Source: a virus
Reading direction: 5' to 3' (one strand)
DNA: 64,000 bases
Virus record (IMG/VR): IMGVR_UViG_3300031712_000003
Span: 1-64,000 of that record
The translations under genes and the position numbers were made by a program. The notes under the pieces are model-generated. The model had not been told where the DNA came from and searched no databases. It was given only the letters and a program-made list of their open reading frames with translations. Position 1 is the first letter of the stretch. Every line of letters starts with the position of its first letter. Below, piece after piece: positions 1 to 64,000 of the stretch.

Positions 1-3000
1 GTAGTACTCGAGTCAATAAACAACCCAACGAACCCACCAGGGTCTCGAAGTAACTGATAGGTGTGATCCATCGTCCATTCTAATTGAGACGGAATCCTAT
101 ACTCAACTATCGTGTGTCCAGGCTGAGGAAACTGATTTGTAAATGTGATAGTGTTAGTACTTACCAAGAATACTGAGTATACCCCTCGATTAGCTCCGAA
201 ATCTATGATGACGTCATCCCCACCTTGAACTCCAGAAGCGACAAAGTCCGCCAAGAGATCAGTGAGTTGATTACCAGCTGTCCTAGCTGAACCCTTAGCC
301 TTAAGAGGCAGATAGTACCCAAGAAGGCTGTTTGAGTCAGCTCCCTTCCAAATACCAACGTAGTGCGATACTCCAGTGGGGTTTTGGGATCTCCAACCAT
401 TCACATAGTACCAATCCACCACGGAAAGAGATTGACTACTGCTAGCTGTCGAGGATCCGAACGAGAGTATCGGGGTTGATACTGGAGAGACCGTAGTGAA
501 CCCAGAGTATGCGAAGGAGCCAAGGAGCGTTCCATCAACGAATAGAATCACCAAGTCAGCTGCAGTGTTCTTGGCTACACGGTAGATATGTGGCTGATGG
601 TCATCCCAATTGAAAGGAAATGATGCGAGTACAAGTCCATCCGAGTGGAGAGCTACCTCAGGGACTGGAGTCTTTCTTAGCATGACCCCAATAGTTTTGG
701 TGCCATCATAGACGTCAGACGTCGCGCCACAGAATTGATCTGACGTCAAGTCAGGAGTTGAGGATAGAACAGCACACTTAAACTCGTAGTAGTAGTCAAT
801 TGATGCTGAAAAGATCCGATTAACAGAGGACGAGATCTCAAGATCATCTATGGCGAAGACACGCCCATCAACTAAACTATTGTCACTAATCCGGAGAGTG
901 CGTCCGACCATAACCACTGGGGCTCCACCAAGAGAAGTCCAAGAGCGTGGGGTTGCCTCTTGTGGAAGCGACCGACCTGGATAACTAACCTTCGGTTGTG
1001 GGGTTGTCGGGAAGAAGCAAACTTGAACGAGACGATTCCCATCGTCTATCGCCACCATAACAGCGTTCGGAGTAATCCCATGGGTGAACGTTCGAAGGCT
1101 GACTTCGAAGTCAAGTACTGTATTGGAAGTTGTACCCAACAATGGCTCAATACGAGTGAACCCTTTGAAGTCACCACCGACTAGACCGACTTCCTGCGAG
1201 GTTGGTAGATCAGTCGCCGAGGTAGAGTCGAGTACCAATGCTCCACCGAGTAGGCTCTCGTTCCCATGGTACCCAACTGGAGTCCACGGAGGCGAGGCAT
1301 CCTCTGGTAGCAGGGTCGGAATATAGGAAGCAAAGGATGACGGGACGCTTTGCTGAGGATTGGTGGGCAGGACTAAATAGTGAACGAAATCCCAAGCACT
1401 CCGGCTTGTAGCTCCTCTGCTCAAAGCTCCGAAGAATATGTTCTGAATCTCGTTGAAGGAGTCGTTCAGCTCCTCTAAGAATGGTAACTGGTCCTCGGAT
1501 ATAGCCAGGCTGGCCACAACCTCACCATCGACATAGAACCTGACAACACCACTTGTATCCCGAAACAGGCGATAAGAGTGGAGGACAGACCAGTCGAAGG
1601 TAAATGGTAGCCCTGTCGGGTTGCCAAGACTATCGACCCCACCAGACCAAGCTGTAATAAGGGTTGGGTTGTTTCCATTACCTCTTGTGAGGAATCCAAT
1701 CTTGCGCACCCCACCATCAAGCAAGTACCCGAGGATCACAGCTCGATTACTATCGGACCACCCAGTGCAAAGCCCGGTGAAGACTCCGTCAGGGGTCGTA
1801 GCATCAACCCTCAAGCGCCAAGTCGTTGCATAGGCATGAGGGAAGGTCAGGTCAACACCACGGCTCCAATAGAATGGTTGCCCCTCAGGGAACGGCCCAA
1901 TCGTGTTGCTGATGACGGTTAGGATGCCGCCGGTGACTGAAGCTGTTCCTGTACCAACTCGCTGCCACGGATTGGCGGAGTCAGCTTCAGGTAGTGAGTT
2001 AGCATCATAGGCTACGGATACCTGAGATATCTGACGAGACAGAGGCGGGAACGCAACTCGATTCTTCGGAGTATTCAACAACAATGAAGTCGGGTCATTC
2101 GAGAGAGCAGTGTAGGCCCGCTCATACGCCCGATAGAACAGCTCACGAAGTTTTGGCTGTGGCTTTGGGGCTCGAATGTCATCATCCGAGATCCTAGCCT
2201 GTGCACCCCTAGTTGATTGAATCGCGTTACGGTAGGGGAACACCCTAGTACCATTGACTCCGTTTTCCCTATTCCATCTATTTGACACGAACTCAAGAGA
2301 GTTCATCCGGCGGATCTCAACCGTGGGGTCATTGATCCATGAATAGTCAACTGAGATAGTAGAGCCAGGTAATGGGGGGTCAAGAAGAACGATCTGCCCA
2401 AGAAGTCCTACAACCCTATCGACTAGAACCGGGTTACCGTTGACAATAACTGACACATCTGATGGCTCGTTAGCAATGAACCCATTTCTATGGTCAACTA
2501 TTGACCATACATTAGAAATGATGTTGTTGCTTGGATCAGTCGCCGGAGCCCTAAAGCTGGCTTGAACCTTGACTCTGGTTGGGCTGATAACCGCTAGAAT
2601 CTTGTAATCGCCACCGTTAACAGGGTCTACTGTCGAAGTAGCAGCCTCTAGCCTAAGATATAGGCCGACATGAGTTGAATCCAAGCTGGCCCCAGGAACA
2701 ACTACCTCACTTGTAGTTACAGTTCCGAAGAATCGGACTGGAGTCGTCTGAACTGACCATTGACTACCAGACTGTACAATCAGCTCGGGTTTGGTAATCG
2801 GACCCTTATTAGTGAAGATGGATCGATAGGGGTAAGGGATCAGAGCTTGGAAGGTAGCTGTGTTAGCCCCGAAGATGACAAGATCCAAGTCAGTAGAGTG
2901 AACAGCACCAGTGACAGTCACGATATAAGTACCAGCCACAATACCAGACACATACAAGGCCACAACTTTAGAGTCTGCCGTGAACACTCCGAGGATGGTC

Positions 3001-3266
3001 ACAGCTGAAGGCCCAGAGAATGAGTATGAGGCTGGGTCGAGTAAGACCGAATCAACCATCATATCTTTGCTGAACTTGACTAGTACGATGCTACTACTTA
3101 GAAGTAACTCTGCTGAATCAACAAATAGTGCTGAGGCTACTGCGTTGGCATGCAGGTTAGATGACCCTTGGAAGGTTATTGACAGAGTGGTAGCCGTTGC
3201 ACCAACCCCCAAGAGGATATTGCCAGGCTGACTACTAGATGTTCCGAGTATTCCTGTAAAGGCCAT
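1..3266 (-). CDS. Large tail fibre or baseplate-distal protein with LamG-like regions (partial, 3' end cut)
   Basis: The reading frame opens at an ATG at 3266, preceded by AAGAGGAC as ribosome binding site, and stays open without a stop to base 1. At least 1088 residues are present and the C-terminus is missing. The protein is rich in beta-type, Ser/Thr/Val segments. Two stretches, about residues 465-625 and 735-955, look like LamG/concanavalin-type lectin folds: each has a strand ending FYVDGEVVASL or ILFVDGTLLGSF followed by a conserved aromatic strand. A GVxxGDxV module lies near residues 1000-1050 and resembles modules in other large proteins here. It is the last gene seen after baseplate J and gpI-like genes, where tail-fibre genes usually lie, so binding to the host surface is likely. 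That role is inferred from position and fold resemblance. Confidence 0.8.
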   Translation of the reverse strand, partial: MAFTGILGTSSSQPGNILLGVGATATTLSITFQGSSNLHANAVASALFVDSAELLLSSSIVLVKFSKDMMVDSVLLDPASYSFSGPSAVTILGVFTADSKVVALYVSGIVAGTYIVTVTGAVHSTDLDLVIFGANTATFQALIPYPYRSIFTNKGPITKPELIVQSGSQWSVQTTPVRFFGTVTTSEVVVPGASLDSTHVGLYLRLEAATSTVDPVNGGDYKILAVISPTRVKVQASFRAPATDPSNNIISNVWSIVDHRNGFIANEPSDVSVIVNGNPVLVDRVVGLLGQIVLLDPPLPGSTISVDYSWINDPTVEIRRMNSLEFVSNRWNRENGVNGTRVFPYRNAIQSTRGAQARISDDDIRAPKPQPKLRELFYRAYERAYTALSNDPTSLLLNTPKNRVAFPPLSRQISQVSVAYDANSLPEADSANPWQRVGTGTASVTGGILTVISNTIGPFPEGQPFYWSRGVDLTFPHAYATTWRLRVDATTPDGVFTGLCTGWSDSNRAVILGYLLDGGVRKIGFLTRGNGNNPTLITAWSGGVDSLGNPTGLPFTFDWSVLHSYRLFRDTSGVVRFYVDGEVVASLAISEDQLPFLEELNDSFNEIQNIFFGALSRGATSRSAWDFVHYLVLPTNPQQSVPSSFASYIPTLLPEDASPPWTPVGYHGNESLLGGALVLDSTSATDLPTSQEVGLVGGDFKGFTRIEPLLGTTSNTVLDFEVSLRTFTHGITPNAVMVAIDDGNRLVQVCFFPTTPQPKVSYPGRSLPQEATPRSWTSLGGAPVVMVGRTLRISDNSLVDGRVFAIDDLEISSSVNRIFSASIDYYYEFKCAVLSSTPDLTSDQFCGATSDVYDGTKTIGVMLRKTPVPEVALHSDGLVLASFPFNWDDHQPHIYRVAKNTAADLVILFVDGTLLGSFAYSGFTTVSPVSTPILSFGSSTASSSQSLSVVDWYYVNGWRSQNPTGVSHYVGIWKGADSNSLLGYYLPLKAKGSARTAGNQLTDLLADFVASGVQGGDDVIIDFGANRGVYSVFLVSTNTITFTNQFPQPGHTIVEYRIPSQLEWTMDHTYQLLRDPGGFVGLFIDSST

Positions 3267-3274
3267 CTGTCCTC

Positions 3275-4087
3275 TTAGAAGTCACCTGTGTGGTCTTCGC
3301 CTATCACGAGTTGATTGACCTTTCGACCCAAGCGATCTTGATCTAGTAACCCATGTGAGTACACCCTAAAGTCATCGTAGTAGTAACTTGATAGACTACC
3401 CCTCGAAGCATCCAAGATCCCAAGCCCACCATTTGGATTGTATTGATCAGTGAATACATACCGAATCTTGAATAAGGTGTGCGCGGGCCGAATGATATTC
3501 AATATGAGACGAACGTTGGCTTCGAGAGTGAAGGTGTCCGTTGGGAACCCAGTCACAGTGTCGGTAACGTCGACTTGAAACCCAAACTCATCGGAGATGT
3601 CAAAACCTGAGGCAGGTAACCTAGCCTGCAGGAAGTTCTCTGTGAAGGTCAGGGCACCAGTGAAGAACAACTGAACACCTTGAACCATTGCCTTGGGGAT
3701 TGAACCCTCAAAGTAGATCCCGATCACATTGAGTAGAAACTGCCTGAACTGCTCATCATCATAGTTGGTCGTCGGCAAGTGACCATCCATGAAGACCATG
3801 TATCCGATCAGTGTATAGAGGAAATCAGTACGAGTTGTCTCAAAGTCTATGTCAAACTTGACATCCTCTAGCGCCAACTCCAAGCGAGCCAGCTCCAAAG
3901 CGACGGCCTTGACTTCAACTGAATAGTTTGGGCCTTCTATCGTCGAGATGTAGTTGCTAGGCAGAAGGTCGAGCAAATTCTTGAATATACTCTGAGTTCT
4001 TTGAATAAGGCGTAGGTTGTACTCCTTACCATCTTGATCAACCGTATGGTTGAGCCGATCTGGGTCATTTACAAATCGATCAGCCAT
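3275..4087 (-). CDS. Baseplate protein, gpI-like position (tail protein following baseplate J)
   Basis: A 270-residue protein that starts in a TAATG overlap with the end of the baseplate J gene, indicating coupled translation. The N-terminal half is helical and acidic (DLLPSNYISTIEGPNYS, then ELARLELALEDVKFDIDF), and the C-terminal half is mixed. In P2- and Mu-like phages the gene after J encodes gpI, which links the baseplate to the fibres. Length, position and helical N-terminus fit that role, but I see no signature that proves the family. The fibre gene follows after 8 bases. Confidence 0.75.
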   Translation of the reverse strand: MADRFVNDPDRLNHTVDQDGKEYNLRLIQRTQSIFKNLLDLLPSNYISTIEGPNYSVEVKAVALELARLELALEDVKFDIDFETTRTDFLYTLIGYMVFMDGHLPTTNYDDEQFRQFLLNVIGIYFEGSIPKAMVQGVQLFFTGALTFTENFLQARLPASGFDISDEFGFQVDVTDTVTGFPTDTFTLEANVRLILNIIRPAHTLFKIRYVFTDQYNPNGGLGILDASRGSLSSYYYDDFRVYSHGLLDQDRLGRKVNQLVIGEDHTGDF

Positions 4088-7000
4088 TACATAGCCTGTG
4101 CATAGGTGATTGTGAAGTTGCCCAAGGTGATGAACTCAACACTGGTGGCTGGGATATCATGCGACCCGGAGTCCCCACGAATGACGTAGGAAACCGTGTA
4201 GAAGTGATCAGTTGGTAGGTCAGGAATAACCCCAAAGCCGGCCAATGAAAAGACTATGTGATTTGCAGTCCTTCTTAGGAGCTCCGCTTGTTGCGTGCTC
4301 GAGGTGGTGAAGCCCGCGGCTACCAAGGTAGCCGTATCAGTGTACCCGTTGATAACGGCCCCTCCCGCTCCAATGATGAATGCTTGCTGAGGGGCGAGAG
4401 CTACCTGAGCAAGAGCACCCACCAGTAGCATAGCCTCGTCATCTTGGAAAACTCCCTTGTGCTCAGTAACAAGGCCACCACCATCCGTCGTTGGGAAAGC
4501 AAGTGGATTGGTCAAGAGATAGGCAACGTTGCTCCCATGGTCCAATGAGCTGAGGTGCAGATAGGCCGACGTAAGAGACTCACGAAGCTTCCTAGACCCA
4601 TCTGCGTAGGCCATGCGAGCCAAGGGTACCACTGGGAAGTCAACACCCTGGGACTCGTCAATCGCATGAATGACATCACCCTGAGCCAAGCCACGTCCAA
4701 TGAGCCTCTGATCCGTCTCCAAACTGGTATTGGTACGAATGTCAGGATCAGCCTTATCCTTCGTGGCCCCTACAAGCAACTGGACCGTGGTCTCAAGGGT
4801 GATTGAGTTCTCGATAGCCTGCTTGATGATCACATCCGCCGTCGTGTGCCGCTTGCTATTCACCGTCCGCTGAAGCTGTTGCAGCAAGTCATTAATCACA
4901 TAATTGACTGTGAAGTTCTCGTCGTGTGAGTAATCCACCGAGACTGTAGCCCCGTTGACAATGTCTGAAGTAGCGGTCCTCAGGATCTTGGCAGGAGTGG
5001 TTGCTCCGCCTTCGAGTACCTCATAATCCGGAATCGTAGCATCAGGGCCGTCATACTCGATAGACCGATCTGCACTGAATACACGAATACTCTTGGTATT
5101 AATGCCAATACTTCCGAGGGGTATTGGTTGAGCACCAACCAATACGTGATTCTCATTGTTGACTTGGATGCTAGCGCCCGAGGGGATACCACCTACCTGG
5201 TTGATTGACAGGTAGTCGGTGGAAATCGTGCTCTCACCCTCCAACAGAGGATCAGCAGTCTTATAGAGATTGTAGCCTAAGGTGCTGTTCAAAGCACCGG
5301 ACACCTCTCCAACTACGGACACTACTCGACGCACAGGCTGAAAGGTGAAGGTGAATTGGTTGACACTTCGGAAACGATAGTCAGCTGTTACAACATCATC
5401 GAAGTTGGTGACTACTTGACCAGGGATGCTCGCATCTACCTGGAAGGTCTGGTAGTCAATGATGATAACTCCTGTGAGCAAATAATTGAGACCCTGAGTG
5501 ACGTTACGAACTCCGAACCCAAGAGTGAGGTTGTCAAGAATCTCTGTGATAGGGGTTGTCGAGGTTACCCGACTATCTTGGACTCGGAAGATGAGGTTGG
5601 TGGCGTCCAATACAATGCAGGTGATATCCCTCGCGATATCGTAGGTAAATGCAAACCTCTCGGATACCTGACGCTCCTGAGTACCCTGAATCCAAATATC
5701 AACCTTGCCACCGATGTGCTTGTGCCTAACCTCATCGTAATCGCGCATCATCAGCTCGTCGCCGCTCTTGACGATCTTGGACTTAACGATACCTACCTGC
5801 TCAGCTGAAGTTGAGGCATACCCTCCGGCGGTACCAGTATCTACTGAGTAACCTAGCATACATCGAGTTGCTAGGTCTGAATTGCTCTCTCGGTCTGACC
5901 CAAAGACAGTAGCGTCGTTGTTAACAACCTGAAAACCTGAGACACCCTGAACACTTGTGATCTGCCCAGCAGGTCTATTCCCATCAGACCCCACTGTCTC
6001 AGCGATGATGTCTACGGTAATCTCGTACTGTTTAGTGTCGAAGTTGTAGTAGGTGTCTGCGATAGCTGCAGACATTAGGTATGACCCACCAACTCGGAAC
6101 CTCACTGAAGGGATACCGAGAGACGAGTCAGCATTTGTCGTTACAATCGTACCTGTTGGGATAGGCAGGTCGAACGAGGGGCGGGTCGGAGTGTAGAAAA
6201 CCTCTTGACCAAAGGCTGGACGCCCTGGCAACCGAGACTTGTTGATGTTCCCTGCGAGCTTGTCGAAAGCTGAATCAATTAGGCTTTGAACAGCATCGTT
6301 TGTTGAGTATCCGAGAGCCGCTTTGAGGGCAGTCTTGTAGGCGCTACCATCTACCGGATCCGAAACCCCATCACCATTGGCATCATCAATCTGGAGAAGA
6401 GTCAGGAAGCTCTGAGTACGATTGACGAAGTCTATGAGGAAGTAGAGCCTTTCAGCTTCTGAACTGAAAGGGTCGATTGAGACATCTCTCGTGGTTGACC
6501 CTGGAATAAGTCCAATTTCAGCATTCACCCTTTGGACGGCAGTTACATAGTCAGTAACCACCTGAAACTGAGTGCGACCAGGTAATGATCGTACCGAGGT
6601 GTCAATGATCAGTGGACTCCCGAGCACCTCTTGAGAGAAAGCGCTCTCTACCTCTGAACTAGTCAGTGGATCAAAGTACACTCCAGTCACGACATAGTAG
6701 AGAGGATCGGTATCAGCTACCCCAGACCACTGGTCGTCATTGATGCTATCCGGTGTCCCAGAACGAACGTGCTCAAATCCAATGAACTCAGTTAGCGAGT
6801 AGTCTTCAAAGGTTGAGGTGAATCGAATCTTGTTGCTATAGACCGACGTGTCATACGTCCGATCCAACTTAGTAGCAATAGTGTTTCCGAACTCATCCTT
6901 ACTAACCACACTGACTGCTAGGAACTGATCCCCCGCATCGAATATTGTCTGATCGGAGGCAAACTGATTGGCATTCTCCTCAAAGATCGTGGACTTCGCG

Positions 7001-7533
7001 GAGACCGTAGTTGCATTAATCTTATAGTACCCAGTGGTACCACCAGCTGAGGTTGAGGCGTAGAAGTTGTAACCAACAAAGTTGGTCGGAAGCGGTATTC
7101 CTGCAGTACTGAAGCGCTGGACTGGGAGAGCTGATAGAACCCGAACTGAACCCCTTAGCCTTCGCATGCGGATACCGGAAGGAGTCTCCACTTGGAGTAC
7201 GTCAGATTGGCTAATGAGGGTCGCCTGGACTGTAGAAGGGACGCTCACCCCTCCAACAATGTCAATAGTACGGACCTGAATAGTATTGATCCCGGGACTA
7301 AGAGCTAGACCATCAGGGTAACTGTTCAGGTTAGGAATGGTGAAACTTGGGAGGTTGAAGTCAACGAGAGTCGAGTCCGAGACGAAGGCAGCACCATTGA
7401 TAGATACTTGGATGTCAGAGGTCGAGCTATCGACCTTACCCTGAATCACAATGGATTCTTGATTAGTCGTGAAAACAAGGTTCGTAGTGTAACCAGAACC
7501 ATCCCGGAGCAAGATCTGTGGTGCGGTAGCCAT
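4087..7533 (-). CDS. Baseplate J-like wedge protein
   Basis: A 1148-residue protein. The middle holds the baseplate J pattern: IPTGTIVTTNADSS leading a beta strand, then GSDGNRPAGQITSVQG, GFQVVNNDATVFGSDRESN and DLATRCMLGYSV. In Mu gp47, P2 gpJ and T4 gp6 this region forms the wedge core. The family is usually 300-500 residues, so this copy carries a long N-terminal extension of about 400 residues (two or three Ig-like beta domains and a helical part with a DANGDGVSDPVDGS calcium-loop-like segment) and a long C-terminal extension. The start ATG at 7533 lies 8 bases after the gp25-like gene. Its end overlaps the next start as TAATG. Confidence 0.9.
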   Translation of the reverse strand: MATAPQILLRDGSGYTTNLVFTTNQESIVIQGKVDSSTSDIQVSINGAAFVSDSTLVDFNLPSFTIPNLNSYPDGLALSPGINTIQVRTIDIVGGVSVPSTVQATLISQSDVLQVETPSGIRMRRLRGSVRVLSALPVQRFSTAGIPLPTNFVGYNFYASTSAGGTTGYYKINATTVSAKSTIFEENANQFASDQTIFDAGDQFLAVSVVSKDEFGNTIATKLDRTYDTSVYSNKIRFTSTFEDYSLTEFIGFEHVRSGTPDSINDDQWSGVADTDPLYYVVTGVYFDPLTSSEVESAFSQEVLGSPLIIDTSVRSLPGRTQFQVVTDYVTAVQRVNAEIGLIPGSTTRDVSIDPFSSEAERLYFLIDFVNRTQSFLTLLQIDDANGDGVSDPVDGSAYKTALKAALGYSTNDAVQSLIDSAFDKLAGNINKSRLPGRPAFGQEVFYTPTRPSFDLPIPTGTIVTTNADSSLGIPSVRFRVGGSYLMSAAIADTYYNFDTKQYEITVDIIAETVGSDGNRPAGQITSVQGVSGFQVVNNDATVFGSDRESNSDLATRCMLGYSVDTGTAGGYASTSAEQVGIVKSKIVKSGDELMMRDYDEVRHKHIGGKVDIWIQGTQERQVSERFAFTYDIARDITCIVLDATNLIFRVQDSRVTSTTPITEILDNLTLGFGVRNVTQGLNYLLTGVIIIDYQTFQVDASIPGQVVTNFDDVVTADYRFRSVNQFTFTFQPVRRVVSVVGEVSGALNSTLGYNLYKTADPLLEGESTISTDYLSINQVGGIPSGASIQVNNENHVLVGAQPIPLGSIGINTKSIRVFSADRSIEYDGPDATIPDYEVLEGGATTPAKILRTATSDIVNGATVSVDYSHDENFTVNYVINDLLQQLQRTVNSKRHTTADVIIKQAIENSITLETTVQLLVGATKDKADPDIRTNTSLETDQRLIGRGLAQGDVIHAIDESQGVDFPVVPLARMAYADGSRKLRESLTSAYLHLSSLDHGSNVAYLLTNPLAFPTTDGGGLVTEHKGVFQDDEAMLLVGALAQVALAPQQAFIIGAGGAVINGYTDTATLVAAGFTTSSTQQAELLRRTANHIVFSLAGFGVIPDLPTDHFYTVSYVIRGDSGSHDIPATSVEFITLGNFTITYAQAM

Positions 7534-7541
7534 ACTACGCC

Positions 7542-8678
7542 TTATTGAACTAATGAGTACTTTTGTAAGTTGTTGACGATCTCTTGTTGAGCCGTCGCGC
7601 CTAGTAGGTTATTTGGGTATGGAAGCCGCAACCCACGTGTTAGTTGGATTGGTTTCAGGGATCTATTTGAAACTGTGGCAGTAATGAACAGAACTGTCGG
7701 GTCATCCTGGCTCTGCTCCAATGCCACCCCTTGCAATTGGAACGGGAACTCCTCATCAGAGACAGCTTGACCTACCGTCTCCTCCTGTTGTTTCTTGATG
7801 GATTGCCAGCGACCGAAAGCAGTGTTGATGTCTGAGATGATTCGATTCTGAAGAATCCCACCAACTACGAGCTTCTCACCAATTTGGTCAATGATTCTAG
7901 TACCATACCAGTTGTGGAATGAGTTAGTACCAGTGATAGTGTAGATGATCTTCTGTAACTCCTGAATCAGGAGTATCTCGTCACGTACTTGATTGACTTC
8001 CCCAGTAACACCGTAGCGCCAATCGTTCTCGATTCCAAGACCACCACACCTACGACACTCTTGACGAACGGTAGTGTAGTTGATCTCCAGGAAGTTGAGA
8101 TCCGCTTGAAGTGGCTCATCAAAGACAATCAAGCGCAGAGGGCGATCCGCTAGAGTGCCTGTCTTATTGACCAGAGCCCACCCAGGGAACACCTTCTTAC
8201 CATTGAAATGTCGGTTGACTGGGATCCCGAGTAGCGTTGCCAGGGTACTCGTCGAGTCAAGAAAGGCGGTCGCATCCTTACCAAGTAAGTTGGACCGGAA
8301 GAGCATTTTGTTATTTTGAGTGTAGAACTGCAGCCCATTCACTCTTGTGTTGATGGATAGTGCCAGGTGATCTGGTTGAATTCGAAGTCCACTCGGAATC
8401 CTAACATCCTGCCAAGGATCGTTACCAACCCTGAACCTCAACCTATCATTGACCCCAGCTATGATCGTGAAAGGACCAGAACGAGTCCCACCAGACTGCG
8501 CCGGAGTTTCAACCCCATAGGAGGGGATCTCAGCAACACCATTGGCTCGAACCACAACTGAATTGGATGAGGCGATGGGTCGCAACGGAGTAGCCACCTG
8601 CCTGTCCCCACGCATTAGCAGATACTCTTCAGCTACCAAATGAGTGCATAACTGCTCTAATTGGCGGTCATAGCTCAT
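7542..8678 (-). CDS. gp25-like baseplate wedge protein with N-terminal IN-motif-like domain
   Basis: A 378-residue protein. The C-terminal part (about 225-360) has the layout of the gp25/GPW wedge family: a helix (EILLIQELQKIIYTITGT), a short FHNWYGTRI segment, a helix (NRIISDINTAFGRWQSIKKQ) and a final strand (TVLFITATVSN). It also lies directly before baseplate J, as gp25 does. The family is normally about 130 residues. The extra N-terminus (about 60-180) has GPFTIIAGVNDRLRFRVG and then LATLLGIP, a pattern also found three times in the sheath protein. A CRRCGG motif sits near residue 210. The start overlaps the preceding stop by four bases. Confidence 0.72.
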   Translation of the reverse strand: MSYDRQLEQLCTHLVAEEYLLMRGDRQVATPLRPIASSNSVVVRANGVAEIPSYGVETPAQSGGTRSGPFTIIAGVNDRLRFRVGNDPWQDVRIPSGLRIQPDHLALSINTRVNGLQFYTQNNKMLFRSNLLGKDATAFLDSTSTLATLLGIPVNRHFNGKKVFPGWALVNKTGTLADRPLRLIVFDEPLQADLNFLEINYTTVRQECRRCGGLGIENDWRYGVTGEVNQVRDEILLIQELQKIIYTITGTNSFHNWYGTRIIDQIGEKLVVGGILQNRIISDINTAFGRWQSIKKQQEETVGQAVSDEEFPFQLQGVALEQSQDDPTVLFITATVSNRSLKPIQLTRGLRLPYPNNLLGATAQQEIVNNLQKYSLVQ

Positions 8679-9424
8679 GTATTTGACCCTCCACCGGAAG
8701 TCGTATAGCCATCGGAGCCGCGCTCGAACGATGGCCCATCTGTCGGCGCACGAGTACCACCCTGGTCGTAGGATGACATAGGAGCATGGGTGTACTTACC
8801 AAATGGGTCTTGCCCCTTGTCATCCGCAATAGCACGATAACTAGGATCAATGAACAACTGGTTTACCAGTGCTATGAGATTCTCAAGTGAGCCATCAGAA
8901 TCAACTGATTTCTTGATAGCGTTGAGTTCGTTGACCTCATCCTGTAGCTGATCTGAGTAGTCTATGGCCCGCCGAATCTTGCGCTCAATCTTCTCAAGAC
9001 GATCTAGGTTGCCCTCAGTCCAAGACCGCATTGAACGAACTGCATTACCAGAGTCACCATCAGATAGCCCTGGAAGAGGTAGAGGCTCACCATTGGAAAG
9101 TATCTTTGAGGTGGCTGTCTCGGTCCCCTTCAGATAGTAAACAGGATCGCTCTTGCTTCGTACTTGCAAGTCATAGAACGGATCCCCACCGAGAACCTCG
9201 TAAGCCGAAATGAGCTTGCCAATGTAGGTAGTAAATCCAGGGGATCCTGTTGAGTAGGATGTTGGTCTCCCTCCTGTATCGTAGGCAAATTGGAGGAATC
9301 CAACTCGTTGTTGCTCAATAGCCAAGTGCTTGATTCTAAAGTCGATATAAACCATCTGACTTCGCACATAAGTAGCGAGTCTGGTGAACTGCGACTTGTT
9401 GAAGGTCCCGAGAAAATCGAGCAT
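8675..9424 (-). CDS. Structural protein of unknown function, baseplate cluster
   Basis: A 249-residue protein, not recognised. The N-terminal third has helices and aromatic residues. A charged coiled-coil-like helix spans about residues 135-175 (LDRLEKIERKIRRAIDYSDQ). The tail from about 205 is Gly/Ser/Asp-rich and likely disordered. It lies between a small endonuclease remnant and the gp25-like gene and ends in an ATGA overlap with the latter, so it is probably co-translated with wedge proteins. A baseplate role is inferred from location only. Confidence 0.75.
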   Translation of the reverse strand: MLDFLGTFNKSQFTRLATYVRSQMVYIDFRIKHLAIEQQRVGFLQFAYDTGGRPTSYSTGSPGFTTYIGKLISAYEVLGGDPFYDLQVRSKSDPVYYLKGTETATSKILSNGEPLPLPGLSDGDSGNAVRSMRSWTEGNLDRLEKIERKIRRAIDYSDQLQDEVNELNAIKKSVDSDGSLENLIALVNQLFIDPSYRAIADDKGQDPFGKYTHAPMSSYDQGGTRAPTDGPSFERGSDGYTTSGGGSNT

Positions 9425-9427
9425 AGT

Positions 9428-9604
9428 TTATCCTACCTTTTTCTCGTGAGGTGCTTCGGCGTACTTATGAAGATACTTGATTGCTGAGGCTAGAATACTA
9501 GGAGAGTCCTTAGCAAACCCTATCATTCTATTGCAGCTACTGCACAGAATACCTCGTATAGCACCGGTACTAGGATGACAAGTAGCCTTCTTTTCGGTTT
9601 TCAT
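9428..9604 (-). CDS. Small endonuclease VII-like remnant (58 aa)
   Basis: A 58-residue reading frame in the 206-base gap between two structural genes. It starts with ATG at 9604 and is preceded by an in-frame TAG. It contains CHPSTGAIRGILCSSCNRMI and then a helix ILASAIKYLHKY. This matches the second half of the recombination endonuclease VII family, where an HxxTGxxRGxLCxxCN segment precedes a helix ending in YL. The first half, which carries the first CxxC zinc pair and the leading DHxH catalytic residues, is missing. It may be a decayed homing-type endonuclease or a small zinc-binding derivative. The ribosome binding site is weak (GAAGG). Confidence 0.6.
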   Translation of the reverse strand: MKTEKKATCHPSTGAIRGILCSSCNRMIGFAKDSPSILASAIKYLHKYAEAPHEKKVG

Positions 9605-9630
9605 CTAAAACCTTCACCACACCATGAGCA

Positions 9631-11757
9631 TCAAAAGATAAGCCCGAAGGCTGTCACGAAAGCATCCACGTTAGTTCCAGCATAGGCGAGGCCAACTCCT
9701 GCAGAGTACCCGCCAGGACCTGAGGGGGGTTTCGTACCACCAGCGCTATCGATGGCCTTGATCCAGCCTGGAATACCCTCAGCCGTACTAGGGACATTCA
9801 AAAAGTAGAAGCCAGCTGAGAAGCTATCAAGAAAATTCAGTATTTCTATTAGGTATTTTATGAATCTCTCTAGTACATCAATCTTCCTGACAACCGCATC
9901 GATGTATGACTTGATCTCGTCAACAGCTGACTTGAAAGCATCCGCAAGAGCATCAATTCGATTGAGTAGGTCGTAGATGAACTGTCCGCTCCAAGGTATG
10001 ATGTCCCTTAGCAAACTGATGGATACCCAATCAACAGGTGTACCACCTAAGGTGAATGACTTGATAAAGTTGACAGCAGATAATAGGTTAAGCCTTGTAT
10101 TCACGTCAGAGTAAGCTGCCGTGTACGTTGTGTACACGTCTGGGTCATACGTAGCGGGGAACTCACTCGGGATATCGTTGAAAGCCAAAACCATGGCTTG
10201 GATTGAAGTGTTGTTCCCCTTAAAGTTACCCTCATTGGGGATCTGACGAGGTATTGCCCCTTGATACAAGTCCCTCATCGGAGACAGCATGGCGCTATTC
10301 TCAAGAAGAGAAGAACCTACCGTCTGAGCTAGTTGCGCCGCCGTCAGCTTGACCAATAGATAGTTCTGAGGGACGTCTGGGAAGTCCTTAGTGGTCGGGT
10401 CAGCTTCGACAGGGACAGGGAACGACAAGGGCAGTATCCGGGACATCGCCCCACCAATGTTGGTGAGAGAACCCCTGCCAACTTGGCTAGCCGGAGTGCC
10501 ATTGATGGGTAGCCCATTCGAGTCGAACTTAGAATCAGCATCAAGGGGTAGTTGAAACCCAATAGCGAAAGCCATCTTGAAGGTGGCTTCCAAGACAGCT
10601 ATCACATCAAAGTTAGCTGGGATATTTGGAAGCCGACAGGTGAGGATCGGACTTGGGCGCCCCATGACCACCGGGTCGTTCGGGTCCGAGGTTGGCCATC
10701 GTTGGATCAGCTCATTGGTGGTGGCGTCTACTTCAGGATCAGGGAAATCAACAGTACCATCAGAACTGACAACAAGAGGACCACTGAAAGCCCTGATTCT
10801 GTAGTAGTAGGTGGTATCCTTGTCGACCTCGCTGTCGATGTACCTGAACTTCCCAAGCTGTAAGAGTGAGAAGATTGAGGTAGCAGAACTTGGGTCAATG
10901 ACGATGTACTTCTCGAACTGCCTGAACACATCCCCTTGTTCATCACGGACAATGACTTCCCGATTAATGGGCTTACCTGTCTTGTCCTCAAAGTTGGTCT
11001 CCGCACTCGCTGTCATCGGGATAGGGCCACCAGAGCGGCTGGTTCTCTCGATGAGCCAGCTCTGCGGTATCAGCTCACTGGAGACACTGGCTACTAGGTC
11101 ATTGAATCCAGGATCTGGCGGGTACTGGTTAGTCGCTAGAGTCCACTCCAGAGCAAACCCCTTCAGAGTGGCTCCAAACACTGAGGCCACCTGCAGGATT
11201 GGATCAATATTGGTTCCGCCAGTTGCCCCAGGCTTGGTCCCAGCAGGGAATATACGAGCGTTGGCCGGCGCAGAGTACTTGGCTGCCGCAATCTCTTTCC
11301 CGAAGAACCTGAGAAGGATCTTCATCAGGCGCAACAGTCCAAAGACATTGGTTGCGTCTGCTACAATGAGAATGAAGCCACTCTGCATGCTTCCCGCAAG
11401 CGGCTGAGGGCGATAGGGATCCTTGGAATCAAACAAAGACGCCTTGAAACGCTCTGTGAATGCTTGATACCCCCCCTTGTATAGGTCGAAGTTTGGGTCT
11501 CTCGTTGGGTTGGGTACGTCGAAGTACCCGTACAACCCTGTCCGTTTCAAGCTCTCAAACAACTGCTGAATGATAGCTAGGAGGGCAACTACTAACGGAC
11601 GAATAGGGTTCCCGAAGTCAATCAAGAACAAGCTGATCGTGTTGAGGAGAGCCTTGATGATCTCAAGAAACGTGACTAGAACCTCAAGGACCGAACGAAC
11701 TGACTCCAGTTCTTCCTTCCCTGGGATCTTGATTTCTAAGGCCTTCCAGTCTGACAT
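9631..11757 (-). CDS. Large baseplate-associated protein with hydrophobic helices
   Basis: A 708-residue protein, not assigned to a family. Residues about 20-70 form two strongly hydrophobic helices (LEVLVTFLEIIKALLNTISL and PLVVALLAIIQQLF). A fibronectin type III-like strand pair lies near 310-330 (DTTYYYRIRAFSG). The C-terminal region, about 580-660, is again long amphipathic helices (DLLNRIDALADAFKSAVDE, then IEILNFLDSF). It follows the 53-residue gene by two bases. Its place between the 1787-residue protein and the wedge genes suggests a baseplate or fibre-network component. The helices could pack in a bundle or touch a membrane during infection; both are speculation. Confidence 0.75.
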   Translation of the reverse strand: MSDWKALEIKIPGKEELESVRSVLEVLVTFLEIIKALLNTISLFLIDFGNPIRPLVVALLAIIQQLFESLKRTGLYGYFDVPNPTRDPNFDLYKGGYQAFTERFKASLFDSKDPYRPQPLAGSMQSGFILIVADATNVFGLLRLMKILLRFFGKEIAAAKYSAPANARIFPAGTKPGATGGTNIDPILQVASVFGATLKGFALEWTLATNQYPPDPGFNDLVASVSSELIPQSWLIERTSRSGGPIPMTASAETNFEDKTGKPINREVIVRDEQGDVFRQFEKYIVIDPSSATSIFSLLQLGKFRYIDSEVDKDTTYYYRIRAFSGPLVVSSDGTVDFPDPEVDATTNELIQRWPTSDPNDPVVMGRPSPILTCRLPNIPANFDVIAVLEATFKMAFAIGFQLPLDADSKFDSNGLPINGTPASQVGRGSLTNIGGAMSRILPLSFPVPVEADPTTKDFPDVPQNYLLVKLTAAQLAQTVGSSLLENSAMLSPMRDLYQGAIPRQIPNEGNFKGNNTSIQAMVLAFNDIPSEFPATYDPDVYTTYTAAYSDVNTRLNLLSAVNFIKSFTLGGTPVDWVSISLLRDIIPWSGQFIYDLLNRIDALADAFKSAVDEIKSYIDAVVRKIDVLERFIKYLIEILNFLDSFSAGFYFLNVPSTAEGIPGWIKAIDSAGGTKPPSGPGGYSAGVGLAYAGTNVDAFVTAFGLIF

Positions 11758-11759
11758 GA

Positions 11760-11921
11760 TTAACTTCCGTAGGTGAGACGATCTAGTTTACGCCGTAGGT
11801 TAGAGAGTTCTTGCTCAGAAGCAACAGCCGTCGCCTTCACTGCTGCTTTGAGTTGAGTGACGATTCCGAACTCTTCTTTGTACTTCCACTCAGGAGGTGG
11901 ATCTTGCTTCTCATCTGGCAT
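11760..11921 (-). CDS. Small charged helical protein (53 aa)
   Basis: A 53-residue frame that fills the gap between the 1787-residue and 708-residue genes. It starts in a TAATG overlap with the stop of the upstream gene, a coupling used repeatedly in this operon, and stops two bases before the next ATG. The protein begins MPDEKQDPPPEWKYKEEFG and ends with a likely coiled-coil helix (ASEQELSNLRRKLDRLTY). No family is recognised. Coding nature is supported by exact gap filling and the overlap. Confidence 0.7.
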   Translation of the reverse strand: MPDEKQDPPPEWKYKEEFGIVTQLKAAVKATAVASEQELSNLRRKLDRLTYGS

Positions 11922-14900
11922 TATTGCACCGCCAATAATTTGAGCATTGCGTTTAGAGCGTCCTGCTGAGCCTTGATTCGATTGGCAACCGCCCGTTGCT
12001 GCTGAACAAGCAACCCTGTTTGGAAGTTGATTCTCTCATCAATCCAGACGTACCTTGAGTCATAGAGCTTGTCGGTGCTCAAAAGGACTGACTGGATGAA
12101 CGAGATAGCATTCACAACTTGGGTCTGACGAGCGGTGTCCAAGGTAACTCGACTAGCAATAGTTGTAGGATCAAGCCCATATGCAATTGCATTGGTATCA
12201 GGTACAACCGATATGCTAGTTGTGAGTTGAGAGTACCAGGGCCCAAAGCTATTACTAAAGGCAATGCATTGCTGTAGTATCAAGTACAGAGCCTGAAGGG
12301 TTGCCTCAGAGGCTCCGAATACGCTCACCACCCTGAAAGTGGTAGCTCCCGGAGGTGGTGCGCTATCGACGATGATGTTGTGAGAGTCAACTAGCTGAGT
12401 GATCTTGAAGAACCCAGGACTGACCACATAATCACCAACTTGCACGCCAGATGCTATGAAGTCCACCGAGTTGTCGGTGATAGTACTTCCAGCTACTGTG
12501 CCGCTAGTCAGGGCCGGGCTGAGCCTATCGGTAGACACGCTTGTGAAATAGTCTTGGATCCTAGTTATCTCGAAACCAACAACACCCCAGAGACTACTCA
12601 CAGCGTTGATTACCACTGATAGGTCACTGAAGGTGTTCAAAGGGTTACAAATGCGATACCCCGATGAGGATAAGCCTGGTGAGAATGAAATATCCAAGGT
12701 GAGCTGAGTCTCAGAGTCAACCGATACCACCTGGCGCCTCTGGTAAGAAGGACCAAGTTGGGAAGCAACTACTGTGTACCCTGGCTTAACCCCAGAAGAA
12801 ATGAAGGTGGCTGTCCCATCCGTGAGTGTGGTACCAGCTGTAGACGCCGACGAGATAGACCCAATGTTGCTTGAGACTGTGATCTCAAAACTGAAACCAG
12901 AATCGTCAATCGGGAAAGGAGTCTCAACTATTACATAGTTGGGGGTAGCAAATTTAATCACATGGTAGCTGGGGTCAACTACAGGTACGCTACCTGTCAA
13001 GATTCGAACTAGATCTCCTGGTTGTGGTATAGGACTCGGGAAGTTCCCGGTATCCAAGACAACAAATAGGTTTGAGAATAGTGAGCCCACCCCTATAAAA
13101 GGCTCTTCAATGTTGGGTGGAGTTAGGATACCGCCGGACTGAACATAACCCAACTCAGTGGCTAGTAGGTTAGCGCCTACAGGGTTGCTCTCACAAATAG
13201 GGGATGGGTTGATCAGCGGGTAGAGTTGATCCCCACTATCCGTGAGAGTCTGCCCATACAAGGCTGGGATCTTCTTGGGCGAGGTCAAGGTGTTGCCATA
13301 GAAAACAGTCCCTTGGAGGATGTCTCCACCGACAGGAGCTTGACCTATTACTGGAATAGGCTGAACGTAGAGCAAGTACCCATTTGTTGTATCAAGAGTG
13401 ACATCAATCCCAACTCGATAGCTCTTTGGTGGGTAGGCAGTATCCTGGACGCTGAGGTAAACAGTGGCTCCCGCAGGGACATCAACAGGAAGCGCTGACA
13501 CCCCAAGGGACGTCGGAGAGACCGAGGTTATAGTGACTGGTGCTGCATCAGTCACATAGGAGGCATAATAGTTAGCGATATTCACCAACAAGCCAGTGGT
13601 GAATGCGGGGCGAGTTGGTGGGCTCGAGACTTCTGCAGTGGTATCCACATGGAGAGTTGTGTCGCCCGCCTTGGCATCTCTTGTGATCAGAGCTCGCTGG
13701 AATCTCCTGAAGAATGTTGGACTAGACCCGGTAATGGGCTTAGTTCCAAGATTCATGATGGGGTCTCCCGTGTTAACTCCCTGTAGGATTATCTGGGCAA
13801 CCGAAGATGCTGTTGGGTAGAATCTACTTTGAGTCCCTGACTGATATGCTCGAATAACGTCACCAAAAGCCAAGCTTATGATGTCATCGATCTGATTGTT
13901 AGCTGCACTGATACTAGGGGTTGAATTCCCAGTGGAGCCATCGAACTTGAAGAGGCCGTCATAGTCCCCTACAACTCGACCATCCATCTGTTTAAGAACA
14001 TCTTCGAGGCAGTTAATGGTGTCATTGTAGAACTTCAGAGTTGACCGAGCTACGACGTCTTCATTGGCGAACTCGCCCTCGTCAAAGAAAAGAGACTTGT
14101 TTCCCTGCTCGAACAACTGTGGTTGTGAGGTATTGGACACACGCGGTCCACTTGAAGGGGCTGAAGCTTGAGCCTGAGTTTGAAAGTTAACAGCCATCTG
14201 ACCACGGAAGTTACCCATAGTCTCAACCCGCACGTAGAATGAATCTGGTATGTAGGTGGAGGCTGAGTAGGTAAGAATTTGATTCAGAAGCCCATTTTCC
14301 TTAGTCGGGACTATCGTGTGCGTGTAGGAAGAACTGAGTGTGCCGGGTTGAACTATCCTGTGCTTCGTGTAGAATAGTGAAACCTCTTCACTTGGTTGAA
14401 GAGCCACAGTGAGGGTAATCTTGCCGGTGTCGTCAATCTTGAAGTCACCTGGGGAAGCTAAAATCTGGCCAATCTGACCGGATACCTTGCGGTACAAGAG
14501 GATGGTATCCAGTAAAGTGACCGGCGGGGTCGCCACGGGTACAACGGGGGTACCACTCGTCTGAAGATTGACTGTTGTTGACTCGTAGATAGGCCTTACT
14601 GAGCGATACAATGTCGCGCTGGAGTAGAGATACTGCCTGAGGGTTGGCGCAGTCAGAGTGACAGTAGTGGCGTTCGTAGTGGCATTGTAGCTAGACCCCG
14701 AGACCAAATAGAAGTCGTTGTATCCACCAACGGCAAAATACAGAGATATCCCAGACACATAAACCCCAGAGAGATCAGAACCCGGAATGGTGATCTGATT
14801 CATTCCGCGCGAGATGCTGCTGAATACTGAGGAATCCAGCATGAAGTAGAGTGGTAGCGTCGGAGGGATGTTGACCGGACCCGATGAGATGTAGATGTTC

Positions 14901-17284
14901 GGGTTGGTTGCTGAATCACTGAAAACCTGTGGACTCAGTAGGTTGATGGTCGTCGTGTCGGTAGGCGCATCATAACTGGGGGCTGCGAGATAGTAGGCAG
15001 CCTCGGTCTCAATGCGAATCAAGTAGTTGGCTGGGAACTCAGCTGTTCGATTCCCTCTAACTGTGAAGGACGAAGTTCCTTGGTTGACTTGAACTGGAGT
15101 GAGGATCAAATCTGGTCGAAGGATGACTACCGTGTTCTCACCCCCGAGCGCCTCGTAGGTGTAGTAGTCTATGTATACGTTTTCACTAGGACTTACGACA
15201 GGGCCGTGAGGGAGAGCGTCTGTTATCTTGCTGAATCCTGCCGGGGTTGGGAGAACATCCGGCAGGAATGTGATTGTAGAGCTAGCAGCATCTACCTTGA
15301 CCTGAGTCTGATCCTGAGGGCGGCCCCCACGATACACAGTAGGTGAAGGATTTGAAGCCACGGTCAGCCCTGTCGGATTGAAGGGGATAACCGAGGTGGT
15401 TGTATTGTGGACCGTGAGTTCCTTCCTGTGAAGGAAGGTCCCGCGCTCACTTGTGAGAATTGGGTTCAGGACTGTTGGGTCTGGGTTGTCCTGGCTCGAA
15501 GGGTAGATCAAGTTGATTTGATCCCCATTGAGCAAACGGAACTTAGTCTGAAATGTACCAAGATCCTTACTAACGATGTAATCTTGACCCTGCACCAGCG
15601 ACGTAGTCACACTGTTTTGAACCAGATTGACTACAACATGAGGGTCAATAAACTGGACCAGTTGGAAGTAGCGATCAGCTAGTACCTCTACGCCGCGCCG
15701 GATCTGATAGGCTACCCTAATTGGGCTACCTGTGATCGGAGCATCAACCGTGATGTTAGTTGTATTGGTTATGCCAGTGACCGTGTAAACTCCCTTGTTT
15801 GACCCTGTTGCAATAACTAGGAAGTCACCAACTACTACAGAGCTGAAGTCACCAGAATCATCAGAGAATACCAATGGGCTGAGTGAGTACCCACTAGATC
15901 CGCTAGTTATCACGGTACCATACTGAGAGATGAATGAGACAACCCCAGCATTGGAATCAAGGAAGATGTCCTTGCCAATAACCTGGGGGTTTCCATTCAG
16001 TAGAAATGAAGCATTGGACGAATCTATGAAAGGATCTAGGGCTATCGCTCCGGTTTGAGCTAAAATGTTGGTAACCTGAGAGTTGACCCGAGAGGCGAAA
16101 AGTAGTTGCTTCTGATCAAAGTCTAGGGTATATCCAATTCCAGAGGGTGGGGAGGCGACGTCCAAGCGCGGTAGTGGACCAATGAAGGTTCCAGTTCCTT
16201 GTTGAACTCGGAAGGTCATTGGGTGTCCGATATCATCCACCGGGAGTACCGGAAGAAATACCATCGGGGCGCCAATGACGGGGCTAGCCAAGACAGCATT
16301 TGTGATCGGATAGACGGAGGTGACGTCATTGACTACCGGATTCGATCCATCCCCGTTGACTGGGGAACGAAAGAAACGAATGGTCACCCCATTTTCAATG
16401 AGGAAGTCTCCTGTCCCAGATCCCGAGTCCCAAGTGGTGAGCCCTCTGGGAGTCTCAGAAAGGATCCCATCATAGTAGACTGGGAACCCGTTGAATGTGG
16501 TTTGGTCTGTGGAACTGAACCGGACTAGGCCCGTAGTCAGTGCCCACTCGAAACTGCCTGATGGTGGATCAGTGAGGTGAGCCTCGTCTGGTTGAGCAAT
16601 GGGTGTGAGGTAACCGCCGAACCCAAACTTGACGAGAGGGTACTGTCCAGCTTCAGGGATGGGGTTCAGGATAACTGTATCAGTACCGAGAACCCCAATC
16701 CGTCCATTGGACTCCTTCAAGGGGAACGGAGCTTGCTGCTGGAATAGTACAGTTTGCCCACTGTAAGTTGTGAGATCTCCTGTATTCCAGTTCAAGTTCC
16801 CAGTAGAGAGGCTGATCTCGACAACCCCACTCGCCGGAGAACCAAAGGAGGCGTCGGTGAGAACTGGTGAAGTGGTGAAGGTGATCCCACTACCAATGAA
16901 GCCAAGGGCGATGCGATACGGGGCGGATCCAGCCGGTGGGGTTACCTTCAACCGAGTCGTATTTGAGTTAACCTCTAGAACCCCAACTACTGTTCGCGGG
17001 CCGCCTGGGAGTGATTTGAAGTTCCCTACTGTACCGTCGTAATCGAACCTCTGGTTGCTAGTCTCGTTCTTGGTCCACCCAAACAACACTGCGGGTAGGT
17101 TCCCACCTTGCAGGACGACTACCAAGTACTCAGTTCTACCAGGGTGGACCTCGTCATTCGATGGGAATGCGCTGTTGAATACACCAGAATCAGAGATCAG
17201 ATCGTCGGGGCTTGATGTGTATGGGCTATTAGCAGAACCTACACGAGGTTTCTCCAATAAGTACCCGTTAAGTTGGAAGGACAT
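11921..17284 (-). CDS. Giant beta-rich virion protein (1787 aa), baseplate or fibre component
   Basis: A 1787-residue protein, the largest complete gene here. It is mostly Ser/Thr/Gly/Pro-rich beta sequence built of many Ig-like or sandwich repeats. A GVxxGDxV-type module appears at about residues 465-530, 1480-1545 (TLTDGTATFISSGVKPGYTV) and 1593-1655 (DFIASGVQVGDYVV). The last 100 residues turn helical and end in a coiled coil (LLVQQQRAVANRIKAQQ), a possible trimerisation or attachment segment. It follows the spike and a hydrophobic Gly-rich protein and precedes the wedge genes. A long appendage or baseplate-peripheral protein is the best reading. No catalytic motif was seen. Confidence 0.82.
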   Translation of the reverse strand: MSFQLNGYLLEKPRVGSANSPYTSSPDDLISDSGVFNSAFPSNDEVHPGRTEYLVVVLQGGNLPAVLFGWTKNETSNQRFDYDGTVGNFKSLPGGPRTVVGVLEVNSNTTRLKVTPPAGSAPYRIALGFIGSGITFTTSPVLTDASFGSPASGVVEISLSTGNLNWNTGDLTTYSGQTVLFQQQAPFPLKESNGRIGVLGTDTVILNPIPEAGQYPLVKFGFGGYLTPIAQPDEAHLTDPPSGSFEWALTTGLVRFSSTDQTTFNGFPVYYDGILSETPRGLTTWDSGSGTGDFLIENGVTIRFFRSPVNGDGSNPVVNDVTSVYPITNAVLASPVIGAPMVFLPVLPVDDIGHPMTFRVQQGTGTFIGPLPRLDVASPPSGIGYTLDFDQKQLLFASRVNSQVTNILAQTGAIALDPFIDSSNASFLLNGNPQVIGKDIFLDSNAGVVSFISQYGTVITSGSSGYSLSPLVFSDDSGDFSSVVVGDFLVIATGSNKGVYTVTGITNTTNITVDAPITGSPIRVAYQIRRGVEVLADRYFQLVQFIDPHVVVNLVQNSVTTSLVQGQDYIVSKDLGTFQTKFRLLNGDQINLIYPSSQDNPDPTVLNPILTSERGTFLHRKELTVHNTTTSVIPFNPTGLTVASNPSPTVYRGGRPQDQTQVKVDAASSTITFLPDVLPTPAGFSKITDALPHGPVVSPSENVYIDYYTYEALGGENTVVILRPDLILTPVQVNQGTSSFTVRGNRTAEFPANYLIRIETEAAYYLAAPSYDAPTDTTTINLLSPQVFSDSATNPNIYISSGPVNIPPTLPLYFMLDSSVFSSISRGMNQITIPGSDLSGVYVSGISLYFAVGGYNDFYLVSGSSYNATTNATTVTLTAPTLRQYLYSSATLYRSVRPIYESTTVNLQTSGTPVVPVATPPVTLLDTILLYRKVSGQIGQILASPGDFKIDDTGKITLTVALQPSEEVSLFYTKHRIVQPGTLSSSYTHTIVPTKENGLLNQILTYSASTYIPDSFYVRVETMGNFRGQMAVNFQTQAQASAPSSGPRVSNTSQPQLFEQGNKSLFFDEGEFANEDVVARSTLKFYNDTINCLEDVLKQMDGRVVGDYDGLFKFDGSTGNSTPSISAANNQIDDIISLAFGDVIRAYQSGTQSRFYPTASSVAQIILQGVNTGDPIMNLGTKPITGSSPTFFRRFQRALITRDAKAGDTTLHVDTTAEVSSPPTRPAFTTGLLVNIANYYASYVTDAAPVTITSVSPTSLGVSALPVDVPAGATVYLSVQDTAYPPKSYRVGIDVTLDTTNGYLLYVQPIPVIGQAPVGGDILQGTVFYGNTLTSPKKIPALYGQTLTDSGDQLYPLINPSPICESNPVGANLLATELGYVQSGGILTPPNIEEPFIGVGSLFSNLFVVLDTGNFPSPIPQPGDLVRILTGSVPVVDPSYHVIKFATPNYVIVETPFPIDDSGFSFEITVSSNIGSISSASTAGTTLTDGTATFISSGVKPGYTVVASQLGPSYQRRQVVSVDSETQLTLDISFSPGLSSSGYRICNPLNTFSDLSVVINAVSSLWGVVGFEITRIQDYFTSVSTDRLSPALTSGTVAGSTITDNSVDFIASGVQVGDYVVSPGFFKITQLVDSHNIIVDSAPPPGATTFRVVSVFGASEATLQALYLILQQCIAFSNSFGPWYSQLTTSISVVPDTNAIAYGLDPTTIASRVTLDTARQTQVVNAISFIQSVLLSTDKLYDSRYVWIDERINFQTGLLVQQQRAVANRIKAQQDALNAMLKLLAVQ

Positions 17285-17349
17285 TATGCTGCCCTCTCAC
17301 AAGACTTACGACTCTCGGTACGCACTCGGTGGCAGACTTTCTCTGACAT
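17284..17349 (-). CDS. Possible 21-residue leader ORF
   Basis: In the 83-base gap before the 1787-residue gene, an ATG with GAGG five bases upstream opens a 21-codon frame (MSEKVCHRVRTESRKSCERA). Its TAA overlaps the next ATG as TAATG. It may serve only to couple translation of the giant gene. It is too short to judge coding potential by composition. Confidence 0.25.
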   Translation of the reverse strand: MSEKVCHRVRTESRKSCERAA

Positions 17350-17367
17350 CTGATCCTCATCTACAAT

Positions 17368-17937
17368 CTAGATTATTGAGCCTTGGCCAGTTCCTGATGA
17401 AGGGGATGGGCCGCCAGCTCCTACAATAGCAACTGGCAAAACAAGAGTCTGAATGGCAAGGCTAAGAGCGAGTGAGATCGCGTTTGCCTTCTTGGAAGCC
17501 CCTTGACCCGTGATCCCTGCACTCGAAAACCCCTGCATAAGAGATGAAAAAGCAGGCGGCCCTGTAATCCTAGCTATTGCAGCGCCCGCTCCCACTGAAG
17601 GGTGGGTCGTGCTGATCACTCCCTGAGAGAAACCTATGAACAATCCATTCGCAATTGCAACAGCTTCCAATGGAGCCATTACACCTAACTGGCCATTAGC
17701 CGCATAGGCGATCAGTAGGTTGGTCATGATGAGTGGCTGAGGAATGATGAGAGGAGCTAGGCCCTTGCCTGCCCCAACCACGCCAGCATCAACAGTGACC
17801 ACCTTGAGCTTCTGAACCCAAAGCGCGATCCCCTGCCCAATCCCAGACCCAAGCTGAGGTACAGCAGGCCCTATCAGTCCACCTGCAAAGATAGCTCCGG
17901 TTATCGTTGCGCTAAGAACTGGGGCAACTAGCGGCAT
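17368..17937 (-). CDS. Gly/Ala-rich hydrophobic protein next to the spike
   Basis: A 189-residue protein of low complexity, rich in Gly, Ala, Ile, Val and Leu, with almost no charge. It has repeated hydrophobic stretches (LLIAYAANGQLGVMAPLEA, AISLALSLAIQTLVL) and a THPSVGAGAA segment in the middle. It begins directly after the spike gene with no gap. Similar Gly-rich hydrophobic proteins often lie beside spike genes in contractile phages, but I cannot name the family. It may coat or plug the tail tip or assist spike folding or membrane contact. That is inference from location and composition. Confidence 0.75.
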   Translation of the reverse strand: MPLVAPVLSATITGAIFAGGLIGPAVPQLGSGIGQGIALWVQKLKVVTVDAGVVGAGKGLAPLIIPQPLIMTNLLIAYAANGQLGVMAPLEAVAIANGLFIGFSQGVISTTHPSVGAGAAIARITGPPAFSSLMQGFSSAGITGQGASKKANAISLALSLAIQTLVLPVAIVGAGGPSPSSGTGQGSII

Positions 17938-20124
17938 TCAATTGGCCCCCACAGATAGGGACCCTTGCAAGGGTAGGCCGGTTACCCAGTCAAGGCTTGG
18001 TGATCCTGGCGGCATCATGGGTGTTCCACGTGCAACACCCAAAACTGCCGTAGGACCGCCAAGTTGAACACGAGGAGCAGTCAGCATGATGAGGGTCGAA
18101 GCCGTCAGGTTCATTGCCAGACCGGCTGTAATTGCAACCGCTCCTAGCCCGGCAGTCATCGAGATTGCGCCAGCTCCGGTTGAAAGAGTCACCGCTCCAA
18201 CTCCAGTCGTAACGGAGATTGCCCCTGTCCCAACCGTTACTGAGTATGCACCTGCCGCGCAATTGACAGATACTGCACCCGCGGCAACTGTGGTGGTCTT
18301 GGCTCCCGCAAGGATGTTCTCGATGTGACCCCCCGCAAGGATGGTGCAAAGCTTACCGCCAAGGGCTACTGTCTCTTGGTAGAGGAGAGCGTAGTAGTTC
18401 TGAGTCTTGCCAGAAATAGTCGAGTTCCAACCCCCTACGTTGGCGTTCAGCCCGTTCAGCCCATGAAGATTGATAGTACTCGCCTTGATAGTGTAACTGC
18501 CGTCTACAGTCTTCTGGTAGCTCCCCTTCACTACCTGGAGGTCTGTTCCAGAAACGTGGGTCTCGTTGTTACCTTGGACGTCGATACTGTGGGCGACGTC
18601 ATCAACAGAGTTCGAGCCCCCGCGAAAGATATTCTTAATTGCCCCACGGAAGTTGGTCGTAATGCACTGACCATTTGCATCAGACCCCACATCGAGGAAG
18701 ATCCCGCCCTCACAAGTGAGGTGAATCGAGTACTTCTCTGGCGAGTTAGCACCGATATGGGCCTTGATAGCCCCTTCCAAGTTGGCTTCAACCGAGACGT
18801 TCTTCGATGAGTAGTTCTCATTGGAGGATGCAGGGATATTGACGAACAACTTCCCTTGCTTGGACACAGAAACTGCGAACGGATTCCTTGAAGCGGCTCT
18901 CGGGGGAGAGATCTTGAGGAGGTAGGCCGCCGCCATGGTCATAGCCTCGTCCACCGTTGTACTGGGCGGGCGTAGACACTCTTCCATCGAAAACCCAGAG
19001 GGTGCCCCACTCTGGTCGAAGGACTCGAATATCTTAGGTTTCAGGACCTTGCCGTACTGACGTTGCCCAAGCGTCGAGAATGGATCATTCCCGACTAGGG
19101 TACCCAGAACGTACTCTATGTATGCTCGCGGGCGGTCAACACTGAAACCATCGATCTCTTCGAGTACCTCCTGAGTCAGATCGGTATCGTGATGAATCTC
19201 TACCCTGCGCTCGGTAAATGCCCTTAGAGATCCACCATTTAGAGGATCTTCAAAGTTTGTGGCCGCATTCCCTGAAGCATAGAACACCTGGCGCCCATTT
19301 GAATAAGTCAGAGCCGGGAACTCGGTCTCGTCATTGATTCGGTCGAGAGCCTTGTTGGTAGTCGGGTCAATGAATGTCGAGGAGCCTACCCCTGCCTTGG
19401 CCAGGTCATCACGCCCGAAGTATCGAGTATCTTGGCCCCTAACCACATTGGTGAAGGCTCCCTTGGAGTCCTTCTCGAAGATCTCCAAGGGCAAGTTCAT
19501 TGCCCCTCGCCGGACTGCTCCCGAGAAGACGTAGGCAGCCGAGTCAGACTCCACACGGTGAAGAGCTTGACTCACGAGGGTACGATCAACATCCCTCAGT
19601 TCTATGAAGTCTCCGCCACGGTTGATGAACCTAACATCCTGAGACAACTGCATCTCAGACCCATCCGCGGACATCCCCACGATATCCCCAGAGCGCCCCT
19701 TGATGCGCTTGTATCTGACCGTAGGTCCGTAGACCTTGGCAACGTCGGACTCATCCCCAGGATCGATCTCACCTGGAGGGACCGGTGCAAATGGATCAAA
19801 CTTCAGCCCAAGCTTATTCCCTATCGGTAGGTAGCCAAGGATGACTGCCTCGTAAACCTGTTTGCTGCGCCGTCGGTACCCGAGGATGACCATTGCCCCG
19901 ATTTCGGGGATACCGCCAAGAAAACTACGAGGTCCCGCCAGAGGTTGAATCAGGTCCAACTCATAGCGATTCCCAGATCCCGTGATGATCTTCACATCAG
20001 CTTTGAAGTTTAGCTCATCAACTCGTGTGATAATCCCCACCTTCAGAGTACCAAAGGGGTTATCATTGCTAGCGAAGTCGCTATTCGGGACCTTGCCGTA
20101 TGGAATATTTGGACCGTTGTGCAT
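17938..20124 (-). CDS. Baseplate central spike protein (gp5/gpV-like OB fold with beta-helix)
   Basis: A 728-residue protein. Residues about 25-105 match the OB-fold of gp5/VgrG-type spikes: GTLKVGIITRVDELNFKADV, then IPEIGAMVILGYRR and EAVILGYLPIG. The C-terminus from about 598 to 669 is a run of nine-residue repeats (GAxSVTxGx), as expected for a triple-stranded beta-helix needle, followed by a Pro-rich tip. No lysozyme domain like that of T4 gp5 is inserted; a hydrolase domain is found two genes upstream instead. The gene follows the hub gene after two bases. The protein probably forms the trimeric membrane-puncturing device under the tube. Confidence 0.88.
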   Translation of the reverse strand: MHNGPNIPYGKVPNSDFASNDNPFGTLKVGIITRVDELNFKADVKIITGSGNRYELDLIQPLAGPRSFLGGIPEIGAMVILGYRRRSKQVYEAVILGYLPIGNKLGLKFDPFAPVPPGEIDPGDESDVAKVYGPTVRYKRIKGRSGDIVGMSADGSEMQLSQDVRFINRGGDFIELRDVDRTLVSQALHRVESDSAAYVFSGAVRRGAMNLPLEIFEKDSKGAFTNVVRGQDTRYFGRDDLAKAGVGSSTFIDPTTNKALDRINDETEFPALTYSNGRQVFYASGNAATNFEDPLNGGSLRAFTERRVEIHHDTDLTQEVLEEIDGFSVDRPRAYIEYVLGTLVGNDPFSTLGQRQYGKVLKPKIFESFDQSGAPSGFSMEECLRPPSTTVDEAMTMAAAYLLKISPPRAASRNPFAVSVSKQGKLFVNIPASSNENYSSKNVSVEANLEGAIKAHIGANSPEKYSIHLTCEGGIFLDVGSDANGQCITTNFRGAIKNIFRGGSNSVDDVAHSIDVQGNNETHVSGTDLQVVKGSYQKTVDGSYTIKASTINLHGLNGLNANVGGWNSTISGKTQNYYALLYQETVALGGKLCTILAGGHIENILAGAKTTTVAAGAVSVNCAAGAYSVTVGTGAISVTTGVGAVTLSTGAGAISMTAGLGAVAITAGLAMNLTASTLIMLTAPRVQLGGPTAVLGVARGTPMMPPGSPSLDWVTGLPLQGSLSVGAN
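18118..18333 (-). repeat. 27-base coding repeats of the spike beta-helix
   Basis: Eight degenerate 27-base units encode nonapeptides such as GAISVTTGV, GAVTLSTGA and GAISMTAGL (residues about 598-669 of the spike). They are protein-level repeats, not a CRISPR or intergenic array. Confidence 0.8.
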
Positions 20125-20126
20125 GG

Positions 20127-23100
20127 TTACCCGAGCTGATCTAGTTGAGCCTGCAGGTTAGCTATCGCCTGTGGACTACCGTTGTCTGACTTTAGGTTGG
20201 CAATCTCCTGAGCTAGTTGAGCCCTCTTCTGACTCTTTTGCAGGTTAGATCCAAAACTTGAGAATGCTTGACTCAAGTCACTCCTAGAGGACACCGCTTG
20301 TTGAGCGGTAGCTACAGGATCACCAAGAGCCGCTCGATTAGAGGAGGAGAACGGTGGTGCAAAGTTACCAAACTCTTGATCTTGTGCAGAGGTGGTGAAC
20401 AGGTCTGGTTGCTTTCGAATGTCAGGTTCCAACCCTGAGGGGTCCCCTCGAAGGGCATTCTCAAGTTGCTGATGGGGTGCATCCAACGCTTTGTAGAGAG
20501 TAGCTAAGTACTGCTCCACCCTCTGAATCACGTCACTGGACTTACCCACCGGAGCCAGTGGTTGGGTAAGGTCCTCATCAGACAGAAGAGAGAATGACGT
20601 TGTAGCCCCAGTGACAGTACTGCCTTGAAGTGACTCTCCCGCCGCAGAAGACGATGCAGTGATGGCGCTGACTTGGTAACCAACATTGATGAAAGCCAGA
20701 TCGTCACTGCCGGATTGACAGCTACATCGAGCATCACCAGGGACTAGGTCGGCTCGAATAGTCATCTCAGCCAGAGTCAGAGCGCGAGAGAGTGTCGAAG
20801 CCTCCACACTCGTTGGAACCCCCTTATCCTCTGGTGACCCAAGAGGAGCTACATCGACGAAGTTGTTTGCCGTCGATACAAATTGTGGCTTCTTGATCCC
20901 ATCCTCTCCGGTGATTAAAGCGGCCGCCGTTTGAACATCATCGGGAGTGAGCCTAGCCACTGTATCAGCTGGGTTGGCATAGGAGGTAGTGAACGCCGTG
21001 ATCCCTTGGGACTGGGCATTGAGGGTTGACAGGAGATCTCCAGCAAGCGCCAGCTGGACCCCAACTTGAACAGAGGTGTTGGTACCACCTGGGTTGTAGA
21101 CCAAAGACCCGTCACGCATGGACACCCCGCGCCCATACCGGAAGTGACCAATTACCTCGAACCCTCGCTCATCAGATACAGGACGAACCATAGTGTTGGG
21201 GTTGTTGAGTTTGATGTCGCTATTTGTGAAAGTTGAGTTTGACGCTGAGCCATCCTTCGTAACTGCAATATTCTTGGAGGGCATCAAAGCGAACTGAGTA
21301 ACAGACTTGTCTACATCATGGGCATATACGTAAACCCCAGCAGAATTAAGTCCGTATGAGTACCTATTGTGGGAGTACTTATTCTGAAGGTTCACGAAGT
21401 TATCCGGGTCTAACCGAACCCGGTCGACTTCCTCTTGAACAGCTTGTCGCTGCTTAACTTTGGCCTTGTTGTCCTTACTTACGACAGTGTTAGTTCCAGG
21501 CTTCTTCTGGCCAGCAATCGAATCGTAAGCAGATCTAGGGTCGTAGGGTCTTGAGTAGACCATCACTACGTTTGGGTACCCTACAACCTTACCCGTCTTC
21601 GGGTGGCGAAGAATCAAGGGCTGGTATGGATCCATGGTTGCTGGGTCATCAGGGTCTACATTGATAGGCGGTAGCGTAGCAGCGTCCCCAAGATCCAACT
21701 TGAATGAGGTCTGCGCCAACTGACGAGTAGTGAGGGGAGCTGGGTTAGTATCAGTCTGAGTCGTGACCACCTTCGAGTTTTGGTTGGATGGGGACTTAGC
21801 CTTGAAAGCTCCGGTGTTCAATGTAGCTATGCCCTTGGGGGCAATGAACTTTTGCCTACGCGCGGTAAGGGATAGTTGGGTTGTAGTCCTCCCACCGAAC
21901 TGAATATTGTGGTTTATACCCCTGATGTACCAAGTCTCATCTAGCGGAGCCACATAAACTGGGAAACCAAGGCGCAACTCAGGGCGATGAGGGATCGTGA
22001 TAGTAGCTTGATTTCGTTTACAATTGATCCGGTCAAGGATGTCCAGCCCGTGGTAGAACATCCTCATCGTATCACCCATGAATTCAGATGGGTATGTGTG
22101 TGACCTCCAACCGTACTTCCTCAAAAGATGGTAGTCGGTGACACTTGTGAAAGGAGAGACTTCAGCCCCGAACCCGTAATCGACGTTACCCCCAAAGTTA
22201 CCCTCAATAGTCAGCTGAGTGACAACCTCAGACTCGGAGTCAGTGAAGTCCCAGTCTAGGATGTCAATGTCCTGAATCCAAGAGATTGGCTTATTGGATA
22301 TGATATCTAGGTTGAAAAACGGTGGCTTGAATACGATATCCCCAGTAACATCCATGTAGAATTCAAATCCTACAGCCTCTTTACAAGCATTAGCGATTTC
22401 GAGCTTGGTCTGGTACTCCGATTGCCAGAAGTTAACCTCACCCGCTTGAGGGAACTGAGTTCGGAAGGCGGTTACCCCTGGGTCAGATGGGTCGAAGATC
22501 AACTGGGCTGCTGCTGATCCACCATTGGCGTTCCTAAATGCATTGGCTATCGTTTGCTGCCCTGGAGTTGCTTTCCCAGACTTGTAGGCATGAGCTATCG
22601 AGTCACCTCGAATAGCAATCCCATTGACCCCATATAGTAGTAGGTTAGAGCGGATCTTAGTGAACCGACTCTCCCAGTACTGCATGATGTCCCCCATAGC
22701 TGTCCGAAATGTCTCCTTCTGAGACTGCTCTTTGATCAAGCTTGTGAGGGATCCAGTAGCCACAATGGCATCACCGAAAGCCATATTTGAGAGTGAGAAG
22801 ATCGTATCGTAGACGTTGGTTCCATACAGCGTGTTACCGAAGATGGAGCGTCCGAGCTGAGGATTAGCCCCGGTGAACGCGGGGTTGATGTTCATCCTGC
22901 AGAGTTCCCACCACTTCAGAATATCCGCGCACTGAATAGTTACGGTATGCTCTCCGCCGGAGAAACTACTTCCAACTTCAGTGACAATACCCCAGAATAG
23001 AGGGTAGTACTGAGGGAGCCCTTCAAGTGTGTAGTAACCCTTGGAGTAGATCTCAACCTCCATCATCGTAGTGATGACAGGGTTACCGTTGAAGTAGAAG

Positions 23101-23336
23101 TCGTCTATTGTATGTCGAGGGACACTCAAACTGATGCTAGCGCTACCAGGGACGCTATCGATGTCCAAGTTAACTTGAATGCTTGTGATGTATTTGCCTA
23201 GATCAAACTTCCTCTTGCAGCTCGGGCAGCCTATGAGGTCAGTCTCCCCGTTGATAAACACCATGGCGTCGGGCGCGATAGCTATCGTCGGCCTCACGTT
23301 TGGTTGATAGTTACCTTGAAATGGTCCGCGAGGCAT
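20127..23336 (-). CDS. Baseplate hub protein (gpD/gp27/XkdQ-like)
   Basis: A 1069-residue protein. The first 450 residues carry the hub pattern: SIQVNLDIDSVPGSASISLS, then PLFWGIVTEVGSSFSGGEHT and VTIQCADILKWWEL, typical of late-control-D/XkdQ hubs that form the ring between tube and spike. A CPSC motif near residue 40 is unusual. The region after about 500 is disordered or mixed and ends in a coiled coil (KSQKRAQLAQEIANLKSD), making this copy two to three times the usual length. I chose the ATG at 23336 (AAGGG eight bases upstream) rather than a TTG two codons earlier. Confidence 0.85.
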   Translation of the reverse strand: MPRGPFQGNYQPNVRPTIAIAPDAMVFINGETDLIGCPSCKRKFDLGKYITSIQVNLDIDSVPGSASISLSVPRHTIDDFYFNGNPVITTMMEVEIYSKGYYTLEGLPQYYPLFWGIVTEVGSSFSGGEHTVTIQCADILKWWELCRMNINPAFTGANPQLGRSIFGNTLYGTNVYDTIFSLSNMAFGDAIVATGSLTSLIKEQSQKETFRTAMGDIMQYWESRFTKIRSNLLLYGVNGIAIRGDSIAHAYKSGKATPGQQTIANAFRNANGGSAAAQLIFDPSDPGVTAFRTQFPQAGEVNFWQSEYQTKLEIANACKEAVGFEFYMDVTGDIVFKPPFFNLDIISNKPISWIQDIDILDWDFTDSESEVVTQLTIEGNFGGNVDYGFGAEVSPFTSVTDYHLLRKYGWRSHTYPSEFMGDTMRMFYHGLDILDRINCKRNQATITIPHRPELRLGFPVYVAPLDETWYIRGINHNIQFGGRTTTQLSLTARRQKFIAPKGIATLNTGAFKAKSPSNQNSKVVTTQTDTNPAPLTTRQLAQTSFKLDLGDAATLPPINVDPDDPATMDPYQPLILRHPKTGKVVGYPNVVMVYSRPYDPRSAYDSIAGQKKPGTNTVVSKDNKAKVKQRQAVQEEVDRVRLDPDNFVNLQNKYSHNRYSYGLNSAGVYVYAHDVDKSVTQFALMPSKNIAVTKDGSASNSTFTNSDIKLNNPNTMVRPVSDERGFEVIGHFRYGRGVSMRDGSLVYNPGGTNTSVQVGVQLALAGDLLSTLNAQSQGITAFTTSYANPADTVARLTPDDVQTAAALITGEDGIKKPQFVSTANNFVDVAPLGSPEDKGVPTSVEASTLSRALTLAEMTIRADLVPGDARCSCQSGSDDLAFINVGYQVSAITASSSAAGESLQGSTVTGATTSFSLLSDEDLTQPLAPVGKSSDVIQRVEQYLATLYKALDAPHQQLENALRGDPSGLEPDIRKQPDLFTTSAQDQEFGNFAPPFSSSNRAALGDPVATAQQAVSSRSDLSQAFSSFGSNLQKSQKRAQLAQEIANLKSDNGSPQAIANLQAQLDQLG

Positions 23337-23338
23337 AA

Positions 23339-25354
23339 TCAAGCCCTTCTCAACCCAGGTGGGAGAGCTACATCGCCACCACCTAGATTAGACACCAATT
23401 GAGAGTTCGTAACGGTAGGAGCACCAAAACCTCCAGTAAACATAGCCTGGACGTTGTAGTCGTATTCAGTCGGACTATCCAAAAGGAATGTAGCCCTCAC
23501 GGTGAACTCGATGTTGTACTCCAAGGAGTATGGAGTGGTATCAGCTTCGGTGATATTGAAGCTGTCGAATGACCCAATATACAAGGTGTTGTCGTAGTAA
23601 ATGTAGATTGACCCTAGAAGTGACAGCCTCGACAACAGGTTGTTCTTCATGGTGTCAGCCAACGTATTGACGTATAACCCACCATTGTTGCGGTAGAGCA
23701 GGTACAAGCTCATGAAGTTCTGATAGCTAGCTGAGTACTGACGAGCCACTCGTGTCAACCCAGGACCTCCTCCGAGATTGTTGGCATCATCGCTAGGTAG
23801 GGTGTCAATAGCAAAGAAGGCTGCAAGCTTACCCGAGAGACTGAGCTTATCCTGCTGCTCACCCCAATGCTCAATGACAGGACCCTCTCGAGTGAAGTTA
23901 CCATCGGAGATAACTTTCTCTGAGCTGATCTTGATACTCGTTGGGTTGACCAAGAGGCGTAGAGGTGGGGTTGTCCTCATCCGATCAAGAGCCAGCGCGG
24001 TCATGGCTATCTCAGCTCTTTGGGCGTTCTGGTACTGCTTGCCGAGTTCCGTCTTGTTCAAATCGATCTTGTCGGCAGTCTTGTCGTCCTGCTTTCGAGC
24101 CGCGCTCGCGTTAGGCGAACCGTTGGTACCCCAATCACCATTCGACCCATCTTGAGGTTGGACTACCTGGGCAAGCAACGGACAGCTGGCATCGTAGGGC
24201 GAGTCAGCCGTGAACCTATTGCGTCTACTCTTCTGGTATCCAGCCCGAGATTGATACTGGCTGCCAGTTTCCTTGAAAGCACAACAACTTGGTGCTTGGC
24301 TTGGTAAGTCTGAGCCCTTGTCCAACTGCAAACCAGATCCAGCCATACCATTTGCTACCAAACCAACCCGATATCGAACCCCTTGGTAGTAGGAAGCCGA
24401 AGACTCCTCATAGTACGAAGTCTGAGCCAACGAAGTGGTATAACCGAGCACATCTCCACTTTGTGCAGAGGTCATAACGTTTGGATTGCCTCCGGTAACT
24501 CGAGAGATAAATGCCTTAGCCCCAGTACCTGAGTCAGGGTATGTTGTGAAGTAGCGTTGACCAGCATAGGTGTTGGCTGAGAAAGACTGCCCAGAAGTAT
24601 GAGGTGTCTTCGAACTACCTATCCCACCAAAGTTATTGTTTGGTACGTTACCCCCAGTTTCATGGAGAGCCTGAGCTGTATACATCTGGAGTTCAGTGTT
24701 AGTAGGGTCTCTCCCATACAAGTCACGGTAGGCATTACCCAAAGTCCCCCACAACTGAGGAATGCTGTATCGTGAGTAGTTTGCTGGTCCCTGATTTGGT
24801 CCAACAGTGGTACTAGGACCATTTGGAATATTGGTAGCAGTCCCAGATCCTTGTTGTAGCCTATATCCTGTAGCTGTGACTATCCCACCAGGAGCATTCC
24901 CCGTCGGACCTAAGGCCCCCAGGGATTGTGAAGACGGGCCACTGAAGTCAATGGGTTGATTTGGATACCCCTCAGTCGCCCCTATCGAAGCTGATCTGTC
25001 CAGTACTCGTCCGGTGATGTTTGAAGTCGGGGGTATGAGTCCAACTACGAACAACTTAGGATTTGACTTGGTCTGCGAAATAGGGATGAAGTTGGTGTTG
25101 AGGTCATTGTCTAGCTCTAGGGAGGAGTGGAACCCCAAGAGCTGGTAGAACATCGGCCCGTAGTAGTCAGCCGCTTGCTCTATCTGGTTGATGACCCGAT
25201 TTGACCCTCCCTTTAGTTGAGGCGGAAGTGGATTGGCAATCGAGTTTCCAGTACTAATTGGAGCAAAGGTCTTCCCTTGTGCACTTGTAGGATCATTTGG
25301 GGTTGACCCCCAAAAGTCCAAGTAGCCCTGTGGATTTGGTTCGTTGCCTGCCAT
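23339..25354 (-). CDS. Baseplate protein with embedded peptidoglycan hydrolase domain
   Basis: A 671-residue protein with two recognisable parts. Residues about 192-340 look like a glucosaminidase/lysozyme-like hydrolase: TELQMYTAQALHETGGN with the likely catalytic Glu at about 232, then NNNFGGIGSSK, YFTTYPDSGTGAKAFISRV and YYQGVRYRVG. The C-terminal part resembles XkdP/LysM-linked baseplate proteins (RLLVNPTSIKISSEK, EHWGEQQDKLSLSG, YLLYRNNGGLY, YIGSFDSFNI) and is paralogous to the next upstream gene. The enzyme likely opens the cell wall as the tube passes. A CPLLAQ and SCCAF cysteine region lies between. Start taken at the ATG at 25354, not the TTG at 25366. Confidence 0.8.
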   Translation of the reverse strand: MAGNEPNPQGYLDFWGSTPNDPTSAQGKTFAPISTGNSIANPLPPQLKGGSNRVINQIEQAADYYGPMFYQLLGFHSSLELDNDLNTNFIPISQTKSNPKLFVVGLIPPTSNITGRVLDRSASIGATEGYPNQPIDFSGPSSQSLGALGPTGNAPGGIVTATGYRLQQGSGTATNIPNGPSTTVGPNQGPANYSRYSIPQLWGTLGNAYRDLYGRDPTNTELQMYTAQALHETGGNVPNNNFGGIGSSKTPHTSGQSFSANTYAGQRYFTTYPDSGTGAKAFISRVTGGNPNVMTSAQSGDVLGYTTSLAQTSYYEESSASYYQGVRYRVGLVANGMAGSGLQLDKGSDLPSQAPSCCAFKETGSQYQSRAGYQKSRRNRFTADSPYDASCPLLAQVVQPQDGSNGDWGTNGSPNASAARKQDDKTADKIDLNKTELGKQYQNAQRAEIAMTALALDRMRTTPPLRLLVNPTSIKISSEKVISDGNFTREGPVIEHWGEQQDKLSLSGKLAAFFAIDTLPSDDANNLGGGPGLTRVARQYSASYQNFMSLYLLYRNNGGLYVNTLADTMKNNLLSRLSLLGSIYIYYDNTLYIGSFDSFNITEADTTPYSLEYNIEFTVRATFLLDSPTEYDYNVQAMFTGGFGAPTVTNSQLVSNLGGGDVALPPGLRRA

Positions 25355-25362
25355 GATCTCAC

Positions 25363-26100
25363 TCAACCTAAATCAATGACGTCCCCATGAGTTCCAGGGA
25401 CTGCTGGAGTACCACCGGGTGAAGCTACTTTGATTCCACTCGAGGGGTTCAAAGCACCTGAAGTGGAACGATTCTGGGATTGAAAAGCCGCACTTCTGAA
25501 TGGGATCATTCGAGAGTTCTGGGGTATCTGATGAATGATCCTCTCAACCTTGAAGGTCCACGAGAGCCTGAAAGCAAACGGGCTATCGTCAGTCTCTTCA
25601 ACTGAAAAACTACGGAAACTTCCGATATATGTCCCCCGATCATACATCAGAAGTATCCAACCTTGGCGCACGATGGACCCGTCTGGGTGGTACATACTAG
25701 CGTTGTTTCGGTAGAGATCATACAAGTCCCGATAACGGTCCCAAGCAATTGTCCTCTGGCGCAACAAGGATGAAAGCCCAGTGTAGAGGTTGATGAAGGC
25801 ACCGGTTGACTGCTCACAAGAGATCTCGCTCAAGTCATCACCCCAGTGCCATTCTACATAGCCACCACGTGTAGGAGCTCTTTCGACCTTCTTGTTGAAG
25901 GTCTCGTCGAAGCTCGATGGGTTCACATGGGATACGAGGGCATGCGGGAGTAAAGCCTTGTTGACATCGTAGGGACTGGTTACTTGGAAAGCTAGTGGAA
26001 TGAAATGCTTGCGTGTGTCAGCACCATGAACATAGACTGGCTTACCCAACGGTTCGATGGGCGTGAAGTTTGATTGGTTAGCTGAGGAGATGTAAGGCAT
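25363..26100 (-). CDS. Baseplate protein, XkdP-like, paralogue of the hydrolase protein's C-terminus
   Basis: A 245-residue protein with VSHVNPSSFDETFNKK, YVEWHWGDDLSEISCE, RDLYDLYRNNASMY, GTYIGSFRSFSVEETDDSPF and a final FRLSWTFKVERI. The same order of motifs recurs in the next protein's C-terminal half, so the pair arose by duplication. In other contractile phages such proteins join the tape-measure tip to the hub. It starts in a TAATG overlap with the tape-measure stop. No LysM repeat is seen. Confidence 0.78.
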   Translation of the reverse strand: MPYISSANQSNFTPIEPLGKPVYVHGADTRKHFIPLAFQVTSPYDVNKALLPHALVSHVNPSSFDETFNKKVERAPTRGGYVEWHWGDDLSEISCEQSTGAFINLYTGLSSLLRQRTIAWDRYRDLYDLYRNNASMYHPDGSIVRQGWILLMYDRGTYIGSFRSFSVEETDDSPFAFRLSWTFKVERIIHQIPQNSRMIPFRSAAFQSQNRSTSGALNPSSGIKVASPGGTPAVPGTHGDVIDLG

Positions 26101-29100
26101 TAGCTGAACTTCTCCCTACGCTTGTACTCGTGAACTCCCTGAGCAATCTTGCCTTTGAGATAGTTCGCAAGGTCCGCCCCACCAATACCGTCGACGTGAA
26201 GGTGAATGTCCCCAGAGCCTCCCCCACCACCAGCAGGTACGATCCTCTCTCCGCGCCCAATCGAGGTGAGTCCTTCGCCTGGAGCTGGATTGACGTTGGC
26301 TAGCCCACCGTTGATCCCTGTGACGATCCCCCCAGCAGCATTAGGTCCCATGAGGGTGTCTTGACCCTGAATCTTGGCTATTGATTGTTGTTTCTGGAAC
26401 GATTCAGTCATCTCACCAAGACCACCAAACCCCGAGTCTTTCATCTTCTTCAAGGTCTCAGCTGGGTTCTGTGCAGTGTAGAGTGCGTACTCAAACAGAG
26501 CTTGCTGAGCCCCCTTGTAGATCACATCCTGGTACTCACCCTTGAGCTGTACCTTATCGAGCTTAATTCCCTTTACCCTCATCGCCTTCCACAAATCTTG
26601 AAGGCTATTGACTAGGGTATCGCCAGTAAAGTCGATACTATCAAGGACAGCCTCGTTCATCTTCTTCTCGTCAGGCTGGGGTGCTGTTGCCGGACTGAAG
26701 AAGCCTCCACCAGCCGGAGTCTGCGATGTAGAGGCCGCCGGAGTAGAGGTAGGAGCAACAGGAACCGCAGCCCCTCCTGTACCTGGATTCTCGCTCTTGG
26801 CTGCAGCATGCTGTTGAGCGCTGGGTGATCCACCACCACCAGCTTGATCCATCAGCATAGTCCGACCTGTAGCTCCAGTGAACCACAGACCCAACTTGGT
26901 ATAGAGGTCGGCCTCAGCTTTATCACTCAAACCACCAGCAGAAATCGAAGCCCCTACTGAAGACACACTTTTCTTAGCAGACATGATCCTAGCTGCATCA
27001 CTCCCACCAATACCAGACGCTTTAAGAGCCTCTTCTAGATCTTTTTCAAGATTACCTGAGACAGAGTCACCGGTGAAGGCCCCTGCAATGTTAGACTTCA
27101 TCGCCTCTTGTCTGGCCCTGTCATCAGAGTTATTCGAGTGAAGTAGGGAGTCAATGTTCCTGGCGGCTCCAGTTCCAGACAGCTCACCCATGTACTTACC
27201 GACGTCACCCCCAGACCTGCCCCAAGCCCCAACTACCTCAGAGTTCTTTGACCCTAGAGCGCTCTCTCTGATAGCGGACTTCTTACCGAACTTGGTATTG
27301 AAGATATTGGAGATATCCATCAATATGCCGTATATTCGGTTGTACAAGGCATCGAAGATCAGGTCTAGCTTGTCAACCATAGCCTGAGTTCGCTGTCCTT
27401 GCTCCTCACCCATCTTACGCATGGCATCAGCGTCTTTTTCAGCCTGGGACTTATTAGCTTCAGCATTCTTAGCATCGAGGCTCTGCCAAAGTTGGTCCTC
27501 AGAGAGTGACTCAACTTGCTTGGCGACCATGTCCTTCTGTGAATCCAAGTCCTTAACGCCAAGTTTCTGATCAATCTTGCCGTACTTCTTCAGAGTTGAC
27601 AGGAGGAACTCTTGCTCCTGTGTGGTGCCATCAATTGCACCAACCAAGTCGTTCTTCTGCTGTTTGATAGCACGCTCTATTGCTACCTCAGCCTTAGCTT
27701 GCTCCTCACCACCTGCCGCTTGTGAAGCCCATCGCTCCCCTCCAACGCCACCTTTCATAGCTTCCTCGAAGCTACCAATCCCGGACATTGACTTGAGCTG
27801 GGCTTGACGATGCTTGTGAGCGGCGAAGCCACCAACATTTTCGAGAGCCATCGCGGCCCCATAAGTGCCATGCTTTAGCTGCTCTGTGGCCTGATCAAGG
27901 TTCTGGAAGGCCTCCTGCATCGCCCCACCACCTTGGATCTTGCCGCCCTTTTCCAGGTTCTTTAGACTTACGCCCTTAACCTTCTTACCTCTGAGGATCT
28001 CTGCAGCGTCATCGGCACCCAAACCCGAAGCATTACTAATCTGCTTTACAAGATCGTCTTTCTGCTCCTTTACGCTCTTCTTGAGGACATCTATGCCCTT
28101 CGAGCCACCCATGAGTACAGCCTTCAAGCGATCTTGGACTGAGGTCCCTTTGAAGCCCTTGGCAAACTCGGTCAGGAACTTTTGAGCTGTCCGAGGGCTC
28201 ATCACCTTCCCTAACTGACCAAGCATCTTAGTAGTCTCTCCGAGCCTAACCCCATAGAGGGCTAGATCTGAGGAGACCCCACGAAGCATTGCAAAAAACT
28301 TGTTCTGAGCAATGCCTGAATCCTCTGCGGATCGACCTATCAGATCGAACTCCTTAGCCAGGTCGCTGAGACCTGAGCCCATTTGCTGCATCATCTCAGC
28401 TTGCATCTGGGCAATCTCGTCAACTGTAACACCGAACAATCGTGAGTAAACGATAGACTGCTTGGAGATATCCGTGTACTTATCGAAGCTGACGGTCAAC
28501 TTCTCCAAAGTGATACCCTCTCGCTCGAGGGTGTTGATCACCTGCTGGTGGTCCTTGGCTGTAGTCCCCATGTCGAGGTTCATCTTCAAGTCAGTGGTCT
28601 CGTCCCGTAACCGACGTAGTGACTTGTCGAGGTGCCCCATTCCAGCCTCCACGTTTCTCCCGCTGGCGGCATAAGTATCCCACGTGGATCCTCCCTCTAG
28701 TACCGTACGATTCATCTCCTTGACTGCAGCATCGGCATCGAGGAATAGCTTAACCAAAGCGAATAGTGAGCTACCTACTAAGCTAAGCATGGGTGCAAGT
28801 TTGCTTATAGTCCCAAGAAGAGGACCAACGCCCTTCATTGCCCCACCGAGGCCCTTGAGCGCAGCTCCCATCCCGCCACCCATGTCTTTGCCCTTGGCAG
28901 AGATACTAGCCCCGTGGGACATAGAGACCTTGGCTAACCCCTTGAGGAGTCCACCACCCATCTTCGTTCCAGCCTTGGCGAGTCCGAAGATGTCCTTGCT
29001 CGACATGGCGCCAACAGCTTCCTTGAACCCCTCAGCAAGCTCAGCGCCTGTCTTGTGAGACTTAATCCCACTAATGAACTCTTTGGCAGCATTGGCTTGC

Positions 29101-29609
29101 TCAGTCCGCTTTTCAATGTTGGCTCCGCCACCCGAGGATACCAACCTCTTGCCAAAAGAACTTCTCTTGTCAGCGTAGATCTTTCGTTGAGCCTTGACTG
29201 CCTTGATACTAGCCTTCTTCTCAATCTTGATCTGGTTTTCAAGAGCTTTTTTCAAGAACTCGTCATCGGTCTTCTGCATCCTCTTCTCGAGTGCAGAGAT
29301 CTTACTTCTCTCTTTGGTTACCGTGAGGGTGAGTACCTTGTAGGCTTTTCCCATCTCAGCAAAGTCCTTCTTGAACTTGGCTCGCTTGCTGGGGGACATC
29401 GAGAAGGCTACCTCACGAAGCACACGCTTCGAGTGTGCTAGCTCCTTCGTGAAAACCTTGACGGCCTTTGAATCGAAGGCCTTGATTTGTAGCTTACTGC
29501 TAACAGTCTTCCGCAACTGCTTGTCAATGTTGGAGATAGACCGCATGGCTTTGCGAGTCTCAAGCTCGACATTGAACGCTAGTTCGATATCTTCTCGATC
29601 TTTAGCCAC
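26100..29609 (-). CDS. Tail tape measure protein
   Basis: A 1169-residue, Lys/Ala/Gly-rich, mostly helical protein placed directly after the chaperone-like genes, the standard location. Residues 1-200 are charged coiled coil. About 250-292 is a strongly hydrophobic segment (LLGTISKLAPMLSLVGSSLF) typical of tape measures. A Pro/Ala linker lies near 950-980. The C-terminus is Gly-rich (PAGGGGGSGDIHLHVDG). At roughly 0.15 nm per residue the tail would be about 175 nm long. The start is GTG at 29609 with AGGAG eight bases upstream. No peptidase or lytic domain was seen. Confidence 0.85.
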   Translation of the reverse strand: MAKDREDIELAFNVELETRKAMRSISNIDKQLRKTVSSKLQIKAFDSKAVKVFTKELAHSKRVLREVAFSMSPSKRAKFKKDFAEMGKAYKVLTLTVTKERSKISALEKRMQKTDDEFLKKALENQIKIEKKASIKAVKAQRKIYADKRSSFGKRLVSSGGGANIEKRTEQANAAKEFISGIKSHKTGAELAEGFKEAVGAMSSKDIFGLAKAGTKMGGGLLKGLAKVSMSHGASISAKGKDMGGGMGAALKGLGGAMKGVGPLLGTISKLAPMLSLVGSSLFALVKLFLDADAAVKEMNRTVLEGGSTWDTYAASGRNVEAGMGHLDKSLRRLRDETTDLKMNLDMGTTAKDHQQVINTLEREGITLEKLTVSFDKYTDISKQSIVYSRLFGVTVDEIAQMQAEMMQQMGSGLSDLAKEFDLIGRSAEDSGIAQNKFFAMLRGVSSDLALYGVRLGETTKMLGQLGKVMSPRTAQKFLTEFAKGFKGTSVQDRLKAVLMGGSKGIDVLKKSVKEQKDDLVKQISNASGLGADDAAEILRGKKVKGVSLKNLEKGGKIQGGGAMQEAFQNLDQATEQLKHGTYGAAMALENVGGFAAHKHRQAQLKSMSGIGSFEEAMKGGVGGERWASQAAGGEEQAKAEVAIERAIKQQKNDLVGAIDGTTQEQEFLLSTLKKYGKIDQKLGVKDLDSQKDMVAKQVESLSEDQLWQSLDAKNAEANKSQAEKDADAMRKMGEEQGQRTQAMVDKLDLIFDALYNRIYGILMDISNIFNTKFGKKSAIRESALGSKNSEVVGAWGRSGGDVGKYMGELSGTGAARNIDSLLHSNNSDDRARQEAMKSNIAGAFTGDSVSGNLEKDLEEALKASGIGGSDAARIMSAKKSVSSVGASISAGGLSDKAEADLYTKLGLWFTGATGRTMLMDQAGGGGSPSAQQHAAAKSENPGTGGAAVPVAPTSTPAASTSQTPAGGGFFSPATAPQPDEKKMNEAVLDSIDFTGDTLVNSLQDLWKAMRVKGIKLDKVQLKGEYQDVIYKGAQQALFEYALYTAQNPAETLKKMKDSGFGGLGEMTESFQKQQSIAKIQGQDTLMGPNAAGGIVTGINGGLANVNPAPGEGLTSIGRGERIVPAGGGGGSGDIHLHVDGIGGADLANYLKGKIAQGVHEYKRREKFS

Positions 29610-29612
29610 AAA

Positions 29613-30911
29613 TCATCTCCTAAACGGTTTCGCAGTAGGTCGAGGCTGGGGTAGGGCCCTGATCTCGGATGGGTCACGGTCAGTAGTACCCACCCCAGAC
29701 GTTTGATAAGTGCTGTCCTCTTGGTTCATGTACTTGTTGAGAAACATCTCCATTCTATCGTCCATCATCTCAGGATAGACGATCGTCGCAGCAGCCCGTT
29801 GGGCATCTAGCTGTTTCTTGTGTTTGATCCTGTCCTCAACCTCAGCTTTACTCAAACCCTCCATACTAGTTGATGCCACGTACGGAAGCGGAGAGTCTTT
29901 TAGCTTATCCTCATACAAGTTCTTGAGCTTTTGCTGACGTTCAAGTACCTGCTCTCTTCTACGAGCCTCTTCACGAGCAACAACCTCATCATGCCAATCT
30001 TGCTCACCACGAAGGCTGCTTTGAAGCTGGGCCGCAAGCTCGTCAGCGGTTCGAGCAACCTTCATCACATATCGACCTCTGGTCTCAGCTTCGTCAGGAC
30101 TCTCACGGAGTACAACCTGACGAATCACCTTGTCCCGTCGCTGGATCTTATCCTGACGCTCTTTGATCCTACGATCCTTGTCCTGACTGTAGATCTTTCG
30201 GATCTCCCTACCAGCAAAACACGAGCCGATGAACTTGGCATTATCCCACTCACGCTCAGCTGAATCCTTCATGTCCTCATACTGATTGATGGCTCTCCAG
30301 GCGAGTTGAGCGTAATTGAGACCTAAGGACTGAGTCCCAGCGATCCCAGTGCACGAGGTGGACATTAGGTCCAAACCCTTGAATTGGTTCCAACGATATC
30401 GAGAGTAGTTCTCAACCTGATAAGCTTCAGTAAGGATCACAGCATCCGAGGCCTTTTGATTCACTTCGGACAAGTACTGAATGATTTTCGACTTGGCTCC
30501 TGCTGGTAAAGCCGAGAACATATCCTCAAGTTGAGGAACCCACACCTCTCTATCAGAGAGGATATTTTGGCCATCGATCATGAATACGCCGTAGGCCATG
30601 AAGGAGCGGTAGTACCGGTCGACAGACTTACCCGAAACGTCTCCTACGGGGCCAGCTATCCACTGGAGATACTCAAACTCCTTGTGATTGATCGACTTGA
30701 AGACAAACTGAACTCCATTGATAGTAGCTGGAAGCGCAAGAAAGCCTCTGAAGAGTAGACTCTCTACATTATGGTAGATCCTAGGATCTACCTCAGGCTC
30801 TTTTGGAGCGGTGATCTGAATGTTTTCAGGGTCAACCTCTTCTGAAGCAATGGCTTCCTCAGCCCCCTCCACAATCTGATTGATCCTGTCGGTGACGGAG
30901 AGATGGCGCAC
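29613..30911 (-). CDS. Putative tail assembly chaperone, second of a pair
   Basis: A 432-residue protein between the tube and tape-measure genes, where tail assembly chaperones lie. The middle is helical with conserved-looking aromatic positions (SINHKEFEYLQWIAGP, YAQLAWRAINQYEDMKDS), followed by a long charged coil (IKERQDKIQRRDKVIRQVV). The C-terminus is Pro/Arg-rich. It starts with GTG at 30911, GAGGG eight bases upstream. The start lies two codons past the TGA of the preceding gene and in the same frame, so readthrough could fuse the two. Function is inferred from position. Confidence 0.72.
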   Translation of the reverse strand: MRHLSVTDRINQIVEGAEEAIASEEVDPENIQITAPKEPEVDPRIYHNVESLLFRGFLALPATINGVQFVFKSINHKEFEYLQWIAGPVGDVSGKSVDRYYRSFMAYGVFMIDGQNILSDREVWVPQLEDMFSALPAGAKSKIIQYLSEVNQKASDAVILTEAYQVENYSRYRWNQFKGLDLMSTSCTGIAGTQSLGLNYAQLAWRAINQYEDMKDSAEREWDNAKFIGSCFAGREIRKIYSQDKDRRIKERQDKIQRRDKVIRQVVLRESPDEAETRGRYVMKVARTADELAAQLQSSLRGEQDWHDEVVAREEARRREQVLERQQKLKNLYEDKLKDSPLPYVASTSMEGLSKAEVEDRIKHKKQLDAQRAAATIVYPEMMDDRMEMFLNKYMNQEDSTYQTSGVGTTDRDPSEIRALPQPRPTAKPFRR

Positions 30912-30914
30912 AGA

Positions 30915-32018
30915 TCAAACCCTCGGCGGGGGTCGATATCTAGGATTAACCCCTCCTGATGGGTTACGGTCGAGGATTGATCCCAAGCTAGTTGGTTCAA
31001 CCTTCGGAGACCCAACACTGGAGACAACAGCAGTGCCAGGAACGGATTCAGCGACCCTTGTCGAGCTTTGGATGGCTGGTCCGGTGGAGGACCCACTCAT
31101 GCGTTCTACTTCGCCTTGATAGGACTGAACAGCCGAGGGTGCACCTGGTAGGTTACCTTCTAGAGCCTCCAGGTCGCGCGCTCGACGCAATACCTCTGGG
31201 GACAGCGGGATAGCGGGTACTCGAGATTGTTCTGGTTCGACCCTAGCCACCTGAGTTGGAACACTCACTGGCATCTGGTTTAGTGGGACCCTAGTCACTT
31301 GTGGAGCGCTTCGAACCTGGGACGAAGTAGGGGCCGCAGCGGGACCGGAAGGCTCGTGGGAAGCCACCCTAGAGCGGTCAGAGTCGGTCTCAGACGCTAC
31401 ACTCGCTAGGCGAGCATCCACTGACTCGAGCTCCTCCTTAGAGGACTTGGACATGTAGCCAACCTCGCTGAGGATACGAGACACTAACTCGAATGGTATT
31501 TGCCCTTCGAGATCTTTGGCCTCAGTCAGTAGCCGCCGGAACTTGTCCTCAGGGGTCTCCTCTGGGAGACGGAACTCAATCCCTTGAATTGCCTTTGCAT
31601 CAGCCAGGTCGACCACATCCCCAAATTTACGGAATGCAGCTTCAACCGCTGGGATGGACCAACTAGCTAGGATGTAGTCGGCTACAAACTTGTGGCGCTC
31701 AAGAGCAATAGTATTGAGCTGTTTTACCCCCTCAACCTCAACCTCTTCTTCGACCTCAATGAAGTCGAACTCTCGAAGACTCTCACCGTTGATCTCGATT
31801 AGGGACCGGCTCAAGTGGCCGAACCTATAACCGTTCATGTAGGCGGCATCTTCGAGATCTTCGATATCGTCCAGAACCGATTGATACTCACCAGGTTGCA
31901 AGCTCCGCAGTACGACTTCGCAACCATCTATTGTGAACTTCTCTTCTGCCTCACCTACTCGTTGAGCCTTCTGGATAGCGTCTTTGATCTTGTTTGCTTT
32001 TAGTCTTCTTGTTGCCAT
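30915..32018 (-). CDS. Putative tail assembly chaperone, first of a pair
   Basis: A 367-residue protein following the tail tube gene. Residues 1-190 are helical and acidic, with EVVLRSLQPGEYQSVLDDIE, a pattern often seen in phage tail chaperones that bind tube or tape-measure subunits. Residues about 210-367 are Ser/Pro/Val-rich and look disordered. I use the ATG at 32018 (AGAGG seven bases upstream) rather than the GTG two codons before it. Candidate promoter octamers and a hairpin lie in the 209 bases upstream. The gene ends in TGA, followed in frame by the next GTG. Confidence 0.72.
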   Translation of the reverse strand: MATRRLKANKIKDAIQKAQRVGEAEEKFTIDGCEVVLRSLQPGEYQSVLDDIEDLEDAAYMNGYRFGHLSRSLIEINGESLREFDFIEVEEEVEVEGVKQLNTIALERHKFVADYILASWSIPAVEAAFRKFGDVVDLADAKAIQGIEFRLPEETPEDKFRRLLTEAKDLEGQIPFELVSRILSEVGYMSKSSKEELESVDARLASVASETDSDRSRVASHEPSGPAAAPTSSQVRSAPQVTRVPLNQMPVSVPTQVARVEPEQSRVPAIPLSPEVLRRARDLEALEGNLPGAPSAVQSYQGEVERMSGSSTGPAIQSSTRVAESVPGTAVVSSVGSPKVEPTSLGSILDRNPSGGVNPRYRPPPRV

Positions 32019-32073
32019 TCTCACACCTCTAAATAGAGACGGAGAAGGACTTCGCGGGAGAACGGTAGAGAGA

Positions 32074-32081
32074 ATTTACAT
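32074..32081 (-). promoter_or_regulatory. ATGTAAAT octamer (candidate late promoter) before the first chaperone gene
   Basis: Minus-strand ATGTAAAT, about 55 bases upstream of the ATG at 32018. One of four intergenic copies of the octamer found by eye. Its TAAAT core recalls T4-type late promoters (TATAAATA), but promoter activity is inference. Confidence 0.4.
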
Positions 32082-32111
32082 CTACATCCCAGCTAGAACT
32101 TATGATCTAGG

Positions 32112-32128
32112 CTCCACAAGGTGTGGAG
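32112..32128 (-). terminator. Short perfect hairpin after the tail tube gene
   Basis: CTCCACA and TGTGGAG flank a three-base loop, giving a seven-base-pair stem. It lies between two ATGTAAAT octamers. No T tract follows on the minus strand, so termination is uncertain; it may separate the highly expressed tube gene from the next unit. Confidence 0.4.
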
Positions 32129-32169
32129 AATGGGTCGAAGTGATCTGGATCTGATTTGATATCGTCTAC

Positions 32170-32177
32170 ATTTACAT
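32170..32177 (-). promoter_or_regulatory. ATGTAAAT octamer downstream of the tail tube gene
   Basis: Second copy in the same gap, in GGATGTAAATG, followed 18 to 30 bases later by CAGATC sequences as at the copies near 44.31 and 54.96 kb. It could be a promoter or an RNA processing signal. Confidence 0.35.
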
Positions 32178-32227
32178 CCGTGTCCGCTGGTCCATCTCAT
32201 CTAATTGCCTCGGAGATAACCACGAAA

Positions 32228-32950
32228 TTACGTCACTAGCCCAGTTCTGGGCTGTGCCCCACCTGCAAACCTAAGCGAGAACCCAGCGCCTGCAGTTCCA
32301 CCACCAGCAGGTGATAGACCTGTGTCGATGAACTCTCCGTAGTTGGAAACCCCGTCGATGATGTCAGTCACCGTAACCGAGCTATTCTCTGCTACAATTG
32401 AGGCATCCGACGTGAACGAAGCGGAGAAGCTGTTGAGCCAGCAACCCTCGAAGAAAGTGAAGAGAGCCTTGATGTCGTTGGCGTACATGTTGTTCACACC
32501 ATTGGGCTGAGACTGAGCGCTCTTTACCGCAACGGGTACTCCAACGATATCCTCCTTCGAGCTGATCTCACTGAAGACCAACTCCTGTTTGATGTCAAAG
32601 GGCCATCGGTGGTGGCGCAGGGACCTTGCAAGGCCTTCAATACCACCCTTGTAGCCCAACACCTGGAAGATGTTGACCGTGTACATGAGGGTACGGTTCA
32701 AGGTCAAGGTCATCGGCTCAGTGACGCCAGGGACGAGTTCGGAGACCATGTCACCGAAACCAACCCCACGCACCGGGTCAATGGTACGAGTCTCGTCAAA
32801 TCCAAATTCCGAAACAGCACCGATCTGCTGGAACTTGTTCTTGCCGACCATGTACGCATACACCTTGTTCTTCTGCGAAACCGCATACCGAGTGTTCGGG
32901 GCGGTACCCATTCTGTAGATGTAGGTGTCTAGATCACGAGGCGATCCCAT
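32228..32950 (-). CDS. Tail tube protein
   Basis: A 240-residue protein with the pattern of contractile tail tubes of the gp19/SPO1 type: FQQIGAVSEFGFDETRTIDP, then VRGVGFGDMVSELVPGVTEP, LTLNRTLMYTVNIFQVLGYK, a HHRWPFDIKQEL segment, and a C-terminal beta strand region ending in a Gly-rich tail. It stacks as hexameric rings under the sheath. RBS GGAGAAAC precedes the ATG at 32950. Oddly, it is separated from the sheath gene by about 7 kb and five other genes. Confidence 0.9.
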   Translation of the reverse strand: MGSPRDLDTYIYRMGTAPNTRYAVSQKNKVYAYMVGKNKFQQIGAVSEFGFDETRTIDPVRGVGFGDMVSELVPGVTEPMTLTLNRTLMYTVNIFQVLGYKGGIEGLARSLRHHRWPFDIKQELVFSEISSKEDIVGVPVAVKSAQSQPNGVNNMYANDIKALFTFFEGCWLNSFSASFTSDASIVAENSSVTVTDIIDGVSNYGEFIDTGLSPAGGGTAGAGFSLRFAGGAQPRTGLVT

Positions 32951-32983
32951 GTTGTTTCTCCATTAAAAGTCTAGATGGTCAGC

Positions 32984-34453
32984 TCAAGTCGCAAAGTGAG
33001 ATTGGATCTGGTCAACCATCCCAGACAGCTTACGTAGAGCTACGCTGAGAGATGGATCATCAAGGCTTGATGCCTCGATGAGTGTCGCCAACCTTGATGC
33101 AATGATGTTCAAGTCTTTTCGGGCAACTTCAGTACCCTTCTTTGCACTTGCTTCGACAGTTCTCAAGGTTGACTCAACCTTGGACATCACCGAGTCAGCA
33201 AAGGCCTCATTGATGAACGGTACGTCTGAGGCTGCCAGCTTGTAGTACGTCTCGTTCTTGCTCTGGTCTTTACCCTTGTAGGGGTTTTCAACCTTAGTCG
33301 TCTTGGCAACCTCCTCAGAGGCACCAGCGACAGGAGCTGTACCGACGTCGGTCTCGTCAGCAAGCTTGTAGTAGGTGTCATTGTCGCTCAATGGCTTGCC
33401 CTTGTACGGGTCCTGAATACCCGTGTCTTTGGCAACCTCAGGAGCTGGCCCTGAAACCTCACCCTCACTAGCTGTCTTCGGGGTAACGTCTCCGAAGTCA
33501 CCATTCTTGATGGATTCCTCGTACCTCTGGGCTAGCCTATCAGCTAGTGCGTTTTTGAGATCCATTGGGAACATGCTCCTAGGGTTAACTGAGAACTCAC
33601 GTGCGTAAGCTTTGATTCCGTCTTCAATCCAATGCATCCATGCTCTAGGAGCCTGGCTAGCATCGTAGTTGCCAGCTTCAATCTTCCGCTTCAAGTTATT
33701 GATTATATTCATCTTTTTCGCGTCCAAGGATCTTGTATTCTCCATGAACACGTCGAGATCTTCCAAAACATCCTTGTCCACCGCGGCCTGAATGGTCATC
33801 CCAGTGACTTCAACTAACAAGTCTGAGGCTGTCGCGTGGAAGGCAGCTACATCCTCTTCTGTGGCGCAACCACAACCCTCAATCCTCGATACGGTCTCTT
33901 CGAGCCCAGCGAGCTTGAAGTAGAAGGCTTGATTGTCGCTCTGCCCCTTGGGCTCCTTACCAAGCTCAAACACAAGACGCTTCAACGACTCAACAGAGCC
34001 CTGAAGCTGCTCACTACTCTGTGACCCGGAAGCATGCTCTTTGGCAGTTTGCTCAATCAGGGCAATTTGACTCTCAAGCTCAGCAATCTGGGCTCTAATC
34101 GCTTCCTTCTGAGCATTTTCAGCGTCCATACTAGCGCCTTTATCTGGTTGCGTGACCCCAGAGGACTGGGCAATCACTGAAACAGTTGGAATAAACGGAT
34201 CACCATAAGCTGCCCATCGAGCACGCTTAGGTCTCAACATGTCCTCTAAAGCGGACAGATCCACAGCTATGATTGCCTGTTTCTTCTTGAGAAACGTATC
34301 AAGCGCTCTACGGCACTGGTAAGAGCCTCGAACTAGTGAGGATACCAACTTGAGGACAGAGACCGATCCTAGATTGACTCTTCTTCCGTCAGGAAGGTCA
34401 ACATAATCACGGAAACCATCGGTAGCTACTGTTACGAGGGAGTGTTGAGCCAT
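32984..34453 (-). CDS. Coiled-coil protein with duplicated PYKGK motif, unknown function
   Basis: A 489-residue protein, not recognised. Residues 1-90 are globular (TDGFRDYVDLPDGRRVNLGS). About 105-170 is a coiled coil (KEAIRAQIAELESQIALIEQ). An IEGCGCATEED turn lies near 195. Two copies of a 29-residue unit, centred on PYKGKPLSDNDTYYKLA and PYKGKDQSKNETYYKLA, lie near 340-410, separated by a short linker. The C-terminus is helical. It lies directly before the tail tube gene, which suggests a tail-associated role, but this is inference. Confidence 0.75.
   Translation of the reverse strand: MAQHSLVTVATDGFRDYVDLPDGRRVNLGSVSVLKLVSSLVRGSYQCRRALDTFLKKKQAIIAVDLSALEDMLRPKRARWAAYGDPFIPTVSVIAQSSGVTQPDKGASMDAENAQKEAIRAQIAELESQIALIEQTAKEHASGSQSSEQLQGSVESLKRLVFELGKEPKGQSDNQAFYFKLAGLEETVSRIEGCGCATEEDVAAFHATASDLLVEVTGMTIQAAVDKDVLEDLDVFMENTRSLDAKKMNIINNLKRKIEAGNYDASQAPRAWMHWIEDGIKAYAREFSVNPRSMFPMDLKNALADRLAQRYEESIKNGDFGDVTPKTASEGEVSGPAPEVAKDTGIQDPYKGKPLSDNDTYYKLADETDVGTAPVAGASEEVAKTTKVENPYKGKDQSKNETYYKLAASDVPFINEAFADSVMSKVESTLRTVEASAKKGTEVARKDLNIIASRLATLIEASSLDDPSLSVALRKLSGMVDQIQSHFAT
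33237..33440 (-). repeat. Duplicated coding unit (EVAK...PYKGK...TYYKLA)
   Basis: Two related segments of about 87 bases, near 33237-33320 and 33361-33440, encode the repeated 29-residue motif. Divergence at both DNA and protein level shows an old duplication kept under selection. Confidence 0.6.
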
Positions 34454-34510
34454 CTTCGTCCAAGCGCGCGAGTACTTCGGACTAACTACACTGGACTTGT
34501 GACAACAAGA

Positions 34511-34660
34511 TTACTCAAGCTCTAACTCTTCCCAATCGGGTGGAGGGCATGGGATTGTGTCACTAGCTGGTAGTGACTCAAACTCAAGCTCATATCCAAT
34601 GGGAGGAGTATCTCCCCTAGCAGGTGGTTCTGATGTAGTGTAACCGGAGATAAGATACAT
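34511..34660 (-). CDS. Small acidic Pro-rich protein (49 aa)
   Basis: A 49-residue frame in the 217-base gap between two larger genes, beginning 11 bases after the upstream stop. It is acidic and Pro-rich (GDTPPIGYELEFESLP, then CPPPDWEELELE), suggesting a small unstructured protein. No ribosome binding site is obvious and no family is known. The remaining bases of the gap, 34454-34510, show nothing clear. Confidence 0.45.
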   Translation of the reverse strand: MYLISGYTTSEPPARGDTPPIGYELEFESLPASDTIPCPPPDWEELELE

Positions 34661-34670
34661 GGGACACTAA

Positions 34671-35516
34671 TCAGATCCCTAAAAACACTTTCAGCAGGTG
34701 GGATACTAGTATATTAGTACCTACAGAAGGAGAGTACACGAAACCATCATCATACTTCCACTCGGGATTCCCACCAGATAACGCTTCTAGCTCATTCAGA
34801 AACGGGACCGCCTTAGGGAGTCCTTCCCAGGATCTCTCACTTTTCCTAGAGGCTAGCACCTGACGAAGACCATTAACCTCTGGCCCTAATAAGATCCCAC
34901 GGAGATACCCCTCTCGATAAAGCACCTCCCAAGCATCAATCGTGAGGGTCAAGGCTTCAGCCAGTACGAACCCATTAGTCCCCACATCAAGTACTCGAAC
35001 CTCGGGCGCCACCCCTCCAAGGTTAGGGATCTTACCCTCTGTTAGGTACTCATGAATCCATTGGACCATAGTAGTGATCCGGTCCCCATTCTCACGCTTA
35101 GTTAGCTCAGGAGTGAAAAAACGAGGGAAGGCTTTGAAAAAACCTGAGACAATAGGGTCCAGATGAGAGAGTAGCTGGGGCCCAAACCGATGAGCAAGAT
35201 CAACCCCGTAGACCAATCCAGGTGTTGCAGGAAGTATCAAGAGACTTCGATCAAGAAACAAGGCTATCGCTAGGACTGTATCCGGAGCTCGTAACTCAGT
35301 GGTTGATAGTGTGAGTGGTAGCTTCGTACCGATGATAAGGTCCTCGAACAACCTAGTGAGGGCGCCAGGAGTGAACTGATCAAACCCGTCCCCATGATGC
35401 TCATATACTCCAGGTCCTACTTGTTGAGGGTTTGCACCAGTCTCAAAGCAGACCGACTCTTCACTGAGAGTCGGTACTTCCTGACCTATAGTAACCTGAA
35501 ATCGTAGCTCTTCCAC
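34671..35516 (-). CDS. Unknown protein, weak DHH-hydrolase resemblance
   Basis: A 281-residue protein starting at GTG 35516, just after the cysteine-cluster gene. It has GVYEHHGDGFDQFTPGAL, then TELRAPDTVLAIALFLD, VYGVDLAHRFG, and a late SPSVGTNILVSHLLKVFLG. Paired His, spaced Asp residues and a terminal small-residue motif recall DHH-type phosphoesterases such as RecJ relatives. The canonical DHH and DxD triads are not complete, so a nuclease or phosphodiesterase role is only a hypothesis. Its neighbours on the upstream side are a helicase and a metal-binding-type protein, which fits a nucleic-acid function. Confidence 0.6.
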   Translation of the reverse strand: MEELRFQVTIGQEVPTLSEESVCFETGANPQQVGPGVYEHHGDGFDQFTPGALTRLFEDLIIGTKLPLTLSTTELRAPDTVLAIALFLDRSLLILPATPGLVYGVDLAHRFGPQLLSHLDPIVSGFFKAFPRFFTPELTKRENGDRITTMVQWIHEYLTEGKIPNLGGVAPEVRVLDVGTNGFVLAEALTLTIDAWEVLYREGYLRGILLGPEVNGLRQVLASRKSERSWEGLPKAVPFLNELEALSGGNPEWKYDDGFVYSPSVGTNILVSHLLKVFLGI

Positions 35517-35524
35517 CCAGTGAG

Positions 35525-36367
35525 TTACACCGAGATGTCATCGAGTATCGAAGCGATAACGGCATCGAAGTCTGTGTCAGGAGCCTTCCAAGTACTAGCA
35601 GTAACCACCTGAGCAACAACAGGAGCCTTCTTGCCACAGGTACAATTGCCATTGCAAGTACCACCACAGGTGCACTCGGTCTTCCCACAAGCCCCGTCAC
35701 ATGCTCCACGGTCTTGGAACAAGTCACCTTGCAATGAGGCTCTGACCTGCTCACGAAGGACCGCACGGATATCTGGTTCGCCAACTATCTCTGTAGCGTA
35801 CCGGCGATTCCCAAGACCATGACTCAAGAGGATCTCGATTACCTTACTAGCTTCTTTGCTCGTAAGGGTCTTGATCTCTTGCTCGTTCACCGGCCACCTA
35901 AGATCAGTATCGAGCCACTGCTCTTCACTAGCTTTGGCCGCCATAGACATGAGGAACCTGATTTGCTTGTCGGAAGCCGGAGGCCCCTTGGACCCAGGAT
36001 CAGCGCCACCGCGCTCATCCCAATACTCAGCCTTCTCCTCATAGAGTTCTAGATACTCTTCAATCTTGTCCTGAAGTAGATTACGCCAATTCTGAGTTCG
36101 CTTTACGATTGGAGCTTTCCCGCTAACGAGGGGGCGATTAACTCTAGCTCCGAAGAATTGGACTCGAATAGCATCCTTACCCACGCCAGCTGATGCACCC
36201 CAAGGTCTAATCGAGGTCCAAACCTTAATGACTACAGTCGGGCTCAACTTCAAGTCGTAATAGATCTCCTTGTTCTGCAACCCCTTTTCAGGGCGTAGCG
36301 CGCGGAAAGCCCTCTTGAGGAAGGTCTCCATCTCGGTCCCAGAGATCTCAGTATACTGGGCGGCCAT
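35525..36367 (-). CDS. Protein with metallothionein-like cysteine cluster, next to helicase
   Basis: A 280-residue protein. Residues about 30-90 form a beta-rich domain (KEIYYDLKLSPTVVIKVWTS, VGKDAIRVQFFGARVNRPLV). About 130-182 has SDKQIRFLMSMAAKA followed by LTSKEASKVIEILLS, a helical pair also seen in small phage proteins that accompany DNA enzymes. Residues 223-244 hold seven Cys in 22 residues (CDGACGKTECTCGGTCNGNC), a metallothionein-like metal-binding pattern. It begins a few bases after the helicase stop and may be a helicase partner. No enzyme motif was seen. Confidence 0.7.
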   Translation of the reverse strand: MAAQYTEISGTEMETFLKRAFRALRPEKGLQNKEIYYDLKLSPTVVIKVWTSIRPWGASAGVGKDAIRVQFFGARVNRPLVSGKAPIVKRTQNWRNLLQDKIEEYLELYEEKAEYWDERGGADPGSKGPPASDKQIRFLMSMAAKASEEQWLDTDLRWPVNEQEIKTLTSKEASKVIEILLSHGLGNRRYATEIVGEPDIRAVLREQVRASLQGDLFQDRGACDGACGKTECTCGGTCNGNCTCGKKAPVVAQVVTASTWKAPDTDFDAVIASILDDISV

Positions 36368-36370
36368 GAC

Positions 36371-39300
36371 TTAGTACTCCTCGATGTGGGCAGGGGTCCA
36401 GATCTCTGTAGTGGCAGCTTCTTTAGCCACTTCCTCGTCGTGATCCGCACCAGGCTTAGGTACATTCTCTCCAGGGGTCAACCCAGCCTGAAAAACGAAC
36501 GGGCTGATACCCTTACTCATCGGACAACTCACTTCGAGGTTTACTGCAGCCCGAGTGAGAGCCACATAGGCCAAGTTCCTCTCTGCCTTCATTCGAGCCA
36601 TCTCGACAACTGGGTCAGGTGGAGGCTCATCAGCCTTGGGCTTGCGTTCCATAGGGAAGATACCCTTGGGCATGAGGACCGTCACGTTCTTCCACTGAGC
36701 TCCCTTGACCGCATGCACTGTCGACAAGGAGATAGCCGGTGGCTTGTCCCTTCGAACTGCTGGGTCGAGCTTCTGCTGCTCCTTTTCCCACTTGTCTGGG
36801 TCAATTCGGAGAGTCTCAGCGATCTTCGTATAACGCCCAAGTTTTTGAACAAATCCTTGTGCAACAGCTGGGTCTGTTACATTCGCCTGGTCATGCTCAT
36901 TGGGTTTCGAGAGAGCAAAGAGGAACTGGACCGCCCCAAGACCCTTAACCGATTGAGGCTTGGTCTTGGTAGGCATGACACCCTCCTCTCCAAGCTCAGG
37001 GGGGATTGATTCCTTGGTCTCGTCTTCATCCTCATCATCCTCGTCTTCGGAGTAGACAGCCACATTATTCGTGATCTGCTCTCGAAGGGAGGTGGTCTCA
37101 GTTACCGTTCTTCTAGCTGTAGCGTCCCAGCTCGTGACTGTGGACTTCATGTTGTCGAGTAGGTAATTGAGCAGCTCATCAGTGGGCTTGTTCTCCCCAA
37201 TGAAGGATCGAAGGTCCCGGACATTAGCCGCCATCCCTCGAAGGTTGTCGGCCAGCTCATCTACTCTCTTACCAAACATCCACTCGCCCTTGCTTGTATC
37301 GCCGCGAGCAAAGGCAATAATCTTGAGACGATAGGGCAGTTTCAGCTTTTCGGCCAGCATACGAACGTACCTGGACTCCAAGAGGATGTCAGGTCGAACC
37401 GACTTAACATCCACTCGCTCCCGGCGAGCTACATCGTTGAGGGCTTCATCAACCGCCCTCTCGACGTCATCAGGCCCCATGAATAGAGCACGGTCAGGCT
37501 TCATGAGGGCAGCTACGAGGGACTTCTTCATCTTCTCGTAGTCGTTACCAGCAGCTAGGTCGATGAACCCAAGTACTGCGCGAGACTCGGGGGCCTCCAA
37601 GAAGCCCTTCCCTCCCCGTCGAACATAGGGTATCTCATTGATAATACAGGCAGTTTCGAAGTCATTCAACTCGGCGTTGGTGCGTGCGAGTACCGCGAAG
37701 TTCTCAGCGTCCGCCCCCTCATCAATGTCCCTTCGGTACCGCCCAACAGTCTCAATAGCGGCTTCGACGTTGTCTTCAGGAGTAGATACTTGAATCGAGG
37801 CTCGACCTCGGTCCTTGCGCGGGTCCGCCATCGAGGCAACCACGGTCCCATCACTGTCATGGGCGATGAGTGTGTTGGCCGCTTCCACAATCTCGGGCTG
37901 ACATCGATAGTTGGTGCGGATGTTCCGCGTTGTCCAACCATCATCAAGTGCTTGGAACAACTCAGGTTTTGCACCACGAAACTGGTAGATGGCTTGCTTC
38001 TCGTCACCCACCATCCAGATCGACTTGTCCTTTGAGTCTTGAGTAATCTGCTCAGACATCATGGCGAAGATTTGATGCTGGACTGTATTGAGGTCCTGAG
38101 CTTCATCGACCAAGATGTGGTCATACATGCCCTGGATAGCGGCCTTGGCTTTCGGATCTCTTACTAGGATGTCACGGAGGACCTTCAACATATCGTCGAG
38201 ATCCCCGAGTCTTTCTCCACCCTTACGGTTCCGGCTCATGAAGCTCTCGAATGGCTTCGAGGGGTTACATGGAGGGCGCCACCCGGGGATGTCCCCTTTG
38301 AGACCCAAATACATCTCGTACCAGATTACCGCCTGAGCTTCCGCTTTGGAGGTTACCGAAGCCTTAGCTTGTTCGAGGGTGACGTCGTTACCGCGCCACG
38401 CATTGAGGAGCAGGTTTGCCTTCTTGGCCTTGGGGGGCTCAGTCACCCAAGACCGCGGGTATCCATACTTCGAGACCAAGGAGTCTGGTCCGCACTCGGT
38501 CCACATGTTGCGGATAGCTTGGGACAGAGAAGCTGGGTTGATACTTTTCACTCCCCTGCCAGTCGGAGCAATGAGCCTGGGCGCGCGGAGCATATCTTGC
38601 TCCTCCCGTGTCCCAAAGCCTGGGGTGTCTCGGGTCCCGACGATCAGTTTCGCGAATAGCGAATGCATCGTCCCGACCTGGATTCCAGAAGCCCCCTCAC
38701 CGACCTTCTTAGCGATCTTGTCCTTCAGCTCATTGGCCGCTTTACGGTTGAAGGAACATGCCATGACCCGCGCCGGGTTAACCCGACCATCCTTCACAAG
38801 GAAGTCAATACGCGCGACCAGGGTTGTGGACTTACCGGAGCCAGCCCCGGCAGCCACCCGTACTCGACCCCCGGTGAGGGCTGCAGCTCGTTGCTCATCA
38901 TCCAGCTCTCGGAGTGGAATGGGAATATTCTGGATGAGGTTGGGGTCGCTGATAGCCGCCACGGCTGCCGCTGTCGCAATACCAACCACCTTGGACTCTT
39001 TTGGAGGATCATCCGGTATATTGTTGACTTCCAAGGACTTCCGAGCCGCATCTGTAGCATTGGCTTGGACTTTGGTGAGCATCAAGGATCTAGATTGTTG
39101 TTCGTCCCGACTTGTTTGCGCACCCTGCTCGGCAACCTCTTTAATACTAGTAGTATTGATCTCATTCGAGGCAGCAACTTCATTTGAAGCGCTATCTACT
39201 GGGGTTGGAGCATACTCACCTGACCCCGCCTGCTTAGCAGCAGCGTCGATCCAACTCCGCATCCGGAGGTTGATCAACGGGATAGCATCGAAGATATCAA

Positions 39301-39760
39301 GAGCCTTGTCTGCATCCTCTAACATTGAGGCAGAGATTGCAGCCTTGACCTGTCGAACATACTTGGGGTTATCCAAGATACCCTTGACAGTCTGGGCCCC
39401 ACCTCTAGTGAGAAGCGTTCGGAACTGTAGCGCGCGTCGAGCTGCCCCCGCGGGGTTGAACACCTTCAAGTTCAGAGCCCGGCGCAACATGGTCTTCTGA
39501 GACTCTTTGGATAGGTGTGTCTCCAGATACTCTCGATACTGATCGATCTGAGTATCTGCCATTCGAAGGATCTTGAGACCCCGTCTGATTAGGGCGTCTT
39601 CAACATCATCAACCCCAGAAGTTTCCTCAGCGTACCGTTCATAGGTATCAAGAGCCAGGAGAAAAATGATGTATTCAGCTACCTGAAACTCACCGATCTC
39701 CAGGTCATCATCATTCTCGGGCTCATTGATTGCTACCTTTTTGGTGATCGGGATTAGCAT
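36371..39760 (-). CDS. UvrD/Rep-like superfamily 1 DNA helicase with long N-terminal extension
   Basis: A 1129-residue protein with all main SF1A motifs: Q motif LDDEQRAAALTGG, Walker A AAGAGSGKST (about 303-312), Ia VMACSFNRKAANELKDKI, II LVDEAQDLN, III MVGDEKQAIYQFRGA, IV IRTNYRCQPEIVEAAN, V STVHAVKGAQWKNVTVL and VI RNLAYVALTRAAVNLEV. Such enzymes unwind DNA 3' to 5' using ATP. About 285 residues precede the Q motif, helical and then disordered, with no known domain. An acidic run (EDEDDEDEDE) interrupts the 2B region. No nuclease domain is visible. It lies between sheath and tube, an unusual place for a replication or repair enzyme. I prefer the ATG at 39760 over a GTG at 39775. Confidence 0.9.
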   Translation of the reverse strand: MLIPITKKVAINEPENDDDLEIGEFQVAEYIIFLLALDTYERYAEETSGVDDVEDALIRRGLKILRMADTQIDQYREYLETHLSKESQKTMLRRALNLKVFNPAGAARRALQFRTLLTRGGAQTVKGILDNPKYVRQVKAAISASMLEDADKALDIFDAIPLINLRMRSWIDAAAKQAGSGEYAPTPVDSASNEVAASNEINTTSIKEVAEQGAQTSRDEQQSRSLMLTKVQANATDAARKSLEVNNIPDDPPKESKVVGIATAAAVAAISDPNLIQNIPIPLRELDDEQRAAALTGGRVRVAAGAGSGKSTTLVARIDFLVKDGRVNPARVMACSFNRKAANELKDKIAKKVGEGASGIQVGTMHSLFAKLIVGTRDTPGFGTREEQDMLRAPRLIAPTGRGVKSINPASLSQAIRNMWTECGPDSLVSKYGYPRSWVTEPPKAKKANLLLNAWRGNDVTLEQAKASVTSKAEAQAVIWYEMYLGLKGDIPGWRPPCNPSKPFESFMSRNRKGGERLGDLDDMLKVLRDILVRDPKAKAAIQGMYDHILVDEAQDLNTVQHQIFAMMSEQITQDSKDKSIWMVGDEKQAIYQFRGAKPELFQALDDGWTTRNIRTNYRCQPEIVEAANTLIAHDSDGTVVASMADPRKDRGRASIQVSTPEDNVEAAIETVGRYRRDIDEGADAENFAVLARTNAELNDFETACIINEIPYVRRGGKGFLEAPESRAVLGFIDLAAGNDYEKMKKSLVAALMKPDRALFMGPDDVERAVDEALNDVARRERVDVKSVRPDILLESRYVRMLAEKLKLPYRLKIIAFARGDTSKGEWMFGKRVDELADNLRGMAANVRDLRSFIGENKPTDELLNYLLDNMKSTVTSWDATARRTVTETTSLREQITNNVAVYSEDEDDEDEDETKESIPPELGEEGVMPTKTKPQSVKGLGAVQFLFALSKPNEHDQANVTDPAVAQGFVQKLGRYTKIAETLRIDPDKWEKEQQKLDPAVRRDKPPAISLSTVHAVKGAQWKNVTVLMPKGIFPMERKPKADEPPPDPVVEMARMKAERNLAYVALTRAAVNLEVSCPMSKGISPFVFQAGLTPGENVPKPGADHDEEVAKEAATTEIWTPAHIEEY

Positions 39761-39838
39761 GCCTTCAATTCCCACGTTATGGACGTACTACAACCAAAGC
39801 CAACCCACAAGGGATTTATGCTAGAGTCCGCATACGAC

Positions 39839-39870
39839 AAGGCTCCTCAGTGTTACCACCAAGGAGCCTT
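39839..39870 (-). terminator. Hairpin after the tail sheath gene
   Basis: AAGGCTCCT and AGGAGCCTT form a nine-base-pair stem around a 14-base loop, 19 bases beyond the sheath stop. There is no long T run after it on the minus strand. Position after a highly expressed gene suggests a terminator or RNA 3'-end stabiliser. The rest of the 128-base gap holds CATAAATCCC, distantly like the ATGTAAAT octamer, before the helicase. Confidence 0.55.
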
Positions 39871-39888
39871 CAGTCATTGCCTGGACTA

Positions 39889-42800
39889 TCAGATCCTGGC
39901 GCGCAGGTTGAAGGTCAAGACGAGGTACAACAGCGGGAATATCGGCTGGTAGTACGCTTCGGCGTTCAGAGTAGTTGGGTCATTAGGGTCGACCGTGGCC
40001 GAGATGCCAGTGAAGGCAGCCACAATCTCCTGTTGAATCAACTGCTTGAACAACGAAGTCATGCTGACTTCGACTTCATTGGTCCTGCTGGCGAGGAACT
40101 TCGTACCTACGAAGGCATCGAGGACCGACCTCGAACTAATCGAAACGTAGTCGGCGATCTGGGTCACTGTCGGCAACCGAGTCAGGACCGACGTCATGTT
40201 GGTCGTGAGACCCTGACGAACCCTGATGATAGGCTGCAGATCTTCTAGAACCGTGATACCAGCGACGGCCGTTTGATTGGCCTCCACCGGGTCCATGATC
40301 CTCGGGATTCGAGTGAACCCTTGGAGCTGCCTATGAGTGTACGGGGTTGCAACGTCAACCGCCGGTGAGCAGACCGCACCAGCCATGGCCGCCGCGTAGA
40401 AGGTCCCGTCAACCAAGGACTCGAAGGTGTTGCCCAACTCATCCGTGAAGGTAACCACAGAGGAGTCTGGGTAGAAAGCCACGATTCTTGAACTGAAGAG
40501 GCCCTTTGCGACTGACTGAGCTGTGGTCGGAGAGGTCCCACTTGCAAAGCCAATCATACCCATTCGCTCGGACTGGTTGCGGATATTCGACATTACCTCA
40601 CAATGCTGAGTCAAAGCCGAGTAAACCGCAGTGTCAGTGCTCAGGGGTACGAGGACATCGGGCTTGACATTCCCTGGTAGGGGAGTTGCCAGACCTTGGA
40701 TAGCCGTGATGAACGAGGAGGCTGCCGCTTGGTTCGTGTTCGGAACCTTTAGCACCTGGGTGATTCCCACCAAGACTGCACCGTTGAGGATCGCCAAGTA
40801 CGCGCCCAAGACTACTCGGTTCTCAGCATTGAGTTGACCGTAGTTTGCTTCGATGGTCTTGAACGTGGTGAAGATCCGCGTCGAGAAGTCCTGCTTCATG
40901 TAGCGGTACGAGATGTAGTAGTAGTCACCGTTCTTCGGCTCGAGACCAGACGGGTTGAAGGTCTGGACATTTGCCGTGTCATTCACCCCAACATTCACAG
41001 TATTGGTGACGATAGTCTCCAAACCAGGGATGTAGTAGTACGGGATTCCAGGGTTAACCTGGAAGGTCTGGGAGATGACGAGGGTGAAAGTACCACCACT
41101 TGCATACTGAGTAGTGGACGGGAGGATGCTGAACCTCAAACCAGTACGGGAATCCGTATAGGTCTGTCCTGGGAACCCAGTACCTGACGAACCATTTGGA
41201 TTCGAGGAGGTGACTACGAAGTTGTTGGTAGCACTCTCCCCATTGTCGCCAGAGGTCCCTGGTACAATCCCAGTCCCAGTTGTCGTGTTGAACGCCGACT
41301 GAGTACCCCCAACGAACCCAACGCTCGATGCCGTTGCGCCAGTAGTGAGTGACTCAATAGTCAGATAGGTCTGACTATTGATGACATCCGGATAGGCGAC
41401 ACAACCTGTCGTATTTGGAGAAGGAGCTACGTGACCAACAGTTCCTGGAGTTCCCCAGTTTGTAACGGCAAACCCCGTTGTATCCATGAGGCGATCAACC
41501 ACCTCTTGAACACTCACCAAGGTCTGACTAGCAAACTCACCCTCGGTGAACCCGAGAAGCTCATTGGCTGTACCGTCCTGAATCAACAAGGTAGATTGAG
41601 GAGAGCCGTCTACACTGGTGATTCTGAGCTTGTTCAAGTTCCCCAGAGTTCCGACCGAAGCCGTACCCTGAGAGCCAATGACCAAGTTGACAGCCGTTAC
41701 AACCGCGCTAGTTGCTACGGAAGCACCGTTTGGTAGAGTGACCTGAAAGTCAACTCCGTTGACTCGAATCTTGAAGATATCGTTCAGGCCAGCAGTGATA
41801 TTGAAGGTTCCAGGAACTGAACCAATCAATGTTGCCGGCTTATCGAGGGCACCTACAGTACCAGCAGCAGTCTGGAACGTAGTGAACCCAAGGAGGGTCT
41901 CAGCAGTACCCTGATTGATGGTGACGTTACTGTTATGGTCGAGACCACCTGGGACCGAAGCCGGAGTTGAGTACCCTCGGATTACGAAGAAGGTGCTCGT
42001 CGAGCCTGGCCCTGGGATGGCCGTGAACAGGTCGTTGGCTGCTGTACTTGAGAAAGCCACATTAGCATCAATGACTGCATTGACTGCTACTGCTACTGCC
42101 GCCGGAGTAATCACACCAGCAGGAAGTGAAACCGTGAGGGCCACTCCGTCGATAGTGAGATTAAAGGTGGCTCCACCTACTGGGATAGTAATGTTACCAC
42201 CAGTTAGTGGTACAGCCTGACTAACCAAGTAAGCTCGGGTAGACCCTGACAACAGGGTTGAAATCGTAGTTCCGTTTACAGAGGTCCTCCAAGTATCGGA
42301 GGCGCCCACGTAGAAGGAATAGGGTTGAGCACCGAGGTTCGTGTAGACCGCATTCCGGGCCACTGCTTGACCGAAGGTGACCGTGACAGTCTCGCTCACG
42401 GGGGTTCCACCGACATGCATGGCGTCCGGGATCTGCTCAACACCACGAGGCCACTGGACGATCTGAGTCAGACCTCCACCCTTGGTACCAAAGCGAATCT
42501 GGTACAGGTTCTTGTTGAACAAGGACGAGAAGACCTCGTACTGACCAACCCCAAGAGGTCCTGGGACCTTGTTGGTCAGGATGTAGGTGTCGTCCGTGAT
42601 CCTGTTGTAGTAGAAGGTAGCGAAGACAGTCCAGTCCGGAGGAAGAGCATTCTTGAGAGTGATTTTCCGGTTGGGCCCGTCCACAGAGAGGACGGTAGCC
42701 GCTGGACGCCCTAGAGCGTCTTCGAGGTTCCGACCAACCCTAGCCACAATAAGGTCTGGACGATTCGTAATGAGGTCCTGACGGTTGTTGGCTACTGAGC

Positions 42801-44202
42801 TGTATAGGGACTGCCCGAGAACACTGTCACGCCCGTTACCCGTCGTTGGAACTTCGGGGAGGATGAACACGGTGTTGCTGACAGAGGCCGGAATGACCGT
42901 GGTGTCAACGAACGCAGCACACTCGACCAAGTACAGCTTGTCATCGACCAAGGTCGGAACAATCTGAGAGGCATCGAGGGGTTCAGTTCCAGGGGTGTTG
43001 AGAGTCGATGATACCGAGTAGCTGGTCCCCCAGTGGACGATTGAGACGTCCGGAGAGGGGTTAACAACTACGAAGTCCTGATTCTGGATGTAATCCGATC
43101 GACCCGAGCTAATCCCACAACGAATGACATTCGTTACTAAGGTATTTGGCAAGTAGTCAAACGTATCCTGCCAGGTATTCGCCCAGTAGTTGACTGTAAC
43201 CGTGGAGCCTGGAGGGGGCGCCAAGGCCAGAGTCACAATACCATTGGTCCCGTCTACTGCAGTCGGGATGACCTGGACGTTGTTGACCTTGACCACAACC
43301 TTGGAAGTGTCGGTAGTGGTGATGCCACCGGAGGTCCCGTCCACGATCGGACGCTGGAACACACGGAATTGAGTGTTACCGCTCGCCGTTTGACCCGAGG
43401 ATAGTCCGAGGATACCATTAGCTGTGCCGGCACCGATAAATACCGAGGAAGCCGCCGTAAGAGTGAGGTGGTTGAGACCTTCATTGTCAGCAAAAACTGA
43501 CGTTGCAAGCCCTGAGATAGCGGCTGCATCGATCTGAGTCTTCAGGCTCAAAGCCGTTGAGGACCCAGGAACGAACGTCACTGTCTGCTCAGACCCGTTA
43601 TTGGGCGTTACCTTCAGTGTATCATTGACACCCGCCACGATGACGAAGGGCTCGAACCCTGGAGTCGTGATTGATGAAGCAATCACTGAAACCTGAGCTG
43701 ATACATCGTCCGTGAAGGCAGTATCGCCTCGGTGGAAGTAGTAAGTGACGCGGACTGTGTCCGTCGGTTGAGGTGGTACTTGCAGAGTGACCTCACCCAA
43801 GGATCCGAGCACACTACCAACAGCCACAGGGCTGCCATTCACGGTCACAGTAACAGACCGTGTATCATTGGTAACTCGACCAAAACCTTGGCCATCTACC
43901 AACGGGAAGTTGCGGACTTGGAAGGTAACCCGAGACCCGTCATTCGCCCCAAGAATGGGGTTCGATGGGTTCGTGTTATCCACGATCCAGCGCAGGGTTA
44001 CGTCTTCATTGACGATTTGCTCATCAAGAGTAGACGAAGAACCACGCACCATTTCGAGATCATCTTGCTCCAGCTCTTCCTGACCGACACCGATAATGAA
44101 CGGTATCCGCAGGCCAGCAATGAGCGAAGCAACATTGGCCTCGGTCAGTGTGCGGGAGTATACACCAGGTGGAACGTACGTTGCGAAGGGTCCAAAAGAC
44201 AT
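39889..44202 (-). CDS. Tail sheath protein, giant form with inserted domains
   Basis: A 1437-residue sheath; T4 gp18 has 659. The N-terminus has the sheath signature PFATYVPPGVYSRTLTEAN. The last 330 residues show the conserved C-terminal fold: KPDVLVPLSTDTAVYSALTQ, MAGAVCSPAVDVATPYTH, VLEDLQPIIRVRQGLTTN and YQPIFPLLYLVLTFNLRARI. Between them lie large beta-rich insertions, including three modules with a G-x-NDxxKIxVNG core and a terminal LLGF or LGLS, and two with VNGxxV...PPxxTVxVxYY. These probably decorate the outside of the tail. I chose the ATG at 44202 with AGGAG six bases upstream, instead of a TTG at 44220. It contracts to drive the tube into the host. Confidence 0.92.
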   Translation of the reverse strand: MSFGPFATYVPPGVYSRTLTEANVASLIAGLRIPFIIGVGQEELEQDDLEMVRGSSSTLDEQIVNEDVTLRWIVDNTNPSNPILGANDGSRVTFQVRNFPLVDGQGFGRVTNDTRSVTVTVNGSPVAVGSVLGSLGEVTLQVPPQPTDTVRVTYYFHRGDTAFTDDVSAQVSVIASSITTPGFEPFVIVAGVNDTLKVTPNNGSEQTVTFVPGSSTALSLKTQIDAAAISGLATSVFADNEGLNHLTLTAASSVFIGAGTANGILGLSSGQTASGNTQFRVFQRPIVDGTSGGITTTDTSKVVVKVNNVQVIPTAVDGTNGIVTLALAPPPGSTVTVNYWANTWQDTFDYLPNTLVTNVIRCGISSGRSDYIQNQDFVVVNPSPDVSIVHWGTSYSVSSTLNTPGTEPLDASQIVPTLVDDKLYLVECAAFVDTTVIPASVSNTVFILPEVPTTGNGRDSVLGQSLYSSVANNRQDLITNRPDLIVARVGRNLEDALGRPAATVLSVDGPNRKITLKNALPPDWTVFATFYYNRITDDTYILTNKVPGPLGVGQYEVFSSLFNKNLYQIRFGTKGGGLTQIVQWPRGVEQIPDAMHVGGTPVSETVTVTFGQAVARNAVYTNLGAQPYSFYVGASDTWRTSVNGTTISTLLSGSTRAYLVSQAVPLTGGNITIPVGGATFNLTIDGVALTVSLPAGVITPAAVAVAVNAVIDANVAFSSTAANDLFTAIPGPGSTSTFFVIRGYSTPASVPGGLDHNSNVTINQGTAETLLGFTTFQTAAGTVGALDKPATLIGSVPGTFNITAGLNDIFKIRVNGVDFQVTLPNGASVATSAVVTAVNLVIGSQGTASVGTLGNLNKLRITSVDGSPQSTLLIQDGTANELLGFTEGEFASQTLVSVQEVVDRLMDTTGFAVTNWGTPGTVGHVAPSPNTTGCVAYPDVINSQTYLTIESLTTGATASSVGFVGGTQSAFNTTTGTGIVPGTSGDNGESATNNFVVTSSNPNGSSGTGFPGQTYTDSRTGLRFSILPSTTQYASGGTFTLVISQTFQVNPGIPYYYIPGLETIVTNTVNVGVNDTANVQTFNPSGLEPKNGDYYYISYRYMKQDFSTRIFTTFKTIEANYGQLNAENRVVLGAYLAILNGAVLVGITQVLKVPNTNQAAASSFITAIQGLATPLPGNVKPDVLVPLSTDTAVYSALTQHCEVMSNIRNQSERMGMIGFASGTSPTTAQSVAKGLFSSRIVAFYPDSSVVTFTDELGNTFESLVDGTFYAAAMAGAVCSPAVDVATPYTHRQLQGFTRIPRIMDPVEANQTAVAGITVLEDLQPIIRVRQGLTTNMTSVLTRLPTVTQIADYVSISSRSVLDAFVGTKFLASRTNEVEVSMTSLFKQLIQQEIVAAFTGISATVDPNDPTTLNAEAYYQPIFPLLYLVLTFNLRARI

Positions 44203-44307
44203 CCGACTCTCCTGACTCAATTGGTCTGAACAGGTCTGATTCGATTTGATCTTGGAAGTCTGTCAAGACTACCTAATAGATAGAACAGCGATTCGATCTG
44301 AGTCTGG

Positions 44308-44315
44308 ATTTACAT
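44308..44315 (-). promoter_or_regulatory. ATGTAAAT octamer (candidate late promoter) before the sheath gene
   Basis: Minus-strand CAAATGTAAATCCAGACTC, about 105 bases upstream of the sheath ATG, in a 171-base gap. Followed by CAGATCG as at other copies. The long leader would suit a strongly expressed gene. Activity is inferred. Confidence 0.45.
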
Positions 44316-44373
44316 TTGGATGTCCGGCCCCTTAGAACCGGAGGAACTTACTCTGACTCCAGGGAACAAGACT

Positions 44374-44811
44374 TTATTGGGTTGGCTTTACTTGTGAACC
44401 CCGCTCGACTCCCACAGCTAGATCTACTAGTTTTGCGCGGGCATTCCTTTGAGGTTGCCCCATTGCTGCGTATTCTGTGTATCCTTCACCATCAAGGCGT
44501 TCAAGGGCTGGACTACCTCCAACCTCTCGTACTTGCTTCTTGACTTTATCCCGCTCTCTGTAGGTGGCCCATCGAGACTCAGCACTCCTACCAACTATCT
44601 TGTCAGCAGTTGGATAGTCCTGATCATGAACCCCTGAGTTAGCCGGCGCAGCTCCACCAGCCTTGAACCCAAACCCAAAGGCTGTCCCATCGAACAACCG
44701 AGGTGCTTCCTCCTTACAGGAAGGGCATGGGTGTGTCGGGTTGTCCCCGAGCTTCAATGTGCGTTCAAACCTAGTCGAGCATTGTGCGCACTCGAAGGTA
44801 TAGCGAGGCAT
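44374..44811 (-). CDS. FmdB-like zinc-ribbon protein
   Basis: A 145-residue protein beginning MPRYTFECAQCSTRFERTL with a second pair CPSC near residue 34, the zinc-ribbon layout of FmdB-type small regulators. The rest is polar, with an ESRWATYRERDKVKKQV helix, and likely flexible. It lies between the putative tail terminator and the sheath gene. Zinc binding is well supported; its job in the virion or in regulation is unknown. A second FmdB-like protein is encoded near 58.3 kb. Confidence 0.75.
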   Translation of the reverse strand: MPRYTFECAQCSTRFERTLKLGDNPTHPCPSCKEEAPRLFDGTAFGFGFKAGGAAPANSGVHDQDYPTADKIVGRSAESRWATYRERDKVKKQVREVGGSPALERLDGEGYTEYAAMGQPQRNARAKLVDLAVGVERGSQVKPTQ

Positions 44812-44823
44812 AGAGTACCCCTT

Positions 44824-45990
44824 TCATCCGATCCGTTCGTAATTTGCATTTCGCCCGACTATTACAGGCGTAGTGTTGAAGAAAAGTGAAGCTTGTGAAA
44901 GAGCTTGGATACTAGAAGCCCCGTTGGGCTTCGTGTAAGCCGACGCCCTACTAATTGTGTAGGGAAGTGGAAGGTGCATCTCCCAATCAGATTGAATTGC
45001 AACACTCATAGAATAGTTGTAGTAGAAGAGCTCCGCAGCCTCATCGTAGACTTCCTCGGACTCACCGCCCATTGAAGTATCGGTCAACTCAATCCCTTCA
45101 GAGGATAGGTTGCTGCGCTTCTCAGCCCAGAGATACATGAAGACCAGATCCGCAATCTCTTCCATCTGAATAGGATCCCTAGAGATCACATCCAAATCAA
45201 AGGTAGCGTCGAACCGACCACCGAAGGCTTGCGCAGTCTCCACTCGGTCTGAGTACACGACAACCGCTTGCTTGTCCCCGGGCTTACCCCTCTTGCCAAA
45301 GGCGAGTATCACCCCAGGGAGGGTCTTCCAGTCTGCTGTATTCCACGACCACTTGATGGGTCCTATCGAAGGAGCGGCGTATCGATAATCAGCCGTAATC
45401 AGAGCCCCAGGGAAGAACCCCGTGTGAAAGGTGATCTCCTGAGCTTCGTAGTCAACCGTGTAGTCAGTACCCTCTACTAATAGGAGGTTCCGGTTGGTCC
45501 ACATACGAAGTGTCCCCTTGACCGGTTGATTCTGGATAGTAGCCGAAACCACTGGCCCTGATTGAGCCTGGATGATGGGTTCGTCGGTGATTGTCAGGAG
45601 TGGATCAATGATGAACTCCCCGAACTCTCCTGGAACAGTAGGAGCCGAGAGACACTCTATATAGTAGACCCCAGCGGGGATCGGCATCGAATCCCCGGAC
45701 TCCTTGAGCACAATCAAGTCCTCTTTCACCCACTCAAGTAGGTAGGCTGGTTCATTGTAGAAGGCCAGCATGACATGGCTCTCTACAGTACCAAGGAAGT
45801 TCTGAGGTGACACTTGGACCTTGTTCGCCGACGACCCCTTCACTACGATGCCATACTGGGGCCGCTCCTCGAATGCGAACTTGTTTTGCACGAAAGGTAC
45901 GATCTTCTCATAAACTGGATGTCTGGAGAAGCTGTCCTGCAACTCAAGTATGAGCCGTCTCTTCAGCGAGGATATTAGGTGAAAGTACAT
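44824..45990 (-). CDS. Probable tail terminator or neck protein
   Basis: A 388-residue protein. It has KFAFEERPQYGIVVKG near the N-terminus, a beta-rich insert with VEGTDYTVDYEAQEITFHTG (like modules in the sheath), then FDATFDLDVISRDPIQMEEI and a helix-strand C-terminus (LFYYNYSMSVAIQSDWEMHL). The last part resembles tail terminators, and the gene lies two positions before the sheath, where terminators are often found. It starts in a TAATG overlap with the actin-like gene. The family was not proved. Confidence 0.65.
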   Translation of the reverse strand: MYFHLISSLKRRLILELQDSFSRHPVYEKIVPFVQNKFAFEERPQYGIVVKGSSANKVQVSPQNFLGTVESHVMLAFYNEPAYLLEWVKEDLIVLKESGDSMPIPAGVYYIECLSAPTVPGEFGEFIIDPLLTITDEPIIQAQSGPVVSATIQNQPVKGTLRMWTNRNLLLVEGTDYTVDYEAQEITFHTGFFPGALITADYRYAAPSIGPIKWSWNTADWKTLPGVILAFGKRGKPGDKQAVVVYSDRVETAQAFGGRFDATFDLDVISRDPIQMEEIADLVFMYLWAEKRSNLSSEGIELTDTSMGGESEEVYDEAAELFYYNYSMSVAIQSDWEMHLPLPYTISRASAYTKPNGASSIQALSQASLFFNTTPVIVGRNANYERIG

Positions 45991-47006
45991 TATTCTCGGT
46001 GCTCGTGCTCAGCTAGCAGCAACAACCCATCTGCCACCGCGTCCAAAGGTCGTTCAACCCTGAATACCTTGGAGATAGGAATCGGGAAGCCCCTCCTCCT
46101 GATAGTCTCGAATTCCTCATTGAAGACATCCATGAATCCCTTAGCCAGTGAGGTGCCGCCAGAGACAACCAAGGGTAGCTCATCCAAGTGATCGTTTTGT
46201 TCCTGCTTGACCCTCTCTGATATCTTCTCCAAGCAATGACGAACCAGAGTTCTAACATAGAGGGCTATAGCTTCAATGTCTGGTTTACCACTAGGCGGAG
46301 AGGCGAGGTTGAACTCCCCTTTCTCCTTTAGGGTGCACATTCTAGCCGCTGTCGAGCCAACCGCCTTTGCTGCATGAGCATCAATCCAATCCCCACCACC
46401 TCTAGCGATGGAGAAGTTCAAACCCATAACTCCAAAGTTAGCTAAAGCTACGTTGCACAACCCTGATCCGAACGATAGGGCTAACCCAGAGAACTCTGTG
46501 TCAAAACACTGAGAGTAGATGATGGCCAAGGCCTCGTTCGTAGGTTGAGCGATATACCCATAATTGGTGATGATCCTACTGAATACGTCCTTGTGGTACT
46601 TTACATCCTGGTCGGGTAAGTCAATCGGATCAGCTGGAACACTATAGAAACAGTGCTCACCCTTGCACGATGGTTCACCCAGTACGTTACTAATCAAGTG
46701 ATTAAGTACGTGTTGAGCTTTTAGCGCCCCCGGAGAAATCAGACCCTTGGAGAGTGGACGCTTGACCTCTTGCTTGAACAAGTTAGCCATTTGGAATGAC
46801 TTGTCACCGACCACTACAACTTCGCTTTGCTCTTTGAACTCAACAAAGTTGATGTTACTCATCTTCAATGTTTTAACGTTCTCAGCGTCTATCTCGATAT
46901 AGGCGTCGGTGGCTCTCTTGTGGGATATCTCATCCTCTTTGTACCTAGCGGCCACAAAGTTCATGGTACCCACATCTAGACCAACACCTGGACTCTTGTT
47001 TGCCAT
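45990..47006 (-). CDS. Actin-like ATPase (ParM/MreB/Alp superfamily)
   Basis: A 338-residue protein with the nucleotide-binding motifs of the actin/Hsp70 fold. Phosphate 1 is GLDVGTMNFVAAR (residues about 9-21). The connecting part has YSVPADPIDLPDQDVKYHKD and GYIAQPTNEALAIIYSQ, typical of ParM/MreB. Phosphate 2 is SFGSGLCNVALANFG, followed by GGGDWIDAHAAK, and the adenosine motif is LVVSGGTSLAKGF. Such proteins form filaments that move or position DNA or particles. I use the ATG at 47006 with AAGGA eight bases upstream; two earlier in-frame ATGs lack spacing. It lies in a tail operon, after the Dps-like gene and overlapping the putative terminator gene. Confidence 0.85.
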   Translation of the reverse strand: MANKSPGVGLDVGTMNFVAARYKEDEISHKRATDAYIEIDAENVKTLKMSNINFVEFKEQSEVVVVGDKSFQMANLFKQEVKRPLSKGLISPGALKAQHVLNHLISNVLGEPSCKGEHCFYSVPADPIDLPDQDVKYHKDVFSRIITNYGYIAQPTNEALAIIYSQCFDTEFSGLALSFGSGLCNVALANFGVMGLNFSIARGGGDWIDAHAAKAVGSTAARMCTLKEKGEFNLASPPSGKPDIEAIALYVRTLVRHCLEKISERVKQEQNDHLDELPLVVSGGTSLAKGFMDVFNEEFETIRRRGFPIPISKVFRVERPLDAVADGLLLLAEHEHRE

Positions 47007-47049
47007 TTTCATATTCCTTTTCATCTGTTATGATTTTGATTTGGGTTGA

Positions 47050-47751
47050 TTAGGCTAGTCTCTGCCTGAGTAGGTAGAGGTGACTCTCGTGCTTGTCTTC
47101 GATGCCGGCCATCATATTGTCGACGCCCCGCGATAGCTCACCCTTCTCCTTCATCACCTTGGCGACCTCAGACATGCACTCCACGAACTGGGTCTCGGCT
47201 AGTAGGCTAACTTCAAGGTAGGACTTCGGGTTCTCACTCTCACCGGACACAATCCCATCACCACAGTACTTCTTGATGATGTACGCAATGATCCTGGCTT
47301 GAAGCCCGGGGTGCATCTTGTCGAGTGGGGCACCAGTACCAACAGCCTTCTCAGCCACACCATCGATCTCGTCAGACGTCTCTTCATACAGACGCTGGAA
47401 TAGGAGATGGTCAGCGTAGTAAGTCTCACCATAGGTCAACCAGTGATGGCTCTGATGGATATCTGCCAATGCCCTCAGAAAGACAAGGACAGTAGGTAGT
47501 CCGTAACCAAGACCATTGGCCATCTTGCTTGCAGCTGCCACGAGGGTCCTCTGCGAAGCCTGCTTGTCCATTCGAACCTTCATCCCAGGGAGATAAGGAG
47601 GACCGTGGAAAAACGGATTGTAGGATGACGGATCTTGCCAGATCACTGATGTTGCATCATCAGGTGGGGTTCCTAAGTTACTAACCCCAGGGTGATCAGG
47701 TGCCGGAGAGAATGACGGGTCTTTAGAAGCAGTTTTCCAACGTGGGTCCAT
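47050..47751 (-). CDS. Dps-like ferritin-fold protein
   Basis: A 233-residue protein. After a Pro-rich N-terminal arm of about 60 residues it shows the Dps pattern: FLRALADIHQSHHWLTYGET, YYADHLLFQRLYEE, then SDEIDGVAEKAVG. The His, His, Asp and Glu positions that form the Dps ferroxidase centre are all present. Two further helices follow (LLAETQFVECMSEVAKVM and HESHLYLLRQRL). Dps proteins store iron, remove peroxide and coat DNA as dodecamers. I chose the ATG at 47751, which overlaps the previous TGA as TGATG and has a strong GGAGG site, not the GTG or ATG inside the previous gene. The role in a phage tail operon is unknown. Confidence 0.78.
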   Translation of the reverse strand: MDPRWKTASKDPSFSPAPDHPGVSNLGTPPDDATSVIWQDPSSYNPFFHGPPYLPGMKVRMDKQASQRTLVAAASKMANGLGYGLPTVLVFLRALADIHQSHHWLTYGETYYADHLLFQRLYEETSDEIDGVAEKAVGTGAPLDKMHPGLQARIIAYIIKKYCGDGIVSGESENPKSYLEVSLLAETQFVECMSEVAKVMKEKGELSRGVDNMMAGIEDKHESHLYLLRQRLA

Positions 47752-48890
47752 CACGCCCTCCCGAGTCTCTGTTCGAGTTGTCTGGCTATTAGAGTGCACT
47801 CCTCAGCCAGATGTAGGATCTCAGGCTGAAGGTAGGTCATTACAAAGGTGGGATCCTCTGTGCGACCAACGCCAACTCTTTTCACGCCATCTGAGTGCTT
47901 TTTGCACTCTTTTAGGGCTTCAAGGATCTTTTCGTATTGATCCGTAATGATCTTGATTGCTGGGTGTTTCTCACCCTTATCCATGAACTCAGCCGCCATC
48001 TCCCACTGCTCTTGTGAGCTAGCGTTCTTCTTGAACCAGATATGAGGAGCAAGAGTATTAGCAGGGATCGACTTCTTCATGTATCGAAGAATCTCCTCGT
48101 CATTCTTCACCTGAGGTCGGCTATCATCAACCACGATCTTGTCGCCTTCCCACTTGGCGAAGTTACTACCTCCAAGACCGTTCTTTTCGAGTTTCTTACC
48201 ATCAGTGGTGAGCATTCCACCATGAGCTGGCTTTCCCTCGTAGAAGGCGTCAACTACCTTTTTCTCAGGGGCAGTTAGAGCCGCCACCTTGATCTCAGCT
48301 GTCTTGGGTTCAGCCTTTGGCTCAGCTTTCTTTGGTACGTTGTAGTTGATCTCGAACTGTTTTGTATCCTTCAAACGCTCTTCAAGCTCAAACGGACCCA
48401 TACCCTCTTCCTGAAGAGTAGTGGCGAATGCAGGGTCATAGCCCTTGACCGCCAACATGGCCTCCATCTCTGCAAGGAACTTTGCACTAGGGTCAGGAGC
48501 GGTCTCTAGCTTCAATTCCTTGCCAACCTCATTCAAGGTGAACCGCTGAGGTTTGGCCGGGAAAGTCTTACCAGTGAGTGGAGACTTGACTGTACCCACG
48601 AGACGCTGATCACAGTAGAAGCTTCCGCCATCAGGGTCCGCATAGTGCCAAAGAGACCCTTTGATCTTGGCATCACCCGCGCGAAGCTCCTTGGAGATAT
48701 CCGTTAGAGATTGACGAGTCGGCTTTGCTGGGAAACTTCTTCCGGTGAATGGTGAGCGAACCGTACCTAGGCGACGCTCTGACAGGTAGAAAACGGTCCC
48801 TTCAGGGTCCAAGTACTTCCAAAGTACAGCGGCTGCTGTCTTCTCAACTATGGACCCTACTCGGTTCAGAAGTCTGTCTTTGGCGCTCAT
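47751..48890 (-). CDS. Protein with two N-terminal 50-residue repeats, unknown function
   Basis: A 379-residue protein, not recognised. Residues about 22-72 and 81-131 are tandem copies of one unit: LWKYLDPEGTVFYLSERRLG then SPFTGRSFPAKP, and LWHYADPDGGSFYCDQRLVG then SPLTGKTFPAKP. The middle (about 195-215) is a Lys/Pro/Glu linker. The C-terminus is helical (ILEALKECKKHSDGVK). ATG at 48890 has GGAG seven bases upstream. It is translationally coupled to the Dps-like gene by a TGATG overlap, so the two products may act together. Confidence 0.75.
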   Translation of the reverse strand: MSAKDRLLNRVGSIVEKTAAAVLWKYLDPEGTVFYLSERRLGTVRSPFTGRSFPAKPTRQSLTDISKELRAGDAKIKGSLWHYADPDGGSFYCDQRLVGTVKSPLTGKTFPAKPQRFTLNEVGKELKLETAPDPSAKFLAEMEAMLAVKGYDPAFATTLQEEGMGPFELEERLKDTKQFEINYNVPKKAEPKAEPKTAEIKVAALTAPEKKVVDAFYEGKPAHGGMLTTDGKKLEKNGLGGSNFAKWEGDKIVVDDSRPQVKNDEEILRYMKKSIPANTLAPHIWFKKNASSQEQWEMAAEFMDKGEKHPAIKIITDQYEKILEALKECKKHSDGVKRVGVGRTEDPTFVMTYLQPEILHLAEECTLIARQLEQRLGRA

Positions 48891-48924
48891 GGTCAATCTC
48901 CGTAACTGTCAGATCCTAAGTACT

Positions 48925-49584
48925 TTAACGACTCTTACCCTTCCGTAACTCCCTGAGTGCTTTGCTCGCTACTGCTGCCGAGTTACCTTCAACTCTATCC
49001 TCCTTTACAGTCAACTTCTTTGGAGTGTCGAAGGTTGGAACGAAGTTCGGAACATCATCCTCCACAGAGATCCCAGCAGACTTAAACTCCTTGCCTGAAG
49101 CTTGAACCACTACCTGGGCCGGCATGCTGTCGAGTTTTTCCAGAATGGTGTTTAGCTTCGAGTCCTCCCCTTTGAACTTCCCGAGTTCGATTCGAAGCTG
49201 ACTACACTCAGCAAGCAACTGTCCGCACTCGGTATTGGCGGACTCCAACTCCCCCTTTAACCTTTGAATCTCCAGATTGGCTACTCTCAACTCAGATTGG
49301 ACTTGCTGGTGATTGTACCGAAGCTCCAAAAGCTCAGAGTGGGCCACTACTGGAGTTAACTCAACCGGTTCACTTCGAGGTTGACCCGAGAGGGCATTAT
49401 CGAGTCTAGGGTTGGTGCCAAGCTCAATGATTCGATTCTGGGACATCAACTTACCCAGATCTCGTGAATCACATGCTAAGTTACCAGGAATCGTAACTGG
49501 AACACCCCGTGGTACCCTGAAGCGTATGTCTTCAATAACGAGATCTTCCCTAACTGATTGAACAATCATATCACCTTGGCTCAT
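48925..49584 (-). CDS. Coiled-coil structural or neck-region protein
   Basis: A 219-residue protein. The N-terminus (about 1-60) is beta-rich (VREDLVIEDIRFRVPRGVPV). Residues about 85-145 are a clear coiled coil (ELRVANLEIQRLKGELESAN). The C-terminus is charged and flexible, ending in KALRELRKGKSR. It starts in an ATGA overlap with the preceding HK97 gp10-like gene. No family is recognised. Confidence 0.72.
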   Translation of the reverse strand: MSQGDMIVQSVREDLVIEDIRFRVPRGVPVTIPGNLACDSRDLGKLMSQNRIIELGTNPRLDNALSGQPRSEPVELTPVVAHSELLELRYNHQQVQSELRVANLEIQRLKGELESANTECGQLLAECSQLRIELGKFKGEDSKLNTILEKLDSMPAQVVVQASGKEFKSAGISVEDDVPNFVPTFDTPKKLTVKEDRVEGNSAAVASKALRELRKGKSR

Positions 49585-50087
49585 GACATTCTGATCACTT
49601 TCTTAGCTGCATTTTTAGCGACCATCGTTACCTCAGAGACGATGGCCTTTCTGATTTGGGTTCTGGCTTCCTTCTTTGCCTTCTCAATGAAGTCGTAAGG
49701 TGGGCGTCCTGGGTGAACCCACTTTCCGTCCTTCATCGACTTGATGGTCGCCGACCTGAAGATAAGTTTCCCCTCCTCAGTAATAATAGGAATAGGAGCT
49801 CGAGACTTCGTCAACCACCTCATCTGCCCCTTGCGCTGCCCTCGCATCAAATAGGTAAACGCTGGGTGCTTGGAGTAGAGGGTGAGTGACGAAGGACCAA
49901 CCTCGACCATGAGCGACTTTGCCAATGCCTTCTTGGCACGCTCCGAGAAAGTGGACTGGACCAGCTTATCCCGTAACCTACGGAGAACACTGTATTTTAC
50001 CCGATTCAGGGCATTCTCTGGGCTTACCCCCAAACCTCGAAGAAGGGGCTTACCGTAGAGTGAGGTTAGTTTGTAATCTTGTGGCAT
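49581..50087 (-). CDS. HK97 gp10-like head-tail joining or tail completion protein
   Basis: A 168-residue basic protein. It shows LMVEVGPSSLTLYSKHPAF, followed by RAPIPIITEEGKLIFRSA, then WVHPGRPPYDFIEKAKKEAR and a final helix. This order of a beta sheet, a Pro loop and a long C-terminal helix fits the HK97 gp10 family that closes the neck or tail end. The location between neck-like and tail genes agrees. It starts seven bases past the upstream stop, with no strong ribosome binding site. Confidence 0.65.
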   Translation of the reverse strand: MPQDYKLTSLYGKPLLRGLGVSPENALNRVKYSVLRRLRDKLVQSTFSERAKKALAKSLMVEVGPSSLTLYSKHPAFTYLMRGQRKGQMRWLTKSRAPIPIITEEGKLIFRSATIKSMKDGKWVHPGRPPYDFIEKAKKEARTQIRKAIVSEVTMVAKNAAKKVIRMS

Positions 50088-50093
50088 TTTCTA

Positions 50094-51443
50094 TCAGTAG
50101 TTGGAGTTTTTCCAAGCCAGTGTTCGACCTCGATACTGGCGCTCTTCTGGGATATTCGGATTGTCTGTAATCTCAGAAGAAGCTTCAAATTCAGGCCCAC
50201 TCGGAGCAAACTGAGTAGCTGAAAACCTAATAGGATCCCCAACCGGTACCCGATAACGAATGTCCTTCTCGTCAAAGTAGTTGATTGTGAAGTGCTGCTG
50301 TAGGATAGTACCACGATTAGTTGGTCTTCTCACAGCTCCAAGGCTGTAGCGGTCACCATCAATCTTCAGAATGAAGTCTCGGTGGCTGAGAAGCGGTTGG
50401 GGGCCAGTCCATACCTCGTATGTATGGATGAGGTTCCGACCTGACTCCGCTTGAGCAACCTTCTTGTCTGAGTCATCAGGAGCGATGATGATCTCGTAAG
50501 GCCCTTCGTACCCACCAATGATCCCTGTCCCATAGCACTTGAGGCAGTCACCCAATGGCTGCTTGTGAATCTGGTCGTAGCAAGGGCACTGAATCCCAAC
50601 AACCTTCCGAAGGTAGACTCGGGCGCGCTCCCCACCTTGTTCGAGTATCCACCGGTTGCGCCTGATGGCCTCCCTCCAGTAGTTGTCGAGCTTTTCAATC
50701 TCGATAGTGTTAGTGGACGCCGCGTTGCCTATAGGGGTCTCAATCAGGCTATCAGGGGTAGCCTCAGACCAGTTACCTGTGACAGGGTAGCCAACTGTTG
50801 AGACTCGGTAGAATATGCGCTGGGCCAGATCAGTACGAACCAGATCCCTTGTGTACCGGTAGGTGCACGTTACTCGACTCGTGGTACTTGGAACTACAGG
50901 GATGATGTTCTTCTGAAGGGCAGTATCCATGTAGACGTTAGCGTCAATCTCAACTTCCCCTGTCTGCCCATTCACCCAGAATACGTTAGCCTCAACCCCA
51001 TCGACGTATACTCGAACATCGTGCGGGTTGTTGGTCGGTAATCCTCGAGCAGCCTCGGCAACGATAGGGTAGTTTCGAGTCTTGAATACGTAACGAGGCC
51101 CGTCCATGCCAGTAGAAGCAGTCCCAAATAAGGTGAACTGCTCAGTGACATCTTCCTCTATGATCAGCTCGTTGTCAGTCTGATCCCTCCAAAACGTTGA
51201 CCCAACTGGTAGTTCAGTGATCCTTCGATAGGGGCCAAACTCAGAGTCAAAGCTACGATAAACGTTGACCCCAAGGATTTTGAAGCGACTATTCAGAACA
51301 AGAATAGAGGGGTCATCCCATTGAAGGTTGATGACCCCCTTTACATCGCTCGACATGAACAGGTTCAACGGCGGAGCGGGCCAAGGAATCTTGGTCAGCT
51401 CCGTAAGTCCCGGCGTCCTGTCACGATTGCTCACATCCGCCAT
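50094..51443 (-). CDS. Neck or virion structural protein with CPC/CxxC zinc-type motif
   Basis: A 449-residue protein. An N-terminal fibronectin-like domain (about 20-100: VKGINLQW-type strand, ILGVNVYRSFDSEFGPYRRI) is followed by a beta module (RVYVDGVEANVFWVNGQTGE) like those in the sheath. The middle has QCPCYDQIHKQPLGDCLKCY, a likely metal site. The C-terminus is mixed. Its place before the gp10-like gene suggests a neck component. The exact family was not identified. Confidence 0.7.
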   Translation of the reverse strand: MADVSNRDRTPGLTELTKIPWPAPPLNLFMSSDVKGVINLQWDDPSILVLNSRFKILGVNVYRSFDSEFGPYRRITELPVGSTFWRDQTDNELIIEEDVTEQFTLFGTASTGMDGPRYVFKTRNYPIVAEAARGLPTNNPHDVRVYVDGVEANVFWVNGQTGEVEIDANVYMDTALQKNIIPVVPSTTSRVTCTYRYTRDLVRTDLAQRIFYRVSTVGYPVTGNWSEATPDSLIETPIGNAASTNTIEIEKLDNYWREAIRRNRWILEQGGERARVYLRKVVGIQCPCYDQIHKQPLGDCLKCYGTGIIGGYEGPYEIIIAPDDSDKKVAQAESGRNLIHTYEVWTGPQPLLSHRDFILKIDGDRYSLGAVRRPTNRGTILQQHFTINYFDEKDIRYRVPVGDPIRFSATQFAPSGPEFEASSEITDNPNIPEERQYRGRTLAWKNSNY

Positions 51444-51501
51444 GTTGAGTAGTCCTCACTTGAGGCTACCAATAAGGGGAAGTTTGAGTACCACTACCCA
51501 C

Positions 51502-51840
51502 TCAGTCTGCAGACGGTGCAGCCCCTCTTTGGGCTGCCTTAATGTTATCCAACTCATCCTGAGTGAGGGCCCTGATCTGTCCAGTCTCTGCATCAATAGA
51601 AACCCTTTGACTCGGGGACAGGCCACGCTCAATGAGTATTCTTTCGAACAACTTCTGGCGCTCGTTGTCGAGAGCGCTAACAGAACGAATCAACTTAACC
51701 CTCTCTAGTTCAAGATCCATCAAGCGCTCACTAACTCGAAGGCGTGATTCTTGAATGACTACGAATCTAGCCCTGGATTCAGCATCAACTGGATCATCAA
51801 TGGTTAGTCGCCTATGCTCTGGTTCAATCTGGGTATCCAT
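51502..51840 (-). CDS. Small coiled-coil protein (112 aa)
   Basis: A 112-residue charged protein, mostly one helix (RVSERLMDLELERVKLIRSV, then LDNERQKLFERILIERGL), with a polar C-terminal tail. GGGAGATATT lies just upstream of the ATG. Function unknown. It may be a virion-assembly helper or neck-associated coil. Confidence 0.65.
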   Translation of the reverse strand: MDTQIEPEHRRLTIDDPVDAESRARFVVIQESRLRVSERLMDLELERVKLIRSVSALDNERQKLFERILIERGLSPSQRVSIDAETGQIRALTQDELDNIKAAQRGAAPSAD

Positions 51841-51884
51841 CTGAATATCTCCCTAAACGGTAATAGCCACTTCTAATAAGTAGA

Positions 51885-52100
51885 CTAGTCAGGGCATCCT
51901 GCGCACCCACTACGAATGATGTAGGAAAGGGAGGGTCCACTGTTTGGGATCAAGTGAAGAACCCCATTGGCGAACCTAAGTCTGACCAGCCTAGCCCCTC
52001 TCAGCTTGAGCTTCTCAGTCCCTTCATTGACTGCAGTCAAGCATTTACCGAAGTCATCCGGTAATAGCACCTCATTGCAATCAAACGGGACTGGGAACAC
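51885..52100 (-). CDS. Small protein of unknown function (71 aa)
   Basis: A 71-residue frame starting at GTG 52100, after an in-frame TAG, between two clear genes. It has a beta-like core (ARLVRLRFANGVLHLIPNSG) and a CAGCPD end. No strong ribosome binding site is visible, and a second GTG ten codons later is an alternative start. Coding status is likely but not certain. Confidence 0.5.
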   Translation of the reverse strand: MFPVPFDCNEVLLPDDFGKCLTAVNEGTEKLKLRGARLVRLRFANGVLHLIPNSGPSLSYIIRSGCAGCPD

Positions 52101-52124
52101 GAGTAGCTATACACCAATAGTAGG

Positions 52125-53015
52125 TTAGGTACCCATGAACTTGGAAGGGGCTAGGACTCCCCTACCAACATAGGGTCCGAAAGAACTTCGAATACCAGCC
52201 CCGTACTTTGGTTGCTGCAAGCCCTTGACGTATTTCACAGTTAGCTTGGCGCGCTCAAGTTGCTTGTCGAATTGGTCTGCAGCCCCCTGCTTCAAGGACT
52301 CGTACTTGCTAGATTTGTCCAGGTTGAGGCTGACTCCACCGATGGAGTAGTCAAACTCATCAGCAATCCAATTAGCTTGTAGAGCATTGACCGCCCAGAT
52401 CTCTGCTCCTACTAAGAGGAGAGTCCTCCACTCCGGACGGCTTTGCATCATGTGGTCCAGACTATTGAAGGGGGTTCGAGGCGGAGCCGCAATAATCATG
52501 TCCAAAGCGAACTCCAAGAACTGTACAAGCTCCTCATCCTCCCAAATATACCCGAAGACCTTACTGAATTGATCTATGGTCTCCTCGTGTGCAGGGGGGC
52601 GGAATTTATAGTTACGATCCGGATTCGCATCTCGAAGCATGAGTCGCAACTTGTGCAAGAGATCGATTTGAGCCGTTGAGAAGAAATTCGGTGTCGCCAC
52701 TTCCCGATCTTGGATATTGAACTCTTGGACCACAGACTGGACGGGACCACCAACCACCTCACGCATAGCCCATCGAACTCGGTAGTCACCAATATTGGCA
52801 TCGATGGGGACCACCAAGCTGACGAAGTACTCACCTACGGATGAGTTGACTGGTATCCTCCTTTGAGGACCCACGAGCACTTCTTGGCCTGTTGTATTGT
52901 CGTAGATGGCGTAGGTAATCTCAGCCGCATTGATCTGGTGACCCGAGGAGTTAGTCAAGAAAATATTCAGGTCGCTCCGACCCAACTGCTGGCCTCTTAG
53001 GAACGAAGTAGCCAT
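52125..53015 (-). CDS. Head-completion or neck-type protein with Ig-like N-terminus
   Basis: A 296-residue protein. Residues 1-105 form an Ig-like domain (SDLNIFLTNSSGHQINAAEI, GEYFVSLVVPIDANIGDYRV) that is paralogous to the next upstream protein. The remaining part is helical (IDLLHKLRLMLRDANPDRN, ELVQFLEFALDMIIAAP), with WRTLLLVGAEIWAVNALQ. This helical half resembles head-tail connector or neck subunits in arrangement, but the family is not proved. It starts four bases after its paralogue ends. Confidence 0.68.
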   Translation of the reverse strand: MATSFLRGQQLGRSDLNIFLTNSSGHQINAAEITYAIYDNTTGQEVLVGPQRRIPVNSSVGEYFVSLVVPIDANIGDYRVRWAMREVVGGPVQSVVQEFNIQDREVATPNFFSTAQIDLLHKLRLMLRDANPDRNYKFRPPAHEETIDQFSKVFGYIWEDEELVQFLEFALDMIIAAPPRTPFNSLDHMMQSRPEWRTLLLVGAEIWAVNALQANWIADEFDYSIGGVSLNLDKSSKYESLKQGAADQFDKQLERAKLTVKYVKGLQQPKYGAGIRSSFGPYVGRGVLAPSKFMGT

Positions 53016-53018
53016 AGG

Positions 53019-53507
53019 TCACCACCCTCTGGAGTTCGCACAACCACAGGGGTTGGGCTTGCAGCACCACCGACAAGATGGCCGAATCCCTGGAGTATTA
53101 CACCCGCTTGGCCTACCCGCCATTCCCACTCCAGGTGGGAAGTATGCAGCGGTATCGAAGACCTCGAACCCAAACTGCTCCTCCAAGAGAGGACCCTGCA
53201 GGTACTCTTGAACTACCCAACGTGCAAACCACTGTCCTGGTTGCCCACACTCCCCTGCGCATCCGGTAGCATAGTACTCACCTGGAGCCGCTTGAACTGG
53301 GGTCTTATGGCACACACCAACGACTACGGGATGGCGAGGGACCGCAGGGCGGTCATGGTAGTGCTTGTGAGCCTGGTACAGAAGGCTGTACTTGACGCTA
53401 TGGGGGTCAAATGGGTTCCCAGCAGTGTCGGTGATGTAGATTGGCAGATCCCCGCGCTGGAACAAATGGCCCCACTTGAACACACCTGGACTGGATCTAA
53501 CTATCAT
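53019..53507 (-). CDS. Ig-like virion protein with Cys-rich C-terminus
   Basis: A 162-residue protein. Residues 1-120 repeat the Ig-like domain of the next gene (HLFQRGDLPIYITDTAGNPF, AAPGEYYATGCAGECGQPG, WFARWVVQEY). The last 30 residues hold six Cys (CNTPGIRPSCRWCCKPNPCG), a possible metal or disulphide cluster. It is probably a neck or head-surface component, inferred from paralogy and location. Confidence 0.68.
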   Translation of the reverse strand: MIVRSSPGVFKWGHLFQRGDLPIYITDTAGNPFDPHSVKYSLLYQAHKHYHDRPAVPRHPVVVGVCHKTPVQAAPGEYYATGCAGECGQPGQWFARWVVQEYLQGPLLEEQFGFEVFDTAAYFPPGVGMAGRPSGCNTPGIRPSCRWCCKPNPCGCANSRGW

Positions 53508-53553
53508 CCTTAACTACCGGTCCGACAAATGAAACCTTCAGGTCGCCGCCGGA

Positions 53554-54081
53554 CTACCTCTTGATGAAGGAAGTACGGATACCCGAGGATACTGGAATAA
53601 ACGTAGGCAAAGCTGCATCGTAAGATAACGACACTGCCTGGTCATGCGCCGGATAGGTAAGAAGAATCCTCCACGACCCAATCACATTGGGGAAGAACCT
53701 AATCGTGTAGAACCCAGTCAGAAACTCTGTCCAATACACCTGACCTGCAGTGACCTGAATGTCTTGGACAGCGGAACCACTCACAAGAGGCCATTCAACT
53801 TGAGAGCCATTGAAGAATAGCTTCAGGTTCAAGTCCCCTATGGTAACCCCTTGCGCGCGGGTCTTCCCATCAGTCACGAATAGATCGATCTGGTCGAGTA
53901 CAAGCTTGCTGACGCTAACGTTCCTACTTGCTGGTTGGTACCTGATCGGAGACTGAACCCCAAGGCTGACTGTAGGGGTGGCTGAAATACTAGATAAACC
54001 AACCAGGTGTGCGCGAGCAGCATATCTCACAGATGCATGAGAGACTAAACCAGAGTTACCTTGAAGATCAATATCAGTCAT
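53554..54081 (-). CDS. Virion structural protein, unknown
   Basis: A 175-residue beta-rich protein with KLVLDQIDLFVTDGKTRAQG, GDLNLKLFFNGSQVEWPLV and a C-terminal WRILLTYPAHDQAVSLSY. It has no cysteine and no recognised family. It lies between the Gp80-like gene and the Ig-like pair, in a run of short structural genes. Confidence 0.68.
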   Translation of the reverse strand: MTDIDLQGNSGLVSHASVRYAARAHLVGLSSISATPTVSLGVQSPIRYQPASRNVSVSKLVLDQIDLFVTDGKTRAQGVTIGDLNLKLFFNGSQVEWPLVSGSAVQDIQVTAGQVYWTEFLTGFYTIRFFPNVIGSWRILLTYPAHDQAVSLSYDAALPTFIPVSSGIRTSFIKR

Positions 54082-54119
54082 GGGTCACCCTCGGAATCAC
54101 CCCGTAGGGTACTCAATTA

Positions 54120-54530
54120 TTAGCTCTCGCTGGCGACTACTGCATTAACAGCGAAAGAAACCTGATCACCTATACCGACGATCTTGGGGACCGCCAGAGT
54201 ACCTTGGTAGAGGATGGTAGCAGAAGGAGACCCACCATTTTGGGCATCCACGATACCAGCCCAACCAACGGTACCCCAAGCGTTAATAGCAACAGCAAAT
54301 GTTATTGCCGCAGAATTACTAACGCTACCACCGGCGATTGTACCCCAGGTCACAGGCTGGCGCACATACTCGGCCGGGGTTACCTCTCCAGTAAAGATAC
54401 CAGCCGAGGTGGGATCCGACGTGAAGAGTGCAAGGTATACTGTAGCGGGCCAAGCATAGGCGAACTGAGCATTGTTCTTCAGAACCCTATCGAGGACCGA
54501 GTTTGCCAACGAGGTGGTCTTTGCAGCCAT
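54120..54530 (-). CDS. Gp80-like phage structural protein (tail fibre/decoration family)
   Basis: A 136-residue protein with the layout of the mycobacteriophage L5 Gp80-type family: TVYLALFTSDPTSAGIFTGE, then EYVRQPVTWGT, ITFAVAINAWGTVGWAGIVD and a closing GDQVSFAVNAVV. Members are annotated as tail fibre or head decoration proteins; the true role is unclear. TTAGGAGAC stands eight bases before the ATG. The 103-base gap upstream of it shows no other gene. Confidence 0.72.
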   Translation of the reverse strand: MAAKTTSLANSVLDRVLKNNAQFAYAWPATVYLALFTSDPTSAGIFTGEVTPAEYVRQPVTWGTIAGGSVSNSAAITFAVAINAWGTVGWAGIVDAQNGGSPSATILYQGTLAVPKIVGIGDQVSFAVNAVVASES

Positions 54531-54633
54531 TTCGATGTCTCCTAACCATTACCCTAGGACAAGTGATTTCTGACCTGCTACCAACAGAAGCATCAATAGA
54601 TTGTTGGCGGGTAAGGGGTCTCAGTCGAATGAC

Positions 54634-54894
54634 TCAAGAAGCCGTCATGTGGCAAATGCTCTTCAGAGACTTGATGTTATTCGCGTAGGGTTGGGCTGAT
54701 ACCTTGGCGGTATTGTTGAACCAACCTACTTTCAACTCCTCGATGTTTGCTATCGAAGTATCGAAGACGAAGAACATGCGGTTACCAGACTCTCGGTCTG
54801 TACGCTTCAGAGGGACCCCCGCGGTTTGCAAGTAGGCAGCGAAGTATAAGTCCGCGGTCCGAAATTCCTTAGTACCATTCTCTTTAGCTGACAT
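54634..54894 (-). CDS. DUF5659-like small protein
   Basis: An 86-residue protein with EFRTADLYFAAYLQTAG, then NRMFFVFDTSIANIEELKVG, and NNIKSLKSICHM, matching the DUF5659 pattern seen next to head or neck genes in many phages. Its function is unknown. It is the first gene after an ATGTAAAT octamer. RBS GAGGAA precedes the ATG. Confidence 0.75.
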   Translation of the reverse strand: MSAKENGTKEFRTADLYFAAYLQTAGVPLKRTDRESGNRMFFVFDTSIANIEELKVGWFNNTAKVSAQPYANNIKSLKSICHMTAS

Positions 54895-54953
54895 TTATTC
54901 CTCATTTGGGATCTGAGTTTTTCTATCTGATCTGAATATGAATTTGGATTTGG

Positions 54954-54961
54954 ATTTACAT
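54954..54961 (-). promoter_or_regulatory. ATGTAAAT octamer (candidate late promoter) before the DUF5659 gene
   Basis: Minus-strand AGATGTAAATCCAAATCC, about 60 bases upstream of the ATG at 54894 and just downstream of a hairpin, with CAGATCAGATAG following. The terminator-then-promoter layout supports a new transcription unit here. Confidence 0.5.
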
Positions 54962-54966
54962 CTAAG

Positions 54967-54990
54967 CAGGCCCGACTTGCGCCGGGCCTG
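54967..54990 (-). terminator. GC-rich hairpin after the 270-residue virion gene
   Basis: CAGGCCCG and CGGGCCTG form an eight-base-pair, mostly GC stem with an eight-base loop. The downstream minus strand reads CTTAGATG, with only a short T run. Likely a terminator between two units. Confidence 0.55.
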
Positions 54991-55011
54991 AAGGGGGACT
55001 CACACGAACTG

Positions 55012-55824
55012 TTACAGAGCAAACTTGTTGGATAGCATGTCGTTCACCTGGACTAGAACCCAGGTTTTGCCGGTAACGGGAACCGTAGTAACTGTAGAGG
55101 TAGCGGCAATGAGTGACGCTGGAACTACAATCGAGGTGTCCGAGACAGTTCCACCAGCAGCTAGAATCTGAGCTTGAGTGATTCGTCGGGCTCCATTTCC
55201 GATGATGATCACAGTGGGCTCATAGAGGCCGTACCCAGCCAAGCCACCGGAGGCACCAGTAACCGTCAGAGTACCCGAAAGGGTGAGTCCAGTGATGGTC
55301 GGGGTTAGGACCGTAAAGGCCGACGTCGTGGTCGATAGGTGGTTAACATCCTGAACCACTTTGATAGCTTGGCCAGACGTCGCTGGGGGGTGATTGAGAT
55401 CACCTCTCGAGTCTGGGTTGAAGCTTGGTGATAGGTAACCATGAAGGCAACCAGCCAACACGCTCTTCTTGACGGCATCCGTCTCCACGAAGTGGTAGCC
55501 GAGCATATTCTGAAGAGCTTCTACCTGTGCATCAGATGCCCCAGATAGCCCAGAGACTGTCTTGATGTGGGTAGCCGAGATGTCCACAGCGGGAACTGAA
55601 CCACCACCGGCGTATCCAGGAACTGTGGCCGTAATCAGAGCGGCAGCAGTAGCCACAAGGCTTTGAGCGTTCAAGTACTTTTGAATGTTGGCCGCATTCG
55701 GCCGCGATACATACTTGGATTGCCCCTTAGGGGACTCCGTCGTCGGGTTGGTCTGAGAGATCGGTTCGACGTCCGAAATGAAAAGAGGGTTCTTGAGATC
55801 GCTTCGGATAACAACTAGAAACAT
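55012..55824 (-). CDS. Virion structural protein, unknown family
   Basis: A 270-residue protein beginning MFLVVIRSDLKNPLFISDVE, followed by SQTNPTTESPKGQSKYVSRP. The middle is Ala/Thr-rich helix, and the C-terminus has a beta domain (GLTLSGTLTVTGASGGLAGY, TVIIIGNGARRITQAQI). No known family is named. Being just upstream of the hairpin suggests strong expression, typical of surface or decoration proteins. Confidence 0.68.
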   Translation of the reverse strand: MFLVVIRSDLKNPLFISDVEPISQTNPTTESPKGQSKYVSRPNAANIQKYLNAQSLVATAAALITATVPGYAGGGSVPAVDISATHIKTVSGLSGASDAQVEALQNMLGYHFVETDAVKKSVLAGCLHGYLSPSFNPDSRGDLNHPPATSGQAIKVVQDVNHLSTTTSAFTVLTPTITGLTLSGTLTVTGASGGLAGYGLYEPTVIIIGNGARRITQAQILAAGGTVSDTSIVVPASLIAATSTVTTVPVTGKTWVLVQVNDMLSNKFAL

Positions 55825-55839
55825 TGAGTCCTCCTGAAC

Positions 55840-56202
55840 TTAGACCGGCTGCAAATGGCCACGAGCTTGATCAATCTTGAGGTAGCGAAGAATGTTGCCG
55901 TATACTGTGTAGAAACTTGCTACCGCTTGACCAAAAGCAAGCTGATTAGCCAAGCGAACATACTTTGCTCGTCGAAGGATGAACTCAAGTTGTCGCACAC
56001 TCTTCAAATAAAAACTGGACCGCTCAAGAGTCTTGAACTCTTCTTCGGAGGCTTTCACGAGAGCGTATCGATGGTTCATATCCTTGACTAGAGTTTGAGT
56101 TTGAAGTGGTAAGAACAGATGTTGGGGGCGCCAAACGTTGTCAATTCGCTGGAAGGCTCCTGTTTCCTGATCCAGGATTTTGACTAGGTTAGGCGTCCCC
56201 AC
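55840..56202 (-). CDS. Basic helical protein, unknown (120 aa)
   Basis: A 120-residue protein starting at GTG 56202. It is mainly helical (RYALVKASEEEFKTLERSSF, LKSVRQLEFILRRAKYVRLA). It fits tightly between two structural genes. Function unknown. No clear ribosome binding site was seen. Confidence 0.62.
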   Translation of the reverse strand: MGTPNLVKILDQETGAFQRIDNVWRPQHLFLPLQTQTLVKDMNHRYALVKASEEEFKTLERSSFYLKSVRQLEFILRRAKYVRLANQLAFGQAVASFYTVYGNILRYLKIDQARGHLQPV

Positions 56203-56216
56203 TTGCTACTCGCACG

Positions 56217-57128
56217 TTAGCTTACTGCAACTGCTACAGCGAGAGTTTGGTTGTCAGCAGTAACCTTGACTGAACTAGTTACAGCTGCAACGCTGGCTAG
56301 GTTAGTCACTGAGATTGTGATCTTAGTCGCGCTAATTGAAGCAAAGCTAGCTTGCTTCAATGTCTCAGCACCAGTACCAGTGATGATAACTGAGGAGACG
56401 TCCGGAGCCAACGAGGTTAGGTTGGTACCCGTGATGACCAACTCAAGGACGTAGCTCCCTGTGTCCGAGTCAACACCAGCAGCATTGGCGAAGGTGATCT
56501 GAGTATTGCCAAGCCTACTAGCAATAGTGAATGTACCGTTGTTTCCAGCGTTGGAAGCACCAGAGATCTTGATCTTCTTACCTACATCGGCAGCAGTAAA
56601 TGTTGCAGCTGCATCGGTCAGAGTCACTGTACCAGCTGCGAAAGCAATCCCAGATCCAGTACCACGTCGAAGAACCGCCGAGGAGACCGTCGGAGCTGCC
56701 ACATCAGCCGCGGTGAACGATGTCACCGTGATGAGCGGATAGGCCGCATTGGAAGCTACCGTCTTAGCTAGACCAGCAATAACCCCGTGGTCTTGACTAA
56801 GCAACACCCTGTCCGAGGTGTTGATGTCAATGTACCCAGCCACTGTCGTGTCGTGAGTACCATCGGGGAGCAACTTATACTTCGGAATGTAACACTTCTG
56901 CTTGGGGTAGTTCACTCCAGGCTGGGTGCTCTTGTCGCGCCCACCCAAAGAGCTACCATCCCTTTGGTAGTTCGCCGGGGCTAGAATCCCGCCCACGACT
57001 GACGCTGGGCTACCGGATACCTTCTCCCTGGCTACTCCACGTCGGGCGGACTTGTTTGGAAGCCCGTCATCAATATCATTGATGAGGATAGATCCTGAAA
57101 TGGTCTGGTTATGAATGAGCCTCAACAT
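56217..57128 (-). CDS. Virion structural protein with Ig-like/IPT-type repeats
   Basis: A 303-residue protein. The N-terminus (LRLIHNQTISGSILINDIDD) is followed by a region up to about 120 with QKCYIPKYKLLPDGTHD. Residues about 145-303 are Ala/Thr-rich beta repeats. One (about 167-226) has TLTDAAATFTAADVGKKIKI and GTFTIASRLGNTQITF, the same module type as in the 1787-residue protein. Probably a capsid or tail surface protein. It starts directly after a small ORF stop (TAG then ATG). Confidence 0.7.
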   Translation of the reverse strand: MLRLIHNQTISGSILINDIDDGLPNKSARRGVAREKVSGSPASVVGGILAPANYQRDGSSLGGRDKSTQPGVNYPKQKCYIPKYKLLPDGTHDTTVAGYIDINTSDRVLLSQDHGVIAGLAKTVASNAAYPLITVTSFTAADVAAPTVSSAVLRRGTGSGIAFAAGTVTLTDAAATFTAADVGKKIKISGASNAGNNGTFTIASRLGNTQITFANAAGVDSDTGSYVLELVITGTNLTSLAPDVSSVIITGTGAETLKQASFASISATKITISVTNLASVAAVTSSVKVTADNQTLAVAVAVS

Positions 57129-57299
57129 CTAACAGCTCCTCGCTAGTGAGTGGACAGGGTTCAATGAGATAGGGCCTATAAGGAGATCAACGAGGACCAA
57201 CTTGAAGGCTTCCTTGTACCCTAGTTTGGTCATGCATTCGATACTACCTATAGGTACAATACCCAACGAGTATTCCTGGTCCGAGTATCGATAAACCAT
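57129..57299 (-). CDS. Possible small ORF (56 aa) in a 312-base gap
   Basis: A 56-codon frame whose TAG abuts the next ATG. The later part (MTKLGYKEAFKLVLVDLLIG) looks protein-like, but no ribosome binding site is well placed for the first ATG at 57299. An internal ATG at 57233 is an alternative. The same bases hold two short repeats shared with the gap at 62.55 kb, so the region may be regulatory instead. Confidence 0.3.
   Translation of the reverse strand: MVYRYSDQEYSLGIVPIGSIECMTKLGYKEAFKLVLVDLLIGPISLNPVHSLARSC
57172..57185 (-). repeat. CTCCTTATAGGCCC repeat, copy 1
   Basis: A 14-base element identical to 62573-62586. A second shared element, CCTATAGGTAGT, lies at 57243-57254 here and at 62561-62572. 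Both lie in gaps between genes or in a doubtful ORF, suggesting a regulatory site. Confidence 0.5.
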
Positions 57300-57440
57300 A
57301 GAACTTAAACAGTGACTTCCTGGACCATGCTACTAGCGTGCTCGTTGACAGTCGTAACCGGACGGCATCTTGCAGTACCCCCCGCCAGGAGTTCCCCATT
57401 GAACTAATAGGGTATGAACCCCAGCAGCTAAACCTGTTTT
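57300..57440. other. Gap without a recognised feature
   Basis: These 141 bases continue the gap between the structural genes ending at 57441 and starting at 57128. A GTTC/GAAC arm recalls a tRNA D-arm, but no full cloverleaf forms. No octamer of the ATGTAAAT type and no convincing gene were seen. Confidence 0.5.
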
Positions 57441-58097
57441 TCAGCGTGGATTTGCGTAGGTGAATTGGGCAGAGAATGCAACCGTCCCACCAGAACCTCG
57501 AACCCAGACAGAGGACACAATCCCATCGAAGCCGACGCTCTCTTGACTTGAAGCTTGCCCAGGTACAACGATCTCAGGCCCACCTTCTTGGAAAGCCACA
57601 TATAGAGGGAGCGTGGTGCTCAGATTCCGAACCCGAAAGTTGGACATCTGCCGAGGCAGATCGATACGTAGAGAGTCTGCGATGGTTGACCCACTAGGCG
57701 CGGTCGCATTGAATCCAGATTGCTCGTTGCCTACATACGGAGGCAGAACCAAAGTAGCCGCACTAGGGGCTGGACTACTCATATCAGCCCCAGCTGAGTT
57801 CACGTATACCAACTTCAGCCAAAAGAAAGCCGAGTCAGGAAGCCCATAATTGGATGGCTTCATGAGAATTTGTACGTTGTTACCAGGTTGTATTGGGTTT
57901 TGAGCACCCGCAACAGATGGATCAACCAGACCGAGATTGGTAACAGTCACTACTGCGGTAGGTGATGTAAAACCAGGCTCTGTAGCTGTGTAAAGGCGGT
58001 ACTTAACAACACCAGTTGAAACAGAGTCCAATAAAGGCGTTGTGAAGTGAAAGAAGCCCGGCTTGCGTCGTAGGATTGAGAAGAGGCGTCCGCTCAT
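57441..58097 (-). CDS. Virion structural protein, unknown
   Basis: A 218-residue beta-rich protein: KPGFFHFTTPLLDSVSTGVV, KYRLYTATEPGFTSPTAVVT, AFFWLKLVYVNSAGADMSSP (fibronectin-like), and a C-terminal sandwich (VWVRGSGGTVAFSAQFTY). It overlaps the end of the preceding zinc-ribbon gene as ATGA. Structural role inferred from composition and neighbours. Confidence 0.66.
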   Translation of the reverse strand: MSGRLFSILRRKPGFFHFTTPLLDSVSTGVVKYRLYTATEPGFTSPTAVVTVTNLGLVDPSVAGAQNPIQPGNNVQILMKPSNYGLPDSAFFWLKLVYVNSAGADMSSPAPSAATLVLPPYVGNEQSGFNATAPSGSTIADSLRIDLPRQMSNFRVRNLSTTLPLYVAFQEGGPEIVVPGQASSQESVGFDGIVSSVWVRGSGGTVAFSAQFTYANPR

Positions 58098-58510
58098 GAT
58101 GTCACCACCTGTGGGCTTTTGACAAGAGGATCATAAGTCGACGCAGAGGCATCACCCTTTTCCTTTCGAGCTAGTTCTTGAGCCTCTCTCCAGGTACCAG
58201 TCTCTTCACCATTGTAGTTGGGTTGAAGACTAGCTTTGAACACATGGTCCTTCTCTTTCTTAGCAACCTCTTCACGCCTCTTCTTGCGATAAGCGTTCTC
58301 TTTGATGGACTTCGTTGTCCAACCCCCTGATTCACCCTCTTTTAGGACAAATCCAAGGTTGCCAGGAGCAAAACCGATCTTGGCTTCAAGGCCACAATTT
58401 TTGCAGGTGAGTTTCCTGGTACCTGCTTGTACCTCGTCGTACGCTGTATAGGAGAGTCGTTGGTCCCTAGTAGTTCCACATTCGAGACACTCTACTTGGT
58501 AAGTCGGCAT
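58094..58510 (-). CDS. Second FmdB-like zinc-ribbon protein
   Basis: A 138-residue protein starting MPTYQVECLECGTTRDQRLS, with a second pair CKNC about 30 residues later, a zinc-ribbon as in FmdB. The rest is Lys/Glu-rich helix (YRKKRREEVAKKEKDHVF). The start at 58510 has GAGGAAGT directly upstream; a longer frame to 58570 starts inside the previous gene and is less likely. It may bind zinc and nucleic acid or protein during assembly. It is distinct from the copy before the sheath gene. Confidence 0.76.
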   Translation of the reverse strand: MPTYQVECLECGTTRDQRLSYTAYDEVQAGTRKLTCKNCGLEAKIGFAPGNLGFVLKEGESGGWTTKSIKENAYRKKRREEVAKKEKDHVFKASLQPNYNGEETGTWREAQELARKEKGDASASTYDPLVKSPQVVTS

Positions 58511-58532
58511 ACTTCCTCGATACCGTATACAC

Positions 58533-59363
58533 CTACTTGCTCTTTTTCTTGACTGGGATGGACCACCCACGAACCTTAGTCATCACTGCTGCAACATGTT
58601 TACAAACTCTGTTGTTTCGAGCAGGATCTTTGATGTTAGGCGTTGAAGCAGTACCCACTGGTTTTCCATCGAGGTACTTCTCACCCTTGGCGTGATACTC
58701 GGATCCCAACCATCTCCAAGCCTTGCACGAGCATGAAAAGTTGACATCCATCTTGGCGAGGGCAATCATATTGCCCTTACGAACCGCCTTGAGTCTGACC
58801 ATCTTTGGTCCGTTGCCACAGTCAACCGAGAAGATCCATCTGAGGTTTGGTACGTCGGTCCTCTTGGTAGTCGCTACACAGGAAGTCGCCCTCTCATTGA
58901 CCTTCGGGTTCAACCCCTGTTCAATCTCGGAGAGCTTGGAAGCTACTCGTACTGGAGCCTCGAGAGATACTGGAACCTCATGCGCGCACCTGAGCAACCA
59001 GAGCTGGGCTACATTTTCAACTATTGAAGCGTTATGCCGATGAGGGATACCATCTCGATAAGGGTACCGAGTGATTGAGTCATCATCCACATGAGGTCCC
59101 GGGCGCCGATAGGTTGGTCTGGCCTGTGAGTGATCAATCTCGTCTTGCTTGTTCTGATCCTTCAACAGGTCGTCAGCGTCGTCAACCTTGTACATCGAGC
59201 TATCCTCGACATCTGGCTTACGCTCACCCTCATCATCTGGCTTCGCGAAGGTAGCTGACCCTGGGATGTCAGAATCCAAACCGACGCCCTTCTGAGACGG
59301 ACCTGTCCCAGGCAGCCCTGACTCTGCTATTGGAGACCACAAGGTTGTGCTATCCTTGTTCAT
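58533..59363 (-). CDS. SWIM zinc-finger protein
   Basis: A 276-residue protein. Residues 1-100 are acidic and disordered. Residues about 110-200 are a beta/alpha region (RWIFSVDCGNGPKMVRLKA). The SWIM motif follows: CSCKAWRWLGSEYH (Cys 211 and 213) and CKHVAAVM (Cys 254, His 256), the CxC...CxH zinc pattern that binds DNA or proteins. The C-terminus is basic (SIPVKKKSK). It starts in an ATGA overlap with the preceding gene. The role in the phage is unknown. Confidence 0.78.
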   Translation of the reverse strand: MNKDSTTLWSPIAESGLPGTGPSQKGVGLDSDIPGSATFAKPDDEGERKPDVEDSSMYKVDDADDLLKDQNKQDEIDHSQARPTYRRPGPHVDDDSITRYPYRDGIPHRHNASIVENVAQLWLLRCAHEVPVSLEAPVRVASKLSEIEQGLNPKVNERATSCVATTKRTDVPNLRWIFSVDCGNGPKMVRLKAVRKGNMIALAKMDVNFSCSCKAWRWLGSEYHAKGEKYLDGKPVGTASTPNIKDPARNNRVCKHVAAVMTKVRGWSIPVKKKSK

Positions 59364-60028
59364 TTCTTGTAGTTAGCGAAGTCACTTGCAGACCACTGAG
59401 TGTTCACCTTGTTTGCCGCGGTAAAGAAGACATCCGACAAGGCATTTTTCCCATCTTCCTCCAACTGACCTATAGCATTGCCAATCGATTGAAGAATGAT
59501 GAAAAGTTGTCGTTTAGAAGCTTGGGGCTTCTTCTTCTTGAGTACCTTCAAGGTTTCAATTGCGGCATCAATCTCAAGCCGATACCGACTCAATGGATCT
59601 TCACCCTCGGCAGCTGACTTGAAGTTGTCCTTGTGCTCGTCGTTCATCTCCTTCCACTTCTTGGAGTCTTCTGGATTCATATTCTGAGTAGGGTCCGCAG
59701 GCTTACCCTCCTCGAACCGACTCCTACGAGCTTCTTCAGTAGCGTAGATGTTCCAGCGACGATTAACCCAGCCAGAGGCTGTCTTCAATGATTCGGCGTA
59801 TAGGTCTAGCACGATTGGACTACTCCTCGTTGTTTGTACAATACCCCTGACAAGGCTACCTAGAAGCTTCTTAAGCTCTACCAACCGCTCGGAGTCACTC
59901 GAGTCCTTGTAGGACCCCAATACCTTCTGGGCAGCTGTGAGGTCTAGTAACAACTGACTGATGCCATCGTTTACTTTGGTAATGGCCCTAGATAGTTGTT
60001 CCTTAGACGAGGAGGTAATTGAGTTCAT
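59360..60028 (-). CDS. Helical protein of unknown function
   Basis: A 222-residue protein, mostly charged helices (SRAITKVNDGISQLLLDLTA, LEIDAAIETLKVLKKKKPQA). ATG at 60028 chosen; a longer frame from GTG 60103 would overlap the previous gene by 43 bases. Some similarity in style (long helices, Lys/Arg pairs) to its upstream neighbour suggests related function, but no family is recognised. Confidence 0.66.
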   Translation of the reverse strand: MNSITSSSKEQLSRAITKVNDGISQLLLDLTAAQKVLGSYKDSSDSERLVELKKLLGSLVRGIVQTTRSSPIVLDLYAESLKTASGWVNRRWNIYATEEARRSRFEEGKPADPTQNMNPEDSKKWKEMNDEHKDNFKSAAEGEDPLSRYRLEIDAAIETLKVLKKKKPQASKRQLFIILQSIGNAIGQLEEDGKNALSDVFFTAANKVNTQWSASDFANYKK

Positions 60029-60060
60029 GGCGGACTTACCCTGTGGATCGATGACTTGAC

Positions 60061-61104
60061 TTACTGATGCTTGTCCTTGACTACGTCCTTGTTCTTCTCC
60101 CACTGGTCAGCGATCTCGTTGAGTTGCTCCTCACTGAGGTTCGGGTTGGCACTCTTGAAACCCTTCATGACCTCTTCACGAGAATTGGCTTGAATTGGAC
60201 CCATAGCCTCAAGGGCTTGCTGGGAGGTCTGAGAGAGGGCCATCAGGACTCGACGAACCCTCAGGCTAGCCACATGCGGGGGGATGCGAGCTGCTTGGAT
60301 CTCATCAGCGATCCGACGAAGGGCGGTTGCGATATGATTGGTAGAAGCTGCTCTGAACATGGATGATGTCTTTCCTTGCTGATTACTGGATGCTGAGAAG
60401 TTGTAGACAGCCTCATCGGCTACCTCGGTTTGAAACCTTCGCCAGGCTGCCTCAGCCTTGGGCCCAACCAAGAACGTCTTGTTATTGGGGAAGTACAAAA
60501 CCCGGTCACCCGCTTTGAAGGGGGTTCCATCCTGTGCCTTCCCAGGATACCGAGCCTCCAACCAATGAGGATCTCGTGGAACGTAACGTGCGATTACCTT
60601 GTAGGAGTGCTTGATCTTCTTCAAGGACTTGGCTGCGAGGCTTTGAATATCCTCAACCTGATCCTGCATTTGAGGCGGTATGGACTTGCGAAGTCGGGCG
60701 ACCTCTAGAAGAATGTGTTCTAGATTTGCAGTTAGTTCGTTGATGTCACGAATCGCCAACTCAGTAGCCATCCTAGGCTGACCCTCAGGCAATGGTTGAA
60801 TGAATGGTGACCTACGGTCAATCTGCCGTAGGCGAGTATTCCGAAGTACGTCTTCCAATTCTTCAACCTTTTCTGGTTTGAGCTGAGTCTTCAACTCCTC
60901 GTAATCCAAACGAGAAGCGGCCAATGCCGTAGCGGCCAATGCTTTATCCAGCTTGAACAAGGCATCCGGTATGCCGTAGATGGTATCACCCGCGATCTCA
61001 TAGAAATGATCCCGACTGGGGGATGTAGATATCAGGCGCACTGCCTGACTTACGAACTTCTTGAGCTGCTCACAACGAAGACGGGCGTCAGTGAGCTCCT
61101 CCAT
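60061..61104 (-). CDS. Helical protein of unknown function
   Basis: A protein of 347 residues from the ATG at 61104, preceded by GGGGGAG about 14 bases away; an ATG at 61164 without a ribosome binding site would add 20. It has many helices (EELTDARLRCEQLKKFVSQA, TANLEHILLEVARLRKSI), a short beta hairpin (AGDRVLYFPNNKTFLVG) and a helical C-terminus (LSEEQLNEIADQWEKNKDV). No family is recognised. A strong hairpin lies just upstream. Confidence 0.68.
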   Translation of the reverse strand: MEELTDARLRCEQLKKFVSQAVRLISTSPSRDHFYEIAGDTIYGIPDALFKLDKALAATALAASRLDYEELKTQLKPEKVEELEDVLRNTRLRQIDRRSPFIQPLPEGQPRMATELAIRDINELTANLEHILLEVARLRKSIPPQMQDQVEDIQSLAAKSLKKIKHSYKVIARYVPRDPHWLEARYPGKAQDGTPFKAGDRVLYFPNNKTFLVGPKAEAAWRRFQTEVADEAVYNFSASSNQQGKTSSMFRAASTNHIATALRRIADEIQAARIPPHVASLRVRRVLMALSQTSQQALEAMGPIQANSREEVMKGFKSANPNLSEEQLNEIADQWEKNKDVVKDKHQ

Positions 61105-61173
61105 TATGTAAATGAGGGCTCCCCCTTCTTTGTGCATAGTACCCGTCTGATTGGCATTGTCCATCGAACAGAA

Positions 61174-61213
61174 GAAGCTACAAGAGGACTAACGATCACC
61201 CTCTTGTAGCTTC
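61174..61213 (-). terminator. 14-bp hairpin in the 61.2 kb gap
   Basis: GAAGCTACAAGAGG and CCTCTTGTAGCTTC form a perfect 14-base-pair stem with a 12-base loop. On the minus strand it is followed by TTCTTCTGTT, a moderately T-rich run. It is the best terminator candidate in the window, though it could also control the next gene's start. Confidence 0.65.
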
Positions 61214-61241
61214 ACATTGGGACACTTGATGTGGATGTAAC

Positions 61242-62531
61242 TCAGCTCTGGAAGGCCTCTGGGAATTCCTCCATGAGCAACTTCTTGAACTCATCACTCT
61301 CAGCAGCAAAGACTGCTCTGATGATGTCAGGGCGCTCCTCATAGTTCAACCGAATCATGGCCAAACGCTTCTTCCAATGAGCGGAGAAGTTGTAATCATC
61401 AGGGAAGTCACTGCAGAGAGCCTTGGCGACTATCTTACGGTAGTCCGCGGTCCCGTCACTCTCGATACGAGACTTAGGCTCCTCACCGGTAGGTAATGCC
61501 GATGCCATCTGGGGCTCAACCTGTGCCTGCTGCTTAAACCCAGTCTTAGGTCCATTGGTATTCCGGAACGTGATCCCTTCTTGCTCAATGACCGACTCTC
61601 GGGGCTTCTCAGTGGACCCTGAGGCGTCATAGATTTCTGTCCCACCACCAGAGGTAACTCCGACCGAGATACCCTCCACGGTTTTAGTCTGGGTTGGTGC
61701 AACCCTTCCGACAACTGGTGAGCCTGAGGCTGACATCACTCGAGCCTTGGGTTGTGGCTGGGCCTGTTGCTTCATCCCAGGCTGATTCATCGTTGCCAAG
61801 TTGGTTGTGACAGCTGGTGGAGGCACATATCCAGGCGTCCTACTCTGGATGTCATCCTTGCGGGCTTCTTTCTCCGCAACGTATACCGCGCGCTCTCCTT
61901 CGGTCATCCTGGAGAGTAGTTCTTCTTCAGAGATCCCCTCCCCAGGTTGAATCTTCACAAGTTCAGCATCTCGAATGGCTGTCCCCACATTATTGGGGGT
62001 AACCTGCAGCCCAGTCTTCGCCGCAGTCCTAAACGCCCGAGGAACCTCGACTCCAAACTCAGCCCCACCAACGAGTTCAGTACTACTCCCGCGCGCAACG
62101 AAGGCTCCTGATCGCCCCTGGGACTGTCTAACTTCTGCAGTCCGTTGATTGGCTTGCTGGGTCCTCTCAGAACGACTCATCACGATCCGCTCGTCTGACT
62201 CCACCGTAACGATAGCTGACTTCTTTGGAGGAGACAGCGGATTGGTACCTAGGTCGTTCGCTGGACGAACCCCAATGTTTGCCGAAGGAGCTGCCTGTTG
62301 AGGAGCTTCAGGGTCATACTCTTCAGCTGGGACAACCCAACCCATTCGGATAGCTCCTCGAAGGGTCGGTAATACGAACCGATTGCCATTCAACTCAACG
62401 TTAGTACCATCGAATAGGATCTCCATCCCTGCATAAACACTGTAGTTGGTACCACCTAGTGTGAATGACTTCGTTGAGATGTAGCGCCCCATCTTCCCCG
62501 GCATGAATCTGATCTGGGTCTGTTGTTCCAT
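61242..62531 (-). CDS. Largely disordered protein of unknown function
   Basis: A 429-residue protein. Residues 1-75 form a small beta domain (YISTKSFTLGGTNYSVYAGM, FVLPTLRGAIRMGWVVPAEE). About 75-350 is Gln/Pro/Ser/Thr-rich with low complexity. The C-terminus (about 355-429) is a compact helical domain (KALCSDFPDDYNFSAHWKKR, IIRAVFAAESDEFKKLLMEE). The layout suggests a flexible linker between two anchoring domains. AGGAG precedes the ATG at 62531. No family recognised. Confidence 0.7.
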   Translation of the reverse strand: MEQQTQIRFMPGKMGRYISTKSFTLGGTNYSVYAGMEILFDGTNVELNGNRFVLPTLRGAIRMGWVVPAEEYDPEAPQQAAPSANIGVRPANDLGTNPLSPPKKSAIVTVESDERIVMSRSERTQQANQRTAEVRQSQGRSGAFVARGSSTELVGGAEFGVEVPRAFRTAAKTGLQVTPNNVGTAIRDAELVKIQPGEGISEEELLSRMTEGERAVYVAEKEARKDDIQSRTPGYVPPPAVTTNLATMNQPGMKQQAQPQPKARVMSASGSPVVGRVAPTQTKTVEGISVGVTSGGGTEIYDASGSTEKPRESVIEQEGITFRNTNGPKTGFKQQAQVEPQMASALPTGEEPKSRIESDGTADYRKIVAKALCSDFPDDYNFSAHWKKRLAMIRLNYEERPDIIRAVFAAESDEFKKLLMEEFPEAFQS

Positions 62532-62539
62532 CTTGGTCT

Positions 62540-62586
62540 CCTATAGGGGGTGTTTACCCGACTACCTATAGGGGGCCTATAAGGAG
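62540..62586 (-). repeat. CCTATAGG repeats and shared 14-base element
   Basis: Two CCTATAGG palindromes (62540-62547 and 62565-62572) and CTCCTTATAGGCCC (62573-62586) fill the gap between the nuclease-like gene and the next. The last element and CCTATAGGTAGT recur at 57.17-57.25 kb. Confidence 0.5.
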
Positions 62587-62587
62587 C

Positions 62588-63100
62588 TTATCGATTGCCG
62601 GCGGATGGGGTGCAAAACTCACATGTCGACTTAGGCTTGTTCTTATGCCACCTCAAATGAGTGTAGTAGCGTCCCATCCTACTTCTATCTTCTGGGCTAA
62701 CCTGGTCCAGATTCACGCTACTAACCCCATCATTGAGGGTGGTGGAGATCGCTCTGCCAGAGTATGGCAAAGGACCACCGAACTCCCATAAGAGTATCTC
62801 CTCAATTACTGGGTAGCCAAGTCCTACTCGACACTCATTGATGAAGAGTAGCAATTCAGGGGTCACCCTAAAGAACCCTCGACTGAGGGTTATACGAGCC
62901 TCGATGAACAACTCGTGTACATACTGTTCGGAGAGGTCTGTCCAGGCAAGGAGCGCGACCCTACGGAATGTACTTGCTCTGATGTTAGTGAGACGATTAC
63001 GGATACAACTACTAGTTCCAACCTTGACTACTTCTGGCTCAACTAAGGCGAAGTAGGTGCCCTTACCAGATGGGGCAGGAAGGTCTACGGTGATTCCCAT
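62588..63100 (-). CDS. GIY-YIG/T5orf172-like protein with C-terminal zinc-type motif
   Basis: A 170-residue protein. Residues about 14-90 resemble the T5orf172/MUG113 branch of the GIY-YIG fold: GTYFALVEPEVVKVGTSSCI for the two core strands, Arg residues in SCIRNRLTNIR, then HELFIEAR with a likely metal-binding Glu, and GFFRVTPELLLFI. The end has RYYTHLRWHKNKP then CEFC, a half zinc-finger. Such proteins may be homing-type or structure-specific nucleases. No ribosome binding site is clear, and a hairpin lies just upstream. Confidence 0.65.
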   Translation of the reverse strand: MGITVDLPAPSGKGTYFALVEPEVVKVGTSSCIRNRLTNIRASTFRRVALLAWTDLSEQYVHELFIEARITLSRGFFRVTPELLLFINECRVGLGYPVIEEILLWEFGGPLPYSGRAISTTLNDGVSSVNLDQVSPEDRSRMGRYYTHLRWHKNKPKSTCEFCTPSAGNR

Positions 63101-63112
63101 CGGTTAAGCCAT

Positions 63113-63154
63113 TAGGTGTCGTGGGATAGCTGTAAGCTGTACCCACGACACCTA
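63113..63154 (-). terminator. 13-bp hairpin after the HU-like gene
   Basis: TAGGTGTCGTGGG and CCCACGACACCTA form a perfect 13-base-pair stem with a 16-base loop, 10 bases after the HU-like stop. No T tract follows, so it may be a terminator or a structure protecting the mRNA end. Confidence 0.55.
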
Positions 63155-63164
63155 CAGACGATTG

Positions 63165-63515
63165 TTACTTCTTGGCAGTCTTCTTGGCTTTCGGCGTAGC
63201 CGTCTTCTCTGTTGCCTGGACAACTCCAACTTCCACCTTGATGGCCTTCAGGAATCGGGCCTTCAGTTTCTTGGACGGTGGCTTGGCGGCAACAGTCATC
63301 TCTTTGCCGGTGGCAGGGTTGCGCGCCTTGCGCTCCGCCTTGGCGGGGACGTTGACGAGTGCGAATTTAACCACACCCGGGAGTACGAACTTCTTGTCCT
63401 TACGGAGACTCTTGGCCGCAACCGTAGTCAGAGCGACCAAGAACCCACGAACGTGGGACTTGGTGGTGCCTTCCATCTCGCCAGCAACAGCCGCAATCAG
63501 TTCAGTCTTAGTCAT
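63165..63515 (-). CDS. HU/IHF-like DNA-binding protein
   Basis: A 116-residue basic protein. It begins MTKTELIAAVAGEMEGTTKS with an HU-type helical start, has FVLPGVVKFALVNVPAKAER in the beta body, and carries RNPATGKEMTVAAK, the HU arm motif that inserts in the minor groove. The C-terminus has a Lys/Ala-rich tail (ATPKAKKTAKK), longer than in normal HU. It likely bends or compacts phage DNA. The start at 63515 is set by AAGGA upstream; a longer frame to 63584 has no site. A hairpin follows the gene. The 115 bases upstream show no sure promoter. Confidence 0.88.
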   Translation of the reverse strand: MTKTELIAAVAGEMEGTTKSHVRGFLVALTTVAAKSLRKDKKFVLPGVVKFALVNVPAKAERKARNPATGKEMTVAAKPPSKKLKARFLKAIKVEVGVVQATEKTATPKAKKTAKK

Positions 63516-63630
63516 AACGCATATTCCTTCATCTGGGTTGTTTTTGCGGAAGGAACACTCTCCACTCCGTCTACTTCGTAACAACTACACCACCAACTAA
63601 TGATTTAGCGGGGGCGGTATAGAAATAAAT

Positions 63631-64000
63631 CTAGGGGGTCACAACTTCACCATCGACGGGTGACTCTGAGCTAGTCCATAAGGTAGATAGCTCTACTTGA
63701 TCATCAGAGGCGACAGTCAACATCGCCTGCTGAGCAAAAGCAGCCTCCTCCTCACGAGCTTTTAGGAAGAGGGCTACCCTACCTTTGATCTCATCGTAGG
63801 CTACTCTCAAAGCTTCCTCTTCAGAGTATGCTGATCCTCTGAACTCCTGACTGAACACGTTCTCGAATACTTTTGGAGCTTCGGCTACGTCTTCAGCACC
63901 GGGTTCTTGATTTAGGATACTCAGGTCACCAGTGTACTTGTCCCCAGACAACTTGATGACCACTTCCCAAAGAGGGTTTGAGGGGAGTACCTCGACCGGG
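63631..64000 (-). CDS. Unknown protein, 5' part cut by the window edge
   Basis: The frame is open from the right edge to a TAG at 63631, with at least 122 residues. A GTG at 63963 is inside the open frame and need not be the start. The visible part has VVIKLSGDKYTGDLSILNQE, then a helix (YSEEEALRVAYDEIKGRVAL, FLKAREEEAAFAQQAMLTVA) and an acidic end. Not recognised. Confidence 0.6.
   Translation of the reverse strand, partial: PVEVLPSNPLWEVVIKLSGDKYTGDLSILNQEPGAEDVAEAPKVFENVFSQEFRGSAYSEEEALRVAYDEIKGRVALFLKAREEEAAFAQQAMLTVASDDQVELSTLWTSSESPVDGEVVTP

Follow-up and report, generated by a model that had tools for sequence, protein, structure and literature searches.

The virus analysed here is one of hundreds of large phages whose contractile-tail gene block encodes a Volactin-family protein, which profile and fold comparisons support as a filament-type actin, and a predicted adaptor (c4) in the same operon. 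The presence of both in such a block suggests an actin filament handling tails or virions rather than DNA, and we consider it fairly probable, though well short of secure, that a late-made volactin filament with c4 as its adaptor captures necks, tails or virions. The window (the whole 64,000-nucleotide stretch that was analysed) comes from a virus record of 88,451 bases.

The actin gene, its family and its ATP site

The actin gene occupies the following position in the window:

45990..47006, minus strand, volactin (actin-fold protein), 338 aa from the ATG at 47006

An in-frame upstream ATG at 47024 is also open (45990..47024, minus strand, 344 aa), and residue numbers are given here on the 344-aa reading. 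A Shine-Dalgarno-like AAAGGA lies 8 nt ahead of the ATG at 47006, and the protein is therefore probably 338 aa long, supporting the end coordinate of the initial annotation. That the gene is real is borne out by its full-length open reading frame, by its match to Pfam Volactin (PF25216; 215 bits versus a cut-off of 35, E = 2.4e-63, profile positions 3-319 of 321) and by a dN/dS of approximately 0.07 against the 82%-identical relative L002. Selection on the gene is estimated to be strongly purifying (dN/dS 0.066 and 0.090). The actin-fold motifs read from the sequence in the initial annotation are likewise present (GLDVGTMN, connect-1 NEA, LSFGSGLCN, GGGDWID and SGGTS), the Pfam match placing them far beyond chance.

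The Volactin family is named after an actin of Haloferax volcanii (VolA, HVO_2015) that forms dynamic filaments in vivo (PMC10869688), and this protein and the phage protein belong to the same Pfam family over their full length. Dynamic filaments have been shown in vivo only for this H. volcanii member (PMC10869688), for which two haloarchaeal plasmid copies (L097 and L098; 447 and 466 bits against the Volactin profile) stand in throughout our comparisons. The motifs GxDxGTxN, SxGxGxxN, GDWID and GGTS show little or no variation among the volactins of phages, haloarchaea and bacteria.

A single-sequence search of the PDB with volactin returned nothing useful and a profile was needed. When a profile of 65 relatives was compared with solved structures, the matches were MamK (8e-9) and MreB (0.003), and the AlphaFold model (pLDDT 93.3, pTM 0.91) had MamK (filament entry, TM 0.70/0.73) and MreB as its top PDB folds, making MamK the nearest solved structure by both measures. 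EutJ and BiP ranked below MamK and MreB in the profile and PDB fold matches, although viral structure matches of the model include Hsp70 homologues, and non-filament ASKHA proteins (PilM, sugar kinase, Hsp70) were not the best match by fold or profile. In a Pfam scan with E up to 10, only Volactin and MreB_Mbl were matched, the latter below its cut-off (16.3 bits versus 27), and the curated MamK cut-off was far from reached (17.1 bits versus 400). The ParM-like identity suggested by the initial annotation thus gives way to Volactin, ParM being absent from that scan, whereas the structural comparison it had called for favours filament actins over non-filament ASKHA families. The evidence accordingly favours a filament-type actin over a sugar kinase or PilM for the window protein, which would be expected to polymerise. 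PHROGs contained no convincing family for phage volactin, which makes it invisible to usual phage annotation.

The nucleotide pocket is marked by three motifs in which the following residues are invariant across the 65 relatives:

46959..46982, minus strand, phosphate-1 motif GLDVGTMN, residues 15-22 (G15, D17, G19, T20 and N22 invariant)
46452..46475, minus strand, phosphate-2 motif SFGSGLCN, residues 184-191 (S184, G186, G188 and N191 invariant)
46149..46163, minus strand, adenosine motif SGGTS, residues 288-292 (G289, G290 and T291 invariant)

In addition, E164, G211, D212 and D215 are invariant. The phosphate-2 motif predicted in the initial annotation is therefore present but not canonical, as Ser184 replaces the catalytic-site Asp family-wide, aligning with Asp161 of MamK, a residue needed for filament dynamics and whose change to Ala stops them (PMC5059902). 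The same Ser is found in haloarchaeal, Planctomycetota and Magnetococcia volactins, the two haloarchaeal members sharing the SxGxGxxN motif of the phage. Among 149 distinct volactins there was no exception in any complete copy; four fell outside the search pattern, of which two had Ser on inspection, one was truncated and one was split by an insert. The pocket is thus conserved but altered: the loss of ATP-site residues in relatives, which had been named as grounds for rejecting the actin reading, is not seen at the invariant positions, but the phosphate-2 Asp is Ser throughout. Active ATP hydrolysis by volactin is consequently not to be assumed and could be slow or absent. The split volactin, from a Neisseriaceae-labelled MAG (L096:5369-7507), is interrupted by a 371-aa intein-like insert that carries a LAGLIDADG-like motif (LIGYFLADG) and is placed exactly within the phosphate-2 loop.

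A fixed place in the tail operon

The genes around volactin are listed below in window order:

39889..44220, minus strand, c3, large contractile-sheath-like protein, 1443 aa (weak Phage_sheath_1C match; sheath-like N-terminus PPGVYSRT)
44374..44811, minus strand, c5, FmdB-type zinc-ribbon protein conserved in the operon (PF09723, E = 5.4e-10)
44824..45990, minus strand, c1, neck/tail-terminator-like protein, 388 aa (AlphaFold pLDDT 82)
45988..45992, minus strand, TAATG stop-start overlap of the volactin stop and c1 start (translational coupling)
47050..47799, minus strand, c10, ferritin/Dps-like protein (PF00210, E = 2.4e-4; phrog_3636, E = 9e-8)
47751..48896, minus strand, 381-aa protein found in close relatives only (6 loci), with no convincing family match in Pfam or PHROGs
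48925..49584, minus strand, c4, predicted volactin adaptor, 219 aa (in 130/130 volactin-positive complete intervals)
49581..50087, minus strand, c6, tail-completion/Neck1-like protein (phrog_5, E = 9.5e-4), with a 4-nt overlap with the c4 start
50094..51443, minus strand, c2, conserved virion structural protein and operon anchor (phrog_1004, E = 9.9e-6)

These neighbours agree with those named in the initial annotation, with a Dps-like gene upstream and the neck/terminator-like c1 directly downstream, followed by the zinc-ribbon and sheath-like genes. Among PDB folds, the c1 model came closest to the neck of phage 812 and to the neck entries for E217/Pa193 (gateway/collar), with low TM-scores. 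The sheath-like call for c3 draws on weak Phage_sheath_1C matches at the extreme C-terminus, found in 4 of 11 members (best E = 0.0029). The Dps-like c10 is confined to the sub-clade of the window (16 loci in the first set) and is a feature of that sub-clade outside the operon core. A 1134-aa UvrD-type helicase (window 36371-39775) lies directly 3′ of the sheath-like gene within the structural block. In the same block, a head protein is encoded upstream (window 54120-54530; phrog_240, E = 1.3e-21), which fits a continuous head-neck-tail gene block.

Phage actins were described as rare in the initial annotation, a view that does not hold for volactin, which has hundreds of viral and many bacterial members. 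A scan found relatives on 189 viral contigs of up to 529 kb, the best 80 of which were kept for analysis; these viral loci are metagenomic and mutually related. HMMs run on all ORFs gave a near-universal gene order of c2, c6 or c9 (tail-completion-like), c4, volactin, c1, c5 and c3. Volactin accompanies c1 in 278 loci, where it precedes the neck-like and sheath-like genes on a single strand, and the order c2-c4-volactin-c1-sheath on one strand was found in 214 of 237 five-gene loci, the exceptions inspected being due to c2 cross-matching c3. A gap of at most 60 bp between volactin and the neck-like gene was found in 85 of 214 loci.

Searches anchored on c1 were used so that loci were not chosen by the actin. 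Volactin was present in 76/79 loci in one such search and in 72/80 in a second from a distant c1, most volactin-less loci being contigs that end just upstream. The placement of the gene in a phage tail operon is thus fixed across a large phage group, and DNA segregation is accordingly much less likely than a late role linked to tails or virions. A misreading of the tail annotation was ruled out by the conservation around c1 and c2 anchors and by the neck folds, and hitch-hiking of gene order among close relatives by the distant-c1 searches and about five independent losses (see below). One volactin assigned to a Thermoplasmata MAG (L086:126-1142) sits within the tail-phage clade, and its contig is probably a misbinned phage fragment.

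The predicted adaptor c4 and the natural losses of volactin

The c4 protein is conserved in its N-terminal part and at its C-terminus, and varies in its middle, which is coiled-coil or proline-rich. The C-terminus follows the pattern FIPSxIxP...V..A..ALKxLRK and lies in the window at:

48931..49107, minus strand, C-terminal motif region of c4, NFVPTF...AVASKALRELRKGK, residues 160-218, proposed volactin-binding peptide

The motif ends no more than 15 residues from the C-terminus in 246 of 251 copies. Against an HMM of c4 C-termini, c4 scored 46 bits and the runner-up ORF of the window 4.5 bits. Two genes (c10 and the 381-aa protein) separate c4 from volactin in the window; in others the motif gene is directly upstream. 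The N-terminal domain of c4 had no known neck or tail match in Pfam, PHROGs, PDB sequences or annotated phages, so its cargo is suggested by location only, and c4 had no match to a DNA-binding family beyond generic coiled-coil matches.

The motif recurs beside volactins beyond the tail operon. When an HMM built from tail-phage c4 C-termini only was run on 1443 ORFs from 18 loci with non-tail-operon volactin, each of the ten best matches was the gene immediately upstream of volactin; they came from other phages, Planctomycetota, Magnetococcales and haloarchaea. In a profile comparison of c4 with the upstream protein of L085, the alignment covered only the motif tail (E = 4.4e-7). Across 50 cellular or non-tail loci, the upstream gene scored far higher than 994 background ORFs (p = 9e-14), and it also outscored the gene downstream (p = 5e-7); both p values ignore genome relatedness. 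Outside L084 and L085, single cellular motif scores are weak, and the case for a shared motif lies in position and repetition. The N-terminal parts of the motif genes differ: those of haloarchaea have three predicted membrane helices, those of most Magnetococcia one or two, and those of Planctomycetota coiled coils. Volactin itself is chromosomal in 58/149 Planctomycetota and 15/48 Magnetococcia genomes, some with at least two copies.

In the haloarchaeal L097:2878-3834 and L098:2980-3903, volactin is preceded by a predicted membrane protein whose tail carries the motif. In the Magnetococcales L092:4142-6100 and L093:5057-7330, a second, larger protein further upstream is also motif-ended (GDISEAANKLRSM and TGDVAEAASKLKSM), which suggests several adaptors per volactin. 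The gene just upstream of volactin in two other Magnetococcales loci (L094 and L095) encodes a 202-aa SpoIIE/PP2C-type phosphatase-like protein without the motif, and on one phage contig (L083:1331-1936) the motif-bearing protein lies approximately 6 kb upstream of volactin and does not adjoin it.

The natural losses of volactin were traced in the 138 distinct loci for which the interval from c2 to c1 was complete. Volactin and c4 were both present in 130, neither in five and c4 alone in three, while volactin without c4 was found in none. The three c4-only loci (L315, L270 and L290) had kept the N-terminal domain of c4 and lost the tail motif, scoring 0.6, -1.3 and -1.2 bits; in 172 volactin-positive loci, the lowest score was 9.5 and the median 54. 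Loci without volactin have not retained the c4 motif. The whole records of eight volactin-less phages contained no volactin elsewhere. On the c1 tree, the losses required five changes, at least four of them forced, pointing to about five independent events, and as tail genes were kept, a tail can be built without volactin. On this sequence evidence, c4 is a probable volactin partner that may bind it directly.

Possible roles of the tail-operon actin

In the explanation we favour, volactin would be made late, together with the tail proteins, and would work with c4 as a coiled-coil adaptor from its own operon. The C-terminal helix of c4 would bind volactin, as the tail of ParR binds ParM and that of arcadin-2 binds crenactin, both of these partner peptides entering the hydrophobic groove of the actin (PMC5173319), while its N-terminal domain would belong to the neck/tail module. 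The filaments would then capture necks, tails or finished virions, in order to move them or to collect them where they are assembled or stored. The initial annotation had proposed a late role, for example in virion movement, in the organisation of an assembly site or within the particle; the tail- or virion-linked part of this reading is strengthened by the fixed operon position, and the proposal as a whole is partly supported.

Known systems resemble this arrangement in part. The haloarchaeal volactins have a motif-bearing gene directly upstream in two plasmids, but are cellular and linked to cell shape, with a partner carrying predicted membrane helices, whereas the phage partner is encoded in a tail operon and has a coiled coil. 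MamK serves to position intracellular cargo but has Asp161 where phage volactin has Ser184. Crenactin and arcadin-2 share with volactin and c4 a same-cluster partner with a core, a variable linker and a conserved actin-binding C-terminal helix (PMC5173319), although crenactin belongs to another actin family, arcadin-2 depolymerises it, and c4 is likened to arcadin-2 by layout only. The two-gene logic of actin and adaptor also applies to ParM and ParR, but phage volactin has neither a ParM match nor centromere-like repeats and no DNA-binding domain was found in c4. AlpC of prophage CGP3 is similarly a phage-encoded actin, but serves viral DNA replication and transport with a DNA adaptor, AlpA (PMC4446434, PMC5539076), unlike volactin, which is tied to tail genes. 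Jumbo phages such as PhiPA3, with the tubulin PhuZ, organise virions into bouquets inside the cell with tails inward (PMC9067925), a system that differs in being tubulin-based; tubulin (PF00091) was found in none of 17 records related to this phage, a search that a very divergent PhuZ could escape.

The losses and the operon position bear on several rival explanations. Volactin and c4 might be incorporated into the neck or tail of the particle, where they could serve, for instance, as a collar component or a switch that uses energy, with no intracellular cytoskeleton. The fixed slot between neck-like and sheath genes and the translational coupling to the neck-like gene suit such a part, but a core component would not readily be expected to disappear, as volactin and the c4 motif can, from phages that retain the tail genes, cellular volactins exist where there is no virion, and the haloarchaeal member forms intracellular filaments (PMC10869688), so that we consider this improbable, if the strongest of the rivals. 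Only slightly less probable is that c4 caps or depolymerises volactin in the manner of arcadin-2 and that the filament acts on the host, for instance on its shape, membrane or cytoskeleton, not on virions. The arcadin-2 C-terminal helix does depolymerise crenactin within the same core-linker-helix layout (PMC5173319), and H. volcanii volactin affects cell shape (PMC10869688); however, this would leave unexplained why volactin is so strictly linked to neck and tail genes and why the c4 N-terminal domain is retained after volactin loss.

Two further readings appear equally and distinctly unlikely. Segregation or positioning of phage DNA in the manner of ParM or AlpC, with c4 as DNA adaptor, would accord with the action of characterised phage actins on DNA (AlpC, PMC4446434) and with the groove-entering peptide that ParR too uses on ParM (PMC5173319). 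Against it, ParM was not matched in Pfam, tandem centromere-like repeats were looked for near volactin and none found, c4 matched no DNA-binding family beyond generic coiled coils, and volactin lies in the tail operon, away from replication genes. Similarly, a role as assembly chaperone for tail or neck, played by an ASKHA ATPase that forms no filaments and resembles Hsp70 without its substrate domain, would fit the Hsp70 homologues among the viral structure matches and the frequent occurrence of assembly factors in tail operons, but profiles and PDB folds favour MamK and MreB over chaperones and the characterised Volactin member polymerises in vivo (PMC10869688).

More broadly, and more tentatively than the capture of necks, tails or virions by volactin and c4, the phage may possess an actin cytoskeleton dedicated to tails or virions and founded on an unrecognised module of volactin and motif-bearing partner that is shared by archaea, bacteria and phages and has Ser in place of Asp. 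Within such a module, the FIPS...ALKxLRK peptide would be constant and the N-terminal part variable, comprising membrane helices in haloarchaea and Magnetococcia, a coiled coil in Planctomycetota and a neck/tail domain in phages. Our search of mostly non-subscription literature found no paper on phage volactins or the partner motif, and we claim no priority; a 2020 survey of huge phages mentions tubulin but not actin.

If this is true, the volactin module works with Ser where other actins need Asp for hydrolysis. The family-wide change makes the ATP hydrolysis mode of such an actin directly testable. The motif also provides a simple partner prediction for all volactins. For example, the filaments of H. 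volcanii volactin are reported to be attached to the membrane by their tips (PMC10869688), and the motif-tailed membrane protein encoded upstream in two other haloarchaea is a candidate for this attachment. In phages, how the position of the bouquet is designated was described as unknown in the study of PhiPA3 (PMC9067925), and a widespread tail-operon actin would be a candidate machine for gathering and positioning virions in cells infected by large phages.
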